A stretch of 64,000 nt of DNA, taken from Rhodopirellula sp. SM50. GTDB lineage: Bacteria; Planctomycetota; Planctomycetia; Pirellulales; Pirellulaceae. Below, one piece after another: positions 1 through 64,000 of the stretch. The position numbers and the translations under genes were made by a program. The stretch is from NCBI RefSeq assembly GCF_002289565.1, contig NZ_NTFY01000014.1, positions 123,016-187,015 of the forward strand, given 5' to 3'. The notes under the pieces are model-generated. The model was not told where the DNA came from. It worked only from the letters and a program-made list of their open reading frames with translations, and searched no databases. Position 1 is the first letter of the stretch. Each line of letters opens with the position of its first letter.

Positions 1-361
1 CACACCCCGCCGGCGCCGAGTCGGTATCCACGCACAAGAAGACATTGTGGTGGACTCCATCCTTTGACCAAGAACCCTGCATCTCGCCGCAGCGGTAAAT
101 CCTTTCGATGTGGATTTTGGCCGGGATCGGCCGCTCGGCCCGCTGTCGCGAATGAACGGACTTGATCTGGTGGGGAAAGCTGTCCAACAGCTCTCGCATC
201 GCGAAGAACCAAGACTGGACGTCCTGGCATTCAAAGCTGACCCGATCGAACCAGTCTTCGCCGTCATCGAGCAACGACTGCAGCCCAACAAGACTGTCCT
301 TGTTCTTGGCCTGCGAAAGGACTTTGCGAAGCTTTTCCAATTGGATTTTCGATCGCGACAC
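1..361 (-). CDS. Hypothetical protein, C-terminus cut by window edge
   Basis: An open frame of about 120 codons runs off the left edge on the minus strand. The predicted protein begins VSRSKIQLEKLRKVLSQAK and continues with no stop, with many charged residues and the segment GEDWFDRVSFECQDVQSW. I chose the GTG at 361 because a GGAG lies six bases upstream; an in-frame TAG lies further upstream, so the start cannot be far away. It begins 45 bases after the end of the ABC permease on the same strand and may be the last gene of that operon. I recognise no family, and the missing C-terminus limits any call. The overlapping plus-strand frame at 110-523 looks like a shadow. Confidence 0.55.
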   Translation of the reverse strand, partial: MSRSKIQLEKLRKVLSQAKNKDSLVGLQSLLDDGEDWFDRVSFECQDVQSWFFAMRELLDSFPHQIKSVHSRQRAERPIPAKIHIERIYRCGEMQGSWSKDGVHHNVFLCVDTDSAPAGC

Positions 362-406
362 CGGGAACTCCGTTTCATAAGACTGTGTTGTCGACGGACA
401 ATCAAT

Positions 407-2110
407 CTACCGTCCGCTGCCGCTTTCGACGAGTTGGTTTTCCGACTCGTCCGCCAGATCCTGCTTGACGCGCAGCGGCACCGCGATTTTACGCAGCCGG
501 AACTCGCGAAACAGCGAAATTAAATTGATCGCCAAAACTCCCGATCCGACCACCAGGATCAACATTGCGACTTCAGCCGGCAGCCCCTGTGAGCTGAACG
601 CTTCGTCCCACGTCCACCCCCAATTGCTCGCGTGCAGGGCGGAGTATTTGAAGGAGACGCGGCCTTGGATGGCCACATCGATGATCGCCGGCACGATCAC
701 GCCCAAAAAGTAAGCCACGATCGCCGCAATCAGGGGGGCGACAAAGGATGGCCCGAACCGCTTCAGAAATGGCATCGACAGCAAGCGAATGATCCCCAGA
801 TAACCCAGCAGATAGCCCATCATCATCGCCGCAAAAACTGGCGGAGGTGTGTCGACACTCGTACTTCGAACAACACCCGTCTGGATCCCAAAAACCCCCA
901 CCCCGGCCAACACCACCAGCCCCGCCACCCCCGTGGCGACGACAAACATGAAACCGGTCCCCGGCCCGGGCATCCACCACGTGAACAGCATTCGGGTCCC
1001 GTAAGTGGCCGGCAATCCGCGCCGCACGCGGGGGCTCAACTCCGACGCTTCGCCGCACATGAACATCCCGACCAACAGCCAAAAGATCCCCAGGTACAAC
1101 AGCCCCTCGTTGATCCATTCAAAATCACCGGTCACCCAGGCGGCGTAGGCGATCGTGACCACCCAGATCGCCTGCTGGAAAAACAGAATCACGCGCAATC
1201 GAGTCGAGCGATTTTCCGTGACCGGGGCGATACGGGCCGCCGCCGCAGCCACGAACAAAACGACGAACGACGCCGCAACGGTGAACGAAGCGAGAAACCC
1301 GAACCAAGTCCCACTCCATTGTTCGGGCAACACCATCGAGAAAACAAAACCGCAACACGTGAACTCCACCACGACGATGAACGCGACCAACGCGACCAGT
1401 AAAAACGTTTGCAGCGTCCGGCCTTTGGCCAGGGTCGACAACACCAACGCCAGCGCCGTCAGCACCATCGCCGTGATGAAAATGATCGCGACGACCAAGA
1501 TGATGGTCAGCAACCCGATCCCGCGGAGCAGATAACAAAACGCCAAACAGGGCACGATGGCGGAGAAGTAAATCAGCATCTGAAGCACGGCACTGTTCAT
1601 CTTCCCCGACACGATCCGCCAGGCCGACAAACGCGTGATCGCCAACATCTCATAAGTCCCTTCATCGAGTTCGGCGGCCAAGGACCGAAACGCCACCAAG
1701 GGGACGAAGGCGAACATCGAAACGGACAGGATCAGGAAGTAACCGATCATCATCGATTCACCGGTCGGGATGTAATAGACATCCGGCGCGTTGAACACGA
1801 TCCCCATGATCGTCCAGGCGCACGACGCGGCCAGCAAACAAAAAAACGTGATCAGAAACTGCTTGCTTTTGAGCGATTGCCTGGCCTCTTTGACCAAGAT
1901 CGGATTCAACAGACTCGTCAGCCGCTCGGTCGCCCGATCCACCCAGCCCCAAAACCCACTGGCGTCAGGATCCAGTGCCAGTGCCGGGTAGGGAATCGCC
2001 TGGCCACCGCCGCCGAGTGATAGCTCAGCGACTGTCGGCAATGGTTGGCCGGCCGACGGGTCGAGATCGCCGTCGCCCCCTGCACGCAGCGATGCATTTG
2101 GATCGGTCAT
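407..2110 (-). CDS. ABC transporter permease (ABC-2 type)
   Basis: 567-residue integral membrane protein. A polar cytoplasmic N-terminus of about 75 residues contains LLNPILVKEARQSLKSKQF, a typical lead-in to the first helix of ABC-2 exporter permeases. Multiple hydrophobic helices follow, the first around residues 86-107 and the last near 520-545, ending in a basic tail. The ATG overlaps the stop of the upstream ATPase gene by 4 bases (ATGA), with GGAAGG just upstream, so the two are translationally coupled. The pair with the ATPase, preceded by a large secreted/membrane protein, resembles the GldA/GldF/GldG-type exporter arrangement in layout, but I cannot show sequence orthology. Substrate unknown. 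Confidence 0.85.
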   Translation of the reverse strand: MTDPNASLRAGGDGDLDPSAGQPLPTVAELSLGGGGQAIPYPALALDPDASGFWGWVDRATERLTSLLNPILVKEARQSLKSKQFLITFFCLLAASCAWTIMGIVFNAPDVYYIPTGESMMIGYFLILSVSMFAFVPLVAFRSLAAELDEGTYEMLAITRLSAWRIVSGKMNSAVLQMLIYFSAIVPCLAFCYLLRGIGLLTIILVVAIIFITAMVLTALALVLSTLAKGRTLQTFLLVALVAFIVVVEFTCCGFVFSMVLPEQWSGTWFGFLASFTVAASFVVLFVAAAAARIAPVTENRSTRLRVILFFQQAIWVVTIAYAAWVTGDFEWINEGLLYLGIFWLLVGMFMCGEASELSPRVRRGLPATYGTRMLFTWWMPGPGTGFMFVVATGVAGLVVLAGVGVFGIQTGVVRSTSVDTPPPVFAAMMMGYLLGYLGIIRLLSMPFLKRFGPSFVAPLIAAIVAYFLGVIVPAIIDVAIQGRVSFKYSALHASNWGWTWDEAFSSQGLPAEVAMLILVVGSGVLAINLISLFREFRLRKIAVPLRVKQDLADESENQLVESGSGR

Positions 2111-3096
2111 TGCACCTTCCCCGCGGTGACCTTCAGGAACAGATCCTCCAATGATTCATCGACCACCCGGTACTCCAGCACGTTCACGCGGGCGTCGCAG
2201 AGACGATGCAAGATTTCGATCTGGCGCTGTCGGTCGCCGGCGACGCGAAACTGCAGCGTGCGATTGAGTTCGACGACATCGGACACATCCTCCCACTGTG
2301 ACAGGATCGTCTTGGCCGTCTCGGTCTCGCCGTCGATGACGACGATCAAATCGAGATGCGTTTGCGAATTGCCTTTCAGGCCGGCGACGGTATCGTTGGC
2401 CAACAACCGCCCCTGCTCGATGATGCCGACCCGATCGCACATCTCCGCCAACTCGCTCAAGATATGGCTGCTGATCAAAATCGTCTTGCCATCGGCGGCC
2501 AACGAGCGAATGATCTGCCGCAATTCGATCCGCGCCCGTGGATCAAGCCCGGCGGCAGGTTCATCCAGGATCAGCACCGAGGGGTCGTGGATCAGGGCGC
2601 GTCCGAGACAGAGACGCTGGCGCATCCCCTTGCTCAAACCGGTGATCGGTTTTTCGGCCATCGAACGTAGCCCCGTGAAATCCATCACCCAGCGGATCCG
2701 CCGCGTCCGTTCACGTCCGACCAGTCCGTTGGAACGGGCAAAGAAATCCAGGTACTCGGCACAATTCGTGTCGCTGTACGAACCGAACGCATCGGGCATG
2801 AACCCCAGCCGCCGGCGGACGCGGTCGGGATCGTTGACCGAGGAGAGGCCTTCGATGAAGGCGTCACCTTCGGTCGGCAGTTCCAGCGTCGCCAGGATTC
2901 TCATGCTGGTCGTTTTCCCCGCCCCGTTGGGACCGATGTAACCGAACACGCTGCCCCGTGGGACCATGAACGAAACGTGATCGACCGCACGCGTGCTGCC
3001 GAACAAACGCGTCACGCCTTGCAATTCGATCATCGGTCCCTGCCAAGGCGTTGGCGGGACGGGCGTTGGCGGGACAGCGGTTTTCGACCCCGTCAC
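2107..3096 (-). CDS. ABC transporter ATP-binding protein
   Basis: ATPase subunit of an ABC exporter, about 329 residues. Visible motifs: Walker A GPNGAGKTT near residue 55-63, Q-loop region GFMPDAFG, signature LSKGMRQR (a variant of LSGGQ), Walker B VLILDEPAAGLDP and the H-loop ISSHIL. The C-terminal third after the nucleotide-binding domain is an accessory domain, as in many DrrA/CcmA-like subunits. I prefer the GTG at 3096: it forms a 4-base GTGA overlap with the stop of the upstream gene and has a GGAGGG about 8 bases upstream. An ATG at 3126 (10 residues longer) and one at 3033 (MIELQGV, the domain start) are alternatives. Partner of the permease at 407-2110. Confidence 0.93.
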   Translation of the reverse strand: MTGSKTAVPPTPVPPTPWQGPMIELQGVTRLFGSTRAVDHVSFMVPRGSVFGYIGPNGAGKTTSMRILATLELPTEGDAFIEGLSSVNDPDRVRRRLGFMPDAFGSYSDTNCAEYLDFFARSNGLVGRERTRRIRWVMDFTGLRSMAEKPITGLSKGMRQRLCLGRALIHDPSVLILDEPAAGLDPRARIELRQIIRSLAADGKTILISSHILSELAEMCDRVGIIEQGRLLANDTVAGLKGNSQTHLDLIVVIDGETETAKTILSQWEDVSDVVELNRTLQFRVAGDRQRQIEILHRLCDARVNVLEYRVVDESLEDLFLKVTAGKVQ

Positions 3097-5516
3097 GGCA
3101 GCAACCCTCCGATCATGCGGACGCATTCATCCTGCACACACTCACGCAGCGCAAACTGATCCGCTTGCACTTCGGTCAAAGCCAAGAAGGATCGCCACTG
3201 CGGGTTTCGCGAAAATTCCAAGAGCCGCTCTTCGATGCCGGTTCGGTCGTTCATCGAGACACGATTCTGATAGGGCGTCGGCATCTGTGTCGAATCCGGA
3301 TCGACGACCCCGAGTGCGATCATGGAAAGTGTATTGGAGCTTGCCTTCTCCAGCGCCACCGTCGCGGCAGGCGGAACGTTCCGGGCGATCCAGTACTTGC
3401 CCTTGTCGTCGCGCACGCCCACGATCGACAACGGTGTCGGCAAATGGTTGGTCAACGAAACGGTCTCACCGCCGAAATCAATCTCGATCGGAGACACGCC
3501 GACCTGCGGGCGTGTGACCAGATAATGAACCTGAGTCCGTGTGGGCAGGAAGTCGCCCGAATACAGCCGATCGTCCCCGACCTGGTCGATCAAAAAATCA
3601 CCCGGCCGCGAATCGTTGGCGGGATAGTAGTTGTAGTTGTTCATCATTTCCGAATGATGCACCGGTAACACAAACGCGTCTCCGGTGAACCGCAATCCGC
3701 GTTGATTGTCGACCACGGTGTAATACGTCTGACGCGATTGGTCGATCACAGGGACCCGTCGCGGCTGGCCGTCGCCCGGGGGTGAAACGGGATGCCGACC
3801 GTCGATCCAGGTCAATTGCCGGATCCGCGCCCGATTGTCAAACCCGTCGGAAAGAAAGGCGTAAAAAAACAACCCCATCGTGGCGACGAACGCCAACGCG
3901 GGCGCCAGAAAGTACAGCAAGTAAAGCCGCCCGCGACGCCGCAACCCGAAGTACAACAGCGGCCCCATGATCAACACAAACAGTCCGTTGAGGATCACAA
4001 ACATCGTCACCGGCGGCTGGCCCACCGTCGACATCAGCCAGGCCCAGTAACTGTCGTTGCCGGTCGCGTACTCCACCCCGTTCCGCTCGCCCCATTTCTG
4101 CTTGTCCATTTCCAGTGACTTCCAGAGCTGGAACGACCCCGGAAACGGATCCTGTTGCTCGATCAGAACCACCCGTCCCCAACCGTATGGCATCACACCC
4201 AGTCCGGCGAGGAGTTTCTTTTTGGTCACCGTCTGAACCATCGGATGCTTGACCGCCACCAGATCGTCATACACCGATTGACGTGTCTTCTCACTGGAAC
4301 CGTAGGCGTATGAATTGGAGTAGTAGGTTCCATAGTTCCAAGGCTGGTATTGAATGGCCGACGTGTCGTTGGGCTGGCTGAGCGTCATGACGGACGATGG
4401 TTTGGCCCAATACCGAAACGACTTGTTGACATCCCCTCGCGTGCCCTGCAGCCAACTCGGCGGATCAGCCCCGGCCGTCGAGCCGTCGAGCGGCTTGACG
4501 CCGACCGGGGGATTGTTGTTAGCGGTAGGGCGCGAGCCCTCCGGTCGTTCACGGTCAATCCGGACGGCTCGCGCCGTTCCGCTCACACCTTCAGAGTCGA
4601 AGGAAGTGGCATTGGGTGCAGTCTGCGAAGACGTCGCTTGCGAAGACGTCGCTTGCGAGGGCGCCGCCTGCAACGGTGCCGCGTAGGCCCAGATTTGACC
4701 ACCCGCGGAAACCCAACGTTTGAGTTCTGCCGTCCGGTCGGGTTGCTGTTGTTCGATTCGCTGCAGCAACGGATAGGGCGCCAGGATCAGGTCCAACTGG
4801 CTGTAGCCGATCCACGAAGGCTGCAAGGCGTCTTCGTCGATCACGCGAAACCGTGCCCAGCCGTAGACGACGTCGTCGACGAACTTCCTCGCCTGTTTGT
4901 CGGACAGTCGCGGAACGTCCGCCTTTTCGCTGATCGCGCCCTCGCCCAGAATCGTGGCGATCGAACGCAGGTCGGGAAAGCGGGTCCAGGGGTCGGTCGA
5001 CGTCGCCGCGTCTCGTGGAACCATCACCCCGATCGACATGTATTGTCCCCAATCCTTGACCGACGCCGGGATCGCCAGCTTCGACGCCACCTTTCCCAGT
5101 CGCCGGCCGTCTTCGATCACCTGGACCGAGCAGGATTCCCAGCGATAGAAGTGCGGCACCTGGACCGGCACGCCGTAATTCTTGACGCCTTGCGGCACCG
5201 TCACCTGACAGGCAAATTGAAAATCGATCTCGGTCGCGTATTGGGTTCGGGGCCGAAACAAGATGCGCAGCGATCGCTGGCGGGTAAACGACTTGCCGAT
5301 CGCCCGAAACCGCAGCATGATCGGCTGAAACCCCTCGTTACCCAACCGCTCGGTGCTCACGAACATCGTGAACCCGGCTTGGGCCGGATTGGAGGGTGCC
5401 GCCCCCAGTTGAATTTCTTCGGCAGCAGCCGAGACGGTCATCAGCGTTCCCAGAGCCGCGACGAACAGAACCGCGACGACCAGAGCGGCGACGACCGGAC
5501 GGAGCAAACGCCTCAT
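3093..5516 (-). CDS. Large exported/membrane protein of the ABC exporter operon
   Basis: 807 residues from the ATG at 5516, which overlaps the preceding gene's stop by 4 bases (ATGA); longer starts upstream would run through that gene. The N-terminus is a signal peptide or anchor (MRRLLRPVVAALVVAVLF). A long extracytoplasmic region follows, then two transmembrane helices at about residues 500-522 and 528-555 separated by the basic GLRRRGRLY, and a beta-rich C-terminal region. Its place directly before an ABC ATPase and permease suggests an accessory subunit of the exporter; the role is otherwise unknown. Residues ~280-335 are low complexity (repeats of SQATSSQ) and contain an in-frame copy of the genome's palindromic repeat (separate entry). 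Confidence 0.8.
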   Translation of the reverse strand: MRRLLRPVVAALVVAVLFVAALGTLMTVSAAAEEIQLGAAPSNPAQAGFTMFVSTERLGNEGFQPIMLRFRAIGKSFTRQRSLRILFRPRTQYATEIDFQFACQVTVPQGVKNYGVPVQVPHFYRWESCSVQVIEDGRRLGKVASKLAIPASVKDWGQYMSIGVMVPRDAATSTDPWTRFPDLRSIATILGEGAISEKADVPRLSDKQARKFVDDVVYGWARFRVIDEDALQPSWIGYSQLDLILAPYPLLQRIEQQQPDRTAELKRWVSAGGQIWAYAAPLQAAPSQATSSQATSSQTAPNATSFDSEGVSGTARAVRIDRERPEGSRPTANNNPPVGVKPLDGSTAGADPPSWLQGTRGDVNKSFRYWAKPSSVMTLSQPNDTSAIQYQPWNYGTYYSNSYAYGSSEKTRQSVYDDLVAVKHPMVQTVTKKKLLAGLGVMPYGWGRVVLIEQQDPFPGSFQLWKSLEMDKQKWGERNGVEYATGNDSYWAWLMSTVGQPPVTMFVILNGLFVLIMGPLLYFGLRRRGRLYLLYFLAPALAFVATMGLFFYAFLSDGFDNRARIRQLTWIDGRHPVSPPGDGQPRRVPVIDQSRQTYYTVVDNQRGLRFTGDAFVLPVHHSEMMNNYNYYPANDSRPGDFLIDQVGDDRLYSGDFLPTRTQVHYLVTRPQVGVSPIEIDFGGETVSLTNHLPTPLSIVGVRDDKGKYWIARNVPPAATVALEKASSNTLSMIALGVVDPDSTQMPTPYQNRVSMNDRTGIEERLLEFSRNPQWRSFLALTEVQADQFALRECVQDECVRMIGGLLP
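4519..4587. repeat. Palindromic repeat (family A) inside a coding sequence
   Basis: The stretch starting TTAGCGGTAGGGCGCGAG and ending CTCGCGCCGTTCCGCTCAC has the same two arms as intergenic copies at 12958, 15239, 31304, 33525 and 53579. Here it sits inside the 807-residue gene and is read in frame as about 25 residues (around 309-334, GTARAVRIDRERPEGSRPT) in a low-complexity linker. Confidence 0.85.
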
Positions 5517-5842
5517 GGAGTGTCGCCATCGCGTGGGTGCGGATCCGACGGCGCGTCGGGCATTTCGGTCGTGGGCACATGAACTCGCATCGGCTGTTCG
5601 GGCCCCACGGCCGCCGAGCCGAGCGTCGAAAACAGGCTCGCCAACGAAAACGATCCCACGTACATCAAAAACGGCAGCGTCAGCGTCGCGATCAAGACCG
5701 TCGTCAACACCGCCCACGGTTGTCCCGTCGTGATCGCTTGCTGGACGATCCCCATCGCAACGGCACACACCGTGACCAATCCGATCAGCCAACGCAGCGA
5801 GATCTTGGGGAGAAACGGTTCGGTCGCGGTCGGATCAGTCAT
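5513..5842 (-). CDS. Small two-helix membrane protein, first gene of ABC operon
   Basis: 109 residues from the ATG at 5842 (MTDPTATEPFLPKISL); a longer frame adds 15 unlikely residues. Two hydrophobic helices are visible (LIGLVTVCAVAMGIV and VLTTVLIATLTLPFLMYV), with a polar Pro/Asp-rich tail. Its stop overlaps the start of the 807-residue gene by 4 bases, so it appears to lead the operon that ends with the ABC permease. No family recognised. It may be a small membrane partner of the exporter. Confidence 0.75.
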   Translation of the reverse strand: MTDPTATEPFLPKISLRWLIGLVTVCAVAMGIVQQAITTGQPWAVLTTVLIATLTLPFLMYVGSFSLASLFSTLGSAAVGPEQPMRVHVPTTEMPDAPSDPHPRDGDTP

Positions 5843-5931
5843 CAAGCACTCTATTCCCTGGGTCGAAGCAGCCCCCCAGCATAGCAAACCCCACCGATCG
5901 CCGCGGTGGGGACTCAGGACTCTGGACTCAC

Positions 5932-5965
5932 AAAAAAAAGCCCCGACAAGTTTCCTTGTCGGGGC
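5932..5965 (-). terminator. Rho-independent terminator of the YTV gene
   Basis: Stem GCCCCGACAAG / CTTGTCGGGGC (5940-5950 and 5955-5965) with a 4-base loop, followed on the minus strand by a run of eight T (5932-5939). It lies about 60 bases past the stop of the minus-strand YTV gene. Confidence 0.9.
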
Positions 5966-6024
5966 CGTCTTGCGGGTGATCGCGCCAACGCTGAGCGGAG
6001 CTCAGCGTCTGGGTCATGGCAGGA

Positions 6025-8229
6025 TCAGTTGCAGTTGGTGCAACCGGCACCGGTTGCGATCGGTGCGGCGGGGCCACAATTGACGCAGCCGGCTCCGGGA
6101 GCGGCGGACGTGCCGTAGCTGTACACCGGGACCTGGACCGTGGTCGGAACGGGCTTGCAGACTTGCACCTGCACTTCTTTCATCGTCGTCACGGGGACAC
6201 AAACATTGTACGTTTCCGGAACTTCTTCGGTCACGTTTTCATAAACGGTGACGTTGTAAGTTCGGACTCGTTCCTGTTTGACGCAAACGGTGTAGTTGAC
6301 CTCGCGCTCGCGGGTTTGGTTTTCCATCCGAGTCTTGGTGACCGTCCGCGTGCCTTCTTCCGTCTTGTAGGTCGTCTGGGGAACCATGCGGGTGCGGGTT
6401 TCCAGACGGGTCTTGGTGACGGGGATGGAGCGGGTGCGGGTTTCGTTCACCATGGTGGTGACCGGAACCGTTCGCGTGCGGGTTTCGTTGCGATACTTGG
6501 TCACGTCACGAGTCCGTTCTTCTTGACGCATCGAGCAAACGGTGACCATTCGCTTCCGCGTCTCGGGAACCATTTCGCAGTAGGCAACTTCGCGGGTGCG
6601 AGTTTCCATCCGCGTCTTGGGAACGTTGACCGTGCGGGTCCGCGTTTCGGTCATCATTTCGCAGTAGGGAACTTGCCGTTCACGGGTTTCCATCCGAGTC
6701 CGTCGAACCGGAACCTCGCGGGTGCGGGTTTCGGTCTTGTACTTGGTGACGTTGACGGTTCGTTCTTCGGTGCGAACTTTTTGAACCTGAACCGGTCGTG
6801 TGCGTTGCTCGGTGCGATACCGAGTGACGTTCACCGTACGGGTACGGGTTTCAGGACGGCACTTGGTCACCGGAACCGTGCGGGTTTTGGTTTCGGTGAC
6901 ATAGCTGGTCGTCGTGTACGTGTACGGCTCTTCGGTGGTCTGCCGTTGGTACGTGGTGACCGGGACTTCTTTGGTGACCAGGTTGGGCACCCAGACTTGT
7001 CGATAGGTAACCGCCGGTGCACAACCGCTGCCGCCGACGACGCCGGCTGCACCGCCGCATCCGCCACAGGAATTGCACGCCGTGCTGCATCCGCCGCAGG
7101 GGTTGCAGGCCGTGCTGCATCCGCCGCAAGGATTGCTGGCCGCGGATCCGCCGCAGGCACCGCAACCGGCACCTGCACCTGCACCGCCAGCGGCTTCAAC
7201 CGCTTGACACTGGTAGCTGCCGTGATCTTCAGTGACGGTCTTCATGGTCGTCACGGGGACGCACTTGGTGACCGTACGCGTCGCCGTCTTGGTTTCCGTG
7301 ACAGGCACCTGAACCGTGTAAGTCTGCTCGACTTGCTCGGTGTAGGGAACCATCACCGTGTAAGACTGCTCGACGGGTTCGGTGTAAGGCACGCTGACGG
7401 AGTAGGTTTGCTCCACCGTTTCGCAATACGGCACCTGAACGGTGTAGGTATGCGGCTCGGTGTAAGGCACTTTGACGGCGTAGGTTTGCGTCACCGTGTC
7501 GGTGTACGGAACGCACACTTGGTACGTTTCGGTCCGCATCTTTTTCACCGGAACTTGGACCGTGTACGTCTGCTCGACCGGCTCGGTGTAGGGAACACAG
7601 ACTTCATAGGTTTCGGTGCGGGTCTTTTGAACCGGCACTTGAACCGTGTATTCCTGCTCGACCTGTTCTTTGACCGGCACCGAAACGGTGTAGGTCTGCG
7701 GTTCGGTGTAAGGCACACAAACCGTGTAAGTCTGTTCGACTTCCTTGGTCTTGGGCACGCACACCGTGTAGGTCTGCTCCACCGTGTCGGTGTAAGGAAC
7801 GCAAACTTGGTAGGTCTGTTCGACTTCGGTCGTCACCGGAACCTGTACCTTGTAAGGCACTTCCTCGGTGTACGTGACGGGCACGCAAACCGTATAGGAT
7901 TCGGTTCGGGTGCGAATTTCGGGCACATTGACCGTGTAGGTCTGCTCGCGGGTTTGCACTTTGGCAATTTGCCGCGTCACCGTACGCATTCGGGTGCGTT
8001 GTTCGGTTTGGTAGGTCGTCGTCGGAACGAGGCGGGTTTCCGACACCAGTTGCGGTCGGATGACCGTCCGGGTTTCATACGCGACAGCGGGACCACCGGC
8101 CCCGCCGGCTGCGACGCACGCGGAACCGCTTGCGCAGCCGCCGCAATCGCCACATTGAGCAAAGACATTTGCCGCAAACAAGAGTGCGGTGCAAAGTCCT
8201 GCGAAGCCTTGATACATCATTTTCTTCAT
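6025..8229 (-). CDS. YTV-repeat, cysteine-rich secreted (wall-type) protein
   Basis: 734 residues from the ATG at 8229, chosen because a GGAGG lies 9 bases upstream and a clear signal peptide follows (MKKMMYQGFAGLCTALLF, cleavage after NVFA). After a Cys/Gly patch (QCGDCGGCASGSAC) the first half is a run of VPYTEPVEQTYTV-type units, i.e. the YTV repeat (Pfam PF07639) first described from Rhodopirellula. A second Cys-rich block sits at ~345-410 (repeats of PCGGCSTACN). The second half is built of ETRTRTV-type units rich in Arg/Thr, and the protein ends GAGCTNCN. From published proteomics as I recall it, YTV proteins are found in the insoluble wall of Rhodopirellula; here the cysteines suggest disulfide cross-linking (inference). 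Monocistronic with its own terminator. Confidence 0.93.
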   Translation of the reverse strand: MKKMMYQGFAGLCTALLFAANVFAQCGDCGGCASGSACVAAGGAGGPAVAYETRTVIRPQLVSETRLVPTTTYQTEQRTRMRTVTRQIAKVQTREQTYTVNVPEIRTRTESYTVCVPVTYTEEVPYKVQVPVTTEVEQTYQVCVPYTDTVEQTYTVCVPKTKEVEQTYTVCVPYTEPQTYTVSVPVKEQVEQEYTVQVPVQKTRTETYEVCVPYTEPVEQTYTVQVPVKKMRTETYQVCVPYTDTVTQTYAVKVPYTEPHTYTVQVPYCETVEQTYSVSVPYTEPVEQSYTVMVPYTEQVEQTYTVQVPVTETKTATRTVTKCVPVTTMKTVTEDHGSYQCQAVEAAGGAGAGAGCGACGGSAASNPCGGCSTACNPCGGCSTACNSCGGCGGAAGVVGGSGCAPAVTYRQVWVPNLVTKEVPVTTYQRQTTEEPYTYTTTSYVTETKTRTVPVTKCRPETRTRTVNVTRYRTEQRTRPVQVQKVRTEERTVNVTKYKTETRTREVPVRRTRMETRERQVPYCEMMTETRTRTVNVPKTRMETRTREVAYCEMVPETRKRMVTVCSMRQEERTRDVTKYRNETRTRTVPVTTMVNETRTRSIPVTKTRLETRTRMVPQTTYKTEEGTRTVTKTRMENQTREREVNYTVCVKQERVRTYNVTVYENVTEEVPETYNVCVPVTTMKEVQVQVCKPVPTTVQVPVYSYGTSAAPGAGCVNCGPAAPIATGAGCTNCN

Positions 8230-9473
8230 GTTGTGAGTCCTCCAAAATGTCTCACAGCCAGTGAGCCGACGATGGGAATACGAGTAAGTCTGTAACGGCT
8301 GCGTAGTATGGGCTGCTGCCCAGCCCCATGAATGTAGACCTGCTTCTACCCCTGTCAACAAATAGGCGACGTGCAGACAACGCAAATCGCGAGTTTTGCC
8401 CAGGCGTTCAAAACGGAACCATGGATGCCGAAGCATGCCACCGGCGCATCTCGATCCGACAGGGATCGATTGCCCTATCCCGCTGAAGCGAAAAACCCCG
8501 GAATTCCCCGCAACAAATTTAATTTTTTCTCAAGCGGCGCCACCGCATCGGACGACAACGACCCCGATTTTTTCGCCGTGTCAAACTGATTTGCAGGCAA
8601 GGTCGCAATCGACCGCGAGATACTTTTCGATGTGCACCGACGCTCAAACTTGGCCACGCAGCGTGATCGACTTGATCACACAACTGCAAGTCGACCTGAT
8701 GACGATCGCATCCGCCCCCGCACCAGACGGCCAGACCAGACGGCCAGACCAGACGGCCAGACCGGACGGCCGTACGACGGCTTCGAATCACTTCGAGCCT
8801 CAATATGAACTGCTTGGTCGCGGGGTCCGGGCGCCGATGACGGCGGCGGGTCAGAGCCGAGCCAGTGACGCGATCTTGCGTCGACGACGATTGGCCCGGG
8901 AGTTGCCGTGGCTGAGGATGGCCCGCCCGCCGTCCAACCCACGCCCCCCATTTCGAGCGCCCCTTGCTGCCAGAGAGGGTCACCCGTTCTGCCAGGGAGG
9001 GTAGTGACAGCGGTGTAGACACCTGCGCCCAGAGGAAGGGCGAACAAATTCAATGATTTCCGAGGTTTTTTGAAACGACGCGAGGCCGGATGACGAACTG
9101 GTAGACGGCGGTGAGAAAGGTGGATAAAGGACGCGTGATTGGACGAGAGTGAATCAGCGAAACGGGTTCCGGAGCGCGTTTCGCGCCAACAATCCACCGA
9201 TTCGGGCGTCGGCTGCCACGTCAACGACCTCCGTCTAGGGCGGATGATCCGACCACAAGGCGGGTTGACTGGCAACTGAAGCGGTTTGCGCGGTCAAACG
9301 CGTATTCGGCTGGGTTCAACGGTGGTTGATCACTCGTTTTCTCGTATGATTCTTGGTGAGGTAGTGCCGATGAACCGACGTATGTATGGATGTGCGTTCA
9401 TCGATGAGTTCCCAGGGGCGGCCCAAAGCGAGTCGCCTTCGCTCGATTTTTACTGCGTGGTCTGAGGCGTGTT
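8230..9473. other. Gene-poor region upstream of YTV gene and response regulator
   Basis: I find no gene I can support in these ~1.24 kb. Open frames on both strands are Arg/Pro-rich and lack recognisable domains. It contains a 13-bp tandem repeat (8725-8771, unit AGACGGCCAGACC, 3.6 copies) and a fragment of the 'agggtcacccgttctgccagggaggg' type repeat near 8975-9004. A 31-codon frame at 9370-9465 (MNRRMYGCAF...) precedes the next gene but has no other support. The two genes at the ends diverge, so both promoters should lie here. Confidence 0.6.
8725..8771. repeat. 13-bp tandem repeat, 3.6 copies
   Basis: Unit AGACGGCCAGACC repeats at 8725, 8738 and 8751, with a partial, one-base-changed copy at 8764. 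Each unit contains overlapping GGCC-centred symmetry. Intergenic; function unknown. Confidence 0.85.
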
Positions 9474-11291
9474 ATGACTCGATCCACTTCCCCGTTCGGC
9501 ACTGAAGACAGGACCGGCCAGACCGGCGAGTCGACAGAGACGATTCGGCTGATATGCGTAGGCGACAAGCAAACGCTGCCGCGCGGGTTCTCGGACGAGG
9601 AAGTGCTTGCGCTCGATTCCTCGGCCACGGTCCTGGATCAATTGGCCAGCCCTTCCATCGAGGGCGTGTGGATCGCCCGAGAGCTGCTGCCCGAACTCGG
9701 CGAACTGCGAGGGCTCTGCCAAAGCGGCTTGATGCTCCGCGATCTCCCCGAGGGGGCCGCGTTGCTGGACCACAAGATCCGGGTGCTGTGGGCCAACCGC
9801 CGCCTCAAAGCCTGGGCCGGCAAGCTGGAAGAAGACCCGACGGGCGAAACGATTTACGACCTGCTGGGCAATCCCGACATCATGGGATCCGATCTCTGCC
9901 CGTTCCACACCGCCTTTTCCACCGGCGAAGAAAGCAGCGGAACCTTCCAAACCTCTGACAACCGTTTCTTCCAAGTCCGCGCCGCGCCGGTCGGCGACAA
10001 CGCCGCCGAGCCCCATCTGGTGGTGACCGTTGGCGACATCACCGAAGAGATTTTGCAGCAGCAGAAACTCGCCGCGATCCACCGCGCCGGGCGCGAACTG
10101 GCCGATTTGCGGCCGACCGAAATCTACCAGATGGGCGTCGACGAGCGGATCGATTTGCTCAAAGACAACATCCGACACTACCTGACCGACCTGCTGAACT
10201 TCGAGGTGATCGAGATTCGGCTGCTCGAACAAGCCAGCGGCAATCTGGTTCCCTTGTTGAGTGTCGGGATCGACCAAGATGCGGCCGATCGAAAACTGTT
10301 CGCCCACCCGCAGGGCAACGGGATCACCGGCTATGCCGCCTCCAGCGGGACAAGCTACCTGTGCTATGACGTGGTCAACGACCCGTTGTTCATCCCCGGC
10401 GTCGCCAACGCGCGAAGCTCCCTGACGGTTCCGTTGATTTTGAACGACCAGGTCCTCGGTACGATCAACGTCGAAAGCCCCGAAGTCGCCGCGTTCAGTG
10501 AAAGCGACCTGCAGTTCCTCGAGATCTTTGCCCGCGACATCAGCTTCGCACTCAACACGCTGGAACTCCTCGTTGCCCAAAAGGCCGACACCGCCCAGCA
10601 AAGCTGCAATGCGATCCACAGCGCCGTCGCGCTGCCGGTCGACGAGATCCTCAACGATGCCGTCAACGTGATGGAGGACTACATCGGCCACTCGCCGGAA
10701 ATGGTCGATCGCATCCGCCGGATCTTGAAGAACGCCCGCGACATCAAGCAAACCATCCAACAGATCGGACAGCGGCTGACACCACTGGAAGCCGTTCCGC
10801 CGGGCATCTCCTCGGATGAACATGCGCTGCTGCGCGGCAAACGCATCTTGGTCGTCGACGAAGACAGCACCGTCCGCGAAGACGCCCACACCCTGCTGGA
10901 ACGCTATGGATGCATCGTCGAAACCGCACGCGGTGCCGACCAGGCCGTCTTGATGGTTCGTGATGCCGGCGAAGATGACAAGTACGACGTCATCATCAGT
11001 GACATCAAGCTGCCCGAACACAGCGGCTTTCAATTGATGATGCGTTTGAAAGAGATCATCGACCCGGTGCCGATGATCCTGATGACCGGATTCGGCTACG
11101 ACCCAGGCCACTCGATCGTCCACGCACTGCAAAACGGACTTCATCCCAAGGCGCGGTTGTTCAAACCGTTCCGACTGGACCAGCTGATCGATGTCGTCCA
11201 AACCGTCTTGTTGGCCGGCGGCGTTGCCCCGGACGCCCAAGCCGATCCCGCGGCCAACCCACCGACCGTCGGACAGATTCATACCCGCTGA
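9474..11291 (+). CDS. PAS-GAF-receiver regulatory protein
   Basis: 605-residue cytoplasmic signalling protein. An N-terminal region of ~85 residues may be a degenerate receiver (IRLICVGDKQTL). A PAS-like domain follows at ~90-190 (GAALLDHKIRVLWANRRL ... VVTVGDITEE), then a GAF domain at ~215-365 (GNGITGYAASSGTSYLCYDV, LGTINVESPE), a helical linker, and a receiver at ~453-580. The receiver has the acidic pair (VVDED), phospho-acceptor Asp near residue 509 (ISDIKLPE), Thr (LMTGFG) and Lys (LFKPF). There is no histidine kinase catalytic domain or DNA-binding output, so it probably relays or integrates signals for a separate kinase or effector. No kinase gene is adjacent. Single-gene unit; next gene converges. 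Confidence 0.88.
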   Translation: MTRSTSPFGTEDRTGQTGESTETIRLICVGDKQTLPRGFSDEEVLALDSSATVLDQLASPSIEGVWIARELLPELGELRGLCQSGLMLRDLPEGAALLDHKIRVLWANRRLKAWAGKLEEDPTGETIYDLLGNPDIMGSDLCPFHTAFSTGEESSGTFQTSDNRFFQVRAAPVGDNAAEPHLVVTVGDITEEILQQQKLAAIHRAGRELADLRPTEIYQMGVDERIDLLKDNIRHYLTDLLNFEVIEIRLLEQASGNLVPLLSVGIDQDAADRKLFAHPQGNGITGYAASSGTSYLCYDVVNDPLFIPGVANARSSLTVPLILNDQVLGTINVESPEVAAFSESDLQFLEIFARDISFALNTLELLVAQKADTAQQSCNAIHSAVALPVDEILNDAVNVMEDYIGHSPEMVDRIRRILKNARDIKQTIQQIGQRLTPLEAVPPGISSDEHALLRGKRILVVDEDSTVREDAHTLLERYGCIVETARGADQAVLMVRDAGEDDKYDVIISDIKLPEHSGFQLMMRLKEIIDPVPMILMTGFGYDPGHSIVHALQNGLHPKARLFKPFRLDQLIDVVQTVLLAGGVAPDAQADPAANPPTVGQIHTR

Positions 11292-11330
11292 ATCGTCGCC
11301 CCGCATCGCGTTTCAGCGACCCGCGCAGCG

Positions 11331-12263
11331 CTACACCGAACGCGGCGCCGCATAGGGATTCAACCGCGCTGCCCCTCGCTGTGCCGCCGCTTGCTGTGCC
11401 GCCGGAGCGTCGACACCGACATGGGTCGGATCGAGATGCATCAGCCGATCGCTGTCCGGGTCGCGGTAGCTGAAATCACCGCCGGTCGCGATCCGGCGAA
11501 TCTCCCCGCACAGCGCCTCGGTCTGTCGCCGACGATGGCGTGAACGCAAGCCGCCCAATCGATGATCTCGATAGGCCAACGCAAACTCCAGCGGCCCGTC
11601 TTCGGTACGGACCGTCAAAACGACGAAGTGCAGGCGATGAAAGCAACCGGTCGGCCGCACCGACTCCACGTGCACGTCAATGATCGACGCGGCCGGGAAC
11701 CGGTACCGCGAAAAATCTCCTTCCATCACCACGCCCCAGTCGTCGACGTGAATCAGCATCACATCCTCGGCGGTGTCCAGCTTCGTCGCGTTCCAATTCT
11801 CACGCGGAACCCACTCGACCAGACGAGCCGTCTCGATCCAATGCGACCGCGCCCCCTGATCCACCGGAGCCTGAGCGACCGGCACATGCGGGTGCTGCCC
11901 GCCGGCCCCGTTCGTGCGCGTGCGGCTGCGTGAACGACAGGAACGGCGCAAACGGCGCACCAACAACTGGTTCATCGGCCATTCGGGATACGTGCCCGCC
12001 CAAGAGATCTGGGCCACGACGATCAACGGAATCACGACCGCCGATGCCAACAGGGCGCGGCCGGATCCGACCCAGAGCGACAGGACAAACAGCGGAGAAA
12101 CCAGGCCCACCATCAACACGGGTACCAACAACAACGATGCATTGAGCAGCAATTTCCAACCGAGCGTGAGCACTCGCCCGGCTTCCCGTTCGGGAACCGG
12201 GGTGATGCTGGCAAGGCAGGGATCGGTGGGTGGCTGGTGCATGGGACGAGGTCGATCGAGCAT
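11331..12263 (-). CDS. Hypothetical membrane protein with YcxB-like C-terminal region
   Basis: About 310 residues from the ATG at 12263 (MLDRPRPMHQPP); the frame stays open to 12410 and an ATG at 12242 is also possible. No start has a strong ribosome site. Two hydrophobic helices lie at ~35-85 (LLLNASLLLVPVLMVGLVSPL and ALLASAVVIPLIVVAQISW), followed by a basic stretch (RRLRRSCRSRSRTRTN) and a soluble region with VMLIHVDDWGVVMEGDFSRYRFP, reminiscent of YcxB/PH-like domains (weak). The tail reads LNPYAAPRSV; an NPYA(A/S) tail is common on planctomycete membrane proteins in my experience. Divergent from pncC. Function unknown. Confidence 0.7.
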   Translation of the reverse strand: MLDRPRPMHQPPTDPCLASITPVPEREAGRVLTLGWKLLLNASLLLVPVLMVGLVSPLFVLSLWVGSGRALLASAVVIPLIVVAQISWAGTYPEWPMNQLLVRRLRRSCRSRSRTRTNGAGGQHPHVPVAQAPVDQGARSHWIETARLVEWVPRENWNATKLDTAEDVMLIHVDDWGVVMEGDFSRYRFPAASIIDVHVESVRPTGCFHRLHFVVLTVRTEDGPLEFALAYRDHRLGGLRSRHRRRQTEALCGEIRRIATGGDFSYRDPDSDRLMHLDPTHVGVDAPAAQQAAAQRGAARLNPYAAPRSV

Positions 12264-12430
12264 GGGCGGCGCGTCGGGGATCGACCCCAGGTTAACGATC
12301 CGCCCCCGTCTCCCCAACCAATTTTTGCGTTGGGCTGCTAAGTTGACCGCGCCGCGGTTCGGATTAGACCGCGCGAAACCGACCTGCCCCCCACGCAACC
12401 TCCACCCCACTTACTATTGATCGGACTGCC

Positions 12431-12916
12431 ATGGATCTCGATTCCCAATCACGACAACTCGTCGAGCTACTCGGGGAGAAACAACAAACGCTGGTGTTGG
12501 CCGAAAGCTGCACGGGCGGATTGATTGCGGCGACGCTCGCCACGGTCCCCGGTGTTTCCGCTTGGCTGGCCGGTTCGTTTGTGGTCTATCAAGAAGCCAG
12601 CAAGATGCGTTGGCTGGGCGTGGCCGAAGACACGCTGCAACAGCACACCGCCGTCAGCGCCCCGGTGGCGCATCAAATGGTCGCCGGAGCGTTGCAGATG
12701 ACGCCGCACGCGGACCTGGCGGCCGCGGTGACCGGTCACCTGGGCCCAAACGCCCCGCCGGAATTCGACGGGCGGATTTTTGTCGGCGTGGGGCGACGCG
12801 GCCAACCGCCGAGAACCTGGGGCATCGAGCTGAACGCCAAAAAACGAGTCGGCCGACAACGAGAATCCGCGTTGGTCGTGATCGACACCCTGATCCGAGT
12901 GCTGGGAACCGTGTAG
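12431..12916 (+). CDS. pncC: CinA C-terminal family nicotinamide-nucleotide amidohydrolase
   Basis: 161 residues, the full length of stand-alone PncC/CinA C-terminal proteins. The family hydrolyses nicotinamide mononucleotide to nicotinate mononucleotide and ammonia in NAD salvage. The motif LVLAESCTGGLIAATL with the catalytic Ser/Thr region is intact, as is SFVVYQEASKMRWLGV. The usual AVTGIAGPGG appears as AAVTGHLGPNAPP, so the glycine loop differs slightly. It begins in the divergent region with the membrane protein at 11331-12263 and is followed by a repeat element, so it is probably monocistronic. Confidence 0.88.
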   Translation: MDLDSQSRQLVELLGEKQQTLVLAESCTGGLIAATLATVPGVSAWLAGSFVVYQEASKMRWLGVAEDTLQQHTAVSAPVAHQMVAGALQMTPHADLAAAVTGHLGPNAPPEFDGRIFVGVGRRGQPPRTWGIELNAKKRVGRQRESALVVIDTLIRVLGTV

Positions 12917-12957
12917 CCGAACGCTAGGAAGCATTGATCCGTGAATTTGACAAAGTT

Positions 12958-13110
12958 TTAGCGGCAGGGCGCGAGCCCTCCGGTCTCCCGGCCGCATTGC
13001 GGCATCACCGGACGGCTCGCGGGCTGTCGATTGAGTCGGGATCTGCTGAGTCAATGGTGAGCCGCTGGCCGTAAGGCCTCGGACAGCGTCGGAATGCCCG
13101 GCCGCTAACA
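12958..13110. repeat. Palindromic repeat, family A, composite copy
   Basis: Begins TTAGCGGCAGGGCGCGAGC, has the inverted arm ACCGGACGGCTCGCGGGCTGTCG, then a second module (ATGGTGAGCCGCTGGCCGTAAGG ... GGCCGCTAACA) shared with the copy at 33525-33724. It lies between pncC and the rplA promoter. Confidence 0.85.
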
Positions 13111-13238
13111 AAGGCGAAGCGGCGCAGCCGTGTTCAAATCTCCAATCTCGCCCCTCCGCTCCCCCGCGGAGAGGCGTCAAAACGGGGGCGAAACGAGGTG
13201 GCGTGGAAAAAACTTCTGGGCAAGTTGCACAATTGGCG

Positions 13239-13267
13239 TTGACGCTTCTTCGGACTTTCTCAATATT
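13239..13267 (+). promoter_or_regulatory. Sigma-70-type promoter of the rplA-rplJ-rplL operon
   Basis: TTGACG at 13239-13244 and AATATT at 13262-13267 with a 17-base spacer, about 120 bases upstream of rplA. The leader between it and the ATG could hold the L1/L10-type autoregulatory structure, which I cannot fold here. Confidence 0.6.
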
Positions 13268-13389
13268 CTCGTCTCGTCAGAAGCCGATAGGTTTTCTGTG
13301 AAGTGGGAGAATTTGCCGCCGGGGTGCGTTTTCGCCTCGGGCCTGGTGATTTTGCTAACACCACCCGACCTCCATTGAGTCGTGACCAT

Positions 13390-14067
13390 ATGGGTAAGAA
13401 ATCAAAGCGGTATCGCGCCGCGCTCGAAAAGCAACCAGCGAACACGCTTCCTCTCGATGAAGCGGTCACTGCGCTCAAGGCGTACGATTCGACCAAGTTT
13501 GATCAAACGGTCGAGATCCACATGCGTCTGGGCGTCGATCCGAACCAAGCGGACCAGATCATCCGTGGTTCACTGGTGCTTCCGCATGGGATCGGAAAAC
13601 AGCAACGCGTCGTCGTGTTTGCCAAGGGCGATGCCGCCGCGGCAGCACAAGAAGCGGGTGCCGATGAAGTGGGTCAAGACGACCTGGCCAAGAAGATCAA
13701 GGACGGTTGGACAGACTTCGACGTCTGCATCGCCGCACCCGACATGATGGGATTGGTCGGACCGCTGGGACGCGTTTTGGGTCCACGTGGTTTGATGCCC
13801 AGCCCCCGTGCCGGAACCGTCACGCCCGATGTCGGCAAAGTCGTCGGCGAGTACAAGGCCGGTAAAGTCGAATTTCGAAACGACAAGGGCGGCAACGTCC
13901 ACGCGATGGTCGGCAAGATGAGCTTCGAATCGGACAAGCTTGTCGACAACATCAACGCCTTCATCCAATTCGTGGACGGCCTGAAACCGCAAACCATCAA
14001 GGGCACGTACGTCAAAGGCGTGGCGATCTGTGCAACGATGAGCCCGAGTGTGCGAGTCACTTGCTAG
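13390..14067 (+). CDS. rplA: 50S ribosomal protein L1
   Basis: 225 residues from the ATG at 13390 ([14 protein letters not shown]); the frame extends further up but family alignment fixes this start. L1 binds 23S rRNA at the mobile stalk of the E site and represses its own operon in many bacteria. Diagnostic segments are [20 protein letters not shown], the [20 protein letters not shown] loop region and [19 protein letters not shown]. It is first in a unit with rplJ (39-base gap) and rplL. The gene normally found immediately before it, rplK, is not in this window; a repeat element and pncC lie there instead. Confidence 0.98.
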
Positions 14068-14106
14068 TCGGCGCCCCCATCATCCCTACTTCAGTGAACC
14101 AATCTG

Positions 14107-14631
14107 ATGAGTAAGTACGTCAAACAACTCGTGACCCGCGACATCCAGCGGCAACTTGACGGTGTCCAAGACGCCGTCCTGGTCAGCACCGTTGGAATGG
14201 ACGCGAACACGACCAATGAACTACGTGGCGAATTGGCCGAGAGGAACATCACGATGTTTGTCGTGAAGAACTCTCTCGCCCGACGCGCCACCGAGGGAAC
14301 CTCGTTGGCCCCGGCCTTCGAAGGTGCCAGTGGCCCTGTGGCAGTGTGCTACGGCGGCGAAGACTTTGTGTCGCTGGTCAAGGAAGTTGTCCGTTTGGAC
14401 AAGGACGGCGAGAAATACGAGAAGTTCACCACCACCGGCGGTGTCATGGACGGTGAACGTCTTGACGCCGATGGTGTCAAAGCGGTCAGCAAATGGCCTA
14501 GCCGCGAAGAACAAATCTCGATGCTCGTCGGCCAAATTCTGGGACCTGGATCCACGCTATCGGCTGCGATGCTGGGCCCCGGAAAGACGCTGAACAGCCA
14601 GCTGAAAAAGATCAGCGAAGGCGACGAGTAG
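14107..14631 (+). CDS. rplJ: 50S ribosomal protein L10
   Basis: 174 residues. L10 anchors the L7/L12 dimers to the stalk base of the large subunit. The N-terminus (MSKYVKQLVTRDIQRQLDG), the segment FVVKNSLARRATEGT and the C-terminal helix that binds L7/L12 (GSTLSAAMLGPGKTLNSQL) fit the family. Only 39 bases separate it from rplA, so it is co-transcribed. The 75-base gap to rplL contains an AAGGGAAACCTGTC ribosome-site region directly before that gene. Confidence 0.97.
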   Translation: MSKYVKQLVTRDIQRQLDGVQDAVLVSTVGMDANTTNELRGELAERNITMFVVKNSLARRATEGTSLAPAFEGASGPVAVCYGGEDFVSLVKEVVRLDKDGEKYEKFTTTGGVMDGERLDADGVKAVSKWPSREEQISMLVGQILGPGSTLSAAMLGPGKTLNSQLKKISEGDE

Positions 14632-14706
14632 TCGACCGCCACAGCTATCACCCCCCCATTCCGTTTTTCAAACAACCGACCATTCGTTTTTTAAGGGAAA
14701 CCTGTC

Positions 14707-15120
14707 ATGTCTGATGAAGCCACTGCGGTTGCTGAGTTCAGCGCCGAAGCTAAAGAAATGGGCGACAAGATCGCCGAAATGACCCTCAAGCAAGCCAAAG
14801 AGCTGAGCGACTACCTGAAGGAAGTCCACGGCATCGAGCCCGCCGCCGGCGGCGGAGTCGTGATGGCGGCCGCTGGTGGTGACGGTGGTGGCGAAGCCGC
14901 TGCCGAGCAAACCGAGTTCGACGTCGTCCTGACCGGCTTCGGCGACAAAAAGCTGAACGTCGTCAAGGTCGTCAAGAACCTCACCGGCGCCTCGCTGATG
15001 GAAGCCAAGAAGATGGTCGAAGGCGTCCCCGCGACCCTCAAAGAAGCCGTCTCCAAGGAAGAAGCCGAAAAGGTCAAAGCCGAAATCGAAGAAGCCGGCG
15101 GTTCGGTCGAACTCAAGTAG
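14707..15120 (+). CDS. rplL: 50S ribosomal protein L7/L12
   Basis: 137 residues, slightly longer than the usual ~120-130. L7/L12 forms the multimeric stalk that recruits translation GTPases. The N-terminal dimerisation region (MTLKQAKELSDYLKEVHGIEP), a Gly/Ala-rich hinge (AAGGDGGGEAAA) and the conserved C-terminal globular domain (EFDVVLTGFGDKKLNVVKVV, LTGASLMEAKKMVEGVP, AEKVKAEIEEAGGSVELK) are all present. It is the last gene of the unit: a rho-independent terminator follows at 15156, and rpoB, the usual next gene, is absent. Confidence 0.98.
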   Translation: MSDEATAVAEFSAEAKEMGDKIAEMTLKQAKELSDYLKEVHGIEPAAGGGVVMAAAGGDGGGEAAAEQTEFDVVLTGFGDKKLNVVKVVKNLTGASLMEAKKMVEGVPATLKEAVSKEEAEKVKAEIEEAGGSVELK

Positions 15121-15155
15121 TTCAGCCTCGCCCGATTGCTTCCCGCAACCCAAAG

Positions 15156-15197
15156 AACTCTGCGCCCGGAACCACACTCCGGACCGCAGAGTTTTTT
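15156..15197 (+). terminator. Rho-independent terminator after rplL
   Basis: Inverted arms AACTCTGCG (15156-15164) and CGCAGAGTT (15185-15193), with an inner CCGGA/TCCGG pairing, followed by a T run to 15197. Located 36 bases after the rplL stop. Confidence 0.9.
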
Positions 15198-15238
15198 GAT
15201 GCGCCGAGAGATTCCAACACAACGGCCGCGATGCCGGT

Positions 15239-15440
15239 CGCGGCAGGGCGCGAGCCCTCCGGTCCGTCAAGGTGCTTTCGAGCCGACACCGGACGGCTCG
15301 CGGGCTGTCGATTTAGTCGATGGTCCGAAACCAATACCATGATGCCAGCCCGAACGCGTTAGCGAGGGGCGCCGCGTGGCCCCTTGCTGACGCGTGCGGG
15401 CTTAAACCGACAGCCCGCTCGCGCCGTTCCGCTAGCGCCG
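15239..15440. repeat. Palindromic repeat, family A, long composite copy
   Basis: Starts GCGGCAGGGCGCGAGCCCTC, has the inner arm ACACCGGACGGCTCGCGGGC and closes with AAACCGACAGCCCGCTCGCGCC, so the two ends are inverted relative to each other over about 200 bases. Lies between the rplL terminator and the convergent metallophosphoesterase gene. Confidence 0.8.
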
Positions 15441-15468
15441 CCCGACGAACCCCTCCCCCCTCCGCAGC

Positions 15469-16263
15469 TCACCACTCCAGCACACGCTCCACCCGCGGTG
15501 CGCCATATTCGGCCGCTGCGGTATGCACCACCAAGTTGGCCGCCATCTCGGCGGTGCCGGCGTGGTGCGTGTGGCCGCACAACACCGTGATCTCGATCGC
15601 CGGATTCTCAACGGCAAATTGTTTCAAGACCGCGCCGACTTGGCCGCAGACAAAAAACGGCGCCCACAGGTCATCCGTCGTCCGGCCCTCGTACCAACAC
15701 GATTCACGGAACGGCGGCACGTGAGTCGCCACCGTGACGCCCCGCGCCGACTCGGGCAGCGCCAGCAATTTTTGCCGCAACCGATCGGCCGACTGGGCGC
15801 CTTGCTCACGCAACAAACGAGGCCAGCTGATCGGGTCGACCTGACGAAAGTCCTCGATCGCGACAAAATCGTTCAGACGCACCGGTGAGTTTTCGTAATC
15901 GCCTTCGGTCCCGTCCCCCCAACCGTCTTCTCCGACCAGATAGTGACCGGGCGTCAGTTCAATCGTGCTCGCATCGGTCAGGTAACACAGCGACGGCAGA
16001 TCGCGTGTGACGGAGGCCACGTCGCGTCGCGTCGCCCCGATCGAAGAGCCGTAGAAATCATGATTGCCGAGCACGAAGTAAATCGGCAGCGAGATCGATT
16101 CGGCCATCCGGCGCAACTGAAACACCACGTCTTCGGCTTCCGAGATGTCACCGGTGACCACCAAGGCGTCGGCACCACAGCGAGAGATCTGGGCGACCCA
16201 AGCGTCCCAGGCTCTTAAATTCACGTGGTTGAGATGTAGATCGGAGGTCCAAACCAAACGCAT
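15469..16263 (-). CDS. Calcineurin-like metallophosphoesterase
   Basis: 264 residues, predicted cytoplasmic. The five metal-binding blocks of the superfamily are visible in order: SDLHLNH, VVTGDIS, FVLGNHDFYG, TVATHVPP and CGHTHHAG. These place two metal ions for hydrolysis of a phosphoester; the substrate cannot be read from sequence. Start ATG at 16263 directly precedes the conserved RLVWTSDLH strand. It stands alone between repeat elements. Related proteins in the superfamily act on nucleotides, phospholipid precursors or phosphoproteins, so the function stays generic. Confidence 0.9.
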   Translation of the reverse strand: MRLVWTSDLHLNHVNLRAWDAWVAQISRCGADALVVTGDISEAEDVVFQLRRMAESISLPIYFVLGNHDFYGSSIGATRRDVASVTRDLPSLCYLTDASTIELTPGHYLVGEDGWGDGTEGDYENSPVRLNDFVAIEDFRQVDPISWPRLLREQGAQSADRLRQKLLALPESARGVTVATHVPPFRESCWYEGRTTDDLWAPFFVCGQVGAVLKQFAVENPAIEITVLCGHTHHAGTAEMAANLVVHTAAAEYGAPRVERVLEW

Positions 16264-16379
16264 TGCTGGACTCCAGGGGTGGGCTCGCCTGAGGGACCGG
16301 TAGGTTCACGCACCGCGTGAGGGACAATCATTCCAAGGCATGATGCCGGAGGCGTTGCCTCCGGCAGTCGCAGGTCATC

Positions 16380-16505
16380 CATGGCTCGAGACTTGTTCCC
16401 AGGCTCCGCCTGGGAACACACTGCCTTGGAGGCTTCGCCTCCCCGGGCCGCCGGCGGAGCCGGCGCTGAATTGCGTTCCCAGGCGGAGCCTAGGAACGAG
16501 TCGCT
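16380..16505. repeat. Palindromic 'TTCCCAGGCTCCGCCTGGGAA' family copies (family D)
   Basis: Short inverted repeats: GTTCCCAGGCTCCGCCTGGG around 16395-16416 and TTCCCAGGCGGAGCCTAGGAA around 16474-16496. The same family recurs at 20180, 26340, 33430 and 56185. Confidence 0.75.
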
Positions 16506-16629
16506 GCGTCCGGCATGCTGTGCATGCCATTCTCACGCGTCCGGCATGCTGTGCATGCCAATCTCACGCGTACGACATGCTGTGCATGCCAATGTCACGC
16601 GTCCGGCATGCTGTGCATGCCAATGTCAC
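16506..16629. repeat. Four tandem 31-bp units with internal palindrome
   Basis: Units begin at 16506, 16537, 16568 and 16599, a fixed 31-base period (consensus GCGTCCGGCATGCTGTGCAT then GCCAATGTCAC). Each contains the inverted repeat GGCATGC-TGT-GCATGCC (one arm changed in unit 3). They follow the 3' end of metK on the minus strand. Confidence 0.92.
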
Positions 16630-16670
16630 GCACAGCGTGACCTACGCGGTAGCCATCCGTGACGCACGAG

Positions 16671-17855
<1,185 letters not shown>

Positions 17856-17980
17856 AGATTTACTCCAATAGGGGCGCTCAAGCCGTAGGTCCGGAAACTC
17901 GGAGACGTTGGCGCCGGCGTGAAATCGTTACAATCTTGATCTAATAACGTAATTTGGAGAGGCCCTGCTGAGAACCGCCG

Positions 17981-19105
17981 GTGGCGAGTCTGACAGCGGA
18001 ATTGTCTCCGATCACAGGATACAGGACCAGCTTGAACGCAACGCCGCCCCGAAACGATTCGCCGCCTGCCAAGCTGGGGCCGGAAATTCGGCCCCATCCT
18101 ACACCGCCGCTGCTGCTTTCCTTGGTGCTGCACCTGGTTTTGCTGATCCTCATCGCGTGGGTGGCTTCCTCCGCCCCTAAGGGCTCCGAGGGGACAAATG
18201 ACCGCCAAATCGGGATCGCGGTGGTCCATCGGCTGCCCGATCGCGACCGCTACGATGAAGTCACCGCGGACCCCAAGGAAACGGTCCAGGAAACCGCGGC
18301 TGAAGCCTCCAGTGCGTCGGCCGCCGCGGCCCCACCGGCCGATCTGTCACCGCCGATCGATCTGCAAGGCATCTTGTCGGCAATGCAATCGACCCCGGCC
18401 CCGCAAAGTGGCAGCGGGATCGCCGGCGACGTCAAACTCGACGGTGACGCCTTCGGCGATGGAGCGGGCACGTTGAGCAAGTCGCCCTCCGGCCAACAAG
18501 CAACGGCGAGCCTGTTCGGCGTCTCCGGCAGCGGCACGCGTTTCGTCTATGTCTTTGACCGCAGCGACAGCATGAACGGCTTCGGCGGATTGCCGCTGCG
18601 AAGCGCCAAACGAGAATTGATCCGCAGCCTGCAATCGCTGTCCCCCCAGCAACAGTTCCAGATCATTTTCTACAACGAAAACGTCAAACCGTTTCAGATG
18701 TCCGGGATGCCGATGACCATGGTCGCCGGTGAGCCGAACAACCTGAAACGGGCGCAACGGTACGTCGAAGCGATCCAAGCGTTCGGCGGCACCAAACACA
18801 AAGGCGCCTTGCTGATGGCGCTGCGACTTTCACCGGACGTCGTTTTCTTTCTCACCGACGCGCACATCCCGCGGCTGTCCCAGTTGGAATTGAAGGTGGT
18901 GCAAGACCGCGCCGAACAAAGCGGGACGACGATTCACGCGATCGAATTCGGCAGCCGCGGCGGCCCCGCACCGGATAGTTTTTTGAAAGACCTGGCCGGC
19001 ATGAACAACGGACAATACCAATACGTCGACGTGCGGCAACTGCGGTCCGATCCGGCCCAGCCGGCCGCCGCGGAACCCGGCGCCGAGGAGGCCCCCGCGC
19101 CGTGA
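17981..19105 (+). CDS. Membrane-anchored von Willebrand factor A-like protein
   Basis: 374 residues from GTG 17981; a TTG at 18032 with AGGA five bases upstream is an equally good start. One hydrophobic helix near residues 44-62 (LLLSLVLHLVLLILIAWV) is followed by an Ala/Pro-rich linker and a vWA-like domain at ~180-355 that opens with TRFVYVFDRSDSMNGFGG. The metal-site motif is DRSDSM, close to the DxSxS of vWA MIDAS sites. Later strands FQIIFYNENVKPF and VVFFLTDAHIP fit the fold. Planctomycetes carry many such proteins of unknown role. Its stop overlaps the next gene's GTG by 4 bases (GTGA), so the two are co-translated. Confidence 0.82.
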   Translation: MASLTAELSPITGYRTSLNATPPRNDSPPAKLGPEIRPHPTPPLLLSLVLHLVLLILIAWVASSAPKGSEGTNDRQIGIAVVHRLPDRDRYDEVTADPKETVQETAAEASSASAAAAPPADLSPPIDLQGILSAMQSTPAPQSGSGIAGDVKLDGDAFGDGAGTLSKSPSGQQATASLFGVSGSGTRFVYVFDRSDSMNGFGGLPLRSAKRELIRSLQSLSPQQQFQIIFYNENVKPFQMSGMPMTMVAGEPNNLKRAQRYVEAIQAFGGTKHKGALLMALRLSPDVVFFLTDAHIPRLSQLELKVVQDRAEQSGTTIHAIEFGSRGGPAPDSFLKDLAGMNNGQYQYVDVRQLRSDPAQPAAAEPGAEEAPAP

Positions 19106-20097
19106 TCGCAGCCAGACCCCATCCCATCACGTGGCCGCAGCTGGTCGCGGCCTGCTTGGTCAGCCTGTCCGCGGCCGGATCCGCGACGGCAGAAGCGCAA
19201 CCACCGCCGACGACCGAACCGCCGCACCGCGTCCGATTGGCGCCTCCAACGGAAACGAAATCCAACTCATCGGAGCGTTGGTACCCGCGACCATTGAGCA
19301 CGCTCGGTGGAACGATCCAAACCTATGACGCCGAGCAACTGGCCATCGTGCTGGACGGGCAAAGCGTCGTCACGCGTGTTTCATCGCCGCGCGTCGTCGC
19401 AGTCGAGCTGACCCGAGTTCCAGCCGATCAAGCCGCCGCGTTGGAGTTGTTCCATCAAGGAGACTTCGGCGCCGCGCTGCCCGCCCTGGTCCGCAGTATC
19501 AGCGATCACGACGCCTCCAGCCGGCCTCCCGTCTGGCGGCAACAATGGCTCTCAATGATGGCCGCCCAAGCAGCGATGCGCGCCGGACGGGGCGACATCG
19601 CATTGGAACTGGTCAGCCAACTCGACGCCCGGCCCCTGCCGACGACGACACTGGCGATCCTTCCGATCGATTGGACCGGAGCGATCGGCGGCGATGACCC
19701 CATCGTTCAGATTGCCGCCGGTCGCGCCGCGTCGGATTCGCTGGCGGTCAAGCTGGTCGTGGCCAGCTGGTTGCTGCGATCACCAAAGTATCGCGGTGCG
19801 GCGGAAGCTGCGGTGATGCGTTTAGCCGTGCAAGGCGAGCGAAAGACGATCGCCTTACTGGCCAAACAGCTGACCTATCGCACCCTACCGCCGCCCGCCA
19901 TCGACGCCAACCTGATCCGCATCGAAAGCGAAATCGAAGCGTTGCCGATGGCCCTGCAGACCGGCCCGATGATCTCGATACTGAACCTGGTCCGTCAGTC
20001 GGGACGGAAGGATGCCGCGAAACGATGGAAGCTGACGCTGGAACTGGCCGCACCGACCTGGCATCCGGATCTGGCGGCCAGCGTCGCAGGGCCGTAA
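19102..20097 (+). CDS. Secreted hypothetical protein, coupled to vWA-like protein
   Basis: 331 residues starting at a GTG that overlaps the upstream stop. A signal peptide is likely (WPQLVAACLVSLSAAGSATA, cleavage near AEA). A Pro-rich stretch is followed by a small beta segment (GGTIQTYDAEQLAIVLDGQ) and then helical, Ala-rich repeats that resemble TPR-type alpha solenoid (FHQGDFGAALPALVRSI, WLSMMAAQAAMRAGRGDIAL). No enzyme motif seen. The translational coupling suggests it works with the vWA-like protein at the cell surface (inference). Confidence 0.75.
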   Translation: MIAARPHPITWPQLVAACLVSLSAAGSATAEAQPPPTTEPPHRVRLAPPTETKSNSSERWYPRPLSTLGGTIQTYDAEQLAIVLDGQSVVTRVSSPRVVAVELTRVPADQAAALELFHQGDFGAALPALVRSISDHDASSRPPVWRQQWLSMMAAQAAMRAGRGDIALELVSQLDARPLPTTTLAILPIDWTGAIGGDDPIVQIAAGRAASDSLAVKLVVASWLLRSPKYRGAAEAAVMRLAVQGERKTIALLAKQLTYRTLPPPAIDANLIRIESEIEALPMALQTGPMISILNLVRQSGRKDAAKRWKLTLELAAPTWHPDLAASVAGP

Positions 20098-20179
20098 CGT
20101 CCTTCGTTCACCACTCCACTCGTTGCGAGGCTCCGCCTCGATTGTCCCACCGAACGAAGGCGGAGCCTCCCAACACCGC

Positions 20180-20203
20180 GTTCCCAGGCGAGAGCCTGGG
20201 AAC
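20180..20203. repeat. Family D palindrome
   Basis: GTTCCCAGGC-GAGA-GCCTGGGAAC, a perfect 10-bp stem in the short gap before the kinase gene; a related TGCGAGGCTCCGCCTCG lies just upstream at ~20124. Confidence 0.8.
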
Positions 20204-20232
20204 GAGCCCTGCATCCGCACACCACGCAACGC

Positions 20233-23200
20233 ATGCCCGACCGCAACACCATCGAGACGATTTTCCTGGAGGCCGTTGAACTGCCGGCGGACCAGCTTGC
20301 CCCGTTCCTCGATCAGCGATGCGGTGATGACGAGCCGCTACGGGACGCGGTGATGGAACTGATCCGAGCGGATCGGCAAGCCGGCGACGGGGCGTTTCTA
20401 CGGTCGCATCTTTTTAAGACCGACGGCCACAACGACGACGCGTCAACGCTTGGCGACACGTTCAATCAAGACGACACGGATCGATTCAGAATCCTCCGTG
20501 CCTATCGCCAGGGAGGACTCGGCGAAGTCCTGCTGGCCCATGACCGACAACTCGATCGCGACGTCGCGATCAAACAAATCAAACCGCGCTGGGCCGACAG
20601 CGAGGAGGCACGCCAGCGATTCATTCAAGAAGCCAAGGTGACCGGTCGGCTGGAGCACCCGGGGATCGTGCCCGTCTATGCGATGGGCACCTGGCCGGAT
20701 GGCCAACATTATTACGCGATGCGGTTTATCGAAGGTGACACGATGAAAGACACCATCGATCGCTACCATCGACCGCCGCAACCCTCCGATTCCGCCGACG
20801 TCAAAGGGCTGCAACTGCGCGAACTGTTGTCACGATTCGTCGATGTCTGCAACACGATTCAGTACGCCCACAGCAAACGTGTCCTGCATCGTGACATCAA
20901 GCCGTCCAACATCATGGTCGGCCCCTATGGTGAAACACTGGTCGTCGACTGGGGACTGGCCAAATTGCTGGACGAACCGGTCGACGAATCGATGACGGCC
21001 GATCTGGCCCGAGCGATTGCCAAGGGAAGCGGGTCCACGCCCACACGCGTCGGCGGCACCGTGGGCACGCCGCAATACATGAGCCCCGAACAAGCCCAAG
21101 GGAAACTCGAGTCCATCGGAACTCGGACCGACGTCTATTTGCTGGGCGCAACCCTGTACCAAATCCTGACCGGCCGCCCGCCGCATCAGGATGATTCGAT
21201 CTCGCGGTTGCTGAAAAAAATCGCCGCTGGAACCCTCACCCGGCCACGCCAGATCGCTGCCGACATCGCGCCGCCGCTGGAGTCGATCTGCTTGAAAGCG
21301 ATGGCCACCGATCCCACCGACCGATACGCCGATCCGAACCACATCGCCGACGACGTCAATCGCTGGATGGCCGATCAAGCGGTCTCGGCCCACACCGATT
21401 CCGTTTCCGTTCGCGTGAATCGCTGGATGCGACGACACCGCACCGCCACCAGCACCCTCGCCGTGACGCTTCTGCTGTTGGCCATCGGCGGCGTCTCCGG
21501 GTCGATCCTGTGGAATGTGGCGAACGTCCGAAAACTGCAAGCCGAACAGGAACGGCGCAGCAAGCGACTGGAACTCGAAGCCAAAGATCGACAACGGCTC
21601 GCGGAATTGCAAACCACCGCCGACGCCGCGGAGAATCTGGCCGCGATCGAGGTGTCTCGCGATCGATACACCTCCGCGTTGGACGTCTTGCGCAATACGC
21701 TGCCCGGCGTGCGATCGGAACCTCGACTGATCGAACAAGCCGATCGAATCGAACAGAAAGCGAATCGCATCGAGGCGCTCGTCGATTTTTACACCCTCGC
21801 CGAAACCGTCGAGCAACAAAACGTACTGAGCCGAGACACCAAAGCCCTGTTGGCCTGCACCACCGCCCTGAAACGACTGGGCATCTGGGACCGCGCCGAT
21901 TGGTGGACCGGGCTGCCCGATCAAGACCTTTCGGCTGAACAGATCGATCGCCTTCGATGGGATGTTTATCAGCAGTTGATGTTGATGGATGCCATGCTGG
22001 TCAAATCGATCGGTGTCCGGCTGACCGGCGAAGGTCGCGTCGCAGGCCCGAGCGCGTTGCTCCGTGCCGCCGGTCGATTGCTGACGACCAATGCCGGTAA
22101 AGCCGAAGCGAAGGCGGTGCTGGTGGTCAGTGACCGCATCGATCGGTTTCGACTGTCCGAATCCACCCGCTTGTATCGATCGATCGCAAACATGCGACTC
22201 GGCACTGGCGCGCGTTTGCAAGGAAAGGATTTGGGACAAACACGCAACGGCGCCGATGCGCACTCGCTGGCCGTGCTCAGCATGATCGCCGCGATCGACC
22301 CCAGCTTTGAATTGGTCTTTCGCGGCTATCAGGGTGACGACGCACTGCTCACCGCGCGTGATCTGTTCGGACGCTCGGCCGCCCTGGGGCCGAATTATTA
22401 CGGCACCCATTTGGGGCTCGGGCAAGTCCACTACTTGATCGCCCAGCGGAGCGGCGCCGAGCGTCCCGACGATCTGCATTGGGAAGACTTGGCACCCGCG
22501 CTGCACGCCTTTGGTCAGTGCATCACGTTGTTGCCCCAGCGCTGCTTTGCCTTTGCCGATCGTTCCAGCGTCTATCGTTGGCAGGCCCAATTGATCGCCG
22601 ACGACGAACGTTACACCCCGCCCGAACGCCAGCGCCGCGCGACCGAACGGTTGCAATGGAGTCTCGAGGATGCCCAGCGGGCGATGCAGTCCTACGACGT
22701 TCATCCCTGGGTCGGATGGCAGGCCGGTCAGGCGTACGCCGAACTGTCGCAAGTCGATCGAGCCCTGCGGCTTTGGATCCGAACCGCCATCGATACCTAT
22801 CCCCTGGGAGAAATTGCCGACGTGCGTTTCGTCGCCGTCGACGACCTGCGGGGACGGGCACAAATCGGCGACTGGTTGCAACAACAACTCGCCCGCACCG
22901 AATCGCAAATTCGTTTCAACCTGGTCGATGGCTTCACCGCTTTGGCCGGCGTCCGGCTCAATCAAGCCCGCCAGGACGAGGCGCTCGCGGCGATCGAATC
23001 GGCGTTGGCCATCGATCCGAATTTTCTCAACGCGCGGGCAATCCGTGGCATGATCTTGTTGCGCGAGCAAGCTTTCGCATCGGCCGAGTTCGATTTCCAA
23101 GCGGTGTGTGATGCCGATCCCGATCATCCGTTGGGGTCATTCGGCCTGGCGCAATGCTGGGAGAACAACGGGCGATTGAGTGACGCAGCAGCGATGTTTT

Positions 23201-24024
23201 TGATCGCGGAACGTGCCGCACTGACGGGCGAAAATCAGGCCGCCGCGGCACTGGGACATTGCCGCACCGCAGCCTTGTCCGGCGACCTGGTCGCGGCGGA
23301 GGCTGCCGTCGCACGCGCGATCGACGTCGAACCCGCCTGCGATCTATTCTCCACCGTTCGCTCCATCGCGACCGAATTGAGTCGACGAAAACGCTCTCCA
23401 GGCGTCGACCAAACGCAAATCGTCACGCTCGAAACGTTCATCAAATCGCTCGCCAAGCTGCCCCGGGCGACCAAGATCGAAGTGATGCCCCCGGCCGATT
23501 CCCGACAAACGACCGCGGCCTCGATCCTCAATGGCGACTTCGAACTCGATTCGATCCGCTACTGGAATTCCGTTTCCGGCGCAAAGTGGGAAACCACCCC
23601 CGGGTTTGCGTCTGCCGCCCGAGTCAGCCCGGACGCGCACTCGGGAAACCGCTCGCTGAAGATCACCGCGACCGCTGCGGACCCCGACAGTGCGGACCCC
23701 GACAGTGTCGCCAACGCCTCGGGACGAACCGGCCAGGAGTTTTCCGTCGTTGCCGGTCAACCCTACTCGCTTTCGTGTTGGGTCAAAGCCGAACAACTTG
23801 CCGCCGGCGCGATGCGAATTTTGGGGCCCGCCGAGCAGACGCTGATCGAATTCGATTCGGGCAGTTACTCCTGGCGTCGGGTGGCTGCAGCGTTTCAGGT
23901 GACGCAAACCGCCGACGGCCGACGCGTTGATGCCGGCACCATCGTCCCGGTCCGGATCCAGATCGTCGCCAGCGGTGCCGGAACGCTGTGGCTGGACGAT
24001 TTCATGTGCCAGAGCACGCCGTAG
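20233..24024 (+). CDS. Transmembrane Ser/Thr protein kinase with TPR-like and carbohydrate-module-like regions
   Basis: 1263 residues. A kinase domain spans ~85-380: glycine loop RQGGLGEV, Lys114 in VAIKQIK, HRDIKPSN with Asp221, VVDWGLAK (Asp239, with WG in place of FG) and GTPQYMSPEQAQGK. One transmembrane helix follows at ~406-428, then a coiled coil (~430-460), a helical region with TPR-like units to ~1070 (ALAAIESALAIDPNFLNARAI), and a C-terminal beta-sandwich of ~165 residues (ILNGDFELDSIRYWN ... GTLWLDDFMC) that resembles CBM4/9/22-like modules. The module would be outside, so the protein could link extracellular sensing to cytosolic phosphorylation (inference). Planctomycete kinases are often encoded with ECF sigma factors; the nearest one here is 5.4 kb away. 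Confidence 0.92.
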   Translation: MPDRNTIETIFLEAVELPADQLAPFLDQRCGDDEPLRDAVMELIRADRQAGDGAFLRSHLFKTDGHNDDASTLGDTFNQDDTDRFRILRAYRQGGLGEVLLAHDRQLDRDVAIKQIKPRWADSEEARQRFIQEAKVTGRLEHPGIVPVYAMGTWPDGQHYYAMRFIEGDTMKDTIDRYHRPPQPSDSADVKGLQLRELLSRFVDVCNTIQYAHSKRVLHRDIKPSNIMVGPYGETLVVDWGLAKLLDEPVDESMTADLARAIAKGSGSTPTRVGGTVGTPQYMSPEQAQGKLESIGTRTDVYLLGATLYQILTGRPPHQDDSISRLLKKIAAGTLTRPRQIAADIAPPLESICLKAMATDPTDRYADPNHIADDVNRWMADQAVSAHTDSVSVRVNRWMRRHRTATSTLAVTLLLLAIGGVSGSILWNVANVRKLQAEQERRSKRLELEAKDRQRLAELQTTADAAENLAAIEVSRDRYTSALDVLRNTLPGVRSEPRLIEQADRIEQKANRIEALVDFYTLAETVEQQNVLSRDTKALLACTTALKRLGIWDRADWWTGLPDQDLSAEQIDRLRWDVYQQLMLMDAMLVKSIGVRLTGEGRVAGPSALLRAAGRLLTTNAGKAEAKAVLVVSDRIDRFRLSESTRLYRSIANMRLGTGARLQGKDLGQTRNGADAHSLAVLSMIAAIDPSFELVFRGYQGDDALLTARDLFGRSAALGPNYYGTHLGLGQVHYLIAQRSGAERPDDLHWEDLAPALHAFGQCITLLPQRCFAFADRSSVYRWQAQLIADDERYTPPERQRRATERLQWSLEDAQRAMQSYDVHPWVGWQAGQAYAELSQVDRALRLWIRTAIDTYPLGEIADVRFVAVDDLRGRAQIGDWLQQQLARTESQIRFNLVDGFTALAGVRLNQARQDEALAAIESALAIDPNFLNARAIRGMILLREQAFASAEFDFQAVCDADPDHPLGSFGLAQCWENNGRLSDAAAMFLIAERAALTGENQAAAALGHCRTAALSGDLVAAEAAVARAIDVEPACDLFSTVRSIATELSRRKRSPGVDQTQIVTLETFIKSLAKLPRATKIEVMPPADSRQTTAASILNGDFELDSIRYWNSVSGAKWETTPGFASAARVSPDAHSGNRSLKITATAADPDSADPDSVANASGRTGQEFSVVAGQPYSLSCWVKAEQLAAGAMRILGPAEQTLIEFDSGSYSWRRVAAAFQVTQTADGRRVDAGTIVPVRIQIVASGAGTLWLDDFMCQSTP

Positions 24025-24224
24025 CCGTAGCGTCGTTTCGTCGATGTCATGCAGGTGTGCGGTGGACCGCAAGACAACCAGCCTCCTTCCAGCGATCCGA
24101 TTCAACCGACGACCGCCGTGATTACTGCAAGGGATCTCACCCACGGATGGAAGCAGCCTGGGATCCGTGGGTACGCCCTGCCATCGGTGGGCTCATTCAA
24201 ATCCGGCTCGAAAGTCCATCCTCA

Positions 24225-24304
24225 GGCACCGATCGCCCCGGTCCGGACCCAAATCGTCGCCCGAGGAGCCGGGACACTGCTGGACGATCTCTCGTGTCAG
24301 AGCT
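24225..24304 (+). pseudogene. Decayed partial copy of the kinase 3' end
   Basis: GGCACCGATCGCCCCGGTCC onward matches 23935-24017, the last codons of the kinase gene (GTIVPVRIQIVASGAGTLWLDDFMCQS), at roughly 80% identity by eye, with small deletions that break the frame. It starts about 200 bases after the kinase stop. It is a remnant of a tandem duplication or recombination; no open frame continues through it. Confidence 0.7.
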
Positions 24305-24328
24305 TGACAGGCTGGAAGCCTATCCCAA
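24303..24328. repeat. Half copy of the 'gacaggctggaagcctatccca' repeat (family E)
   Basis: TTGACAGGCTGGAAGCCTATCC matches one arm of the perfect hairpin at 52506-52556 and the inverted copy near 27218-27262. It joins directly to the kinase remnant. Confidence 0.75.
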
Positions 24329-24426
24329 TTTTTTCAGGTTTTGTTTCAGGGGTTTTGCGGCGGCTGCCGCAGGGTCGTGTGTCAGGCAACTCACCCGATT
24401 CAAAAACAATCCACCGAGACAAAACC

Positions 24427-25038
24427 ATGAAACGCCAAACCCTCTGCACCGTCGCCGCCGCCACCCTGTTCACCCTCGCTCTGGCGGCTTCGCCGGCTGA
24501 AGTTTCCGCCCAATCGGCCGGATCTTGGGTCGACATCGCCCGCGGACGTGTCGGAGCCGGCGCCAACGCCGACGGCATGATCCAAATCGCCAAAACCCGC
24601 AGCAGTTCCAAAAACGGGGTCGATTTCGGTCACGGATTCGCACTCGGGGCCGGCCCCAACGGGATCGCCCTGAGCAACTCGATCGGTGTCGGCGGTGGCC
24701 AAGCCGGGGCGGCCCACAACGTCCAACTGAATCTCGGACGCGGCGGTGCCCACGTCAGCCACGGCGGAGTGGTCACCCAGGGCGGCAACCGACGCGTGAT
24801 CAGCGGCGGTCACACCGGCACGTCGGGCGGCCAAGTCTACGGCGGCAGCCATTCGACCGGATACGGACAACACACCAAAGCGTACTCCAAGAGCCAGACG
24901 CGACAGTGGGGTGGCCAGGTTTATCAAGGCCAGGTCAATCAATACCGTGCCTACCAAGGCCAACCCAACGCGACCCGTTCCCGCTCGATGCCCGCCCGAG
25001 TCATCCGTAGCGGCGGCATCCGAATGTTCGGCCGCTAA
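24427..25038 (+). CDS. Small secreted Gly/Ser-rich protein, paralog 1
   Basis: 203 residues from the ATG at 24427; longer frames upstream lack support. A signal peptide is clear (MKRQTLCTVAAATLFTLAL, cleavage after VSA). The mature part is rich in Gly, Ser, Gln and His with pseudo-repeats (GFALGAGPNGIALSNSIG, GGHTGTSGGQVYGGSHSTGYG) and ends in a basic tail ARVIRSGGIRMFGR. The gene at 26521-27138 has the same layout and a similar tail. Proteins of this composition are often surface or matrix components. A terminator follows at 25058. Confidence 0.82.
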   Translation: MKRQTLCTVAAATLFTLALAASPAEVSAQSAGSWVDIARGRVGAGANADGMIQIAKTRSSSKNGVDFGHGFALGAGPNGIALSNSIGVGGGQAGAAHNVQLNLGRGGAHVSHGGVVTQGGNRRVISGGHTGTSGGQVYGGSHSTGYGQHTKAYSKSQTRQWGGQVYQGQVNQYRAYQGQPNATRSRSMPARVIRSGGIRMFGR

Positions 25039-25057
25039 ACGAAACACAACCGCCACC

Positions 25058-25088
25058 AAGCCTCCGACCCACGGTCGGGGGCTTTTTT
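25058..25088 (+). terminator. Rho-independent terminator
   Basis: AAGCCTCCGACC-CAC-GGTCGGGGGCTTTTTT: a strong GC stem with a 3-base loop and a T run, 20 bases after the stop of the small secreted protein gene. Confidence 0.92.
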
Positions 25089-25124
25089 GCGTTGATACGG
25101 TGGTGGCTGCTGCGAGCGTCCCGC

Positions 25125-25205
25125 CAACGACGTCACCCTCCCTGGCAGCCTCGTTCTTTAGTCACCCTCCCTGGCAAGGAGGGTCGAGCGAGGGGAGGGT
25201 CGAAC
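25125..25205. repeat. Repeat family G ('CACCCTCCCTGGCAAGGAGGG')
   Basis: Two copies of GTCACCCTCCCTGGCA separated by 25 bases, followed by GGAGGGTCGAGCGAGGGGAG. Related copies lie at ~8975-9004 and 50917-50975. The copy near 25270 (CTCTCCCAAAGGGAGGGTG) belongs to the same group. Confidence 0.75.
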
Positions 25206-25361
25206 GGATGTCGCTGAGCGATCCCAAGCCATATAGACCCTCCCCGCGTCGTCGTAAACTCCTCCGCGACTCTCCCAAAGGGAGGGTGACTTCGACTCGC
25301 CGCCAAACAAATCCCCCCGCTTTCGTTTCCCAATCCCGACTCCATTTTCAGGACCGTTCCC

Positions 25362-25997
25362 ATGACCCTTCGACTCTTCAGCGGCACCGCCGCAACCCTG
25401 CTCGTCGCGTTTGCCGTCTTCGCCCAGTCGCCACCTGCGGCCACCGAGCCGGAACCGGAACTGACCCTCCAACCCGTGCCGACATTGCTGCGTCTGCATC
25501 TGCCCATCCTGGGTGAACAACGCGGCGTGCTGGTCGAGGCCGTCGCCGCGGGGTCGGCCGCGGCCGGCACCGGACTCCGTGCCGGCGACGTCATCCTGGA
25601 AGCCGGCGGGCGGGCAATCATCGCCGGCGATGCACTCCAGCGGCCGGACCCCGCGTTTCCGATCGTGGTGTTGCGCCGCGGCCGCACACGAGTGCTATAC
25701 CCTGGGGCAATGGAAAACGGTTTCATGGACCAGATGTTTACGCCCCCGGTTCCCGCCGATCAGCCTGGCGGAACCAGCGTCAGCTCTTCGGCGATCCGTT
25801 CCGGTTCTGGCAGTCGCGCCGTTTCGGTCAGTCGCGCCGGAGATCAATTCGCGATCGAAATGTCGTTGCCGGAATTGGCCGAGGGCCCGATCCGATTTCG
25901 AGGCACGGCGGCGGAAATCGAGCAACAACTGCGACAGAGCACGCTCGGCGAAGCGGTCAAACGCGAGGTCCGAACGGTGCTCCGTCAGTCTCGCTAG
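25362..25997 (+). CDS. Secreted PDZ-domain protein
   Basis: 211 residues with a signal peptide (MTLRLFSGTAATLLVAFAVF, cleavage near AQS). A PDZ-like domain spans ~40-115: LGEQRGVLVEAVAAGSAAAGTGLRAGDVILEAGGRAI then ALQRPDPAFPIVVLRRG. No protease triad is present, so this is not a DegP-type enzyme; it may bind C-termini of envelope proteins. The C-terminal half is Ser/Gly-rich followed by a helical tail. It sits between the two Gly/Ser-rich secreted protein genes. Confidence 0.8.
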   Translation: MTLRLFSGTAATLLVAFAVFAQSPPAATEPEPELTLQPVPTLLRLHLPILGEQRGVLVEAVAAGSAAAGTGLRAGDVILEAGGRAIIAGDALQRPDPAFPIVVLRRGRTRVLYPGAMENGFMDQMFTPPVPADQPGGTSVSSSAIRSGSGSRAVSVSRAGDQFAIEMSLPELAEGPIRFRGTAAEIEQQLRQSTLGEAVKREVRTVLRQSR

Positions 25998-26221
25998 CGC
26001 AGTGCCCCGTCGGGCGGTCAATGTCACGCGGGGAGCCATGGACCTTTTGGCAATCGGCTTCCCTCGATCGATCTGATCGAACAAACGATCTTCGGTGTCA
26101 CACCCACCGATGGCAGCGCGAACCCACGGATTTCTGGCTGCTTTTCATCCGTGGGTTCGCCCTGCCATCCGTGGGCACAATCGAATCCGGCTTTGGAGGG
26201 CATTCTATTTCGCGGCGTCAT

Positions 26222-26334
26222 TTGTATAAGTGGCGGAGTTGATCGTAGGGGAAGTCGCTAAGACTTTCCCAGCGCCGGCCCTCTCTGGCGTTTGCTTGCT
26301 GCGCAAACGCCGTCTCTCCCAGAGGGAGAGAATC
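26222..26334. repeat. Outer left inverted repeat flanking the graspetide locus
   Basis: 113 bases beginning TTGTATAAGTGGCGGAGTTG and ending CAGAGGGAGAGAATC. Its reverse complement is at 30270-30382, also 113 bases, with most differences confined to the middle. It contains its own hairpin, GCGTTTGCTTGCTGCGCAAACGC. Confidence 0.88.
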
Positions 26335-26520
26335 TTCCACTCGTTCCAAGGCTCCGCCTTGGAACGCAAGCTGGAAGCGTACGCCACGGGGAGAAAAGTT
26401 TTCAAAAATCGTTCAGGGGTTTGGCGGGTCGCGACGCAGGTGTCTGGTGAAGGCCGACAACGTTGGCCGCCACCCACTTCACCCAGCTCCTTGACCCTCT
26501 TTTCCACTAGGAACAGACCC

Positions 26521-27138
26521 ATGAAACGCTTCACAACCACCTTCGCCGTTGTCGCCATCCTCGCCACTGCTGCATTCACCGGCAACGCCCACGCCCAAGT
26601 CTCCGCGTCCAGCTACTCGACCGGCGGCACCGCCATCTCGAGTGCTTACGGACGAGGCAACACCCGACTGAATTCCTCGGCGGTCGCCAGCGGCGGCGGC
26701 TACGCCCGGTCGACGATGACCGGCCGCGGAGTCAACGGCGGTTTCGCCAGCGGCAACAGCCGAGCCGTTTCCCACGGCGGTGTCGCGATCAGCAACGGCA
26801 ACTCGTCGGCCAACGGCTGGGGCGCCCGCTCACACTCTAATTCCTACGCTCGCACCGTCGGCGGATTTGCCCGCAGCAACAGCAACGCGGTCGCCAACGG
26901 CAACTGGGCCGACGCCCGCTCCAATGCCGTCACCCGAACTTGGGGCACTTACGGCAGTTCGTCGTCCGAAGCGATCGACAATCGCCGATCCTCCAATCCG
27001 GGCTACCCCGTTTACCCGACCAACACGCCCAGCTACACCGGCGGCAACTACAGCAGCGGAACGACGGCATCGGTGTACCAAAACTCGACACCACGAGCGA
27101 CGGTCTTCCGCAGCCGTAGCGTCCGACGCGGTTGGTGA
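26521..27138 (+). CDS. Small secreted Gly/Ser/Asn-rich protein, paralog 2
   Basis: 205 residues from ATG 26521, preceded by a weak ribosome site (AGGAACAGACCC). Signal peptide MKRFTTTFAVVAILATAAF, cleavage after AHA. The mature chain is built from short Ser/Gly/Asn/Ala units (SSAVASGGGYARST, GFASGNSRAVSHGGVAIS, GFARSNSNAVANGNW) and ends PRATVFRSRSVRRGW. Like paralog 1 it has MKR at the start, a similar length, an SHGGV motif and an Arg/aromatic tail. It may be a surface matrix protein. The frame upstream to 26230 is a repeat element, not coding. Confidence 0.82.
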   Translation: MKRFTTTFAVVAILATAAFTGNAHAQVSASSYSTGGTAISSAYGRGNTRLNSSAVASGGGYARSTMTGRGVNGGFASGNSRAVSHGGVAISNGNSSANGWGARSHSNSYARTVGGFARSNSNAVANGNWADARSNAVTRTWGTYGSSSSEAIDNRRSSNPGYPVYPTNTPSYTGGNYSSGTTASVYQNSTPRATVFRSRSVRRGW

Positions 27139-27165
27139 GCCAATCGCCGAACTCGTTTCTCCCGG

Positions 27166-27196
27166 CCTCGCATCGATCTCGGTGCGGGGTTTCTTT
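27166..27196 (+). terminator. Probable terminator after paralog 2
   Basis: CCTCGCA / TGCGGGG arms around a 10-base loop followed by TTTCTTTG. One G-T pair weakens the stem. Confidence 0.5.
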
Positions 27197-27217
27197 GTCA
27201 TCCGAGCCATCCAGTGG

Positions 27218-27262
27218 GATAGGCTTCCAGCCTGTCAATCCAGTGGGATACGCTTCCAGCCT
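27218..27262. repeat. Family E repeat, two adjacent copies
   Basis: Two direct copies of CAGTGGGATA(G/C)GCTTCCAGCCT, the second diverged. They match the arms of the 52506-52556 hairpin. Confidence 0.75.
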
Positions 27263-27300
27263 CGAATGGCGCGACCCTGGAGGTTGGTGTGCAGGCTTTA

Positions 27301-27441
27301 GCCCAATACCGCTCAGTTAACATGAATGAGGGGGCCCGGACGCTGGCGCGAACCGGCTGATATCAAACGAATATCAGCCGTTTGGCGCGAGCCTACGGGC
27401 CCTCATCTGAAGAAACGACGCTTAACTTAGCGGTATTGGGC
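27301..27441. repeat. Inner left inverted repeat flanking the graspetide locus
   Basis: 141 bases starting GCCCAATACCGCTCAGTTAA and ending ACTTAGCGGTATTGGGC, so its own ends are inverted. The interior has ATCAGCCGTTTGGCGCGAGC opposed by GCTGGCGCGAACCGGCTGAT. Its reverse complement occurs almost base for base at 30062-30203. The structure resembles a MITE. Confidence 0.9.
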
Positions 27442-27445
27442 TTTA

Positions 27446-27587
27446 GCCCAATACCGCTAAGTTTAGCTCGACGGGGAGGCCGCTCGCGCTGGCGCGAACC
27501 GGCTGATATCAATCGTTTATCAGCCGTTTGGCGCGAGCCTACGGGCACCGAGTTGAGGAAACCACGCTTAACTTAGCGGTATTGGGC
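27446..27587. repeat. Diverged tandem copy of the inner element
   Basis: GCCCAATACCGCTAAGTTTA to ACTTAGCGGTATTGGGC: same ends and same central ATATCAA..TATCAGCCGTTTGGCGCG core as 27301-27441, but a different left interior. It lies between the left inner repeat and the graspetide precursor gene. Confidence 0.88.
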
Positions 27588-27731
27588 TTTAGCCGCCCAC
27601 TGTCGCTGCGACGCAGCGATCGGGAGTCGCCTCAAGGCAAAACACCAACGGATTGCCGAATCCATTTTTACTTCTGCCCGCTCGATCCTAAACTAGTAGA
27701 TACCGATCCCCCTCTTACCCCCGGCTCCGCC

Positions 27732-28514
27732 ATGTCTGCCCCCCATCCCAACAACAACCCGGCCGTGGACGCGATCGTCGAACAAGCCCTTCGCGGTGAA
27801 GTCCCCCGTCGCGATTTTCTGCGCCGACTGGTCGTCGCCGGTCTGTCTTCGGCAGCCGCCTACCAGGTGCTCAACGAAACCGCTGCGTCGGCACAGTCCG
27901 GTGGCTCAGGACGCCTCACCACCTTTGCACTCGGTGAAGAAGGCAACCCGCCCAGCCTGCCGCCACAAACTCGCCCGCCCAATCAGCAAGCCACAACGCT
28001 GGCCGTCGGCGAAGAGTCGTCCAAGCCACCGACCAATCAAATCACCACCAAAGCCGTCGGCGAAGAGTCGACCAAACCGCCGACGCCTCAAGCCACGACC
28101 TATGCCGTCGGCGAAGAATCAACCAAACCGCTGACCCCTCAAGCCACGACCTATGCCGTCGGCGAGGAATCATCCAAGCCGCCGACCCCTCGGCCCACGA
28201 CCCAAGCCGTCGGCGAGGAATCAACCATGCCGCCGACGACGCTGTCCTACGGATTGGGTGAGGACGGACGACGTGCGACGACGTTGGCCGTGGGTGAAGA
28301 AGGCCAACCGACGCCTAACCCCATCACGACCAACCGCTCCGGCGAAGAGTCTCAAGTCACGACCCATGCAGTGGGTGAAGAATCCAACCGCACGCCAAAT
28401 GCCACCACAATGGCCTGGGGCGAAGAAGGCTCGACCAAGAAGCCGCAATTCAAAGTGCCCTCAAGTCCCTTCAAAAACATCCCCCGGCCGTGGAAAAACT
28501 TTCGCCGTTGGTAA
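27732..28514 (+). CDS. Multi-core graspetide (plesiocin-type) precursor with Tat signal
   Basis: 260 residues from ATG 27732. The N-terminus has a twin-arginine signal: RRDFLRRL at 26-33, a hydrophobic stretch to ~44 and an ASA-type cleavage site near residue 54. The rest is a repeat array: ten copies of TTxxxxEE (starts at residues 63, 88, 105, 122, 139, 156, 183, 199, 210, 225; typical form TTYAVGEES) and a degenerate eleventh, LSYGLGED, at 171. Copies at 88-156 are spaced exactly 17 residues and joined by TKPPTPQ-like linkers. TTxxxxEE is the core motif of plesiocin-type group 2 graspetides, in which an ATP-grasp enzyme makes side-chain esters between Thr and Glu. An ATP-grasp gene follows after 12 bases. 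The tail FKNIPRPWKNFRRW is basic and aromatic. Modification and export are inferred. Confidence 0.88.
   Translation: MSAPHPNNNPAVDAIVEQALRGEVPRRDFLRRLVVAGLSSAAAYQVLNETAASAQSGGSGRLTTFALGEEGNPPSLPPQTRPPNQQATTLAVGEESSKPPTNQITTKAVGEESTKPPTPQATTYAVGEESTKPLTPQATTYAVGEESSKPPTPRPTTQAVGEESTMPPTTLSYGLGEDGRRATTLAVGEEGQPTPNPITTNRSGEESQVTTHAVGEESNRTPNATTMAWGEEGSTKKPQFKVPSSPFKNIPRPWKNFRRW
27918..28427 (+). repeat. Core-peptide repeat array (11 units) within the precursor
   Basis: Codes for the TTxxxxEE units at residues 63-232. Units 2-6 have a fixed 51-base period; units 1 and 7-11 vary in linker length. Unit 7 (LSYGLGED) lacks the Thr pair and the second Glu; unit 9 is TTNRSGEE and unit 11 TTMAWGEE. Confidence 0.92.
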
Positions 28515-28526
28515 GTGGTTCCGAAA

Positions 28527-29387
28527 ATGAACGCGCGCAACACAGACCTGGTGATCGTCGGCGGTGAATCCGACCCCAACACCCAACGCATCGTCGACCA
28601 AGCGCACCTGCGCGGCGTCGATTATTTTTTCTGGGACACCGACCGCCCGGGAGCTCGCCAGATCGCCTGGGATTTTCAAACGCCCGAAATTGATTTCGGC
28701 GACGTGGCGGTGCAGCCTGCGGCGATGTTCCTGCGTTTTAACGTGTTTGATTCCGACGCGGTCGCCAATCACGCCGCCTACGATGTCGCCGAATCATTCG
28801 CATTGGCTTGGCCAAACATTCGATTGCTCAACCGAAGCACCGTCGGCGATGGAAACAACAAGTCACGCAATTTGGTCCGCGCCCGCGACTGTGGGTTTGT
28901 GATTCCACAAACCACCGTCCTGGGTGACCTGTCGCCACTGGAAACGATTCCTGACCCGAATCACAAGATCATCAAACCGCTCGCCGGTGGCGACCATGCG
29001 TTCATCGTCCGGGACGTGATCGAAGATCCGTCACGATTGATGGAACGGACGCCACAATTCGTCCAAGAACGACTCGACGGCGAAAACGTGCGGGTCTTCT
29101 CGATCGGCGGAAACCTGCACGCGTTTCACCTGCAAACGACCGAAATTGATTACCGGACCGACGACAACGTGGTCGTCCACGCGATCGATGTCCCGGCCGA
29201 ACTCGTCCCGTCGATCCATCAATTGGTCGAACAAATCGGTTTCGATTACTGCGCGCTGGACTTCCGCTGCCGAGACGACTTTCGCGATCCAGTGTTCTTG
29301 GAAATCAACTCGTTCCCGATGTTCGTGGCGTTCGATGACGCCTGCGAAAACAAGCTTGCCGACGCGATTTTGGAGTTTTTGGTCTGA
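28527..29387 (+). CDS. RimK/MvdD-like ATP-grasp ligase (graspetide synthetase)
   Basis: 286 residues from ATG 28527; a GTG at 28515, touching the precursor stop, would add four residues. The order of segments fits graspetide ATP-grasp ligases: a pre-ATP-grasp domain (LVIVGGESDPNTQRIVDQA), then LLNRSTVGDGNNKSRNLVRA with GFVIPQTTV, the ATP-binding lysine in HKIIKPLAGG, FVQERLDGENVRVFSIGG and the Mg-binding VFLEINSFPMFVAFD. The family activates a carboxylate as acyl phosphate and joins it to a hydroxyl (ester) or amine (amide). Given the adjacent TTxxxxEE precursor I infer Thr-Glu ester formation. The first 12 bases after the precursor leave little room for another promoter. Confidence 0.9.
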   Translation: MNARNTDLVIVGGESDPNTQRIVDQAHLRGVDYFFWDTDRPGARQIAWDFQTPEIDFGDVAVQPAAMFLRFNVFDSDAVANHAAYDVAESFALAWPNIRLLNRSTVGDGNNKSRNLVRARDCGFVIPQTTVLGDLSPLETIPDPNHKIIKPLAGGDHAFIVRDVIEDPSRLMERTPQFVQERLDGENVRVFSIGGNLHAFHLQTTEIDYRTDDNVVVHAIDVPAELVPSIHQLVEQIGFDYCALDFRCRDDFRDPVFLEINSFPMFVAFDDACENKLADAILEFLV

Positions 29388-29437
29388 AAGAGTACACTGC
29401 CGCCTGGCTTTCACCGCTATTTGCAAGGTCGGCAGGA

Positions 29438-30010
29438 ATGAATCAGCCCCCCAACGACGTCTCGATGATGCTGCGTGAACTCGGACGCGGCAACGATTCG
29501 GTCAAAGAACAACTGTTCGAACAACTCCAAAGCGAACTTCGACAGATGGCGTCGGCGCTGATGCGTCGCGAGCGCAGCGACCACACGCTGCAGGCCACAG
29601 CGCTGGTCAACGAAGCCTGTATTCGGTTGCTCGATTCCGATGCGATCGGCAACGCGACCGACCGGCGCTATTTCTTCGCCGCCGCCAACCGCGCGATGCG
29701 TCAAATCTTGATCGACCACGCGCGGCGACGGAACACCACCAAACGTGGCGGGGAGTACCAACGCGGATCGTTGGACGTCGTGCTGGAGAATTTTGAGACC
29801 AGCAACGGCTGCCGGTTCGAAGACTTGGAAGCGTCTCTGGAAGTGCTCGAGAAAGACTCGCCGCGTCAGCGCGAAGTCGTCGAATTACGGTTTTTCTCGG
29901 GATTGTCGATTCCCGAAACCGCCGAGGTGCTCGGCGTCAGCGAGGGGACCGTCGAACGCGATTGGAGACTGGCCCGTGCGAAGTTGTATCAACAACTTCG
30001 CGAGGAATAG
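29438..30010 (+). CDS. ECF-like sigma factor (Sigma70_ECF, PF07638 type)
   Basis: 190 residues. Region 2 is LFEQLQSELRQMASALMRRERSDHTLQATALVNEACIRLL with DRRYFFAAANRAMRQILIDHARRRNTTKRG; this form, with LQATALVNEA and ILIDHARRR, is typical of the PF07638 group expanded in planctomycetes. Region 4 at ~140-185 holds the helix-turn-helix IPETAEVLGVSEGTVERDW. It starts 50 bases after the ATP-grasp gene on the same strand, so it is probably co-transcribed and may control the graspetide genes or their export. No anti-sigma factor is adjacent; in planctomycetes such sigma factors are commonly linked to Ser/Thr kinases, and one lies at 20233. Confidence 0.92.
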   Translation: MNQPPNDVSMMLRELGRGNDSVKEQLFEQLQSELRQMASALMRRERSDHTLQATALVNEACIRLLDSDAIGNATDRRYFFAAANRAMRQILIDHARRRNTTKRGGEYQRGSLDVVLENFETSNGCRFEDLEASLEVLEKDSPRQREVVELRFFSGLSIPETAEVLGVSEGTVERDWRLARAKLYQQLREE

Positions 30011-30061
30011 AACGCCATACCCACCGATGGCACGGGCCTACGTGTTGGTGTGCAGGCTTTA

Positions 30062-30203
30062 GCCCAATACCGCTAAGTTAAGCGTCGTTTCTTCAGATGA
30101 GGGCCCGTAGGCTCGCGCCAAACGGCTGATATTCGTTTGATATCAGCCGGTTCGCGCCAGCGTCCGGGCCCCCTCATTCATGCTTAACTTAGCGGTATTG
30201 GGC
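30062..30203. repeat. Inner right inverted repeat flanking the graspetide locus
   Basis: 142 bases; reverse complement of 27301-27441 apart from one extra base and a few substitutions. It begins 51 bases after the sigma factor stop. Preceded by TTGGTGTGCAGGCTTTA, the family C end also seen at 27284 and 56149. Confidence 0.9.
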
Positions 30204-30269
30204 TTTAGCCGCCCGGTGTCGCTGCTCGGGACGTCGATTTTATTACTGCCGGATTTGGCAACCAATATA

Positions 30270-30382
30270 GATTCTCTCCCTCTGGGAGAGACGGCGTTTG
30301 TGCAGCAAGCAAACGCCAGAGAGGGCCCGCGCTGCAAACGACTTATCGACTTCCGCGACGATCAACTCCGCCACTTATACAA
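30270..30382. repeat. Outer right inverted repeat flanking the graspetide locus
   Basis: 113 bases, GATTCTCTCCCTCTGGGAGA to CCGCCACTTATACAA; reverse complement of 26222-26334. The rest of 30383-30512 holds nothing I recognise. Confidence 0.88.
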
Positions 30383-30512
30383 TCGACGTCCCCCGCAGCG
30401 AGTAGGAACGCCTAAAGGCTGGACACCAACGGTTGCTGAACCCCGTACCATTCTTACCTGGCGTCTGTTCCGCTCGACAAACGCAACGTCAAACTTGAAC
30501 GTCGTCAGCGCA

Positions 30513-31256
30513 CTAGAACAGATCCTGCTGCTGCGATGACCCGTCCGGCAATTCGATTCTCTCGACACACTCCGGCACATCGTTGCGCGGGCTGTTGACG
30601 ATCTTGGATACCGGAAAGGCGGTCAGCAGATCCGCTGGCGCCGGCCGCAGCAACTCGCGGAGGGAACTCGGATCATCGCGATTCTGTTCCAGCCATGCCG
30701 TTTGCCCGTCGGGATCCAGGATCACGGGCATCCGATCGTGAATGGACCGCGTCGTGTCATTGGCCGAGGTGGTCAAAATCGTGAACGTTTCGATCGGCCG
30801 GTCTTCACCCTGGATCTTGCGGTTGCGTTCCCAAAGACCGGCCAATGCCAGCACGCCGCCATCGATGGGCTCGATCAGGTAAGGCTGCTTGCCATCGGCT
30901 GTCTTCATCCACTCGTAATAACCGTCGGCGGGGATCAGACAACGTCGAACGGCAAACGCTTTTTTGAACGACGGTTTCTCATGCACCGTCTCGCTGCGGG
31001 CATTGATCATCCGATTGCCAATCGCCAAATCATCGGCCCACGACGGGACCAGTCCCCAACGCAGCATCACCCACTGGCGACGTGGGTCGTCGTCGGCGGC
31101 CCGGATGCAGGACACCTGCTGGGTCGGCGCGATGTTGTACCGCGTGGTGATTTCATACTCGGCGGCCTTGGCGGCGATCTCGTCTGGCGACCACAGCGGC
31201 AAGAACTCTTGCGTCCAAGCGGCCGCGGGAGTGCGAAGATTGATGCGACCACACAC
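30513..31256 (-). CDS. SRAP-domain (YedK/HMCES) abasic-site DNA-protein crosslink protein
   Basis: 247 residues from the GTG at 31256 (MCGRINLRTPAAAW). SRAP proteins shield abasic sites in single-stranded DNA by a covalent thiazolidine link through Cys2 after Met removal. The expected residues are all visible: Cys2, the Asn in NARSET, the Glu in PADGYYEW and the His in IHDRMPVIL, with YNIAPTQ and LRWGLVPSWADD. Family alignment sets the start at 31256, with GGGGG about ten bases upstream. The frame stays open upstream to an ATG at 31397 that itself begins MCGRIK; the ~47 codons between come from a repeat element (see that entry). Cytoplasmic; next gene diverges. Confidence 0.92.
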   Translation of the reverse strand: MCGRINLRTPAAAWTQEFLPLWSPDEIAAKAAEYEITTRYNIAPTQQVSCIRAADDDPRRQWVMLRWGLVPSWADDLAIGNRMINARSETVHEKPSFKKAFAVRRCLIPADGYYEWMKTADGKQPYLIEPIDGGVLALAGLWERNRKIQGEDRPIETFTILTTSANDTTRSIHDRMPVILDPDGQTAWLEQNRDDPSSLRELLRPAPADLLTAFPVSKIVNSPRNDVPECVERIELPDGSSQQQDLF

Positions 31257-31303
31257 GATGACGAGCCCCCAATTGAAAAAATGTTCGACGCCTGACTTGT
31301 TTG

Positions 31304-31397
31304 TTAGCGGCAGGGCGCGAGCCCTCCGGTCGTTCACCGCGTTTTCAACGCTTCCACCGGACGGCTCGCGGCCTGTCGATTTAATCCGACCACACAT
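31304..31397. repeat. Family A repeat inserted at the SRAP gene start, with duplicated 5' codons
   Basis: Family A arms TTAGCGGCAGGGCGCGAGC and CCACCGGACGGCTCGCGG lie at 31304-31379. On the SRAP strand the sequence ATGTGTGGTCGGATTAA ends at 31381 and is repeated as GTGTGTGGTCGCATCAA from 31256, so codons 1-6 of the gene flank the insertion. The 141 bases between the two starts are in frame. Confidence 0.82.
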
Positions 31398-31400
31398 GGG

Positions 31401-31519
31401 ATCAGCCGTTTCTCGCTAGCGCGTACGGGCCTGTAGCACGAAGCAAACACACCAGGGCCCGTAGGCTCGCGCCATACGGCTGATTAAATCGACAGGCCGC
31501 GCGCCGTTCCGCCAACGCC
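31401..31519. repeat. Family B palindromic element
   Basis: ATCAGCCGTTTCTCGCTAGC is opposed by GCTCGCGCCATACGGCTGAT at 31493, enclosing GTACGGGCC/GGGCCCGTAG. Same core as in the 27301 element and the 135-bp tandem repeat at the right edge. The rest of 31520-31822 holds no gene I can support. Confidence 0.82.
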
Positions 31520-31822
31520 CTCGGTGGCGACGTCAGTGTATCAATTTGCGTGTTGCAAAATGCACCGATTGCCGCATTGTCTCGGCACCGCGTCCGGCCC
31601 GAATCAATCCGATTGAGACGGGGGAAAACACGGTAAAAGTGGCGATCGACGCCGCCTCCAGCGCCGACCGCCTAGCCGTCGTTCATCCCCTGGGGAAGGG
31701 TTTTTCGAGGCCGGGAGTTATGAAAAGCAAACCGGATGCCAACCGCCACCCGCGACATTCTGCACAAACGCACTACAATCCTGGCGGAAAACAGCTGATT
31801 CCCCCGATAGGACCCGCAAGCC

Positions 31823-33412
31823 TTGAATTTTCGACTTCTCAGCCGTGTGCTTGGCATCGTCTGTCTGCTGATCGGCGGATCGATGAGTTTCAGTCTGCCG
31901 TTTGCGTTTCCGCTGTTGGCCAACCGGACTCATCTGCCTGCGGCCGAGGCGTTGGAACGCGAGGGGATCCGCGGTCTGGTCTTGAGCATGGCGATCAGCT
32001 TGCTGGTCGGGACACTGTTGCTGGTCAGCGGACGCGGCAATCGCGGTAAACCGCTGTTTCGCAAGGAAGCGATGGCCGTCGTCGGACTCAGTTGGGTACT
32101 GGCGACCGTGCTCGGCGCGCTGCCGTATTACTTAGGCGGGACCGAAATCGCCGCCGATCAACCGATCACGTTCATCGAGGCGATGTTCGAATCGCAGTCG
32201 GGCTTCAGCACGACCGGCGCGACCATTCTGACGGACTTGGAGAACCCCAGCTCCGTGCCACACTGCATCCTCTTCTGGCGCAGCTGGACACACTTTCTGG
32301 GCGGACTGGGGATCGTCGTGTTGTTCGTCGCCATCCTCGGTCAAGGATCTGCGGGCAAGGCGATGGTCCGCGCCGAAATGCCGGGGCCGAGCAAAGAAGG
32401 CAGCATGCCCCGGATGCAACACACCGCGCTCGTCTTTGCCGGTATCTACTGTGGGCTCAACGCAATCTTGACGGTGATCTACATGCTCGAAGGCATGACG
32501 CTCTTTGACGGGCTCTGTCACGCCTTTGGAACCATGGCCACCGGTGGGTTCAGTACCTACAACCGATCGCTGGGCGGATTCGACAGCCCACTGATCGAGT
32601 ACACCACCATCCTCTTCATGATCCTGGCCGGCACCAATTTTACGTTATTGTATTTAACCTTGGCCGGCGGGCCGCGGCAGCTGTTTCAAGATGTGGAGTT
32701 TCAAACCTTTATCGGAATCATCGCCGGACTGAGCGGGTGTATCTTGCTGTTCGGAATGCGCGCCGGTGATGTCGGCTTCGAATCTCTCGGGCAAGGCTTT
32801 CGCAATGGGCTGTTTCAAGTCGTCTCGGTGATGACGACCACCGGCTACGGGACGGCCGACTTCGATCGCTGGAACAACTTCGCTCGCGGCAGTCTGCTCG
32901 TGTTGATGTTCATCGGCGGATGCGCCGGCAGCACCGGCGGTGGAATGAAAGTCATTCGGCACGTGCTGTTCTATAAAATCCTGCTCCGCGAGATCGAACT
33001 TTCGTATCGCCCCCGTGTCGTCCGGCTGATTCGAATCGGCGGCACCACCGCCGACGATCCGGCGATGCTCCGTGGCATCATGGTCTATTTCTGTTTGATT
33101 TTGGGGATTTTCATCGCCTCGTGGATGCTGTTGGTCACCTTCGAACCGAGCTCGACGTGGGGCTATTCCGAAGAATCAACGGTGATGGTCGAAGACAACA
33201 CGCTGGACGAAAAACTGCTCGATTGTGCCAGCGCCGTCGCCGCCACGCTCAACAACATCGGCCCCGGACTGGGTGTCGTCGGCGCGACCCAAAACTACGC
33301 CGGATTCAGCCAAGGCGCCAAGTTCCTGTTCGTCTGGTTGATGCTGCTCGGTCGCGTCGAAGTCTTCAGCGTGCTGGTGTTGATCTTCCCGACCTTCTGG
33401 CGAAGGACGTAA
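31823..33412 (+). CDS. trkH: TrkH/KtrB-family potassium uptake membrane protein
   Basis: 529 residues starting at a TTG with AGGACC upstream. This is the membrane subunit of a Trk/Ktr K+ transporter. Four pore-loop filters are visible: [34 protein letters not shown] and LNNIGPGLG, each with its central Gly, and about ten membrane helices. The segment [21 protein letters not shown] is diagnostic. TrkH needs a cytosolic TrkA/KtrA subunit; none is encoded in this window. Repeats lie on both sides, so it is probably a single-gene unit. Confidence 0.95.
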
Positions 33413-33429
33413 GCCCATCGCGCCCTCTC

Positions 33430-33455
33430 GTTCCAAGGCTCAGCCTTGGAACGCA
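33430..33455. repeat. Family D palindrome
   Basis: GTTCCAAGGCTCAGCCTTGGAAC just after trkH; a second GCGAGGCTCCGCCTCGC stem lies at ~33464-33480. Confidence 0.78.
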
Positions 33456-33524
33456 CTGCCGGCGAGGCTCCGCCTCGCGCATCACGACGATCGGGAGGCA
33501 GAGCCCTACGCCGTGAACGATTTG

Positions 33525-33724
33525 TTAGCGGCAGGGCGCGAGCCCTCCGGTGGGTTGGCAATAACAAGGAACCGGAGAGCTCGCGGCTGTCGATTGAGTG
33601 GAATTAGTCGAGGCAATGGTGAGCCGCTAGCCGTAAGGCCTCGGGCGGGCGCCTGGATGCCCGGCCGCTTACGCGTCGCGGCTCACTCACTAAACCGACA
33701 GCCCGCTTGCGCCCTGCCGCTAAA
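33525..33724. repeat. Family A composite palindromic repeat
   Basis: Begins TTAGCGGCAGGGCGCGAGC and ends CTTGCGCCCTGCCGCTAA, an inverted pair about 200 bases apart. The central module (ATGGTGAGCCGCTAGCCGTA) is shared with 12958-13110. Confidence 0.85.
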
Positions 33725-33790
33725 ACCTCGTCAAACACAGGAAAGAAATCGTTCACGGCGTAGGGCGGAGCCCGGGAACGAGTCCCTCCA

Positions 33791-36700
33791 CTACCTCGCC
33801 ATCAACTCTGCCGGGACCTCGTCGGGCCAATCACCCGTCAATCGAATCTTGCGGACGGTCACGTCACACTTCTCGTGACGGTAAATGCCCGGTCGTTCGT
33901 GACCGCGGACGGGAATCGTCGTCAGCGGTTGGTCGTTGAGCGTGAGCGCCAATTGGTCGCCCTCGCGTGACATCACCAACCTGTTCCAAGCCTCATGCTT
34001 GGGCACGTTGTCCGGTGCGATGGCCGAATAGGGCGGGTCCACCTTTGCGACGTTGATGAACCCGACCGATGCCAAATCGCCATTGGCGATGATCCAGTCC
34101 GGTGTCGCCCCCTCCTGCCCCAATCGCATCACCGTTCGCCCGATCGTCGGCGAGAACTCCGTTTCTCCGGTCTTCCAATAAAATTCGATCTCGATCGACT
34201 CCCCGTCCTGAATCGGTCGCAGGTACTCGATGTGACTGGCCGACTCGCTCGCCCGACTGCTCGATTCGGCGGGCTTGCCGTTGTAGTGCAGTTGTCCCTC
34301 GCGAACACTCCACCCGTCCGCCAAAGGCCCCTTCGCCAAGTCCGCTTCCATCTTTTCGCGGAACTTGAGGATCGATGCTTCGTTTTGCTTCGGTCCGATC
34401 GGCAGCAACATCTTTGGAATCGACTTTCCACGCGTCAGCACGCCCCAGCCGCGCATCGTCGGATCGATCAAATTGACTTCATCGGGAATCGTGGGTGACC
34501 CCGAAAACCGCACGTCACGAAAATGTGTCGTGCGATACTTGTGATGATGGATCGAGACGAACGGATAGGAACCTGTCACTGTGTCAGTGACGTAGGGCTC
34601 GCCATTGCACAACGCTTCAACACGGTCGGCAGAGACCGAAACCGATTCGACATTCGGCTTGCCCTGTTGGATCGAACCGACCTTGAATTCGACTTGGCCG
34701 CGATTGCCCATCCCCAGAATCTTGGCCGTCTGCTGCCATCCATTGCCTTGGTAAATCACACCTCCGTAGGCCACGTCCGCTTCGCCCCAACCCCCGTCTT
34801 GGATTTCTGCCGAGAATGTAAATGACCCACTGAGCGGATACTTGAACATCAAGTGCGACTGTTCATACCCGCTGGTCCCGCTGACCCAGCCGTCGGGCCC
34901 GACGGCGTAGAGCGGGGGCAAAAGCACGTTGTCTCCGCGATAGCGAGCGGAGATGGGAACGACATCAAAATGCTCTAACGGGGAATCGGGCGTCGCGCCG
35001 GCCGCGCGACCGACGCCCATCTTTGCCGTCGCGCGGGCCACGGCGGAAACCATAAAGTTCCGCTGTCCGCGGATTGCGTAGACTTTTACATTGCGAATCA
35101 TCGGTTCCGCAATCGCCACGGGCAGCCCTGCTTCACAGGCACGAACGATCAAATGCGCCTCCAACGCCGGGAACCGGATACTCTTGTCGTTCTGTTTGGG
35201 AAGGTGTTGGGCCAACCGATCCCCGACCGCACGCAACGTCGGTTCGATTTCCTTCAGCACCGCAGCGGTTTCGTCGCCGTTCGATTTGGCCGCCGCCAGT
35301 TTCAATAATGCCGCCGCCATATCGGCTTCATCACCGACGGTTCGGCGATTTCGCTGAATATGCTCCATGACCGACTCGGTTTGCCCCGCCGCGACTGCAG
35401 AATCGATCAACATCACCAACGAATTGACAACCGGATAATCCTCGGTGCTGGTCGGGAGATTGATGACTGCGTCGAGCATCGGATGTTGCCGTCGCACCAG
35501 CGGCGGCGGAATCTCGTAGCTGACCAGCGCGTCGAAATAGGCGATCGGACTGTCACCCTCGCGGCCGAACGTCAACTTCTGCAACAGTTCGATTTGTTTG
35601 GCAGTGGGCAACTGCGAGATCGCCAGACAAACATGGGGTTCAAACCGATTGGAATAGTTACGCTGGGTGCTGATGTACTCGGTGATGGCTTGACGGAAAA
35701 CGGGATCCATCTGATCGGTCAACCCGTCATCGATCATGCTGACAGTCAACCGCTCCAGGGCGCGCCGCTTATAATCTTGCAGATCGACTCCACTGGGGTA
35801 GGGCTGCGTCTCGATCGTGTCCAACTCGGATTGGATGTAGTCGTCGATGACTTGGAGGTCGCCGCTGGCCTTGGCAATCGCCACATACCTGAGCGCGAGC
35901 CGTCGGCGGATTTCGCGGTGCCGGTTAGCGGTATAGCTGTCTGAACCGATCAGCGATTCGGTGCGGCGGAGTAATTCAGCCACGTTCTTCGTGACGTCAG
36001 CCAGATTTGCATCACCTTTGGTTTTCAAGTCTCGGATCAAATCAGACGCAACGATCGGCCAGATGGCGTGCATCACCCGATTGACCACTTCCGACTTCTT
36101 TTGTGACTCACTGGCCATCTGGCTGGTGATCGATGTCAGCGGCCCCGTGCCGGCGGGTCGTTGCCCCAGCGGGGGAAGGTCTTTGTCGGTCGATTGAATC
36201 ATCCGATCCAGCGACGCAGCCAGACGCTCCATGTGACCGGCGGCAAAGGCGAGTTGAACCAACGCGATCGACAACTCCACGTTCTGGTCGGCCGATGCCA
36301 AACGTTTCTCCAACGTCGCCGCAACCTCGTCGGCTCGACCGCTGGCCGCCGCCGCAGTCGCCAACACCATCGATGCCGAGGAGACGACGATGTCATCATC
36401 AGATCGGATCCGGTCGTAGGAAGACGTCGCGATCTTTTGAGAATAGTCGAACACCGTGCCGGGCCGATTGGCCGGGGCGAAGATCTCCAAGTAGGCATCG
36501 GTCACACGGCTCATCGCCTGACGATCGATCTGCCGGTCGTGATCGCTCTGGTAAGAACTGAGCTTGAATTCAAACGGGACGCCCATCGCTTGAGACAACG
36601 CATCGGTCACGGCGGCAACCTTGTCGGCCAAGACATCCATTTCCGTCTGCTGCTCGCGAGAGCTGTAGGCAGAAGTATTTCGTGACGAAGTGATCGCAAA

Positions 36701-39700
36701 CGCATCGCCTCCGGTCGACAGTTTGCGGAGCGGCGGGCCGTTTTGAAGCGCCAATTGCAACGCCCGCATCGAGGTGTCGATCTCACCGGCCTTGGCAGCG
36801 TCCTTGGCGACCTGCAAACACTGGTCGACCGAAGCTTGCGACAGCGGCGCATTGGGTTGGGACTGGGCGGTGATCAAATCCAAGATTCGGGAAATGGACT
36901 GCGACGCGTCTCCGCTGATTTCCGCCAGCGCCAACGCGATCGACGAGTCGTTGGCGGATTCGGCCACCTTGCTGATGTAGCCGACCAATCGCGCGCCGAT
37001 CTCTTGGTCGGTGTTGTTCTCCGATCGACTGGCCGCCCGCGCGACCGGATACAGATCAAACAGTGCGGTCGCCTTGACGCGGTCGATGGCCTGACTGTTC
37101 TCGTCGGTGAGTGCCGACTCGGCCGGCAAACGTTCGAACAACGTCTCGGCAAGCGAAGTCGTGGAATCGTCGCCCAGGTAACAGGCCGTCATCAACTGCA
37201 GCGCCGCCAATTGCCACGAATCGCTGTGAAGCTCGGCCAGCTTGCCCAACCTGTCGGCAAACGCCCTGACGGTGTCTCGTGCTTCGTCGTCCGCAATTGC
37301 GACGCGGATCGCAAGCCCTAAACTGGACGGAGCGTCCGAGCTCAGGATCGTATCGGCCGACGCTTCCATCAACTCGACCGGACTGGATTCCACATCCTTC
37401 TCCCAAGCCTCAAGCTGGCGGGTCAGATGCTTCGCAGCGACCTCCGGGGTAATTTTTTCCGCCGCCGTGTCCGCTCCGTTGCGAAACGCTTCCTTCGAAT
37501 TGCGACTGCCGCCCCAACGCCTCGCACTTTCAAAACGTTCCGGCTTGGATAATCCCGCGTGATAAATGATCAAAGCATCGACGGGTGAGTTGCACGCGAG
37601 CAATTGTTCGGCCACCCACTGATCCAACTGCAATTGCTGATAGTCGCCGTATCCCGGGTTGTACTGATTCTGGCTCGAGAAATCGGTGACGCGATAAAGC
37701 TCCAGCAACAGCGTGCGGGCCTCGTCGAAACGTTCGGCCTTTTTGTAGGTTTCGATCAAGCGATGATCCAGCGTGTACTGCGGGCTGCTACTCGAAGAGG
37801 TACTGGATCGCTTGGCCTCCTGATAGAGATCGATCAAGAAATCAGCAGGCACCCCATCGACGTTTTCCAGCACCTGCCCGGCTTGCCACAACAGTCCGGA
37901 ACAGACCGTCGGCGTCTTGGGTGGGTCGTCCGGCTCGCGCTCGATGCAAGTCCGCATCGACGCCAGACTGTCCGCCACCTTCTCCGCTTTGCTCGTGTCG
38001 ACCAGTGCCAACAGGAACGTCGCACCCAGCTTGTACGACTCCAACTCTTTCGCGATCTCTGCAGACTCACGGAACCTTTGATTGGCGTCCGCATCGGTTT
38101 GAATCATCGTCAACGTGTCCGCGAGCGGTCCGATCGCATACCCTCCGCTGCTGCGACTGTTCACATTCCACAACTGTGAATTGGCTGAAAAAGCGTCGTT
38201 GCTGCAGACGGCATCCAGAATCGCCTCGCGGTATTCCGGAATCTGTTTGCGCTGGTCCTCCGGCAGATTGCGGACGATGTTGTAGACCTGTGTCTGGGCG
38301 GCGGGTGATTTCAATAGGTGCGCGATGAAATTCCGTTTGGCATCACTCAGCGTGCTCCGCGATCCCAATCGGGCCAGTTCGTCCATCCGGTACGTCGGGA
38401 TACTTTCCACCGGGATCTTGATCAGCCGACGATACATTTCGTCGATCGTCTCTTCACCCGCAGACCGCGCGGCATTGCTCATCTTGTAGTAATCGTTGTT
38501 GAACCGACTGGGATCTTTCTCGAAGGCATCCAAGTACAACTTGACGGCATCGGCGTTTCGTTTCGCTTTGACCATCGCATCGGCGCGGGCGATCATTTGC
38601 GCGGCGTTGACGGGCAGGTCGTCGGACAGGTCTTCCCAAACCTGGTTGGCTTCGTCACCGCGACCCGCGGCGACATACAGTTCAGCCAGTTCCTGTTTGG
38701 GACGAATCGCCTTGGGCGATGATTCGACGCGCCGTTTGGCACGCTCAATCAGTGGCTCCAGCCGGCCGGCCGACTGGAGAATCGAGACGACTTGTTGCTG
38801 ATAATACGACTGATTACTGCGTTGTGACCGGCCGGATGAAAGTCGTCGCATCAGCGAATAGGCGACCTCAGCCGCGGCCTCTTTGTCCCCCGCGGAAAGA
38901 AACGCGCGTGCAATCTGCAGCTCGGTGTTCTCGTCCCGGACGCGGCCGCTACGGGTCCGCGCCAGCATCGCGTTGGCTTGATCATTCAGCCCCAATCGTT
39001 TCAGCTGGTCGGCCAAGGCGAGTTGCATCTGCACGTCCAACCGCATGCCGAACAACCGCTCGGCGGCAACCTTGGCTCGCTCGGTGTCCCCGATCTCGGC
39101 CGCCAGATTCATCGCAGCCATCTCCTTGCGGACCAGCATGCGACTGTCCAGCGGGCTGAAGGAATCCAGCGTCTGGAGCGCCAAACGGGGTTGTTTCAGC
39201 TCGCTCGCCAAACGGGCGCGCTCAATTTGCAAGTCGACATCGCCGGGGAATTCGGTGCAAAGGTCGACCAGCTGTTCGTAACACTTCTCCGGACGCCCCG
39301 CCCACCAATGGGCATAGGCTGCAACAACGCGACGCGTCTTTCGTTCTTCCACCGGCGCGTCGCTGAGCGGAGTCTGCAGATGATCGATCAGGTCCTGCGA
39401 CAACGTTGGCGTCGCGGGCTGAGCACTAAGTGCTGCCGGCTCGGTTTGCTTGGAGGAAAAAGCCAGCACCTGTTGCGCAAGTGTGGAATCCAACAACCGG
39501 GGCGAGAGCGGGCCACGAATGCGGACCGACCGAAACCCGCCGCTTCCGGTCTGTGCGTAGGTATTGACGTAGCCATCGCCAAGGGTCGTCGAACGACTGG
39601 CCGCGTTGAGCGTCGACTTGGACCAACCCGCGATCACGGCATCGACCATCGACCGCTCGTGTCGTTCGCTAAACGCATTGGCCGCTGCGCCGCCGCCCAT

Positions 39701-42700
39701 CATGATTTGGGTGATGGGGCTGAATCCCTGAACCGGTGCTTTGGGCTTTTCGCGTCGCGCCGCCGGCAGTAATTGCTTGACCAACCCGTCGGCTCGCTCC
39801 GGTTTTCCCAACCGGAGGTAAAACTGGATCGCGCCGACGATTTCGTCGTAGCTGGCGTCCGCACCGGGAGGCTCGGGTGCGAATTGCGAGGCTTTTTCTT
39901 CCTGGCCGGCCAGATTAAATTCGTGACCGAGAATCGCTTGAAACATCATCTCCGCGGCGCCCGGAGGAGCCCCCATCAACGCCCCGGTGGACATTCCCGA
40001 CGCTTGCACGCGTTCGTTGATCGACGCGAGAATCTCAAGCTCCTTTTCGGTCAATGGCGTCATGTCGGGTTGTCGCTCGGCGGGCATCGCATCGGACATC
40101 ATCCGCTGAGAAAGGAATTGCAACAGCGGCGTCATCCCATAGTTGGGGTCGAGTTCCGCCAGCCGCCACATCATCTTCATCTGATTCTGCCGCAACGCGT
40201 CCGCTTTGGCTTTCGCCGCCGCGGAAAGGTTGGGCGGCGTCGGTCCGAACGGACTTGCAGCAGGCTGATTGCCGACCAGGGACATCACATTCATCAGCGC
40301 AAATTGTTCCCAGATCTCCATCGCATCGCTGACCGAGTCCCAGTCCTCGACGGAAAACTCCGAATCCAATTTTGCCTGCGCCGCATCAGACGCTTGATCG
40401 TCCGGCATACCGATCACTTCATTCATCAAAATCAACGATGCGGCGATCACACGGGCGTGCCCGAACGACGTGGCCTCGATCGTCACGCTAGGCGTGGAAG
40501 ACGAGTAGGAAGCGTTGGCGTATCGGCCGACGCGTAACATTTGGGCCAATTGGTACGACGACTGGCTCCAGTACATCGGGTTGGACTGATAACCGGGCGG
40601 CAACCCATTGCTGGACACGGTCGTCACCGTCTGCTTGCGTCGCGTCGGTGCCGGGGCATCCATCGGCACGTCGGCCGCACGAATCTGCTGGACCAACTGC
40701 ATCGCCCGCTCGCGGTTCGTATCAGCGTTCTCTCCGCTTCGGTCCATCAGCAACAACTGCGCAAGCGACAGTTTAATGTCCCACAAACTGTCGTCGGCTC
40801 GCAGGGCTTCTTCACAAATCGCCCGTGCCGTTTTGAGGTCACCACGTCGCGCCGCCGAACGCACCATGCCGCCCAGTCGCGAAGGATCCGACAAAAACGA
40901 CAATCGTTGCGAAAGTGCCTGGGCGACATCGATCGTGCCGGCTTCCAATTGATACTCCACCAGCTTGAATCGATTTTCCGGCGTGTTGGCCAGTTCGGTG
41001 ATTCGTTTTTGGTACTCCGCAGCCTGTTCCACCTCGTTGGCCGCGTCGGCCAGGCGCACCATGGTTTCCAACAATGCGACGTCACGCGGCTGGACGGCGA
41101 GCAACTGATCGATCGCACTGATCGCGGCACCGAAGTCCTGCACGGACTCGTGGGCAGCGGCGACCATCAAACTGGTTGTTCGGGCGTTGCCGTCTTTGCG
41201 ATTGATCTCTTCGATGCGACCGAGCAACGTCTGCAGGTCTGTCTTGCGATCGTATAAGGGTGCGAGAGCTCGGATCACGTTGATCTTGTCATCGAGCTTG
41301 ACTTCATAGTTCAACGCCTGCCAATACAATTCGATCGCTTCGTCGGTGCGGTATTGTTCGGCGAAATGGCTCGCCAACATCCGTCGCGGAGAGTTGTCGC
41401 GGGGTGCGACCGTCATCGCCCGACGCAGCGCGGCGATCGCCTCTTCGTCGCGATTGACGCCAAACGCAGTTCGCGCATAGAACTGATACGATTCGGGGCT
41501 GGCCGGATTGGCGTCAATGACGGCTTCGCAAGTCTCGATCGCTTGATCGGTCTGTCCCAGTCGCACTTGCAGACCGGCAACGCGTTGCAAGTAATTGGTA
41601 CGGAACCGGCTATCCGCCGTGGCGAGTTGTTCGAACAGTTCGGCGGCGTCACTCAATCGGTTCTGACGCTCGGCAAGGTCTGCCGCAACCAGCAACACGT
41701 CGGTGTTGTCCGGTTCCATTTTCAGCGCGTGTTGAATCGAGCGTTCCGCATTGACCAGATCGCCGGCCGCACTGTGCATCAACGCCAACGTTCGAAGCGA
41801 GTCGGCGGTCTCAGGTCCGGCTTTGACCTGTCGAATCTGTTGCTCCAACGTCCCCGATGCTTGATAGACCGAGATCCGGTCTTTGAGCAACTGCTCTTGT
41901 TCATCCGGCGTTTCCGCGATGGTCGCCGCCGCGTCCAAACGTTTCAGTGCGTTTTCGTATTGCTTGGCCTCGGTCAACTTCGACGCGTAACGCAACTCTT
42001 GCGCGAACGTCAGATCGTATTGAGCAGCCTCGTTCCATGTGTCGAGCGCCAAACCCGGCAACTTGAACGCCCCAAACACTTCGGCCAATCGGACCAACGA
42101 TTCACGACCGCGGCGATCCCCCTCGGCGATTGACTGCCAAACCTCGACGGCGTCGTCCTTGCGATCGAGCGAATGCAAGTACTCGCCCAAGTATTCCCGA
42201 TACTGGGGCGAGCCGGGATCCAGATCGATCGACTTGCGATACAACTTGATCGCGTCTTCGCTTCGATCGATACCGCGCATCAAGTCGGCGACTTGCGAGA
42301 GCGTCACGGCGTCGTCGCTGCGGGTGTCTGCCAGCCGCGACCAGACGTCCGCCGCTGCGTCGCGCCGTTGCTCCAACGGCGTCTCTGTGTCCTCCAACAA
42401 CACCTGTCCCCACCGCACCAAGTGATCGGGATTTTCCGCGTCGCGCTTGGCAAGCTCACCGAATTGTTTGGCTGCTTCGGCGACGTTGTTTTGATTGATC
42501 AACACATCGATCAACGTCGATCGCGCTTCGGTATCATCCGGTGCACGAGCGACGACAGCGTCCAACAGCGTCTTGGCTTCCGACAACCGCCCGGCGGTGA
42601 TCAGGATCCGGGCCAAACGTGTTTGCAGCGAAAGATCATCAGGCCGATCGGCAAGTTGTTGTTTGTAGTAGTCCGCCAAAGCGTCGTAGTCACCCGACTT

Positions 42701-43573
42701 CAGAAAACCGGCTTCGATCCGGTTGCGAACGTCCGTGTGTAGCCAGCTGCCAGGGTTCAACCGTGCCAGAATCTTTTCGAGCAACTCGGTCGCCTCGTCG
42801 GCGTTTCCCATCCTGCGTCGCATTTCGGCCGCTTGGACGGCCATCGCAATTTTCTCATCGGGTTGTTTTGAACTCTTCGCGAGCTGTTCGTAACGCCGCA
42901 AGGCTTCGTCGTAATTCCCTTCTTCGGCAAGCGTCCGCGCGATCTGGCCGCCGACCCGCGTGTCACCGGGAAACAATTCTTCCAGCCGAGTCCAGACGGC
43001 GAGTGACTTCTCCCGCTGACCGGCGCGGCTGTAAATCCTCCCCAATTGCGTGAACATCGGCAGCGCTTCGACGCGCGACGGCCCGCGATCGAGCGCCCGT
43101 TCCATCGCGGCGGCCGCCTGCTCGGTCTGTCCAACCGCCAAGTAGGCGCGACCGAGATAAAAACTGCATGCGGCATCGTCGGGCAACTTTGATTCCGCTG
43201 CCGTCAGAATCTGTGCCGCCTCCGCCGCACGCCCACGCTGTAACTGCACCAATCCCCAAACCATCTGACGTTCCCCCGCGTCGTCGGCCCGAGGATCAGA
43301 GAGTTGTTCCTCCAGTTCGTCCAGCGAGTCGTTTTGGACGTGGTATCCATACACGCGATCGAGCGCGACACCGAGGCGCGGCCGACGCAGCAAGACCTGA
43401 AGGTAACGATCCGCAGCGACTCGCTCGCGATTGGAAAGTTCTTCCGAGTCCTGAGCGCCGAGCGACAGCGGAATCAACATCGAAAGCAGACTGAGTAGCC
43501 CGACGGTGCGAACGAACGATGTGGTGGGCGCGCAGTGGGACAATGGACGTGTCACGGGGATCCCCAAAAACAA
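33791..43573 (-). CDS. Giant secreted TPR protein with C-terminal lectin-like region
   Basis: 3260 residues, one of the largest proteins expected in the genome. The start is uncertain: TTG at 43573 or GTG at 43555; both lead into a signal peptide (VRTVGLLSLLSMLIPLSLGA). From ~50 to ~1000 there are many TPR-type units (ACSFYLGRAYLAVGQTEQAA, NYDEALRRYEQLAKS). Further helical repeats, with Ser/Pro-rich breaks, continue to ~2850. From ~2875 two beta-rich, laminin-G-like segments follow (GSFTFSAEIQDGGWGEADVA, SIEIEFYWKTGETEFSPTIG); this architecture recalls planctomycete DUF1583-type proteins, though I cannot run the profile. No catalytic motif is seen. It may be a surface scaffold. Codon usage matches its neighbours. 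Confidence 0.88.
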   Translation of the reverse strand: MFLGIPVTRPLSHCAPTTSFVRTVGLLSLLSMLIPLSLGAQDSEELSNRERVAADRYLQVLLRRPRLGVALDRVYGYHVQNDSLDELEEQLSDPRADDAGERQMVWGLVQLQRGRAAEAAQILTAAESKLPDDAACSFYLGRAYLAVGQTEQAAAAMERALDRGPSRVEALPMFTQLGRIYSRAGQREKSLAVWTRLEELFPGDTRVGGQIARTLAEEGNYDEALRRYEQLAKSSKQPDEKIAMAVQAAEMRRRMGNADEATELLEKILARLNPGSWLHTDVRNRIEAGFLKSGDYDALADYYKQQLADRPDDLSLQTRLARILITAGRLSEAKTLLDAVVARAPDDTEARSTLIDVLINQNNVAEAAKQFGELAKRDAENPDHLVRWGQVLLEDTETPLEQRRDAAADVWSRLADTRSDDAVTLSQVADLMRGIDRSEDAIKLYRKSIDLDPGSPQYREYLGEYLHSLDRKDDAVEVWQSIAEGDRRGRESLVRLAEVFGAFKLPGLALDTWNEAAQYDLTFAQELRYASKLTEAKQYENALKRLDAAATIAETPDEQEQLLKDRISVYQASGTLEQQIRQVKAGPETADSLRTLALMHSAAGDLVNAERSIQHALKMEPDNTDVLLVAADLAERQNRLSDAAELFEQLATADSRFRTNYLQRVAGLQVRLGQTDQAIETCEAVIDANPASPESYQFYARTAFGVNRDEEAIAALRRAMTVAPRDNSPRRMLASHFAEQYRTDEAIELYWQALNYEVKLDDKINVIRALAPLYDRKTDLQTLLGRIEEINRKDGNARTTSLMVAAAHESVQDFGAAISAIDQLLAVQPRDVALLETMVRLADAANEVEQAAEYQKRITELANTPENRFKLVEYQLEAGTIDVAQALSQRLSFLSDPSRLGGMVRSAARRGDLKTARAICEEALRADDSLWDIKLSLAQLLLMDRSGENADTNRERAMQLVQQIRAADVPMDAPAPTRRKQTVTTVSSNGLPPGYQSNPMYWSQSSYQLAQMLRVGRYANASYSSSTPSVTIEATSFGHARVIAASLILMNEVIGMPDDQASDAAQAKLDSEFSVEDWDSVSDAMEIWEQFALMNVMSLVGNQPAASPFGPTPPNLSAAAKAKADALRQNQMKMMWRLAELDPNYGMTPLLQFLSQRMMSDAMPAERQPDMTPLTEKELEILASINERVQASGMSTGALMGAPPGAAEMMFQAILGHEFNLAGQEEKASQFAPEPPGADASYDEIVGAIQFYLRLGKPERADGLVKQLLPAARREKPKAPVQGFSPITQIMMGGGAAANAFSERHERSMVDAVIAGWSKSTLNAASRSTTLGDGYVNTYAQTGSGGFRSVRIRGPLSPRLLDSTLAQQVLAFSSKQTEPAALSAQPATPTLSQDLIDHLQTPLSDAPVEERKTRRVVAAYAHWWAGRPEKCYEQLVDLCTEFPGDVDLQIERARLASELKQPRLALQTLDSFSPLDSRMLVRKEMAAMNLAAEIGDTERAKVAAERLFGMRLDVQMQLALADQLKRLGLNDQANAMLARTRSGRVRDENTELQIARAFLSAGDKEAAAEVAYSLMRRLSSGRSQRSNQSYYQQQVVSILQSAGRLEPLIERAKRRVESSPKAIRPKQELAELYVAAGRGDEANQVWEDLSDDLPVNAAQMIARADAMVKAKRNADAVKLYLDAFEKDPSRFNNDYYKMSNAARSAGEETIDEMYRRLIKIPVESIPTYRMDELARLGSRSTLSDAKRNFIAHLLKSPAAQTQVYNIVRNLPEDQRKQIPEYREAILDAVCSNDAFSANSQLWNVNSRSSGGYAIGPLADTLTMIQTDADANQRFRESAEIAKELESYKLGATFLLALVDTSKAEKVADSLASMRTCIEREPDDPPKTPTVCSGLLWQAGQVLENVDGVPADFLIDLYQEAKRSSTSSSSSPQYTLDHRLIETYKKAERFDEARTLLLELYRVTDFSSQNQYNPGYGDYQQLQLDQWVAEQLLACNSPVDALIIYHAGLSKPERFESARRWGGSRNSKEAFRNGADTAAEKITPEVAAKHLTRQLEAWEKDVESSPVELMEASADTILSSDAPSSLGLAIRVAIADDEARDTVRAFADRLGKLAELHSDSWQLAALQLMTACYLGDDSTTSLAETLFERLPAESALTDENSQAIDRVKATALFDLYPVARAASRSENNTDQEIGARLVGYISKVAESANDSSIALALAEISGDASQSISRILDLITAQSQPNAPLSQASVDQCLQVAKDAAKAGEIDTSMRALQLALQNGPPLRKLSTGGDAFAITSSRNTSAYSSREQQTEMDVLADKVAAVTDALSQAMGVPFEFKLSSYQSDHDRQIDRQAMSRVTDAYLEIFAPANRPGTVFDYSQKIATSSYDRIRSDDDIVVSSASMVLATAAAASGRADEVAATLEKRLASADQNVELSIALVQLAFAAGHMERLAASLDRMIQSTDKDLPPLGQRPAGTGPLTSITSQMASESQKKSEVVNRVMHAIWPIVASDLIRDLKTKGDANLADVTKNVAELLRRTESLIGSDSYTANRHREIRRRLALRYVAIAKASGDLQVIDDYIQSELDTIETQPYPSGVDLQDYKRRALERLTVSMIDDGLTDQMDPVFRQAITEYISTQRNYSNRFEPHVCLAISQLPTAKQIELLQKLTFGREGDSPIAYFDALVSYEIPPPLVRRQHPMLDAVINLPTSTEDYPVVNSLVMLIDSAVAAGQTESVMEHIQRNRRTVGDEADMAAALLKLAAAKSNGDETAAVLKEIEPTLRAVGDRLAQHLPKQNDKSIRFPALEAHLIVRACEAGLPVAIAEPMIRNVKVYAIRGQRNFMVSAVARATAKMGVGRAAGATPDSPLEHFDVVPISARYRGDNVLLPPLYAVGPDGWVSGTSGYEQSHLMFKYPLSGSFTFSAEIQDGGWGEADVAYGGVIYQGNGWQQTAKILGMGNRGQVEFKVGSIQQGKPNVESVSVSADRVEALCNGEPYVTDTVTGSYPFVSIHHHKYRTTHFRDVRFSGSPTIPDEVNLIDPTMRGWGVLTRGKSIPKMLLPIGPKQNEASILKFREKMEADLAKGPLADGWSVREGQLHYNGKPAESSSRASESASHIEYLRPIQDGESIEIEFYWKTGETEFSPTIGRTVMRLGQEGATPDWIIANGDLASVGFINVAKVDPPYSAIAPDNVPKHEAWNRLVMSREGDQLALTLNDQPLTTIPVRGHERPGIYRHEKCDVTVRKIRLTGDWPDEVPAELMAR

Positions 43574-43726
43574 GAGCAGCAGACGAATGGGAATCAGTAT
43601 GAAGCCCCCCGGGCGCGGTCCGCAAGCGTTTTCGCGGCCGGGAAAGCCAAATCGGCAAAATTCCAGATGCCCTGTCTAGATTGATACTGCCCCTGAATCC
43701 TGGCGCGCCCTGACCCCGGCGCGCCA

Positions 43727-44449
43727 CTACCGCGCCATCGTCCGCAACATCGGCAAGAGATCTTTGTACAGATCATCGTGCGGATGATGTCCACACGAGT
43801 CTGAACGCAATACGAAATCACGGTCGATCAACTGGAACCCTGGAATCATTTCATAGGTTTGCCGACTGAGCATCGAGGGATCGCCGCGGAGCACAATTTG
43901 ATTCGCATCGCGATCCATGTGGAAGTGTTCAGCCCAACCGGCGACCTCGGCCTGCGTCGGGGCGGACACGGAGTCCCCGTACAGCAAGACCTGAACGAAC
44001 ACAACCTCCTCGCTGCCGAGCGTGACACCTGCGTATTGGCGGGCGTAATGCTCGATGGACTCCAATCCCGACTGCACCGTGTGGTTACCAAACGCGCCGT
44101 GTTGTTTGCCGCCGGCAAAGGCCTGGCAACCCTGACAGGGGATCGCGGCGTATTCAACCACGATGATCTTGCCGGCGAAGTCCGACAGGTGAACCGTCTG
44201 GCCGGTCTGATCGGTCAGAATGAGATCGGGGAATTTGTCACCCCGAACCGGAGGCCACTCGCCGAGCACGACCGGATCGGCCGACCGTAAACCGACAGCG
44301 GATGTCAATTCGATCGGCAGATGATTCACCGCGCGGTCAATCAACGGTCGAGGCAAGTTGCCCGTCGCCTGCAACCCCGCCAGCGCGATCGGAATCAGCA
44401 GGACGGTGCCGACAACAATCGTCAGAATTGATTTGATCAAACGAACCAT
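43727..44449 (-). CDS. Membrane-anchored thioredoxin-fold protein
   Basis: 240 residues from ATG 44449; the frame upstream is repeat DNA. One N-terminal helix (LIKSILTIVVGTVLLIPIAL) anchors or exports it. The domain has the TlpA/AhpC-like entry FPDLILTDQTGQTVHLSDFAGKIIVVEYAA and a CxxC centre PCQGCQ near residue 103, followed by a long insert and a region with GDPSMLSRQTYEMIPGFQLIDRD. I infer a periplasmic or envelope thiol oxidoreductase or a redox-sensing protein. It is the first gene upstream of the giant TPR protein (154-base gap), possibly in one unit. Its upstream region is the REP array of the RAYT locus. Confidence 0.8.
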   Translation of the reverse strand: MVRLIKSILTIVVGTVLLIPIALAGLQATGNLPRPLIDRAVNHLPIELTSAVGLRSADPVVLGEWPPVRGDKFPDLILTDQTGQTVHLSDFAGKIIVVEYAAIPCQGCQAFAGGKQHGAFGNHTVQSGLESIEHYARQYAGVTLGSEEVVFVQVLLYGDSVSAPTQAEVAGWAEHFHMDRDANQIVLRGDPSMLSRQTYEMIPGFQLIDRDFVLRSDSCGHHPHDDLYKDLLPMLRTMAR

Positions 44450-44524
44450 CGATCGAGTTTTCCGTTCAAGCGGGTTTAAACGAAGCGTCACCAAACGTAC
44501 GTCACGGTTAAACCCACGCGCATG

Positions 44525-45310
44525 GGCAACGGCCATGCATTCCCATAGCCTCGCGCAACGCCCCACGAACCCGCGCGCGCGTTGGCCAACGGCCATGCAG
44601 ACCCGTAGCCTGGGGCAACGCCCCAGGAACGCGACGCGCGAGTGGACCGATTGGCCAACGGCCATGTATACCCATAGCCTGGGGCAACGCCCCAGGAACG
44701 CGACGCGCACGCGGACCCATTGGCCAACGGCCATGCACAACACCATCGGTCGACGACGCATTGTCCATGGCCGTTGGCCAAACCAAACCCGTCATGACCC
44801 GAGACCTAGGGCGTTGCCCTAGGCTACGGATGTCAACGGCCGTTGGCCGAAATGGTCCATGCGGACCCGCATCGACGGATGTTCACGGCCGTCGGACGCC
44901 CCGTCTGTCCAATCCCATACCAACGGCACGCGTTGGCCAACGGCCATGCAGACCCATAGCCTGGGGCAACGCCCCAGGAACGCGACGCGCGAGTGGACCG
45001 ATTGGCCAACGGCCATGCACAACACCATCGGTCGACGACGCATTGTCCATGGCCGTTGGCCTAACCAAACCCGTCATGACCCGAGACCTAGGGCGTTGCC
45101 CTAGGCTACGGATGTCAACGGCCGTTGGCCGAAATGGTCCGTGCGGCCCCGCATCGACGGAGGTTCACGGCCCTCGGACAAACCGTTCGTCCCAACCGGT
45201 GCCAACGGCACACGCATTGGCCAACGGTCATGCATACCCGTAGCCTTGGGCAACGCCCCAGGAACGCGACCACGAAAATACGGGTTGGCCAACGGCCATA
45301 CACATGGTTC
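44525..45310. repeat. REP/BIME array upstream of the RAYT gene
   Basis: At least eight hairpin units in both orientations. Forward form: TTGGCCAACGGCCATG then AGCCTGGGGCAACGCCCCAGG (8-bp stem, AAC loop). Inverted form: CATGGCCGTTGGCC and CCTAGGGCGTTGCCCTAGG. The ~160 bases from 44719 recur 282 bases later from 45001, and the ~80 bases around 44580-44660 recur near 44930-45010. Frames through it are artefacts of the repeat. Confidence 0.9.
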
Positions 45311-45370
45311 AATGACAGCACTCGAGAGGGCCCTCGAACCACCACCTTTTGTTCACTTAAGGAGGGACTC

Positions 45371-45823
45371 ATGCCCCAATCGCACGCTTGTCTGTATGCT
45401 CATCTGATCTTCAGCACCAAGGACCGGTACCCGTTTCTAGACACCTCCGTTCGAGACCGTGTGCACGCCTATTTGGCCGAAACGGTTCGCAATATGGGAT
45501 CGTCATTCTCGCTGGTCGGTGGAGTCGCCGATCATGTCCACCTCTTGTTCGAAAGGGGTCGCGTTCACGCGGCGAAGGACTTTAGCGAAGAAATCAAACG
45601 GGAATCTTCGAAGTTTATCAAAACGTTCGGCGGCAAACATTCGAAGTTCTATTGGCAACGCGGATACGGAATCTTCTCAGTTTCGCCACCCCATCGGTCC
45701 GCCGTCGAATCCTACATTCGCAATCAGGAGGAACATCACCGCGTCAAGACGTTCCAGGAAGAGTATCGCGATTTTTTACGGCGTTACGACATTCAATATG
45801 ACGAACGATACGTGTGGGATTGA
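45371..45823 (+). CDS. REP-associated tyrosine transposase (RAYT, IS200-like)
   Basis: 150 residues from ATG 45371, preceded by a strong AAGGAGG seven bases upstream. Belongs to the Y1 HUH superfamily (Transposase_17/IS200-like). The metal-binding HUH motif is GGVADHVHLLF, and the nucleophile is probably the Tyr in AVESYIRNQEEHH. Segments LIFSTKDRYPFLD and FYWQRGYGIFSVS are typical. RAYTs nick and move REP hairpins in trans. Here both flanks carry the matching REPs (44525-45310 and 45831-45950), the usual arrangement for an active or recently active RAYT. Cytoplasmic. No second subunit or cargo is present. Confidence 0.93.
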   Translation: MPQSHACLYAHLIFSTKDRYPFLDTSVRDRVHAYLAETVRNMGSSFSLVGGVADHVHLLFERGRVHAAKDFSEEIKRESSKFIKTFGGKHSKFYWQRGYGIFSVSPPHRSAVESYIRNQEEHHRVKTFQEEYRDFLRRYDIQYDERYVWD

Positions 45824-45830
45824 GGACAAT

Positions 45831-45950
45831 GATTGTCCATGGCCGTTGGGCAAACCAAACCCCGTGACCCAATACCTAGGGCGTTGCCCTAGGCTACGGA
45901 TGTCAACGGCCGTTGGCCGAATCGGTCCGGACGGACCCGCATCGACGACC
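45831..45950. repeat. REP pair downstream of the RAYT gene
   Basis: GATTGTCCATGGCCGTTGGG, CCTAGGGCGTTGCCCTAGG, then CAACGGCCGTTGGCCGAAT: the same unit as at 44761-44870, in the inverted orientation. It ends just before the stop of the minus-strand permease gene. Confidence 0.88.
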
Positions 45951-45956
45951 ACGTTC

Positions 45957-48425
45957 TCAATCAACCGCTCGCCGCCGCACCTGATCCATCCACCAATCGG
46001 CGTCGACGGCAATCGAGACACGATCGCTCAACTCGGGGTCTTCGAAATACTTCGAAATCGCTTGCCCGCTGACCAGATACGCTTCACGCTCCAACCTCTG
46101 CAACTCCGCCAACTCGCCGCCGAACGCTAAATTCTCATCACTCAACCAACGGTCCAATAAGAATCGACAGAGCTCATCGACATAACGATCTGCCCGTGTC
46201 CGTTCGACCGCCAACCACCACTGCGTCGGCTTGTGGCTGTACTCGCCGGCGAATTGTTCGCCAAGCGTCTGGGACTGATACTGCCGCCAACTGCGGATCA
46301 AACTGTTGCGCCGAGACTCTCTGACGAGCTCTCGATCGGGCACCAACTGAATCAACTCCTTGAGTTGAGGCGTCACCCCGTCCTGATCGACATAGGCGAA
46401 AATCACGCGGGCCGCGATCAGGTCTGCGATCTCAGCCACCCCCATCAAGACGTTGAAGTTCGCCGAACCATCGACGGCTTGCTCCCGAGTCAGACGCGAC
46501 CACTTCAACAACACCCGGACCGCATCGAACTGTTTCTCGCGCGCGTCGGCGAACTGCGGCGCGGCCGGATACACGTGGGGCTCCAAATAGGCCGCGAGGT
46601 TGTATTGCGCGTAGTTTTGATGAAGCTGCAATGGATAGTAAGATCGCACATTGATGATCTGCATCACCTCCTTGAACGACAGATGCCGGCCGATGCTATC
46701 GGTTGCCGACAGTTCCTTTGCGATTCGATCATCGCGCCCTTCCGGATCCACGGCCGCTTTCAAGGCCAAGGTCTCGAGCCGTCGAACGTATGCCGGGTCC
46801 AAGATCGCGATCTTGTCGGCAGTCGGATCGACGCGGGGTAGATCGATGGAATACATCTGTTGTCGCCAGGCGACACGTGGGGCCGGCGTGGTGGCGTAGC
46901 GTGCCCCGAGCACCACGACATACGGCAAAAACAACGCAGCAATGATGAATCCGATCATCGGCACCACGTAGTCTTTTCCCTTCTCACCGGCCATCCATTT
47001 CGGCGTCAGTCGCCACGATGCCAGCAGCAAGATCACCGACGACAGCAACAAAACAGCCGAGGCGCGCGTGTAGAACATCAACAGTCCGGCGAGGACGAAC
47101 GCCGCCAACTGAACAAACACCGGCCCGGCGAAGAACGCCAACGTCGGCCGCGGCGACCACTGTGAAACCAACTGCGTCAGCGCAAACCCTGCGAAGACGA
47201 CCATGACCGTGATCGTCAACCGGTTGTCCCAGCTCCACGCCATCTCGTGGTCAGCATCGGCCGCATCGCGATAAACTCCCGCCAACACAATGCTTGCCAG
47301 GACGATCGCCGTGACACACAGTGTCGGTCCGACGCGAGTCAGCCAAACCCTCGTCGGCGAGATGCCACGGTCATACAAAAACACGCATCGTTTTCGCACC
47401 GAATCGCCGTAAAACGTCAGCGCCGCGATCATGAACAGCGGCAAGATGCAAATTGAATGGCCGACCACCAACATCTCCTCGCTCGACGAGCCGGTGAACA
47501 AAGCACCGGCGATCGCCACCATCGTCAGCAAGGCGAGCTGCCAACGAATCGGCCGCACGTGCAGCCACAACAGCGCGAGCAACGGTCGCGGTCGACCGAA
47601 AATGATTGCCCCGGCGAGCTTGGACGACGCCACGTCCTGGGGAGGCCGAAACGCGCCGGTCGATAACTCTCCCAGCGCTCGCCCGGCACGCCGAGAGTCC
47701 GGCCAAGTCAATCGTCGCCAGGCCGCAAAAAAACTGAGACCGGCGAGCACGAACAGCCCCGCCACAATCAGCACAGTGAACGTTCCGATATTTTGCTGAA
47801 TCACACGCTGCGGCGGACCACGAAACTGTGCCGAGGGAAGGATGACCACTGCCGCGTACATCACGCCCCAAATCGACGCGATCACGAGCGGAACCAACGT
47901 CACCAGGGCCGTGATCGGGGACCGAAACCAATAGGCCGTCGTAAAGCTGGAAAGCATCACCGCGATGCTCAACGCCACCGCACCGGCGCAGTGAATCCGG
48001 AACGGCTCGGGCAGTCCGCTACTCTGGCGAATCCGATTGATCCAATAGTCGCTCAGCGCGGACCAATACGCCAGAAAGCAGATCGTTGCGACAGCCCACG
48101 CCAATAATAAACAGGCGCTCGTGACCAACAACTTGCTCGCCGCGATCGTCTTCCAGCCGGCGGGCAGGGTCTGCAGCCAAGCCAACGAACCGCTCTCCTC
48201 CTCGCCACCGATCAACACCGCGGGTGCACCACAGGCGATCAGCATCGGCAGCAACATCCAGATCGCGTAGGCCAACCCCATCCGCTCGGTGCCGACGCGG
48301 CTCACCCCGGCGAACAGCTCCAACAACACGAAAAACCCCACGATCAACGCCGGCGTGGCGATCGCCAACGTCCGCACCGTTCGCGCGTCCTTCCAAATCA
48401 TTCGCTGCAGGATTTTTCGATTCAT
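45957..48425 (-). CDS. Large ABC-2 type permease with soluble C-terminal domain, copy 2
   Basis: 822 residues; starts MNRKILQRMIWKDARTVRTLAI. About twelve hydrophobic helices occupy residues ~15-530, with a conserved block APAVLIGGEEESGSLAWLQTLPAGW. A soluble region of ~280 residues follows the last helix (VPMIGFIIAALFLPYVVV), much longer than in ordinary ABC-2 permeases. It is a paralog of the upstream gene, with the same start, the same GGEEESGSL..LQTLP block and the same C-terminal ESRRNSLIRSW / QSRRNSLIASW block. The 13-base gap between them shows one operon. With the ATPase at 51019 they likely form a heterodimeric transporter, YtrBCD-like in layout. Substrate unknown. Confidence 0.85.
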   Translation of the reverse strand: MNRKILQRMIWKDARTVRTLAIATPALIVGFFVLLELFAGVSRVGTERMGLAYAIWMLLPMLIACGAPAVLIGGEEESGSLAWLQTLPAGWKTIAASKLLVTSACLLLAWAVATICFLAYWSALSDYWINRIRQSSGLPEPFRIHCAGAVALSIAVMLSSFTTAYWFRSPITALVTLVPLVIASIWGVMYAAVVILPSAQFRGPPQRVIQQNIGTFTVLIVAGLFVLAGLSFFAAWRRLTWPDSRRAGRALGELSTGAFRPPQDVASSKLAGAIIFGRPRPLLALLWLHVRPIRWQLALLTMVAIAGALFTGSSSEEMLVVGHSICILPLFMIAALTFYGDSVRKRCVFLYDRGISPTRVWLTRVGPTLCVTAIVLASIVLAGVYRDAADADHEMAWSWDNRLTITVMVVFAGFALTQLVSQWSPRPTLAFFAGPVFVQLAAFVLAGLLMFYTRASAVLLLSSVILLLASWRLTPKWMAGEKGKDYVVPMIGFIIAALFLPYVVVLGARYATTPAPRVAWRQQMYSIDLPRVDPTADKIAILDPAYVRRLETLALKAAVDPEGRDDRIAKELSATDSIGRHLSFKEVMQIINVRSYYPLQLHQNYAQYNLAAYLEPHVYPAAPQFADAREKQFDAVRVLLKWSRLTREQAVDGSANFNVLMGVAEIADLIAARVIFAYVDQDGVTPQLKELIQLVPDRELVRESRRNSLIRSWRQYQSQTLGEQFAGEYSHKPTQWWLAVERTRADRYVDELCRFLLDRWLSDENLAFGGELAELQRLEREAYLVSGQAISKYFEDPELSDRVSIAVDADWWMDQVRRRAVD

Positions 48426-48438
48426 CGTCGTGCTCCGC

Positions 48439-50874
48439 TCATCTGACGCGATTCTTTAAACGTTTGATCGACTCGTGGGCTTGAAACTCGTAGAGCGGAC
48501 GCATCAGTTCGGTCAGATCCGCTTGCTCGGCCGAGTACACAAAGTTTGGTATCTCCCAAACCCCAATCATCGCCCCTGATCGCCAATGCTGTTCGGCAAG
48601 CATGACGGTTTGATCGACAAATCGTTGCCGCCGCAACGCTTCAATCGATCGAATGAACTCGGTCCGCGGCAGTGGTGACCTGCTGCCGAACGACAACGAC
48701 GGATCGCGATTGGTGACGCCGGCTTGCCATGACGCGATCAAGCTGTTGCGGCGTGATTGCGACACCAGCGAGTCTTCGGGAAACATGCCGGCCAGCTCCC
48801 TGATCTCAGGCGTCATCGAGCGTTCATCGAGATGTCGCTGCAGGATGGCTGCGGCGATCCATTCGGCGTACTCCGAAACCCTGCTCAACCGCTCGAACGA
48901 TGTCTGACCGAAACGCGCTTCCTGACGAACCATCCCGGACCATTTCAGCAACACCCGAGCGACACGCAATTCCAGCTCAAGCTGATCGGCTCCGAAGCGA
49001 ACATACCCATCCGCTCCCATGCTGAACGAATACCCTCTCGCCCCCGCGCTGGACGCATACCCTTCCGGCCAATAGGGAATACGCGCGACCAGTTCATTGA
49101 AGGACACGAATTCCGCGACGGTCGTCGTCGCCGCCAGTTCTTGGGCCAACCGTTCGTCGAAACCATCGCTCCGGGGCGGCGTCAGCAACTCATCGCGCAA
49201 GAACCCGTTCCAAAACACGTCCCGGTTCGGGACGGCCGCCGGATAGATTTCGACTCGATGGTGGTCTGCCGGTCGCGGCGGGAACTCGTACGCCAACCTC
49301 TGCGTTCGCCACTGCGTCTGCTCCGCAGGGATCGTCGCACTTCGTCCGCCGAGGACCAGGATGTAGGGCAAAATGATCGCCAGCGAGAAATAGCCGACGA
49401 ATCGAGTGGTGTAACTCCGCCCGGTCGATCCGGACAACCAGCGTGGTGTCAGTCGCCACGAGGCAAACAGCAACACCGGCATCGACGCCATCGCGGCCAA
49501 CAGCGAGCCCTCACGGTACGCATCAAACAAGGGGTAAAACAGCAGGAACGCCAGGACGGCGCAGACGGGCGAGGCCAAAAACGCGAACACCGGCCGTGGC
49601 GCCCACTGCGAGACCAGTTGGCACAACGCGTAACCGACAAACAACAGCATCAAAGATAACGTCAGCTCGTCAAACCAAAGTAGTCCGTACTGGTGCGTCA
49701 GATTCCAAAGCAACTGGTTCAACAGCAGAACGAGGCAAATCAGCCCGCATGCGATCGCCGTCGGCATCAACCGCGTCCGCCAGATCAACGTTGGGGAAAC
49801 GCCGCGATCGGCCAAGAACACACAGCGTTTGCGAACCGAATCTCCATAGAACGTTGAACCGGCGATCCCAAACAACGCCATGGCCGTCACCAGGCTCGCC
49901 AGTTCTTCCCCATTGCCTCGACCCCACACGGCGAACGTGACGCCGAGCACGCCGACGAGTGTCAGGATCAACAGAACCCAAACGTTTTGTCGGGCCGCCT
50001 GCCACAGCAACGCGTGCGTCTTCGTCGGCCGCCGCAAAGCCAAGGAGACGCCGTACCACGACATCGGCACGGTGCTGGGAGGCCGAAAGGCGTCGCCGGA
50101 AACACGTTGCTTGATCCGCCCACCGAGCGATTCATCGGGGCCGGCGAGCCGTCGCTTGGCCATCCATTGATGGAGAGCGAACAACACACCGATCGCAACG
50201 ACGATCGGGACCGTCATCACGGACCAAAACTGCAAGGCAGAAATCGATTCCCATCGCGGCCGCCCCTGCAGCCTCGTTTCCAGCCAGTATTCTTCGACGC
50301 TGACAAACGCAATCGCAAACACAACCATCGCCGGCAACACCGCCAACAGCGCGTTGATCGGTGAACGGAACCAATACGCCAAAATAAATCCGGTCAGCAA
50401 CAAGGCCAGACTGAACACCCACTGCGAAAAGACCGCGACGGCCGACCAGTCCGGCGCATTGCGTGTGTTTTCGGCCCACGCGACGACATGGTCGGGCAGA
50501 ATCGTCCACTGCAGCCAATACAGAATACTGGCCAAGATCCATCCGGCCACGAGCGCCGCGAAGGCAACCATCAATTTGCTCAGCGCGACGCCACGCCAAC
50601 TGACCGGCAGCGTCCTCAACCACGTCAGCGATCCGCTCTCCTCTTCACCCCCGACCAGCAGCGCCGGGGCACCAAAAGCGAGCAGATTCGGCAGCACGAT
50701 CCAAATCATTCGCGACAGGCCGAGCCGCACTTGATTGTCTACGTCCATCACCGCGTCGGCGATCAACCACAACAGCGCGTTGAATCCGAAGATCGCCGCC
50801 AGCGTCGCGATCGCCAACGGAGCGAGCGTTCGAGCGTCTTTCCAGATCAATCGCTGCATCACTTTTTGATTCAT
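48439..50874 (-). CDS. Large ABC-2 type permease with soluble C-terminal domain, copy 1
   Basis: 811 residues; starts MNQKVMQRLIWKDARTLAPLAIA. Same architecture as copy 2: about twelve helices to residue ~510, the block APALLVGGEEESGSLTWLRTLP, and a ~290-residue soluble C-terminus (SQSRRNSLIASWQAGV). The segment STFYGDSVRKRCVFLADRGVSPT, between helices, is nearly identical in both copies (TFYGDSVRKRCVFLYDRGISPT). They are therefore ancient tandem duplicates that have since diverged. A 144-base gap with a family G repeat separates it from the ATPase gene. Confidence 0.85.
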   Translation of the reverse strand: MNQKVMQRLIWKDARTLAPLAIATLAAIFGFNALLWLIADAVMDVDNQVRLGLSRMIWIVLPNLLAFGAPALLVGGEEESGSLTWLRTLPVSWRGVALSKLMVAFAALVAGWILASILYWLQWTILPDHVVAWAENTRNAPDWSAVAVFSQWVFSLALLLTGFILAYWFRSPINALLAVLPAMVVFAIAFVSVEEYWLETRLQGRPRWESISALQFWSVMTVPIVVAIGVLFALHQWMAKRRLAGPDESLGGRIKQRVSGDAFRPPSTVPMSWYGVSLALRRPTKTHALLWQAARQNVWVLLILTLVGVLGVTFAVWGRGNGEELASLVTAMALFGIAGSTFYGDSVRKRCVFLADRGVSPTLIWRTRLMPTAIACGLICLVLLLNQLLWNLTHQYGLLWFDELTLSLMLLFVGYALCQLVSQWAPRPVFAFLASPVCAVLAFLLFYPLFDAYREGSLLAAMASMPVLLFASWRLTPRWLSGSTGRSYTTRFVGYFSLAIILPYILVLGGRSATIPAEQTQWRTQRLAYEFPPRPADHHRVEIYPAAVPNRDVFWNGFLRDELLTPPRSDGFDERLAQELAATTTVAEFVSFNELVARIPYWPEGYASSAGARGYSFSMGADGYVRFGADQLELELRVARVLLKWSGMVRQEARFGQTSFERLSRVSEYAEWIAAAILQRHLDERSMTPEIRELAGMFPEDSLVSQSRRNSLIASWQAGVTNRDPSLSFGSRSPLPRTEFIRSIEALRRQRFVDQTVMLAEQHWRSGAMIGVWEIPNFVYSAEQADLTELMRPLYEFQAHESIKRLKNRVR

Positions 50875-50916
50875 CTTTCCGTCTCACGTTGGCAATGGTT
50901 CACTTTTCCTTCACCC

Positions 50917-50975
50917 ACCGCCACTCTCCTGGCAGGAGGGTCGAGCGAAGCGAGGGGAGGTCGATCGGTCGTCGC
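50917..50975. repeat. Family G repeat between ATPase and permease genes
   Basis: CACCGCCACTCTCCTGGCAGGAGGGTCGAGCGAAGCGAGGGGAGGTC-type sequence, matching 25125-25205. It sits inside the operon, in the 144-base gap between the two genes. Confidence 0.75.
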
Positions 50976-51018
50976 GTTCAATGGTTCCGGATCAGCACGA
51001 TTTCCAAACCCTCACCCT

Positions 51019-51963
51019 TCACACCGCCGACACACCCGACGTGGGTTTCGCCTTCTCCCGTTGCTGCGACGGTCGGACCGCGTTGGTGTCACAGACCGCC
51101 ACAAAGATCTCTTCCAGCGTCGGCGCCTCCTCGTCGACCTTGATCACGCCCGACGCGTCGCCATAGTCGCTGCGCCAGTCGTCGGCCAAATCGCGGACGA
51201 TCCATCGCATCTGGCGACCGTTCTTGGCTTCGGTCAAAACTTCGCCGCGAGGCATCAGCACGGCCGCATCGCCGTGCTCCAGCGTTGCCGTGACGACACG
51301 CGTGGAATCACGCAGCGCCTCCAACGGCTGGACAAGTTTTAAATCGCCCTGATGCAAAATGCCGATCCAATCCGCGACGCGTTCGACCTCGTTGATCTGG
51401 TGACTGGAAAGCAGCACGGTGCGGCCCAGCGATGCCCGGTCGACCATCGATTCCAAAAATTGTCGGCGAACCATCGGATCGAGTCCGCTGGTCGGTTCGT
51501 CGAGAATCAACAGCTCTGGATCGTGCGAGGTGGCCAACGCAAGCGCGACTTTGGCACGCTGCCCCTTGCTCATGTTCTTCAACTTGACGCCGGGCGGGAC
51601 GTCGAAGCCCATCAACGTTTCCGCATAACGTCCGGGAAACTCGTCGTCGTAAAACGCCGACGTGAACCAGCCGATTTCGTCCGCGGTCATCCATTCGTAC
51701 ATCGCCGGCGAATCCGAAACATATCCGGTCTGTTGACGAATCTTTTGGCCGTCCTTCAAGCACGACAACCCCAGCACCGTGGCGGACCCGCTGTCCGGTT
51801 TCAGAGACCCGGTCAAAATCCGAATCATGGTGGTTTTCCCGGCACCGTTTTCGCCGAGCAACGCAAACACAACGCCCTGGGGAATGTCTAACGTCACGTC
51901 GATCAGGGCACGATTGCGACCGAACGATTTGCTGATGTTCTGCAAGGAAATGACGGCGTTCAT
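51019..51963 (-). CDS. ABC transporter ATP-binding protein (YtrB-like)
   Basis: 314 residues from ATG 51963 (MNAVISLQNISKSFGR). Walker A is LLGENGAGKTT, the signature is MSKGQRAKV, Walker B LLILDEPTSGLDP and the H-loop LLSSHQINEVE. The ~90 residues after the nucleotide-binding domain form an accessory domain. It follows the GntR gene by 38 bases and precedes the two permeases, the usual regulator-ATPase-permease order of Ytr-type operons. Those respond to cell-envelope stress in Bacillus; the trigger here is unknown. Confidence 0.93.
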   Translation of the reverse strand: MNAVISLQNISKSFGRNRALIDVTLDIPQGVVFALLGENGAGKTTMIRILTGSLKPDSGSATVLGLSCLKDGQKIRQQTGYVSDSPAMYEWMTADEIGWFTSAFYDDEFPGRYAETLMGFDVPPGVKLKNMSKGQRAKVALALATSHDPELLILDEPTSGLDPMVRRQFLESMVDRASLGRTVLLSSHQINEVERVADWIGILHQGDLKLVQPLEALRDSTRVVTATLEHGDAAVLMPRGEVLTEAKNGRQMRWIVRDLADDWRSDYGDASGVIKVDEEAPTLEEIFVAVCDTNAVRPSQQREKAKPTSGVSAV

Positions 51964-52001
51964 GTCAGGATGCTTCCCTGGGAAAGACAAGTGGAGAAGG
52001 G

Positions 52002-52424
52002 TCAGGAATTGCCGTTGCCAGAGGCGTGTTGGGCGTTTTCTATCATTGCGGATTGCCGGTCCAATTCCGCGTCGAACAATTCTCGCAGCTCCGCGGTCGT
52101 CATCCCGCCGGCCAGCGCATCGGACAACGCCCGCCGAACACTTTCGGCGACCAAAGAATTACGGGCCTTGGTGCAACGTTTCATCGCGTCACGGCGGACC
52201 ACCATCCCGCGGCCCCGCAACGGCTCGAGCACGTGATCGGACTGTAACTCTTGATAGGCCCGGGCGATCGTGTTGGAATTGATCGCCAAGTCGTTGGCCA
52301 GCTGCCGAACGCTGGGGACCATTTGCCCGCCGACCAAAATCCCGTCAGCCACGGCCAGTTTGACCTGACGTACGATTTGCTCGTAGATCGGTAGATCGCC
52401 ATCGGCGTCGATTGAAAAGAACAT
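52002..52424 (-). CDS. GntR-family repressor, YtrA-like
   Basis: About 140 residues from ATG 52424 (MFFSIDADGDLPIYEQIVRQ); an ATG at 52433 is also possible. The frame reaches 52469, but that start would lie within the operator. The winged helix is GILVGGQMVPSVRQLANDLAINSNTIARAYQEL with the wing DHVLEPLRGRGMVV. The short, mostly helical C-terminus with no ligand-binding domain is the YtrA subfamily form. It probably represses its own operon (ATPase and two permeases) through the palindrome at 52453-52478. Confidence 0.92.
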   Translation of the reverse strand: MFFSIDADGDLPIYEQIVRQVKLAVADGILVGGQMVPSVRQLANDLAINSNTIARAYQELQSDHVLEPLRGRGMVVRRDAMKRCTKARNSLVAESVRRALSDALAGGMTTAELRELFDAELDRQSAMIENAQHASGNGNS

Positions 52425-52452
52425 CCAAGCCATCCCATGTGAAAGCGGCCTT

Positions 52453-52478
52453 CGGTGTACCCGTGTCATGGTACACCG
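52453..52478. promoter_or_regulatory. Palindromic operator of the GntR-ABC operon
   Basis: CGGTGTACC (52453-52461) and GGTACACCG (52470-52478), a perfect 9-bp inverted repeat with an 8-base spacer, about 30 bases before the GntR start. The GTGTAC..GTACAC form fits a GntR/YtrA-type site. Confidence 0.72.
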
Positions 52479-52505
52479 CGTCGCCTGGTGCTGTCAAGCA
52501 AAAAA

Positions 52506-52556
52506 GTGGGATAGGCTTCCAGCCTGTCGTGCTGACAGGCTGGAAGCCTATCCCAC
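52506..52556 (-). terminator. Perfect 23-bp hairpin (family E) acting as terminator
   Basis: Stem of 23 bp, GTGGGATAGGCTTCCAGCCT + GTC (52506-52528) with its complement at 52534-52556 and a 5-base loop GTGCT. On the minus strand it is followed by TTTTTT, so it would end transcription of the gene at 52562-53521. The same arms occur singly at 24303 and 27218. Confidence 0.8.
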
Positions 52557-52561
52557 AGCAA

Positions 52562-53521
52562 CTACAACTCCTCCCGCTCGAACGCCGGGATCCCGCGCCC
52601 TTGGATCAATCGTAAGGCCACGACCAACGCCAACGCCGCGACCGGAATCGCCAAGGGCAATCCGAGTCCGAAGACGCTGAAACCGAATCCGACCAGAAAG
52701 AAGACTCCAACGACCAGAAAGAACGAGGTCATCAGGTTCGACTTGGTCATCTCCAGTGATTCCCGCACCACGGCCCCACCGAAGCGACCGTCCATGGCCA
52801 GCGGAATGACCGGCCACAACCGCATCGCCGAGAGCGTCAGCAACAGGATCGCCCCCACGAACGCCCCGACCGTCATCAACAGATGGATCTCAGTCGCCTG
52901 GACGTTGCTGCCGACATTCATGATCGCGATGGCCAGACCGATGACGACTGCCACGTACGCGATCGCGATGGTCATCGCAGCCAGCAGCGAAAGAAACACA
53001 GCGGTCGGGGGGACGAACCATGACCGGTTCTTCTGCGGTGGATCGTCGTCCAGTTCAGGGCCGGCGTCGCAAACATCCAGCGACAGGTTCAGCGCGAACC
53101 AGACCGAATAGACCGTCACCAACACAAACCACGGTGACGCGACCGCAAGCCACAGCAACGCCTGCTTCAGATTGGTGCTCGCCATGTCGCTCAAATACAC
53201 CAGCGGCAAGAGCAGACCCAACACCATCAGTACTGACGGCATCAGGAACGGCATCAACAGAGGACGACGTCTTTCGACGAAGACCGCTTGCGTGTCCGCA
53301 AAGATGTGTTCGATCGGGATCTTGCGATAGCGTTTGACCGCGACCGGATGCGGCGTCGGTTGCGGCGTGACCACCGCGGTCGGCTTGCGCTCCAAGACCG
53401 ATGGTGCCGCGGCGATGAACTGAGTCTGGCAGGCCGGACAAACCGCCGCCTTGCCGTCCGCCTCGATCGGCAATTCGAGCGACGCGTTACAGGACGGACA
53501 GGATTGTTGAAAGGAGCTCAT
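52562..53521 (-). CDS. Zinc-ribbon multi-helix membrane protein
   Basis: 319 residues. An N-terminal zinc ribbon has CPSC ... CPAC (MSSFQQSCPSCNASLELPI, AAVCPACQTQF). A Pro-rich linker follows, then about six membrane helices (LLMPFLMPSVLMVLGLLLPLV near residue 88; ALLWLAVASPWFVLVTVYSV; AMTIAIAYVAVVIGLAIAIM; LLMTVGAFVGAILLLTLSAM; SFFLVVGVFFLVGFGFSVFG). The ribbon plus helices layout is common in planctomycetes, where it is unassigned. The hairpin at 52506 ends the gene. Confidence 0.82.
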   Translation of the reverse strand: MSSFQQSCPSCNASLELPIEADGKAAVCPACQTQFIAAAPSVLERKPTAVVTPQPTPHPVAVKRYRKIPIEHIFADTQAVFVERRRPLLMPFLMPSVLMVLGLLLPLVYLSDMASTNLKQALLWLAVASPWFVLVTVYSVWFALNLSLDVCDAGPELDDDPPQKNRSWFVPPTAVFLSLLAAMTIAIAYVAVVIGLAIAIMNVGSNVQATEIHLLMTVGAFVGAILLLTLSAMRLWPVIPLAMDGRFGGAVVRESLEMTKSNLMTSFFLVVGVFFLVGFGFSVFGLGLPLAIPVAALALVVALRLIQGRGIPAFEREEL

Positions 53522-53578
53522 CGCCGCAGTTTAACATCGCGCGGACATGCGCGGTGGGGGATGTGCTTGACGTCGATG

Positions 53579-53657
53579 GTAGCGGCAGGGCGCGAGCCCT
53601 CCGGTCGCGCTTCAAAAACACCTTGAAAGACCGGAGGGCTCGCGCCCTACCGCTAAC
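53579..53657. repeat. Family A repeat, near-perfect palindrome
   Basis: GTAGCGGCAGGGCGCGAGCC and its complement GGCTCGCGCCCTACCGCTAA enclose a ~25-base loop; the best-conserved copy of the family in this window. Confidence 0.9.
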
Positions 53658-53738
53658 AAAAAACACCCCGCTTGGCGTCAAAGTAGATGGCATTGGTATC
53701 GGCCTTGCCGGACACCGGATGGCGTGCGCCGTTCCGCC

Positions 53739-55499
53739 CTACGCCGCAAGCAGCGCCACCACCAGCAACCCGACCGCAACGCCATCGGCGACCTGCACCC
53801 GATCGCTGCCAGCGCTGCGTCGCAAATGATCGAGCAAACGGCCGGTGGGGCAGCCCAGACGGCAGTAGCCCATCGGCACAAATGCCGAAAACAACAACGT
53901 GACCCCGGCCAACGTCAACGCCGTCCACGAAGCGATGCGATAAAGATACGCATGGAACGGCTCCCACGACGACAGGTCGGTCGTCGGTGACCACAACAGC
54001 GTCAGATAACCGATCACCAGCGTCGTGCCCGGCAAGAATTTCAACACCGCAATCAACCGAGCGGGTGGCTTCCAATATCGCTTGCTGTTGTGGTGCGGTC
54101 GCAGCAATTGCTGCAGCGCCCCGTGCGGGCAAAGATGATTGCAGTAGGGATTGGATTTCCAGCCGACCGGCGCGACAAACGCGACGATCGCGATCGCGGC
54201 CAGCGCGGGTGCCAACCGCCACGCAATCCCCCCTCCGCTCCAGCCCGCCACCAGCGCCATCGAAATCAGATTGCCCGACCAGATCCCGATCACCGCGATC
54301 ACCGCAACCAACCACAGCCTGCGGATTCGCTGATGGCGAAACCACCCTCGCATCCGAAACAGCGGGATCAAACACAAGACGAGCACGCAGCCCACGTCCG
54401 CTGCCGTGATCCGCATCTCCAGCGCATCGACCACTCGATGGCGCCAGTTGCTCCAAGTCGATTCGTCTGCCTGGATCGCTTGTTCCCGTTGCTGCCCGCG
54501 GACTTGGAACCGGCCCGCCGATGCGACCAGGGTTTCCGCAATCGCCATGCTGGTCATCGTTGCCCCGGAAACCCCTTCGACCCGTTCGGCTTCCAAATCC
54601 ATGTCGGCCAGCCCCGCGAGCGTTCGGCCTTCGAACAGTGCCCAAAATCCGTACTCCGTTTTGCAATAGCGGACATAGGGTTCGTTGTCGAATGAGGATC
54701 GGATCTTGATATCGGCGACCGTCATCGGCGGTTGTTCGCTGTCTTCGGCTGCTCCCGACCGGTCGACTTGAATCAATAACTCGGTCGGTCCCTGGTATCC
54801 GATGATCGAATCCGAGAGCGGGCCGGTGCGAATCACCGTTCCAAGTTCCTGGCCGGCTCGATCAAGCGCGATGACGCGATCACCTTCGACGCGACTTGTC
54901 GACGCGTCGGGAAACCATCCTTGCAATTCTTCCGCGGTGATGGCATCGGGAAACACCAACGAAGGCAGGTCACCCCCGATTCGCCGCAGCACTCCCTTGG
55001 CCAACGCCAACGAAGTCAGCGTCGCGCCGGAGACGGCGTCGACGTTCGTTCCCGGTTCCGGTCCGGTCCATGTCCAGTTGCGAAACTGCTGGAAGAACGC
55101 GTCGTCGTTCTCCACCGCCGTAACGTGTTCCTCGGTGTCGGCGCTATCGATCAGGTCGACGCCGATCAACTGGTAATCGCGATTCAACAAGATCATCGCT
55201 TCGGTGGGTCCGCGATAACCGATGACGTCGGCGGCCTCGGGCAAGGTTCTGGCGACGCGCGCCAGCGACACGCCGTCGGCGTCCTTGACCATCCAAAATC
55301 CATTGGCGTCCTTTGCACCCTCGACCACACTCGCTGTCGGCAGGAACGGACGAATCCGTTCGATCGCCGGCGGGGACGTCCCGCGCTGCGAGGTGGATTG
55401 TTCGCTTCGCGGCGAAGGAATCAGCAGCAAAAGTGCCGCAACCATTGAAACCCGAACGGTGTGCACCGCGATCGCTCGAATTTGACGACGGCGTTCCAT
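53739..55499 (-). CDS. NosR/RnfG-like membrane protein with two FMN-binding domains and CX3CP clusters
   Basis: 586 residues from ATG 55499; the start overlaps the stop of the upstream gene by one base (TGATG). An N-terminal helix precedes two FMN-binding domains, each with the flavinylation motif: DAVSGATLTS near residue 156 and EGVSGATMTS near 313. The Thr in such motifs is attached to FMN by a phosphoester in related proteins. About six membrane helices follow, with two cysteine motifs, NPYCNHLCPHGAL (~453) and GYCRLGCPTGRLL (~545), of the CX3CP type seen in NosR/NapH-like proteins. This suggests electron transfer across the membrane between iron-sulfur or quinone sites and extracytoplasmic flavins. 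The final acceptor is not encoded nearby. Confidence 0.87.
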   Translation of the reverse strand: MERRRQIRAIAVHTVRVSMVAALLLLIPSPRSEQSTSQRGTSPPAIERIRPFLPTASVVEGAKDANGFWMVKDADGVSLARVARTLPEAADVIGYRGPTEAMILLNRDYQLIGVDLIDSADTEEHVTAVENDDAFFQQFRNWTWTGPEPGTNVDAVSGATLTSLALAKGVLRRIGGDLPSLVFPDAITAEELQGWFPDASTSRVEGDRVIALDRAGQELGTVIRTGPLSDSIIGYQGPTELLIQVDRSGAAEDSEQPPMTVADIKIRSSFDNEPYVRYCKTEYGFWALFEGRTLAGLADMDLEAERVEGVSGATMTSMAIAETLVASAGRFQVRGQQREQAIQADESTWSNWRHRVVDALEMRITAADVGCVLVLCLIPLFRMRGWFRHQRIRRLWLVAVIAVIGIWSGNLISMALVAGWSGGGIAWRLAPALAAIAIVAFVAPVGWKSNPYCNHLCPHGALQQLLRPHHNSKRYWKPPARLIAVLKFLPGTTLVIGYLTLLWSPTTDLSSWEPFHAYLYRIASWTALTLAGVTLLFSAFVPMGYCRLGCPTGRLLDHLRRSAGSDRVQVADGVAVGLLVVALLAA

Positions 55500-56086
55500 C
55501 AGTGCAGCGGCAACCGTTCGTGGTGATGTCGCACTCGGTTCACCCACGTCAACGCCGGGGCGTACGATCGAATCAGCGAAACAATCTTGCTGGTCGAGAC
55601 CGACCACGTCTCGGTAATCAAACTCGGTTGCCCGCCGGCCACCCACAAATCGTTCAACACCAAGGCCAACAGGGCCGGCTTGTCGGCATTTGATTCGTTG
55701 AGCCGAAACGAGTGATTGGTGTAGCGCCTGCGAATCGTCGCCTCGTCGCCATCGGCCTGCCAGTCGGATGGATCGAGTGGGCTGGGCGTGCGCACTTCGA
55801 TCGCCAACAGGTACCGCAACCGCTGCAGCGCGACCTCGCGGTTTTGTGCTTGACTACGTCGTTCGGTCGCTTCGCCCACCAATCCCGTCGGGCGATGCGT
55901 CAAAAACGCGCCGGAGCTGGTCTTGTTTCGATGCTGCCCGCCCGGCCCGCTGCGCCGCTGGGTGCGAAGTTCACAACCATCCAACAACCGATCGCCATCG
56001 ATCACCGCCGGGTGCGGCGGATCGACCACACGGCACGCCATCCGCAAGCTCGCATCGGGAACAATCGCGGTCGGTTTGGAAGGCAT
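55499..56086 (-). CDS. Class I release factor-like (RF-1 domain) protein
   Basis: 195 residues from ATG 56086. The peptidyl-tRNA hydrolysis motif is present as RSGPGGQHRNKTSSGAFLTH, with GLVGEATERRSQAQNREVAL downstream; the codon-recognition domain of PrfA/PrfB is absent, as in ArfB-type rescue factors. The long C-terminus (~95 residues) lacks the short basic tail of ArfB and is of unknown role. It may release stalled ribosomes, but the C-terminus leaves open a different substrate. It shares one base with the NosR-like gene, so the two are translationally coupled, an unexpected pairing. Confidence 0.85.
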   Translation of the reverse strand: MPSKPTAIVPDASLRMACRVVDPPHPAVIDGDRLLDGCELRTQRRSGPGGQHRNKTSSGAFLTHRPTGLVGEATERRSQAQNREVALQRLRYLLAIEVRTPSPLDPSDWQADGDEATIRRRYTNHSFRLNESNADKPALLALVLNDLWVAGGQPSLITETWSVSTSKIVSLIRSYAPALTWVNRVRHHHERLPLH

Positions 56087-56148
56087 CAAAAAACGTGTTG
56101 GAGAGTCGAAAAAGCAGGCCCGATTAGTATAGAGAATTCACACGCACG

Positions 56149-56460
56149 TTGGTGTCCAGGCTTTAGCCGCCGTCCTTTTCCCTTGTTCCCGGGCTCCGCC
56201 TGGGAACACAATGCGATGGAGGCTCCCGCCTCCTACCGGCTATCGACGTGCGGCAGAGCCACGCCAACCTTGCGTGCCAAGGCGGAGCCTTGGAACGAGT
56301 TGAACGCATTCCCTTGTTCCCGGGCTCCGCCTGGGAACACAATGCGATGGAGGCTCCCGCCTCCTACCGGCTATCGACGTGCGGCAGAGCCGCGCCGACC
56401 TTGCGTGCCAAGGCGGAGCCTTGGAACGAGTTGAGTGGGCGGCTAAAGCCTGCACACCAA
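56149..56460. repeat. Composite element: family C inverted ends around a 131-bp tandem repeat
   Basis: Ends TTGGTGTCCAGGCTTTAGCC and GGCTAAAGCCTGCACACCAA are inverted. Inside, two direct copies of a 131-base unit start at 56180 and 56311; each holds a family D hairpin (TTCCCGGGCTCCGCCTGGGAA) and CCAAGGCGGAGCCTTGG. No coding frame with support. Confidence 0.88.
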
Positions 56461-56471
56461 CGACTCACACA

Positions 56472-59400
56472 TCACTCGCTGACGAACGTCACCTGCTCGC
56501 TGCGAATCGTGATCGATTCGGGCAACCCCCTGCCATCGATTTGCAACAACAGGGTGTGTTTGCCCGGCGAAAGCTTGATCGGATCAGAAATCGTCCCCGC
56601 CGGCTGACCATCGATCCAGACGTTCGCCCGATCGAGGTTGTCGATGGAAAAGGTGGCGGCCGTGTCCGAGCCGACTTCGATTTGCGTCCGCAGGTAGATA
56701 TTGACCAGCGACGTGTGCCTGGGTTGGGCGGTCAGTGCTTGCAACGTCGCCTTCTCGATCTTCCCGCTCACGCGGGCCTGCAGCGGCTTCCAACCCTTGA
56801 TCGGCTCGCCGGACACGATCGCCTCGTTGCCCTGCTGTTCGATGCGGTGCGACCCGGCAAACACTTCCAAGACGCGGGCGACGGTCTGACGACTGGCGTC
56901 GTACTCGCCCGGTTTTCCGAGCCGGGTCATGAAGCTGATCAAATCCAATTGATCTTGTTGCGAAACGCGGTCGAGCAACCCGGCCGGCATCAGCGACTTG
57001 CCGGGTTTGACTTGAACGATTTCCGCCTCGGGAATTCGCACCAGTTTGTTCGAGGCATCACGAAGCACCATCTCCTCCTCGGTGCTGCCCGATTCGATCC
57101 CAGAATACACCTGACCTTCTTCGGTCAACACGGTCACCGCGTGATAGTTCTCTTTGATCTTGGCATTCGGGTCGAACAGCGATTCGATGATGTAATCGAC
57201 CGGAGCGCTGGCACCCAAGCTGGTCATGTCCGGGCCCACTTTGCCTCCCACACCGCCGATCGCGTGGCAGGTGGCGCACTGCAGACTGCTGCGGCGGTAA
57301 ATCATTTCGCCGCGCGCGGGGTCGCCCTGGAGCGCCACCTGTTTTCGCAGTTCCGCGCCGCGCTCGGGTGACCATTTGTCCGCAGTCATCGTCAACCCGC
57401 TCATCGGCATCAAGGCGTCGATCAGGGATTGCGCGTTGCGACCACTTTCCCCGGCCGCACGCACCCCGGCGCGGGCGGCGACTTCCGAAAGACCTTCAGC
57501 CGGCAACGAAGCGGTCAACAACGCTTCACCGTTTTTCGCCGACAACATCGCTCTCCATAGCCCCAGCGCCGCTTGTTCGTCTTCGATGCCGGCCAACGCG
57601 TCATAGAAAGGCTGGACGGCCAGCTGCGGGTTGGTCCCGGCAAGTGCCCCGACCAACGATGACTTGATCGCCGGCGATGCATCCTCGTGAACCAGCGACA
57701 GCAACGCCTCGGCCGCCGCCTGTCCGCCACAGGATCGCAGCGCCGCGATGGCTTTGACGCGGGTGGTGGAATCGAGTTGCCCGTCGGCGGCGAGATCTGC
57801 CAACATGGGGATCAGTTTGCGAAGCTGCCAGGCACCGCTCAGCTCGATCGCCGCAGCCTGGACCTGCGAATCCGAACTCGCCAACAACGGTTTCAACTCG
57901 TCGGCCGGCTGGCCGCTCAGTTCCGGTTTCAGACGCCGCAATCGTTTGGCATCCTGGAGTGCTCCGAATGCTTTGGCAGTCGCGGCGGGTTCCAACTGGC
58001 CGCCGATCGCTTGCCGATACAGAATCCCTAGTTCTTTGGGGCTGCCTGCTTTGGCGATCAGATCGATCCATGGCCCGCCACCGTCGCGCGGGATGGGATG
58101 GTTGGCGAGGAAGGAGCCTAAAAACTCAGTCGCCATGGCCGGCTCGACGCTGGTCAGAACATACTCGAGCTGCTTTTGGTTCTCCGCCGTACTCCACATC
58201 GGTTTGCGAAGGTCCTTGATCAGGGCGGCCGAGTTTTCGTCGACGTTCAAGAACAAGGCGTGATCGATGAATCGGTCAACCGGATGATCGAGCGCCCGCA
58301 GCGAAAGTCGGATCGCGTCGACGCCGCCTAGTTTTGCCAAACCACGCACCGCTTCTAATCGAACCCGCGGGTGTGAGTCGGCCAGCCGCGCGGCAAACCA
58401 TTCCATCGCCTGCCCGCGCTCGATGCTTGCGGTCGGGTCGGTCGGATCCGACCAGTCGGCCAGAATTCTCGTGGCGGCCGCGCGGACGGGGCCTGCTGAA
58501 TCGCCAAGGACCGTCTGCAACCACGCGACATCCGGATTGCCGACCGACGCCGAGAGACGCACCGCAGCCAATCGATCTTCGGATGTCGTGGCCGAACTCC
58601 ACACCCGGTCCAGCTCGGCCGCGGTGTCGTCGCCACGCTCGATCAGAACACGACGCGATTGATCGGCCAGATATCGATCGCCTGAGTAAAGGTTGGCGAT
58701 CAACGATTCGATCGACTGGCCGGTCAAGTCAACGGGCTGGCGCAATGGTCGGCCCTTGGCCGTGACACGCCAAATGCGACCGTGCCAGCGATCGCGTCGC
58801 GGATCCCGGAAATCGACTTCGCCATGATTGATGATCGGGTTGGACCAGTCGGCGATGTACAACGCCCCGTCGGGGCCCTGTTTGATATCGATCGGGCGAA
58901 ACGTGCTGGCGCTGGTGCGGATCAAATCCGCCTGCTGCGTCGTCACAAATCCCGCATCGGTTTCCGACAGCGAGAACCGCGTCACGCGATTGGCGCGAAA
59001 ATCACAGGTGACGAAGGATCCTTGCCAGTCTTCGGGAAAGCTCTCGCCATGAACAATCTCACCGCCACAGAACTTGGGATAGTTGCCGGGGCTGATCAGA
59101 TCCAACTGGCGTCGTGCGCCGGGGGTAGGATTGAAGGTCGCACCGGGAAAGACATAGGCGATGCCTGCGAAGCCCGCCCCGTCGGTCATGAAGGAATTGC
59201 CGTGTGCATCGAACTGATGTCCCCAGGGGTTCCACAGACCGCGAAAGAAAATGTCCATCCGCCGGTTTTGGGTATCGAATCGAAATCCGCCGCCGGCTTT
59301 CAACCGCACCACGCCGTAGGGCGTTTCGGCGTCCGTCCGAGTGTACACCGATTGGTTCATGTACAACCGGCCGTCGGGACCAAACAGCAGGGTGTGTAGA

Positions 59401-60830
59401 TTGTGGTGGGTGTCTTCGGTGCCGAATCCGCTGAGCACGCGTTCGCGACGATCGGCTTTGCCGTCCCCATCGGTGTCCTCGAGAAACAGCAAATCGGTGC
59501 TTTGGGCGACATAAACCCCGCCGTCACCGGGCGCCACACCGGTGGGAATCAACAACCCGTCGGCGAACACGGTCGACTTGTCCGCCTTGCCGTCGTGATC
59601 GGAATCTTCCAAGACCAGAATCTTGTCGGGCATGGCCTGGCCGACTTCGATCATCGGATAGGCTTCGCTGCTGGCGACCCACAAACGACCTTGCGGATCA
59701 AAATTCATGTGAATCGGTTTGTTCAACATCGGGTTTTCGGCCCACAACGAGACCTCCAACCCCTCGGCGACGACAAAGTCCGGCGTCGGCTGCGGCGTGA
59801 ATTCCGCGTACTTGGATTCCAACCGTGGCGCGGGCTCTTCCACACTGCTCGCTTTCAACTGCCGCAGCGACGAAATTTTGGCTTCCTGCTGTTCGATCAA
59901 CGGATCAAATTGGGGAATCTCGACGGCGTTTTGGCCTTGTTCATGTTTTCGAAATCCGAACACGTACGCCATGTTGGCCGGCCGCGAACGGTGAAACCAA
60001 AGCCGGTTTTTCTCCAGGATCACTTTCCTCAGCGGCTCGGTTTGCGGGCTGTCCTTCCAAACGCCGCGATCGACACCCAACGACGTGCCGATGGCGTCGG
60101 CCAAGGCTTTGTATCCGTCACCATTTAAGTGAACGGGATCCTTGCGCTGGCTTGGCTTGTCGGCCACCCCGGTCAGATCGACAAAGTGACCCCCGGTCTT
60201 GGCACACACCTGTTCGATCAGTTCGGTGTAGGCCGCGGACATTTCAGCGGTCAACACGGAGGGTCCGACGGGTGAGATCGGGGAGAGGAACACGAAGCGG
60301 CAATCAGGATTGATCTGCCGGATCGTGTCGGCCAATCGCTGCAAGTCTTTGGCGAACTTGATGATCGATTTGACCCTTGCGTCGTCCGTCTCGTGGGTCC
60401 AAGTTTCCAGTGCGTTTGCCATCCCGTAGCCCAGCACGGCAACCGTCGGCCGGGTCATTTCGAGTTGCTTTTGCAACTGCCGCCAGCCTTCGCCCTCTGG
60501 TTCGCGGCCGGCCTGAAGCAGACTGAGTCCGAATCGCGAATCACCTGCCGGGGTGTCGCCGTTCCAACCGAGATTGCGATAGGTGACATCGGCATCGGGG
60601 AACGCGGTGGTCAGCATGACTTCGACCCAGCCGAAGTATTGTTCTTGTTCGATCAGACCGTCGCCGATCAAGACCACCCGATCGCCGTCGCGAAGCTGCA
60701 GCGGATCATCGGCCGCCACGGCGGGAGAATCAGCCAGGGTGATGGCGGCTGAAAGAACCAGCAGGAGAGAACACGCCAACGAAGCAAAGGGTTCGCAGAC
60801 GGAGAAGACACGAGGGCCAGACGAAATCAT
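56472..60830 (-). CDS. Secreted SGNH / dehydrogenase-propeller / HEAT / cytochrome c fusion protein
   Basis: 1452 residues from ATG 60830 (TTG at 60833 possible). After a signal peptide (FASLACSLLLVLSAAITLA) come: an SGNH-hydrolase-like domain (~45-250; VVLIGDGLIEQEQ, DPVHLNGDGY); a beta-propeller of the planctomycete membrane-bound dehydrogenase type (~350-690; FVVAEGLEVSLWAENP, VLEDSDHDGKADKSTVF, GLWNPWGHQFDAHGNSF); HEAT-like repeats (~715-1125); a cytochrome c domain with one CATCH haem site (~1187) and GPDMTSLGASAPVDYIIES; and a C-terminal beta domain. Homologous PVC-type proteins are abundant in planctomycetes and linked to polysaccharide breakdown and redox reactions in the periplasm. 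In the SGNH block the nucleophilic Ser is replaced by Gly. Confidence 0.9.
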   Translation of the reverse strand: MISSGPRVFSVCEPFASLACSLLLVLSAAITLADSPAVAADDPLQLRDGDRVVLIGDGLIEQEQYFGWVEVMLTTAFPDADVTYRNLGWNGDTPAGDSRFGLSLLQAGREPEGEGWRQLQKQLEMTRPTVAVLGYGMANALETWTHETDDARVKSIIKFAKDLQRLADTIRQINPDCRFVFLSPISPVGPSVLTAEMSAAYTELIEQVCAKTGGHFVDLTGVADKPSQRKDPVHLNGDGYKALADAIGTSLGVDRGVWKDSPQTEPLRKVILEKNRLWFHRSRPANMAYVFGFRKHEQGQNAVEIPQFDPLIEQQEAKISSLRQLKASSVEEPAPRLESKYAEFTPQPTPDFVVAEGLEVSLWAENPMLNKPIHMNFDPQGRLWVASSEAYPMIEVGQAMPDKILVLEDSDHDGKADKSTVFADGLLIPTGVAPGDGGVYVAQSTDLLFLEDTDGDGKADRRERVLSGFGTEDTHHNLHTLLFGPDGRLYMNQSVYTRTDAETPYGVVRLKAGGGFRFDTQNRRMDIFFRGLWNPWGHQFDAHGNSFMTDGAGFAGIAYVFPGATFNPTPGARRQLDLISPGNYPKFCGGEIVHGESFPEDWQGSFVTCDFRANRVTRFSLSETDAGFVTTQQADLIRTSASTFRPIDIKQGPDGALYIADWSNPIINHGEVDFRDPRRDRWHGRIWRVTAKGRPLRQPVDLTGQSIESLIANLYSGDRYLADQSRRVLIERGDDTAAELDRVWSSATTSEDRLAAVRLSASVGNPDVAWLQTVLGDSAGPVRAAATRILADWSDPTDPTASIERGQAMEWFAARLADSHPRVRLEAVRGLAKLGGVDAIRLSLRALDHPVDRFIDHALFLNVDENSAALIKDLRKPMWSTAENQKQLEYVLTSVEPAMATEFLGSFLANHPIPRDGGGPWIDLIAKAGSPKELGILYRQAIGGQLEPAATAKAFGALQDAKRLRRLKPELSGQPADELKPLLASSDSQVQAAAIELSGAWQLRKLIPMLADLAADGQLDSTTRVKAIAALRSCGGQAAAEALLSLVHEDASPAIKSSLVGALAGTNPQLAVQPFYDALAGIEDEQAALGLWRAMLSAKNGEALLTASLPAEGLSEVAARAGVRAAGESGRNAQSLIDALMPMSGLTMTADKWSPERGAELRKQVALQGDPARGEMIYRRSSLQCATCHAIGGVGGKVGPDMTSLGASAPVDYIIESLFDPNAKIKENYHAVTVLTEEGQVYSGIESGSTEEEMVLRDASNKLVRIPEAEIVQVKPGKSLMPAGLLDRVSQQDQLDLISFMTRLGKPGEYDASRQTVARVLEVFAGSHRIEQQGNEAIVSGEPIKGWKPLQARVSGKIEKATLQALTAQPRHTSLVNIYLRTQIEVGSDTAATFSIDNLDRANVWIDGQPAGTISDPIKLSPGKHTLLLQIDGRGLPESITIRSEQVTFVSE

Positions 60831-60965
60831 CAAGTCGGTCCGTGGTGGGAAGCAGCGAGAAAGGGTGTGACGATAGGAAGGCGGGGAGCGCCTATTGTAT
60901 CTGGACCGCGGGGCCGATCCATCGGTCCGTTGGACGGATCGTCCGGCACCAGGTTCGCGACCCGC

Positions 60966-61037
60966 TGGTGTCCAGGCTTTAGCCGATCCTCGGTCGCTGC
61001 TTTGCAGCGTGTCTGGGCGGCTAAAGCCTGGACACCA
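60966..61037. repeat. Short family C element with perfect 19-bp inverted ends
   Basis: TGGTGTCCAGGCTTTAGCC at 60966-60984 and its reverse complement at 61019-61037 around a 34-base centre that itself holds CGCTGCTTTGCAGCG. It matches the ends at 56149-56460. The rest of 60834-61111 holds nothing I recognise. Confidence 0.88.
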
Positions 61038-61111
61038 ACGGCTGCTCCCGTCTGTTGGACGGATCCCGAGGCTGCCGGCGAAGGTGGCAAGCAGGATGCT
61101 TACCCCACGTC

Positions 61112-61152
61112 AATAAAAGAACCCGGCAACGGAAAATCCGCTGCCGGGTTCT
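61112..61152 (-). terminator. Rho-independent terminator after glutamine synthetase
   Basis: Arms AGAACCCGGCAACGGA and TCCGCTGCCGGGTTCT (one mismatch) with a short A/T loop; on the minus strand it is followed by TTTTATT. About 45 bases past the glnA stop. Confidence 0.9.
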
Positions 61153-61195
61153 GAATCGTTTCCTCCACGGGTGGGATCACCCGAGGCTTGATCCG

Positions 61196-62215
61196 CTAGG
61201 CGGGAACCCCAGCCGTTTTGACGGTCGCGATGATCGCACTGGCGACCATGTACGGGTCGGCGTTGGAGGCGGGACGGCGATCTTCCAACCAACCCTTCCA
61301 ACCGTTTTCGACGGTTCCGATCGGGATTCGGATAGACGCACCACGGTCGGAGACGCCGTAGCTGAACTTGTCGATCGACTGCGTTTCGTGCAGACCGGTC
61401 AAACGCTGTTCGTTGTCGGCACCGTAGACGTCGATGTGCTCCTTGATCCGCGGCTCAAAGGCCTGACAAATCGCTTCGTAAATCTCTTGGCTGCCACAGG
61501 TCCGCAGCGTCGTGTTGGAGAAGTTGGCGTGCATCCCGCTGCCGTTCCAGTCGCCGGGGACCGGTTTGCAGTGGTAATTGATGCCGACGCCGTGGGCTTC
61601 CGCGACTCGATCCAGGATGTAGCGGCCCAACCAGACTTGGTCACCCGCGTCCTTGGCACCCTTGGAGAAGACTTGAAATTCCCATTGGCCCATCATCACT
61701 TCGGCGTTGATGCCTTCGACGTTCAAGCCGGCTTCCAAGCACGTCTCGAGATGCTCCTCGATGATTTCTCGCCCCACAGCTTTGCCGTTGCCGACGCTGC
61801 AGTAGTACGGTCCTTGCGGTCCGGGATAGCCTTCGGCGGGGAATCCGAGCGGCCGGTTGGTGCCGGGATCCCAGAGCGTGTACTCCTGTTCGAAACCGAA
61901 CCAGAAATCGCCGTCGTCATCATCGATCGTCGCGCGGCCGTTGGTGCGGTGCGGCGTGCCATCGGCGTTGAGCACTTCGCACATCACCAAGTATCCGGTG
62001 CCCATGCGGCCCGGATCGGGGACCACTTTGACGGGTTTCAGCAGACAATCCGATGCTCCGCCGGGCGCTTGCTCGGTCGAGGAACCATCGAACGACCACA
62101 TCGGGGCGTCTTCGACATTTCCACTGTAATTCTCAATAATCTTGGTCTTGCTTCTCAAGCTTTGCGTCGGCTGATAGCCATCCAACCAGATGTATTCCAA
62201 CTTGCACTTGGTCAT
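61196..62215 (-). CDS. glnA: Glutamine synthetase, type II
   Basis: 339 residues, the length of type II (GSII, eukaryote-like) enzymes rather than the ~470 of GSI. It makes glutamine from glutamate, ammonia and ATP. Signature segments: WSFDGSSTEQAPGG, FWFGFEQEYTLWDPGTNRPLG, GINAEVMMGQWEFQV, PGDWNGSGMHANFSN and DRGASIRIPIGT. Starts at ATG 62215, with an AGGGAG ribosome site. GSII is found in scattered bacteria, including planctomycetes, and is not adenylylated, so no glnE target site is expected. Single gene with its own terminator. Confidence 0.96.
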   Translation of the reverse strand: MTKCKLEYIWLDGYQPTQSLRSKTKIIENYSGNVEDAPMWSFDGSSTEQAPGGASDCLLKPVKVVPDPGRMGTGYLVMCEVLNADGTPHRTNGRATIDDDDGDFWFGFEQEYTLWDPGTNRPLGFPAEGYPGPQGPYYCSVGNGKAVGREIIEEHLETCLEAGLNVEGINAEVMMGQWEFQVFSKGAKDAGDQVWLGRYILDRVAEAHGVGINYHCKPVPGDWNGSGMHANFSNTTLRTCGSQEIYEAICQAFEPRIKEHIDVYGADNEQRLTGLHETQSIDKFSYGVSDRGASIRIPIGTVENGWKGWLEDRRPASNADPYMVASAIIATVKTAGVPA

Positions 62216-63044
62216 AAATCAGATTCTCCCTAGGTGAATCAAACGAGTGGACCTGGGAAAGCACGTGTCATTTCAAGTGCGACGTGCCTTCATGTAACAA
62301 CAATGTCTACGTCTACCTAACGCATCCGAGATGACGTTGCGAACCGGTCACTACGGTTCCAAGGAACCGCCCGACCATTCACTCCGCCATCCGGCCAGCG
62401 CCCAGTTGCAAGTGTGGTATCAACCGCCTCTGAGCAATTACCGACCCCGATCTTTCGATCGGATTACCGCAAGAACCGTGCTCCTAATGTTCTACGGTGC
62501 CCCCGTGGACGGAACGCCGCCAATGTCAAATCAATGACGTGCCGTCGACCTCCCAGAGAACATACGATAACCCAACTCTTCTACCACGAAAGAGTCAATT
62601 CGTCACCCCGTAAGCCTGACTTTCGCGGGGATCCGAACACGAAAGTTGACCGGTCTCGCCGCGGCCCCCCAGATCTCGACCGCCGCCGCCCCACTTCGCA
62701 GGTCGCTCCGCTTCTCGCGTCACCCTGCGGGTAGCCGACCTGTTGATTGAACCCCGCCTGCACCACCAAGGGGCCACCTGGCACCCGTCGCTCACTGTTC
62801 GGGCGAATACCCTCGCCTTGACTTCGGAACCTCGATCCAATCCACCGGCCGCAACCGGCCCAAACGAAGCGCGCCGAGGCCGGTCGGCCAGTGGTCGGCG
62901 CTGATCGACACCGCCCCGAACACCCTTCCGGTGGCGAAATATCCACCCACAAGCCCCAGCTCTTCCGGCCAGCCCTGAGGGGCGTTCTAATGATTCACGG
63001 AATTCACCCCGTTTGCACCCCGGCACGACAAATCCGCTCCAGCC
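62216..63044. other. Gene-free stretch upstream of glnA
   Basis: The glnA promoter should be within the first ~120 bases on the minus strand, but I could not fix -35/-10 boxes; a sigma-54 site was looked for and does not fit the spacing. Open frames between 62331 and 63026 on both strands are Arg/Pro-rich, with no start context or domain. I see no RNA gene. Confidence 0.55.
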
Positions 63045-63638
63045 ATGTCACGAACTCCGCACAATCCCTTCGATTCGGCCCCCGACCAGTTCGGGCAACC
63101 GGCCGCTCAGAGCAGCAAGACCTGGTTGTGGGTGCTCGGCATCATCGGAGCCGTTTTTCTATTCGGAGCCGTGCTCTGCTGCGGCCTGATGTTCTACGCC
63201 TGGGACCAGGCATCGGGCGTGATCGCCCAAGTGGCCGTGGAGGAATACGCCGATGACCCGATCCTGAAGGAGAAGATTGGCACGATCCAAAGCAGCGAGA
63301 TGAGCTTGAGGGAGGCGATGGAGGAATCGACCAAGGACGAGACGATCACGGCGATGGTGTTCACCATCGAAGGCGACAAGGGTCGTGGCAAATTGGTCCA
63401 TCGCACCAACAATCAAACTCAGCAAGTGACCGTCAAACTGGTGATGGAAAACGGCGACGAGTTTGACTTGGAAGTCCCCGAAACGTTCAGCGACTTCGAG
63501 ACCGAGCTGGAGGGTGACGGCGAGCTGGAGGAAAATGGCGAACAGCAGGGACCGGGAGAGCCCGAATCGATCGCCCCTGGCGAGACCCAAACGGAGCCCG
63601 TCGAGACCGTTGACCCCCCCGAAACGGACCAACAGTGA
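63045..63638 (+). CDS. Small single-helix membrane protein
   Basis: 197 residues. N-terminal cytoplasmic segment MSRTPHNPFDSAPDQFGQPA; one membrane helix at ~26-50 (TWLWVLGIIGAVFLFGAVLCC); then an alpha/beta extracytoplasmic domain (~60-155) with strands TAMVFTIEGDKGRGKLVHRT and QQVTVKLVMENGDEFDLEV; and an acidic Glu/Pro/Gln tail. The compact helix plus small domain recalls COA1/cytochrome-oxidase-assembly-like folds, but this is weak. Function unknown. It is followed at once by the 135-bp tandem repeat. Confidence 0.72.
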   Translation: MSRTPHNPFDSAPDQFGQPAAQSSKTWLWVLGIIGAVFLFGAVLCCGLMFYAWDQASGVIAQVAVEEYADDPILKEKIGTIQSSEMSLREAMEESTKDETITAMVFTIEGDKGRGKLVHRTNNQTQQVTVKLVMENGDEFDLEVPETFSDFETELEGDGELEENGEQQGPGEPESIAPGETQTEPVETVDPPETDQQ

Positions 63639-63640
63639 AC

Positions 63641-64000
63641 AGGCTGTTGATTCCATCAGCCGTTTGGCGCGAGCCTACGGGCCCCGATGCGTTTTCGTCG
63701 TGCGACAGGCCCGTACGCTGGCGCGAAACGGCTGATCGCCGATGGGATCGGATTCGAACAACAAGCCCCTGAAGCAGGCTGTTGATTCCATCAGCCGTTT
63801 GGCGCGAGCCTACGGGCCCCGATGCGTTTTCGTCGTGCGACAGGCCCGTACGCTGGCGCGAAACGGCTGATCGCCGATGGGATCGGATTCGAACAACAAG
63901 CCCCTGAAGCAGGCTGTTGATTCCATCAGCCGTTTGGCGCGAGCCTACGGGCCCCGATGCGTTTTCGTCGTGCGACAGGCCCGTACGCTGGCGCGAAACG
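63641..64000. repeat. 135-bp tandem repeat, at least 2.7 copies, open at the right edge
   Basis: Units start at 63641, 63776 and 63911 with no differences I can see. Each holds the family B palindrome: ATCAGCCGTTTGGCGCGAGC opposed by GCTGGCGCGAAACGGCTGAT around TACGGGCC..GGCCCGTA, plus a linker with GATCGCCGATGGGATCGG. The array continues past the window. Confidence 0.95.

Follow-up and report, generated by a model that had tools for sequence, protein, structure and literature searches.

The repeat gene and its neighbours

The window (the whole stretch of 64,000 nucleotides of Rhodopirellula sp. SM50 DNA that was analysed) holds a gene for a 260-residue repeat protein, the putative precursor, whose stop codon is followed after 12 bases by the ATG of an ATP-grasp gene (a GTG at 28515 is a possible alternative start) and, 50 bases beyond the end of that gene, by an ECF sigma factor gene (Sigma70_ECF, PF07638, 1.8e-62; Table 1). 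A sequence-only reading of this DNA had described the same arrangement, which the ORF coordinates and the PF07638 match bear out; it made no mention of the Tat-type leader, the conserved R-W end of the precursor or the syntenic block upstream.

Table 1. Features of the block, with positions in the window
Feature	Position	Strand	Basis or remark
Ser/Thr protein kinase with TPR region	20233..24024	+	Pkinase PF00069 7.5e-32; upstream end of syntenic block
Gly-rich protein A, predicted secreted, 203 aa from inferred start MKRQTLC	24427..25038	+	signal peptide by eye
Small PDZ protein, hydrophobic N-terminus, predicted secreted	25362..25997	+	weak PDZ matches
Ser/Gly/Asn-rich protein B, predicted secreted, 205 aa from inferred start MKRFTTT	26521..27138	+	composition
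Precursor, ten TTxxxxEE units and one variant unit, 260 aa	27732..28514	+	motif search, selection test
Leader, residues 1-54, predicted Tat signal peptide	27732..27893	+	predicted cut site ASA/QS
Twin-arginine motif RRDFLRR, residues 26-32	27807..27827	+	
Unit 1 TTFALGEE	27918..27941	+	
Unit 2 TTLAVGEE	27993..28016	+	
Unit 3 TTKAVGEE	28044..28067	+	
Unit 4 TTYAVGEE	28095..28118	+	
Unit 5 TTYAVGEE	28146..28169	+	
Unit 6 TTQAVGEE	28197..28220	+	
Variant unit TTLSYGLGED	28236..28265	+	kept in near relatives
Unit 7 TTLAVGEE	28278..28301	+	
Unit 8 TTNRSGEE	28326..28349	+	
Unit 9 TTHAVGEE	28359..28382	+	
Unit 10 TTMAWGEE	28404..28427	+	
Conserved C-terminus PWKNFRRW	28488..28511	+	R-W end in relatives
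ATP-grasp ligase, 286 aa	28527..29387	+	profile, structure and alignment searches
ECF sigma factor	29438..30010	+	PF07638 / TIGR02999

Upstream of the precursor lie genes for a kinase, with a counterpart upstream in 6 of the 11 named loci, and for Gly-rich protein A (G 0.19), which has a tblastn match in 9/11 and whose longer ORF falls into no family in an NCBIfam search. They are followed by genes for a small PDZ protein (match in 8/11), residues 51-93 of which weakly matched, at scores below cut-off, the PDZ portion of models of the DegP/HtrA type, and for protein B (S 0.17, G 0.14), which ends in RSVRRGW, belongs to no family found in Pfam or NCBIfam, and is matched in place in 7/11 named loci and, in locus L008, elsewhere on the other strand. 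The ECF sigma gene is present in 7/11 named and 11/13 genus loci. The repeat gene and the ligase gene are paired in all 11 named loci and in all 13 genus matches, which come from 14 genomes, that of the window included, and overlap with the named set. Judged by this gene content, the pair is part of a wider conserved block that comprises the kinase, proteins A and B, the PDZ protein and the ECF sigma factor.

A repeat protein adjoins every strong ligase match whose neighbourhood was read. Among ligases of other planctomycetes, an ORF with at least two units lies within the fetched stretch in 7/17 loci, among them the six top-ranked by E-value. Similar units were also observed in other planctomycetes, some of them beside enzyme domains.

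The ATP-grasp protein and the repeat units

The segments that had been singled out as typical of graspetide ligases (NRSTVGDGNNKSR, KIIKPLAGG and FLEIN) are all present in the ATP-grasp ORF, and comparison with graspetide profiles, the check suggested at the time, gave a concordant result, with TIGR04187 (the graspetide maturase model) and TIGR04185 matched by 25/25 members of the ligase alignment. In a phmmer search the best PDB match of the window ligase was 7drm (5e-13), and the family profile retrieved six solved graspetide ligases from the PDB, led by 7drm (PsnB, 8.4e-24) and followed by CdnC, AMdnB, 9bou (PruB), MdnB and MdnC, before an inositol kinase in seventh place (0.0065); no RimK or glutathione synthetase was among the matches at E <= 0.01. 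The AF2 model of the ligase (pLDDT 92) recovered PsnB chains at Foldseek ranks 1-15, except for AMdnB at rank 8, while the first non-graspetide enzyme, ArgX, appeared at rank 29 and RimK from rank 36. Four residues are invariant across the 25 sequences (K150, D245, E259 and N261) and presumably have an ATP/Mg role.

The fold is common to RimK, LysX and ArgX, and RimK-like chemistry would extend the Glu pairs with amide-linked amino acids, leaving a secreted structural repeat protein without rings. For such chemistry speak a RimK model that matches 19/25 alignment members and scores as well on the window ligase as the MvdC and MvdD models, together with a fold equally close to RimK and PsnB by VIA Z. 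However, TIGR04187 is the best model for the window ligase (49.9 bits, against 26.8 for RimK, although below the TIGR04187 cut-off of 350), and the PDB and TIGR04187 results given above point the same way. Three other places in the genome exceed the RimK cut-off, yet these reach only 17-29 bits with the window-ligase family profile, and amide addition leaves unexplained why two adjacent Thr are kept at a constant distance from the Glu pair. The window ligase differs from RimK, LysX and ArgX in sequence profile, neighbours and substrate anatomy, and we give RimK-like chemistry very little probability. Assignment of the protein to the graspetide-synthetase type of ATP-grasp enzyme is well supported by these searches. 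In the ligase tree the family forms its own clade, in which PsnB is not placed, with poorly supported deep forks.

The precursor carries the ten TTxxxxEE motifs originally counted, starting at residues 63, 88, 105, 122, 139, 156, 183, 199, 210 and 225, compared with a mean of 0.04 and a maximum of 2 in 2000 shuffles of its own residues, and the motif is absent from every other window ORF of at least 60 aa. An eleventh copy had been called degenerate. It is indeed present as a variant, at residue 169, but it is itself conserved, recurring as TTLSYGLGE[DE] in L002, L003, L004 and L016. Across 418 units from 48 precursors, Gly occupies unit position 6 at a frequency of 1.00 after rounding, a residue outside the requirements of the search pattern; with a looser pattern, T2 reached 0.98 and G6, E7 and E8 each 1.00 after rounding. 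In comparison with L002 and L003, no nonsynonymous difference falls in the TT/G/EE codons (0 in 113 sites; pS 0.41 and 0.36), whereas pN in the spacers is 0.08 and 0.10; against L004 and L016, pN is 0.010 and 0.010 for these codons and 0.275 and 0.240 for the spacers. On these substitution patterns, the five unit residues are under strong purifying selection.

Position 3 is freely variable (3.47 bits across 410 units, with L, R, Y, Q, M, F, K and H common), and the ten units here carry F, L, K, Y, Y, Q, L, N, H and M in turn. Such freedom beside near-fixed T2, G6, E7 and E8 would suit an ordinary secreted multi-core graspetide, in which the N-terminal segment serves mainly to guide the ligase, as a leader, and the chain, either intact or cut between its units, is a plesiocin-like multivalent inhibitor of serine proteases with a different loop residue for each protease. 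We consider this unlikely, because none of the seven block genes examined encodes a peptidase or peptide transporter, the AxA site of the leader suits signal peptidase, and units in relatives also occur beside enzyme domains. Furthermore, the R-W end is kept in 46/48 precursor relatives and would be needless for a chain cut into units.

The leader and its relatives

The precursor leader, which is predicted to be helical, combines RRDFLRR with a hydrophobic stretch and an AxA site, and ends shortly before the first unit. RR.[FL] is found in the leaders of 48/48 relatives and an AxA-type site in 47/49, at a median distance of 8 residues from the first unit. A crude Tat test was positive for 81/120 repeat proteins among those listed, 0/120 ligases and 7/43 window ORFs; the curated Tat signal model TIGR01409, which is one detector and not a definition, did not match the precursor. 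TatC is present in the genome (143 bits, over cut-off). Taken together, the leader looks like a signal peptide for Tat, an export route that accepts structured cargo.

The twin-arginine stretch could instead be merely a ligase-docking helix on a chain that remains cytoplasmic. Conserved residues of graspetide leaders are described as thought to bind the ligase, as PFFARFL does in microviridins (PMC8939145), and the unmatched curated model and the predicted helix would fit this. Against it, RR.[FL], the hydrophobic stretch and the AxA-type site co-occur, and 14/14 MxHPF proteins carry a PF-type motif apart from the twin-arginine stretch, so the arginines need not dock there. A docking role in place of export is, on balance, a poor prospect. 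The Phhx(1,2)h leader motif, described as common to about half of graspetide precursors rather than defining for them (PMC8939145), occurs in only 4/48 precursors.

The MxHPFxG-led proteins (L045 and L047; alignment A2) resemble the window precursor in their twin-arginine leader and TTxAxGEEG units and, in L045 and L047, have a related ligase nearby, but differ in the N-terminal MxHPFxG motif and in an R-W end that is not conserved in A2. The wider set of TTxxxGEE proteins, with some units beside enzyme domains, suggests that planctomycetes and some cyanobacteria use the putative chemistry as a general module.

Comparison with known graspetides and a proposed pathway

TTxxxxEE is the motif that defines plesiocin-type (group 2) graspetides, named for plesiocin (PsnA/PsnB) of Plesiocystis pacifica. 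Motif, ligase profile and gene pairing give good support to a locus of the graspetide type, with units that resemble those of plesiocin and stand in tandem. It is not a plain group 2 locus: the tandem TTxxxxEE units and PsnB as the nearest solved enzyme agree with that group, while the low TIGR04187 score, the separate ligase clade, the scarcity of the leader motif, the Tat-type leader and the conserved R-W end set the family apart. Plesiocin is described as tetravalent, with two ester links in each tandem unit (PMC12291112), in a hairpin ring-in-ring pattern (PMC13097080), whereas precursors of the named loci have 6-10 exact units. Group 2 loci are also described as often having an NHLM-type transporter (PMC13097080), unlike the seven block genes examined, which include none.

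A closer parallel in size is corallotide, a group 15 graspetide of Corallococcus exercitus with five repeated motifs (His6-CorA, about 22 kDa), which is described as kept as a large product with collagen-like properties (PMC13097080). The window precursor is likewise large and repetitive, but corallotide has KxxxD isopeptides and hydroxylation by a 2OG enzyme and is reported only in Corallococcus (PMC13097080), in contrast to the TT/EE units here and the lack of an oxygenase among the genes examined. In a 2026 RODEO survey (PMC13097080), groups 34 and 35 have long precursors with repeating motifs; the likeness rests on a description there that gives neither motif nor phylum, and the window family may lie inside that survey.

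Our preferred reading, to which we assign a probability of about 0.7, is that the locus makes a chain of ten predicted bicyclic hairpins, closed by TT-to-EE esters through the adjoining ligase, that is exported by Tat and stays a protein of ~22 kDa (calculated as 21,912.7 Da for the unmodified chain from residue 55). In the cytoplasm, the ligase would link both Thr hydroxyls of a unit to both Glu carboxylates of that unit by ATP-driven Glu activation and ester formation, giving two nested rings per unit by analogy with solved relatives and up to 20 esters in all (about -360 Da), or possibly a higher number should the variant unit react as well. Predicted Tat export and signal peptidase trimming would follow. 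As the leader suggests, Tat may be used because the crosslinked chain is already rigid, and a signal peptide that doubles as ligase leader would make a dedicated peptidase or transporter unnecessary. The low TIGR04187 score, the separate clade, the rare leader motif and the Tat-type leader make an exported repeat protein more likely than a released small peptide. In the weakest part of the proposal, the product would belong to the cell surface or to a matrix, with protease-resistant hairpins strung along linkers rich in Pro and a freely varying loop residue, and its production may be controlled by the sigma/kinase pair.

Tat proofreading chaperones hold back cofactor enzymes, and in a tentative extension, which we regard as possible rather than probable, the ligase would likewise read the Tat signal peptide as its leader and retain the chain until all units are esterified. 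Tat would then export the pre-crosslinked string, to be built into the cell surface with proteins A and B, and elsewhere the TTxxxGEE unit could serve as a crosslinked tail that can be grafted onto further proteins, exported enzymes (tyrosinase, 3-keto-disaccharide hydrolase) among them.

Graspetides are known mostly as small peptides with rings, produced from precursors that consist of a leader and a short core. Corallotide is described as a large exception (PMC13097080). If rings form on the window precursor, the family would offer a route by which ester rings crosslink entire exported proteins covalently, and would explain Tat as the exit, given the cargo that it accepts. With only two small genes involved, a clear test is possible and, if the reading is true, a chemistry known mostly from small peptides would become a way of hardening an exported protein.

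The repeat gene and its partner ligase

The ten TTxxxxEE units counted in the sequence-only reading start at residues 63, 88, 105, 122, 139, 156, 183, 199, 210 and 225 of the repeat protein (spacings of 25, 17, 17, 17, 17, 27, 16, 11 and 15 residues), and the degenerate copy that it mentioned is a variant unit, TTLSYGLGED, at residue 169. The third residues of the ten units are, in order, F, L, K, Y, Y, Q, L, N, H and M. Shuffling the protein 2000 times gave a mean of 0.04 motifs and a maximum of 2, and TTxxxxEE is absent from every other window ORF of at least 60 amino acids. The proposed downstream ATP-grasp and ECF sigma genes were likewise confirmed, including the 12-base gap between the repeat gene stop and the ligase ATG.

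Features of the locus and their positions in the window
Feature	Position	Remarks
Kinase gene	20233-24024	counterpart in 6/11 named loci
Gly-rich protein A	24427-25038	counterpart in 9/11 named loci
PDZ protein	25362-25997	counterpart in 8/11 named loci
Ser/Gly/Asn-rich protein B	26521-27138	counterpart in place in 7/11 named loci
Interspersed repeat, inverted copies	27321-27448 and 30055-30182	128 nt, 98% complementary
Interspersed repeat, third copy	27487-27594	
Repeat gene	27732-28514	260 aa
Repeat-ligase junction	28512-28526	shared frame; one TAA between, GTG directly after
Ligase gene	ATG 28527	alternative start GTG 28515, immediately past the stop
ECF sigma gene	29438-30010	PF07638, 1.8e-62

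When one genome per species was scanned, possibly leaving out near records of the source genome, the ligase proved to be encoded at 11 named loci, and in all 11 it is adjoined upstream, on the same strand, by a TTxxxxEE ORF with 6-10 exact units. Within the genus, 13 of 14 genomes (own included) encode the ligase and a repeat ORF adjoins it in 13/13 loci, the L020 copy being truncated where its contig stops. A sigma gene accompanies the pair in 11 of these 13 genus loci and in 7 of the 11 named loci, two sets that partly overlap and whose counts are not additive. At family level, 10 of 149 genomes gave a match at 1e-10; all eight strong matches have a repeat ORF, and the two weak ones have none in the fetched stretch. 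The source genome contains a single match for each of the two genes. Named near relatives of the ligase come from Stieleria (P0002, P0003), TBK1r (L002) and the MAG Phycisphaera sp. RhM (P0001); we regard the source organism as a Stieleria-like planctomycete. In L003, L004, L005, L006, L009 and L017, too, the repeat and ligase genes share one frame and are separated by a single stop.

Sequence comparison places the genes upstream of the repeat gene in one block with it; L011 and L012 include little upstream sequence and are therefore hardly informative on block conservation. The repeat, ligase and sigma genes are flanked by inverted copies of a MITE- or REP-like interspersed repeat; L002 has a spacer of just ~200 bp before its repeat gene.

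Conservation of the units, leader and C-terminal end

Comparison with the two nearest named relatives (L002, L003) showed 0 amino-acid changes in 113 nonsynonymous sites of the fifty TT/G/EE codons, with 36-41% of their synonymous sites differing, while spacer codons had a pN of 0.08-0.10. The more distant L004 and L016 (45 motif codons compared) gave a motif pN of 0.010 and 0.010 (one change each) and a spacer pN of 0.275 and 0.240, respectively. The last twelve residues of the protein had a pN of 0 in three of these four comparisons and 0.071 against L016.

Across 48 precursors (P0121-P0169 minus P0165, a protein whose N-terminal domain differs), a pattern fixing only [ST][ST] and [ED][ED] identified 418 units, 5 to 13 per precursor, in which position 6 is Gly in practically all (1.00 after rounding), position 4 is Ala in 77% and position 3 is open. 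With T2, G6 and E7 also fixed, the variety at position 3 was 3.47 bits over 410 units. Unit number turns over among relatives, and L009 has one long spacer-plus-unit four times: the four identical tandem copies of SAKPPLTQPRDGAEDGVRPQPTTLAVGEE (L009:6991-7809) are a recent expansion.

Residues 1-54 are shaped like a Tat signal peptide, combining the twin-arginine motif RRDFLRR with a hydrophobic stretch and an AxA site, and TatC is encoded in the same genome; a curated Tat model did not match the repeat protein. RR.[FL] occurs in 48/48 relatives, preceded by G (24 proteins) or P (12 proteins), and an AxA-type site ([AVTSG]xA) in 47 of 49 proteins (the 48 plus the window protein). This site precedes the first unit by a median of 8 residues, and by 3 residues in eight proteins; the gap value for P0140 is spurious, a chance match having been counted as the first unit. 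A crude Tat test was positive for 81 of the 120 repeat proteins listed and 0/120 ligases, as well as for 7 of 43 long window ORFs, some of which are probably not genes. Phhx(1,2)h, a leader motif that PMC8939145 gives for about half of graspetide precursors, occurs in 4/48 precursors here. An R-W end is found in 46/48 relatives, and the two exceptions, P0137 and P0156, are on contigs of ~1.1 and ~0.7 kb and seem to be truncated or misassembled. Candidate grip sites for the ligase are the leader helix and this conserved C-terminal end.

The ligase and more distant relatives

The best solved structure for the ligase in a single-sequence search was 7drm (entry title PsnB, 5e-13). A profile of 25 relatives matched 7drm at 8.4e-24, followed by CdnC (7.9e-13), AMdnB (1.4e-11), 9bou (PruB, 3.3e-9) and MdnB/MdnC (near 5e-8), and its sole non-graspetide match was an inositol kinase (0.0065). 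The 25 relatives matched TIGR04187 (25/25), TIGR04185 (25/25), TIGR04184 (22/25) and the RimK model (19/25). The window ligase itself scored far under the cut-off for every model: 49.9 bits for TIGR04187 (cut-off 350), 29.8 for TIGR04192, 26.8 for RimK, 25.7 for TIGR04185 and 24.7 for TIGR04184. Foldseek with an AF2 model (pLDDT 92) ranked PsnB chains first, with ArgX first appearing at rank 29 and RimK at rank 36, but VIA-align tied PsnB and RimK. The tree, in which the family is compact and on a long branch, does not fix its junction with PsnB. We therefore infer the ligase chemistry from family resemblance and not from PsnB orthology.

A search of the phylum gave a match at 1e-6 in 21 of 392 genomes (own included), and 17 loci were fetched, 15 from this search and two from the family-level search. 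Seven of the 17 (L045-L050, L059), among which are the six best E-values, contain an ORF bearing two or more units. Family profile scores were 42-108 bits for the seven other planctomycete ligases with TTxxxGEE ORFs nearby, 45-67 for ten without such ORFs in the fetched loci and 17-29 for three RimK-type proteins of the source genome. L045 and L047 encode MxHPFxG followed by a twin-arginine stretch, as do the 14 proteins of alignment A2; the leader of L048 and L049 is instead of the type KR[LF]F[IV]E.L. In one stretch of genome G253 (L046:8996-9346 and L093), the MxHPF-Tat leader and the TTxxxGEE units are in different reading frames, which may reflect a sequencing error, a broken gene or a frameshift. 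In L047:2477-3595 (-), which has an MxHPF and twin-arginine leader and a related ligase nearby, units flank a non-repeat middle part, and a second MxHPF protein with units is encoded on another contig of that genome (L094).

Among the precursor homologues listed (best 120 of 133), units adjoin a tyrosinase domain in P0194 (4.8e-34), a 3-keto-disaccharide hydrolase domain in P0189 (3.6e-47) and a PrcB_C domain in P0165 (2.8e-8); P0214, judging by its entry among these homologues, is a further unit protein with such a domain, and three of these four end in GPFG-x. Their units are possibly cross-linked tails on enzymes. No Pfam family above cut-off was present in seven of ten unit proteins scanned for domains. 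The homologues listed also include cyanobacterial unit proteins from Okeania and others; the TTxxxGEE repeat proteins P0171, P0175 (Okeania), P0176 and P0179 (Symploca) carry other N-terminal parts.

Proposed maturation and role

Most likely, the ligase would activate the Glu side chains of the units with ATP and join them to Thr hydroxyls, yielding a pair of nested rings in each unit, the arrangement seen in plesiocin. The chain would then exit via Tat and lose its signal peptide, leaving a 206-residue string. Multi-unit graspetides are already known, and PMC13097080 mentions long repeat precursors for groups 34 and 35, which could include the TTxxxGEE/Tat-leader family. It also covers corallotide, which among large graspetide proteins with modifications comes closest to the present case. 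The hairpin pattern of plesiocin and its inhibition of proteases are described in PMC13097080, and its four-unit form in PMC12291112. Our literature search, in which subscription literature was thinly covered, found no graspetide with a Tat leader and no planctomycete example.

Sec-type signal sequences were recognised by eye at the start of protein A, protein B and the PDZ protein, and inspection of seven block genes revealed neither a peptidase nor a peptide transporter. The sigma/kinase frame around four exported-looking proteins points to a possible envelope or extracellular structure. A multi-headed protease inhibitor also fits, as residue 3 of each unit is free to vary. A surface or matrix protein is favoured because the units sit on Pro-rich linkers, the R-W end is intact and the neighbours are Gly/Ser-rich, and such a role and that of an inhibitor do not exclude each other.
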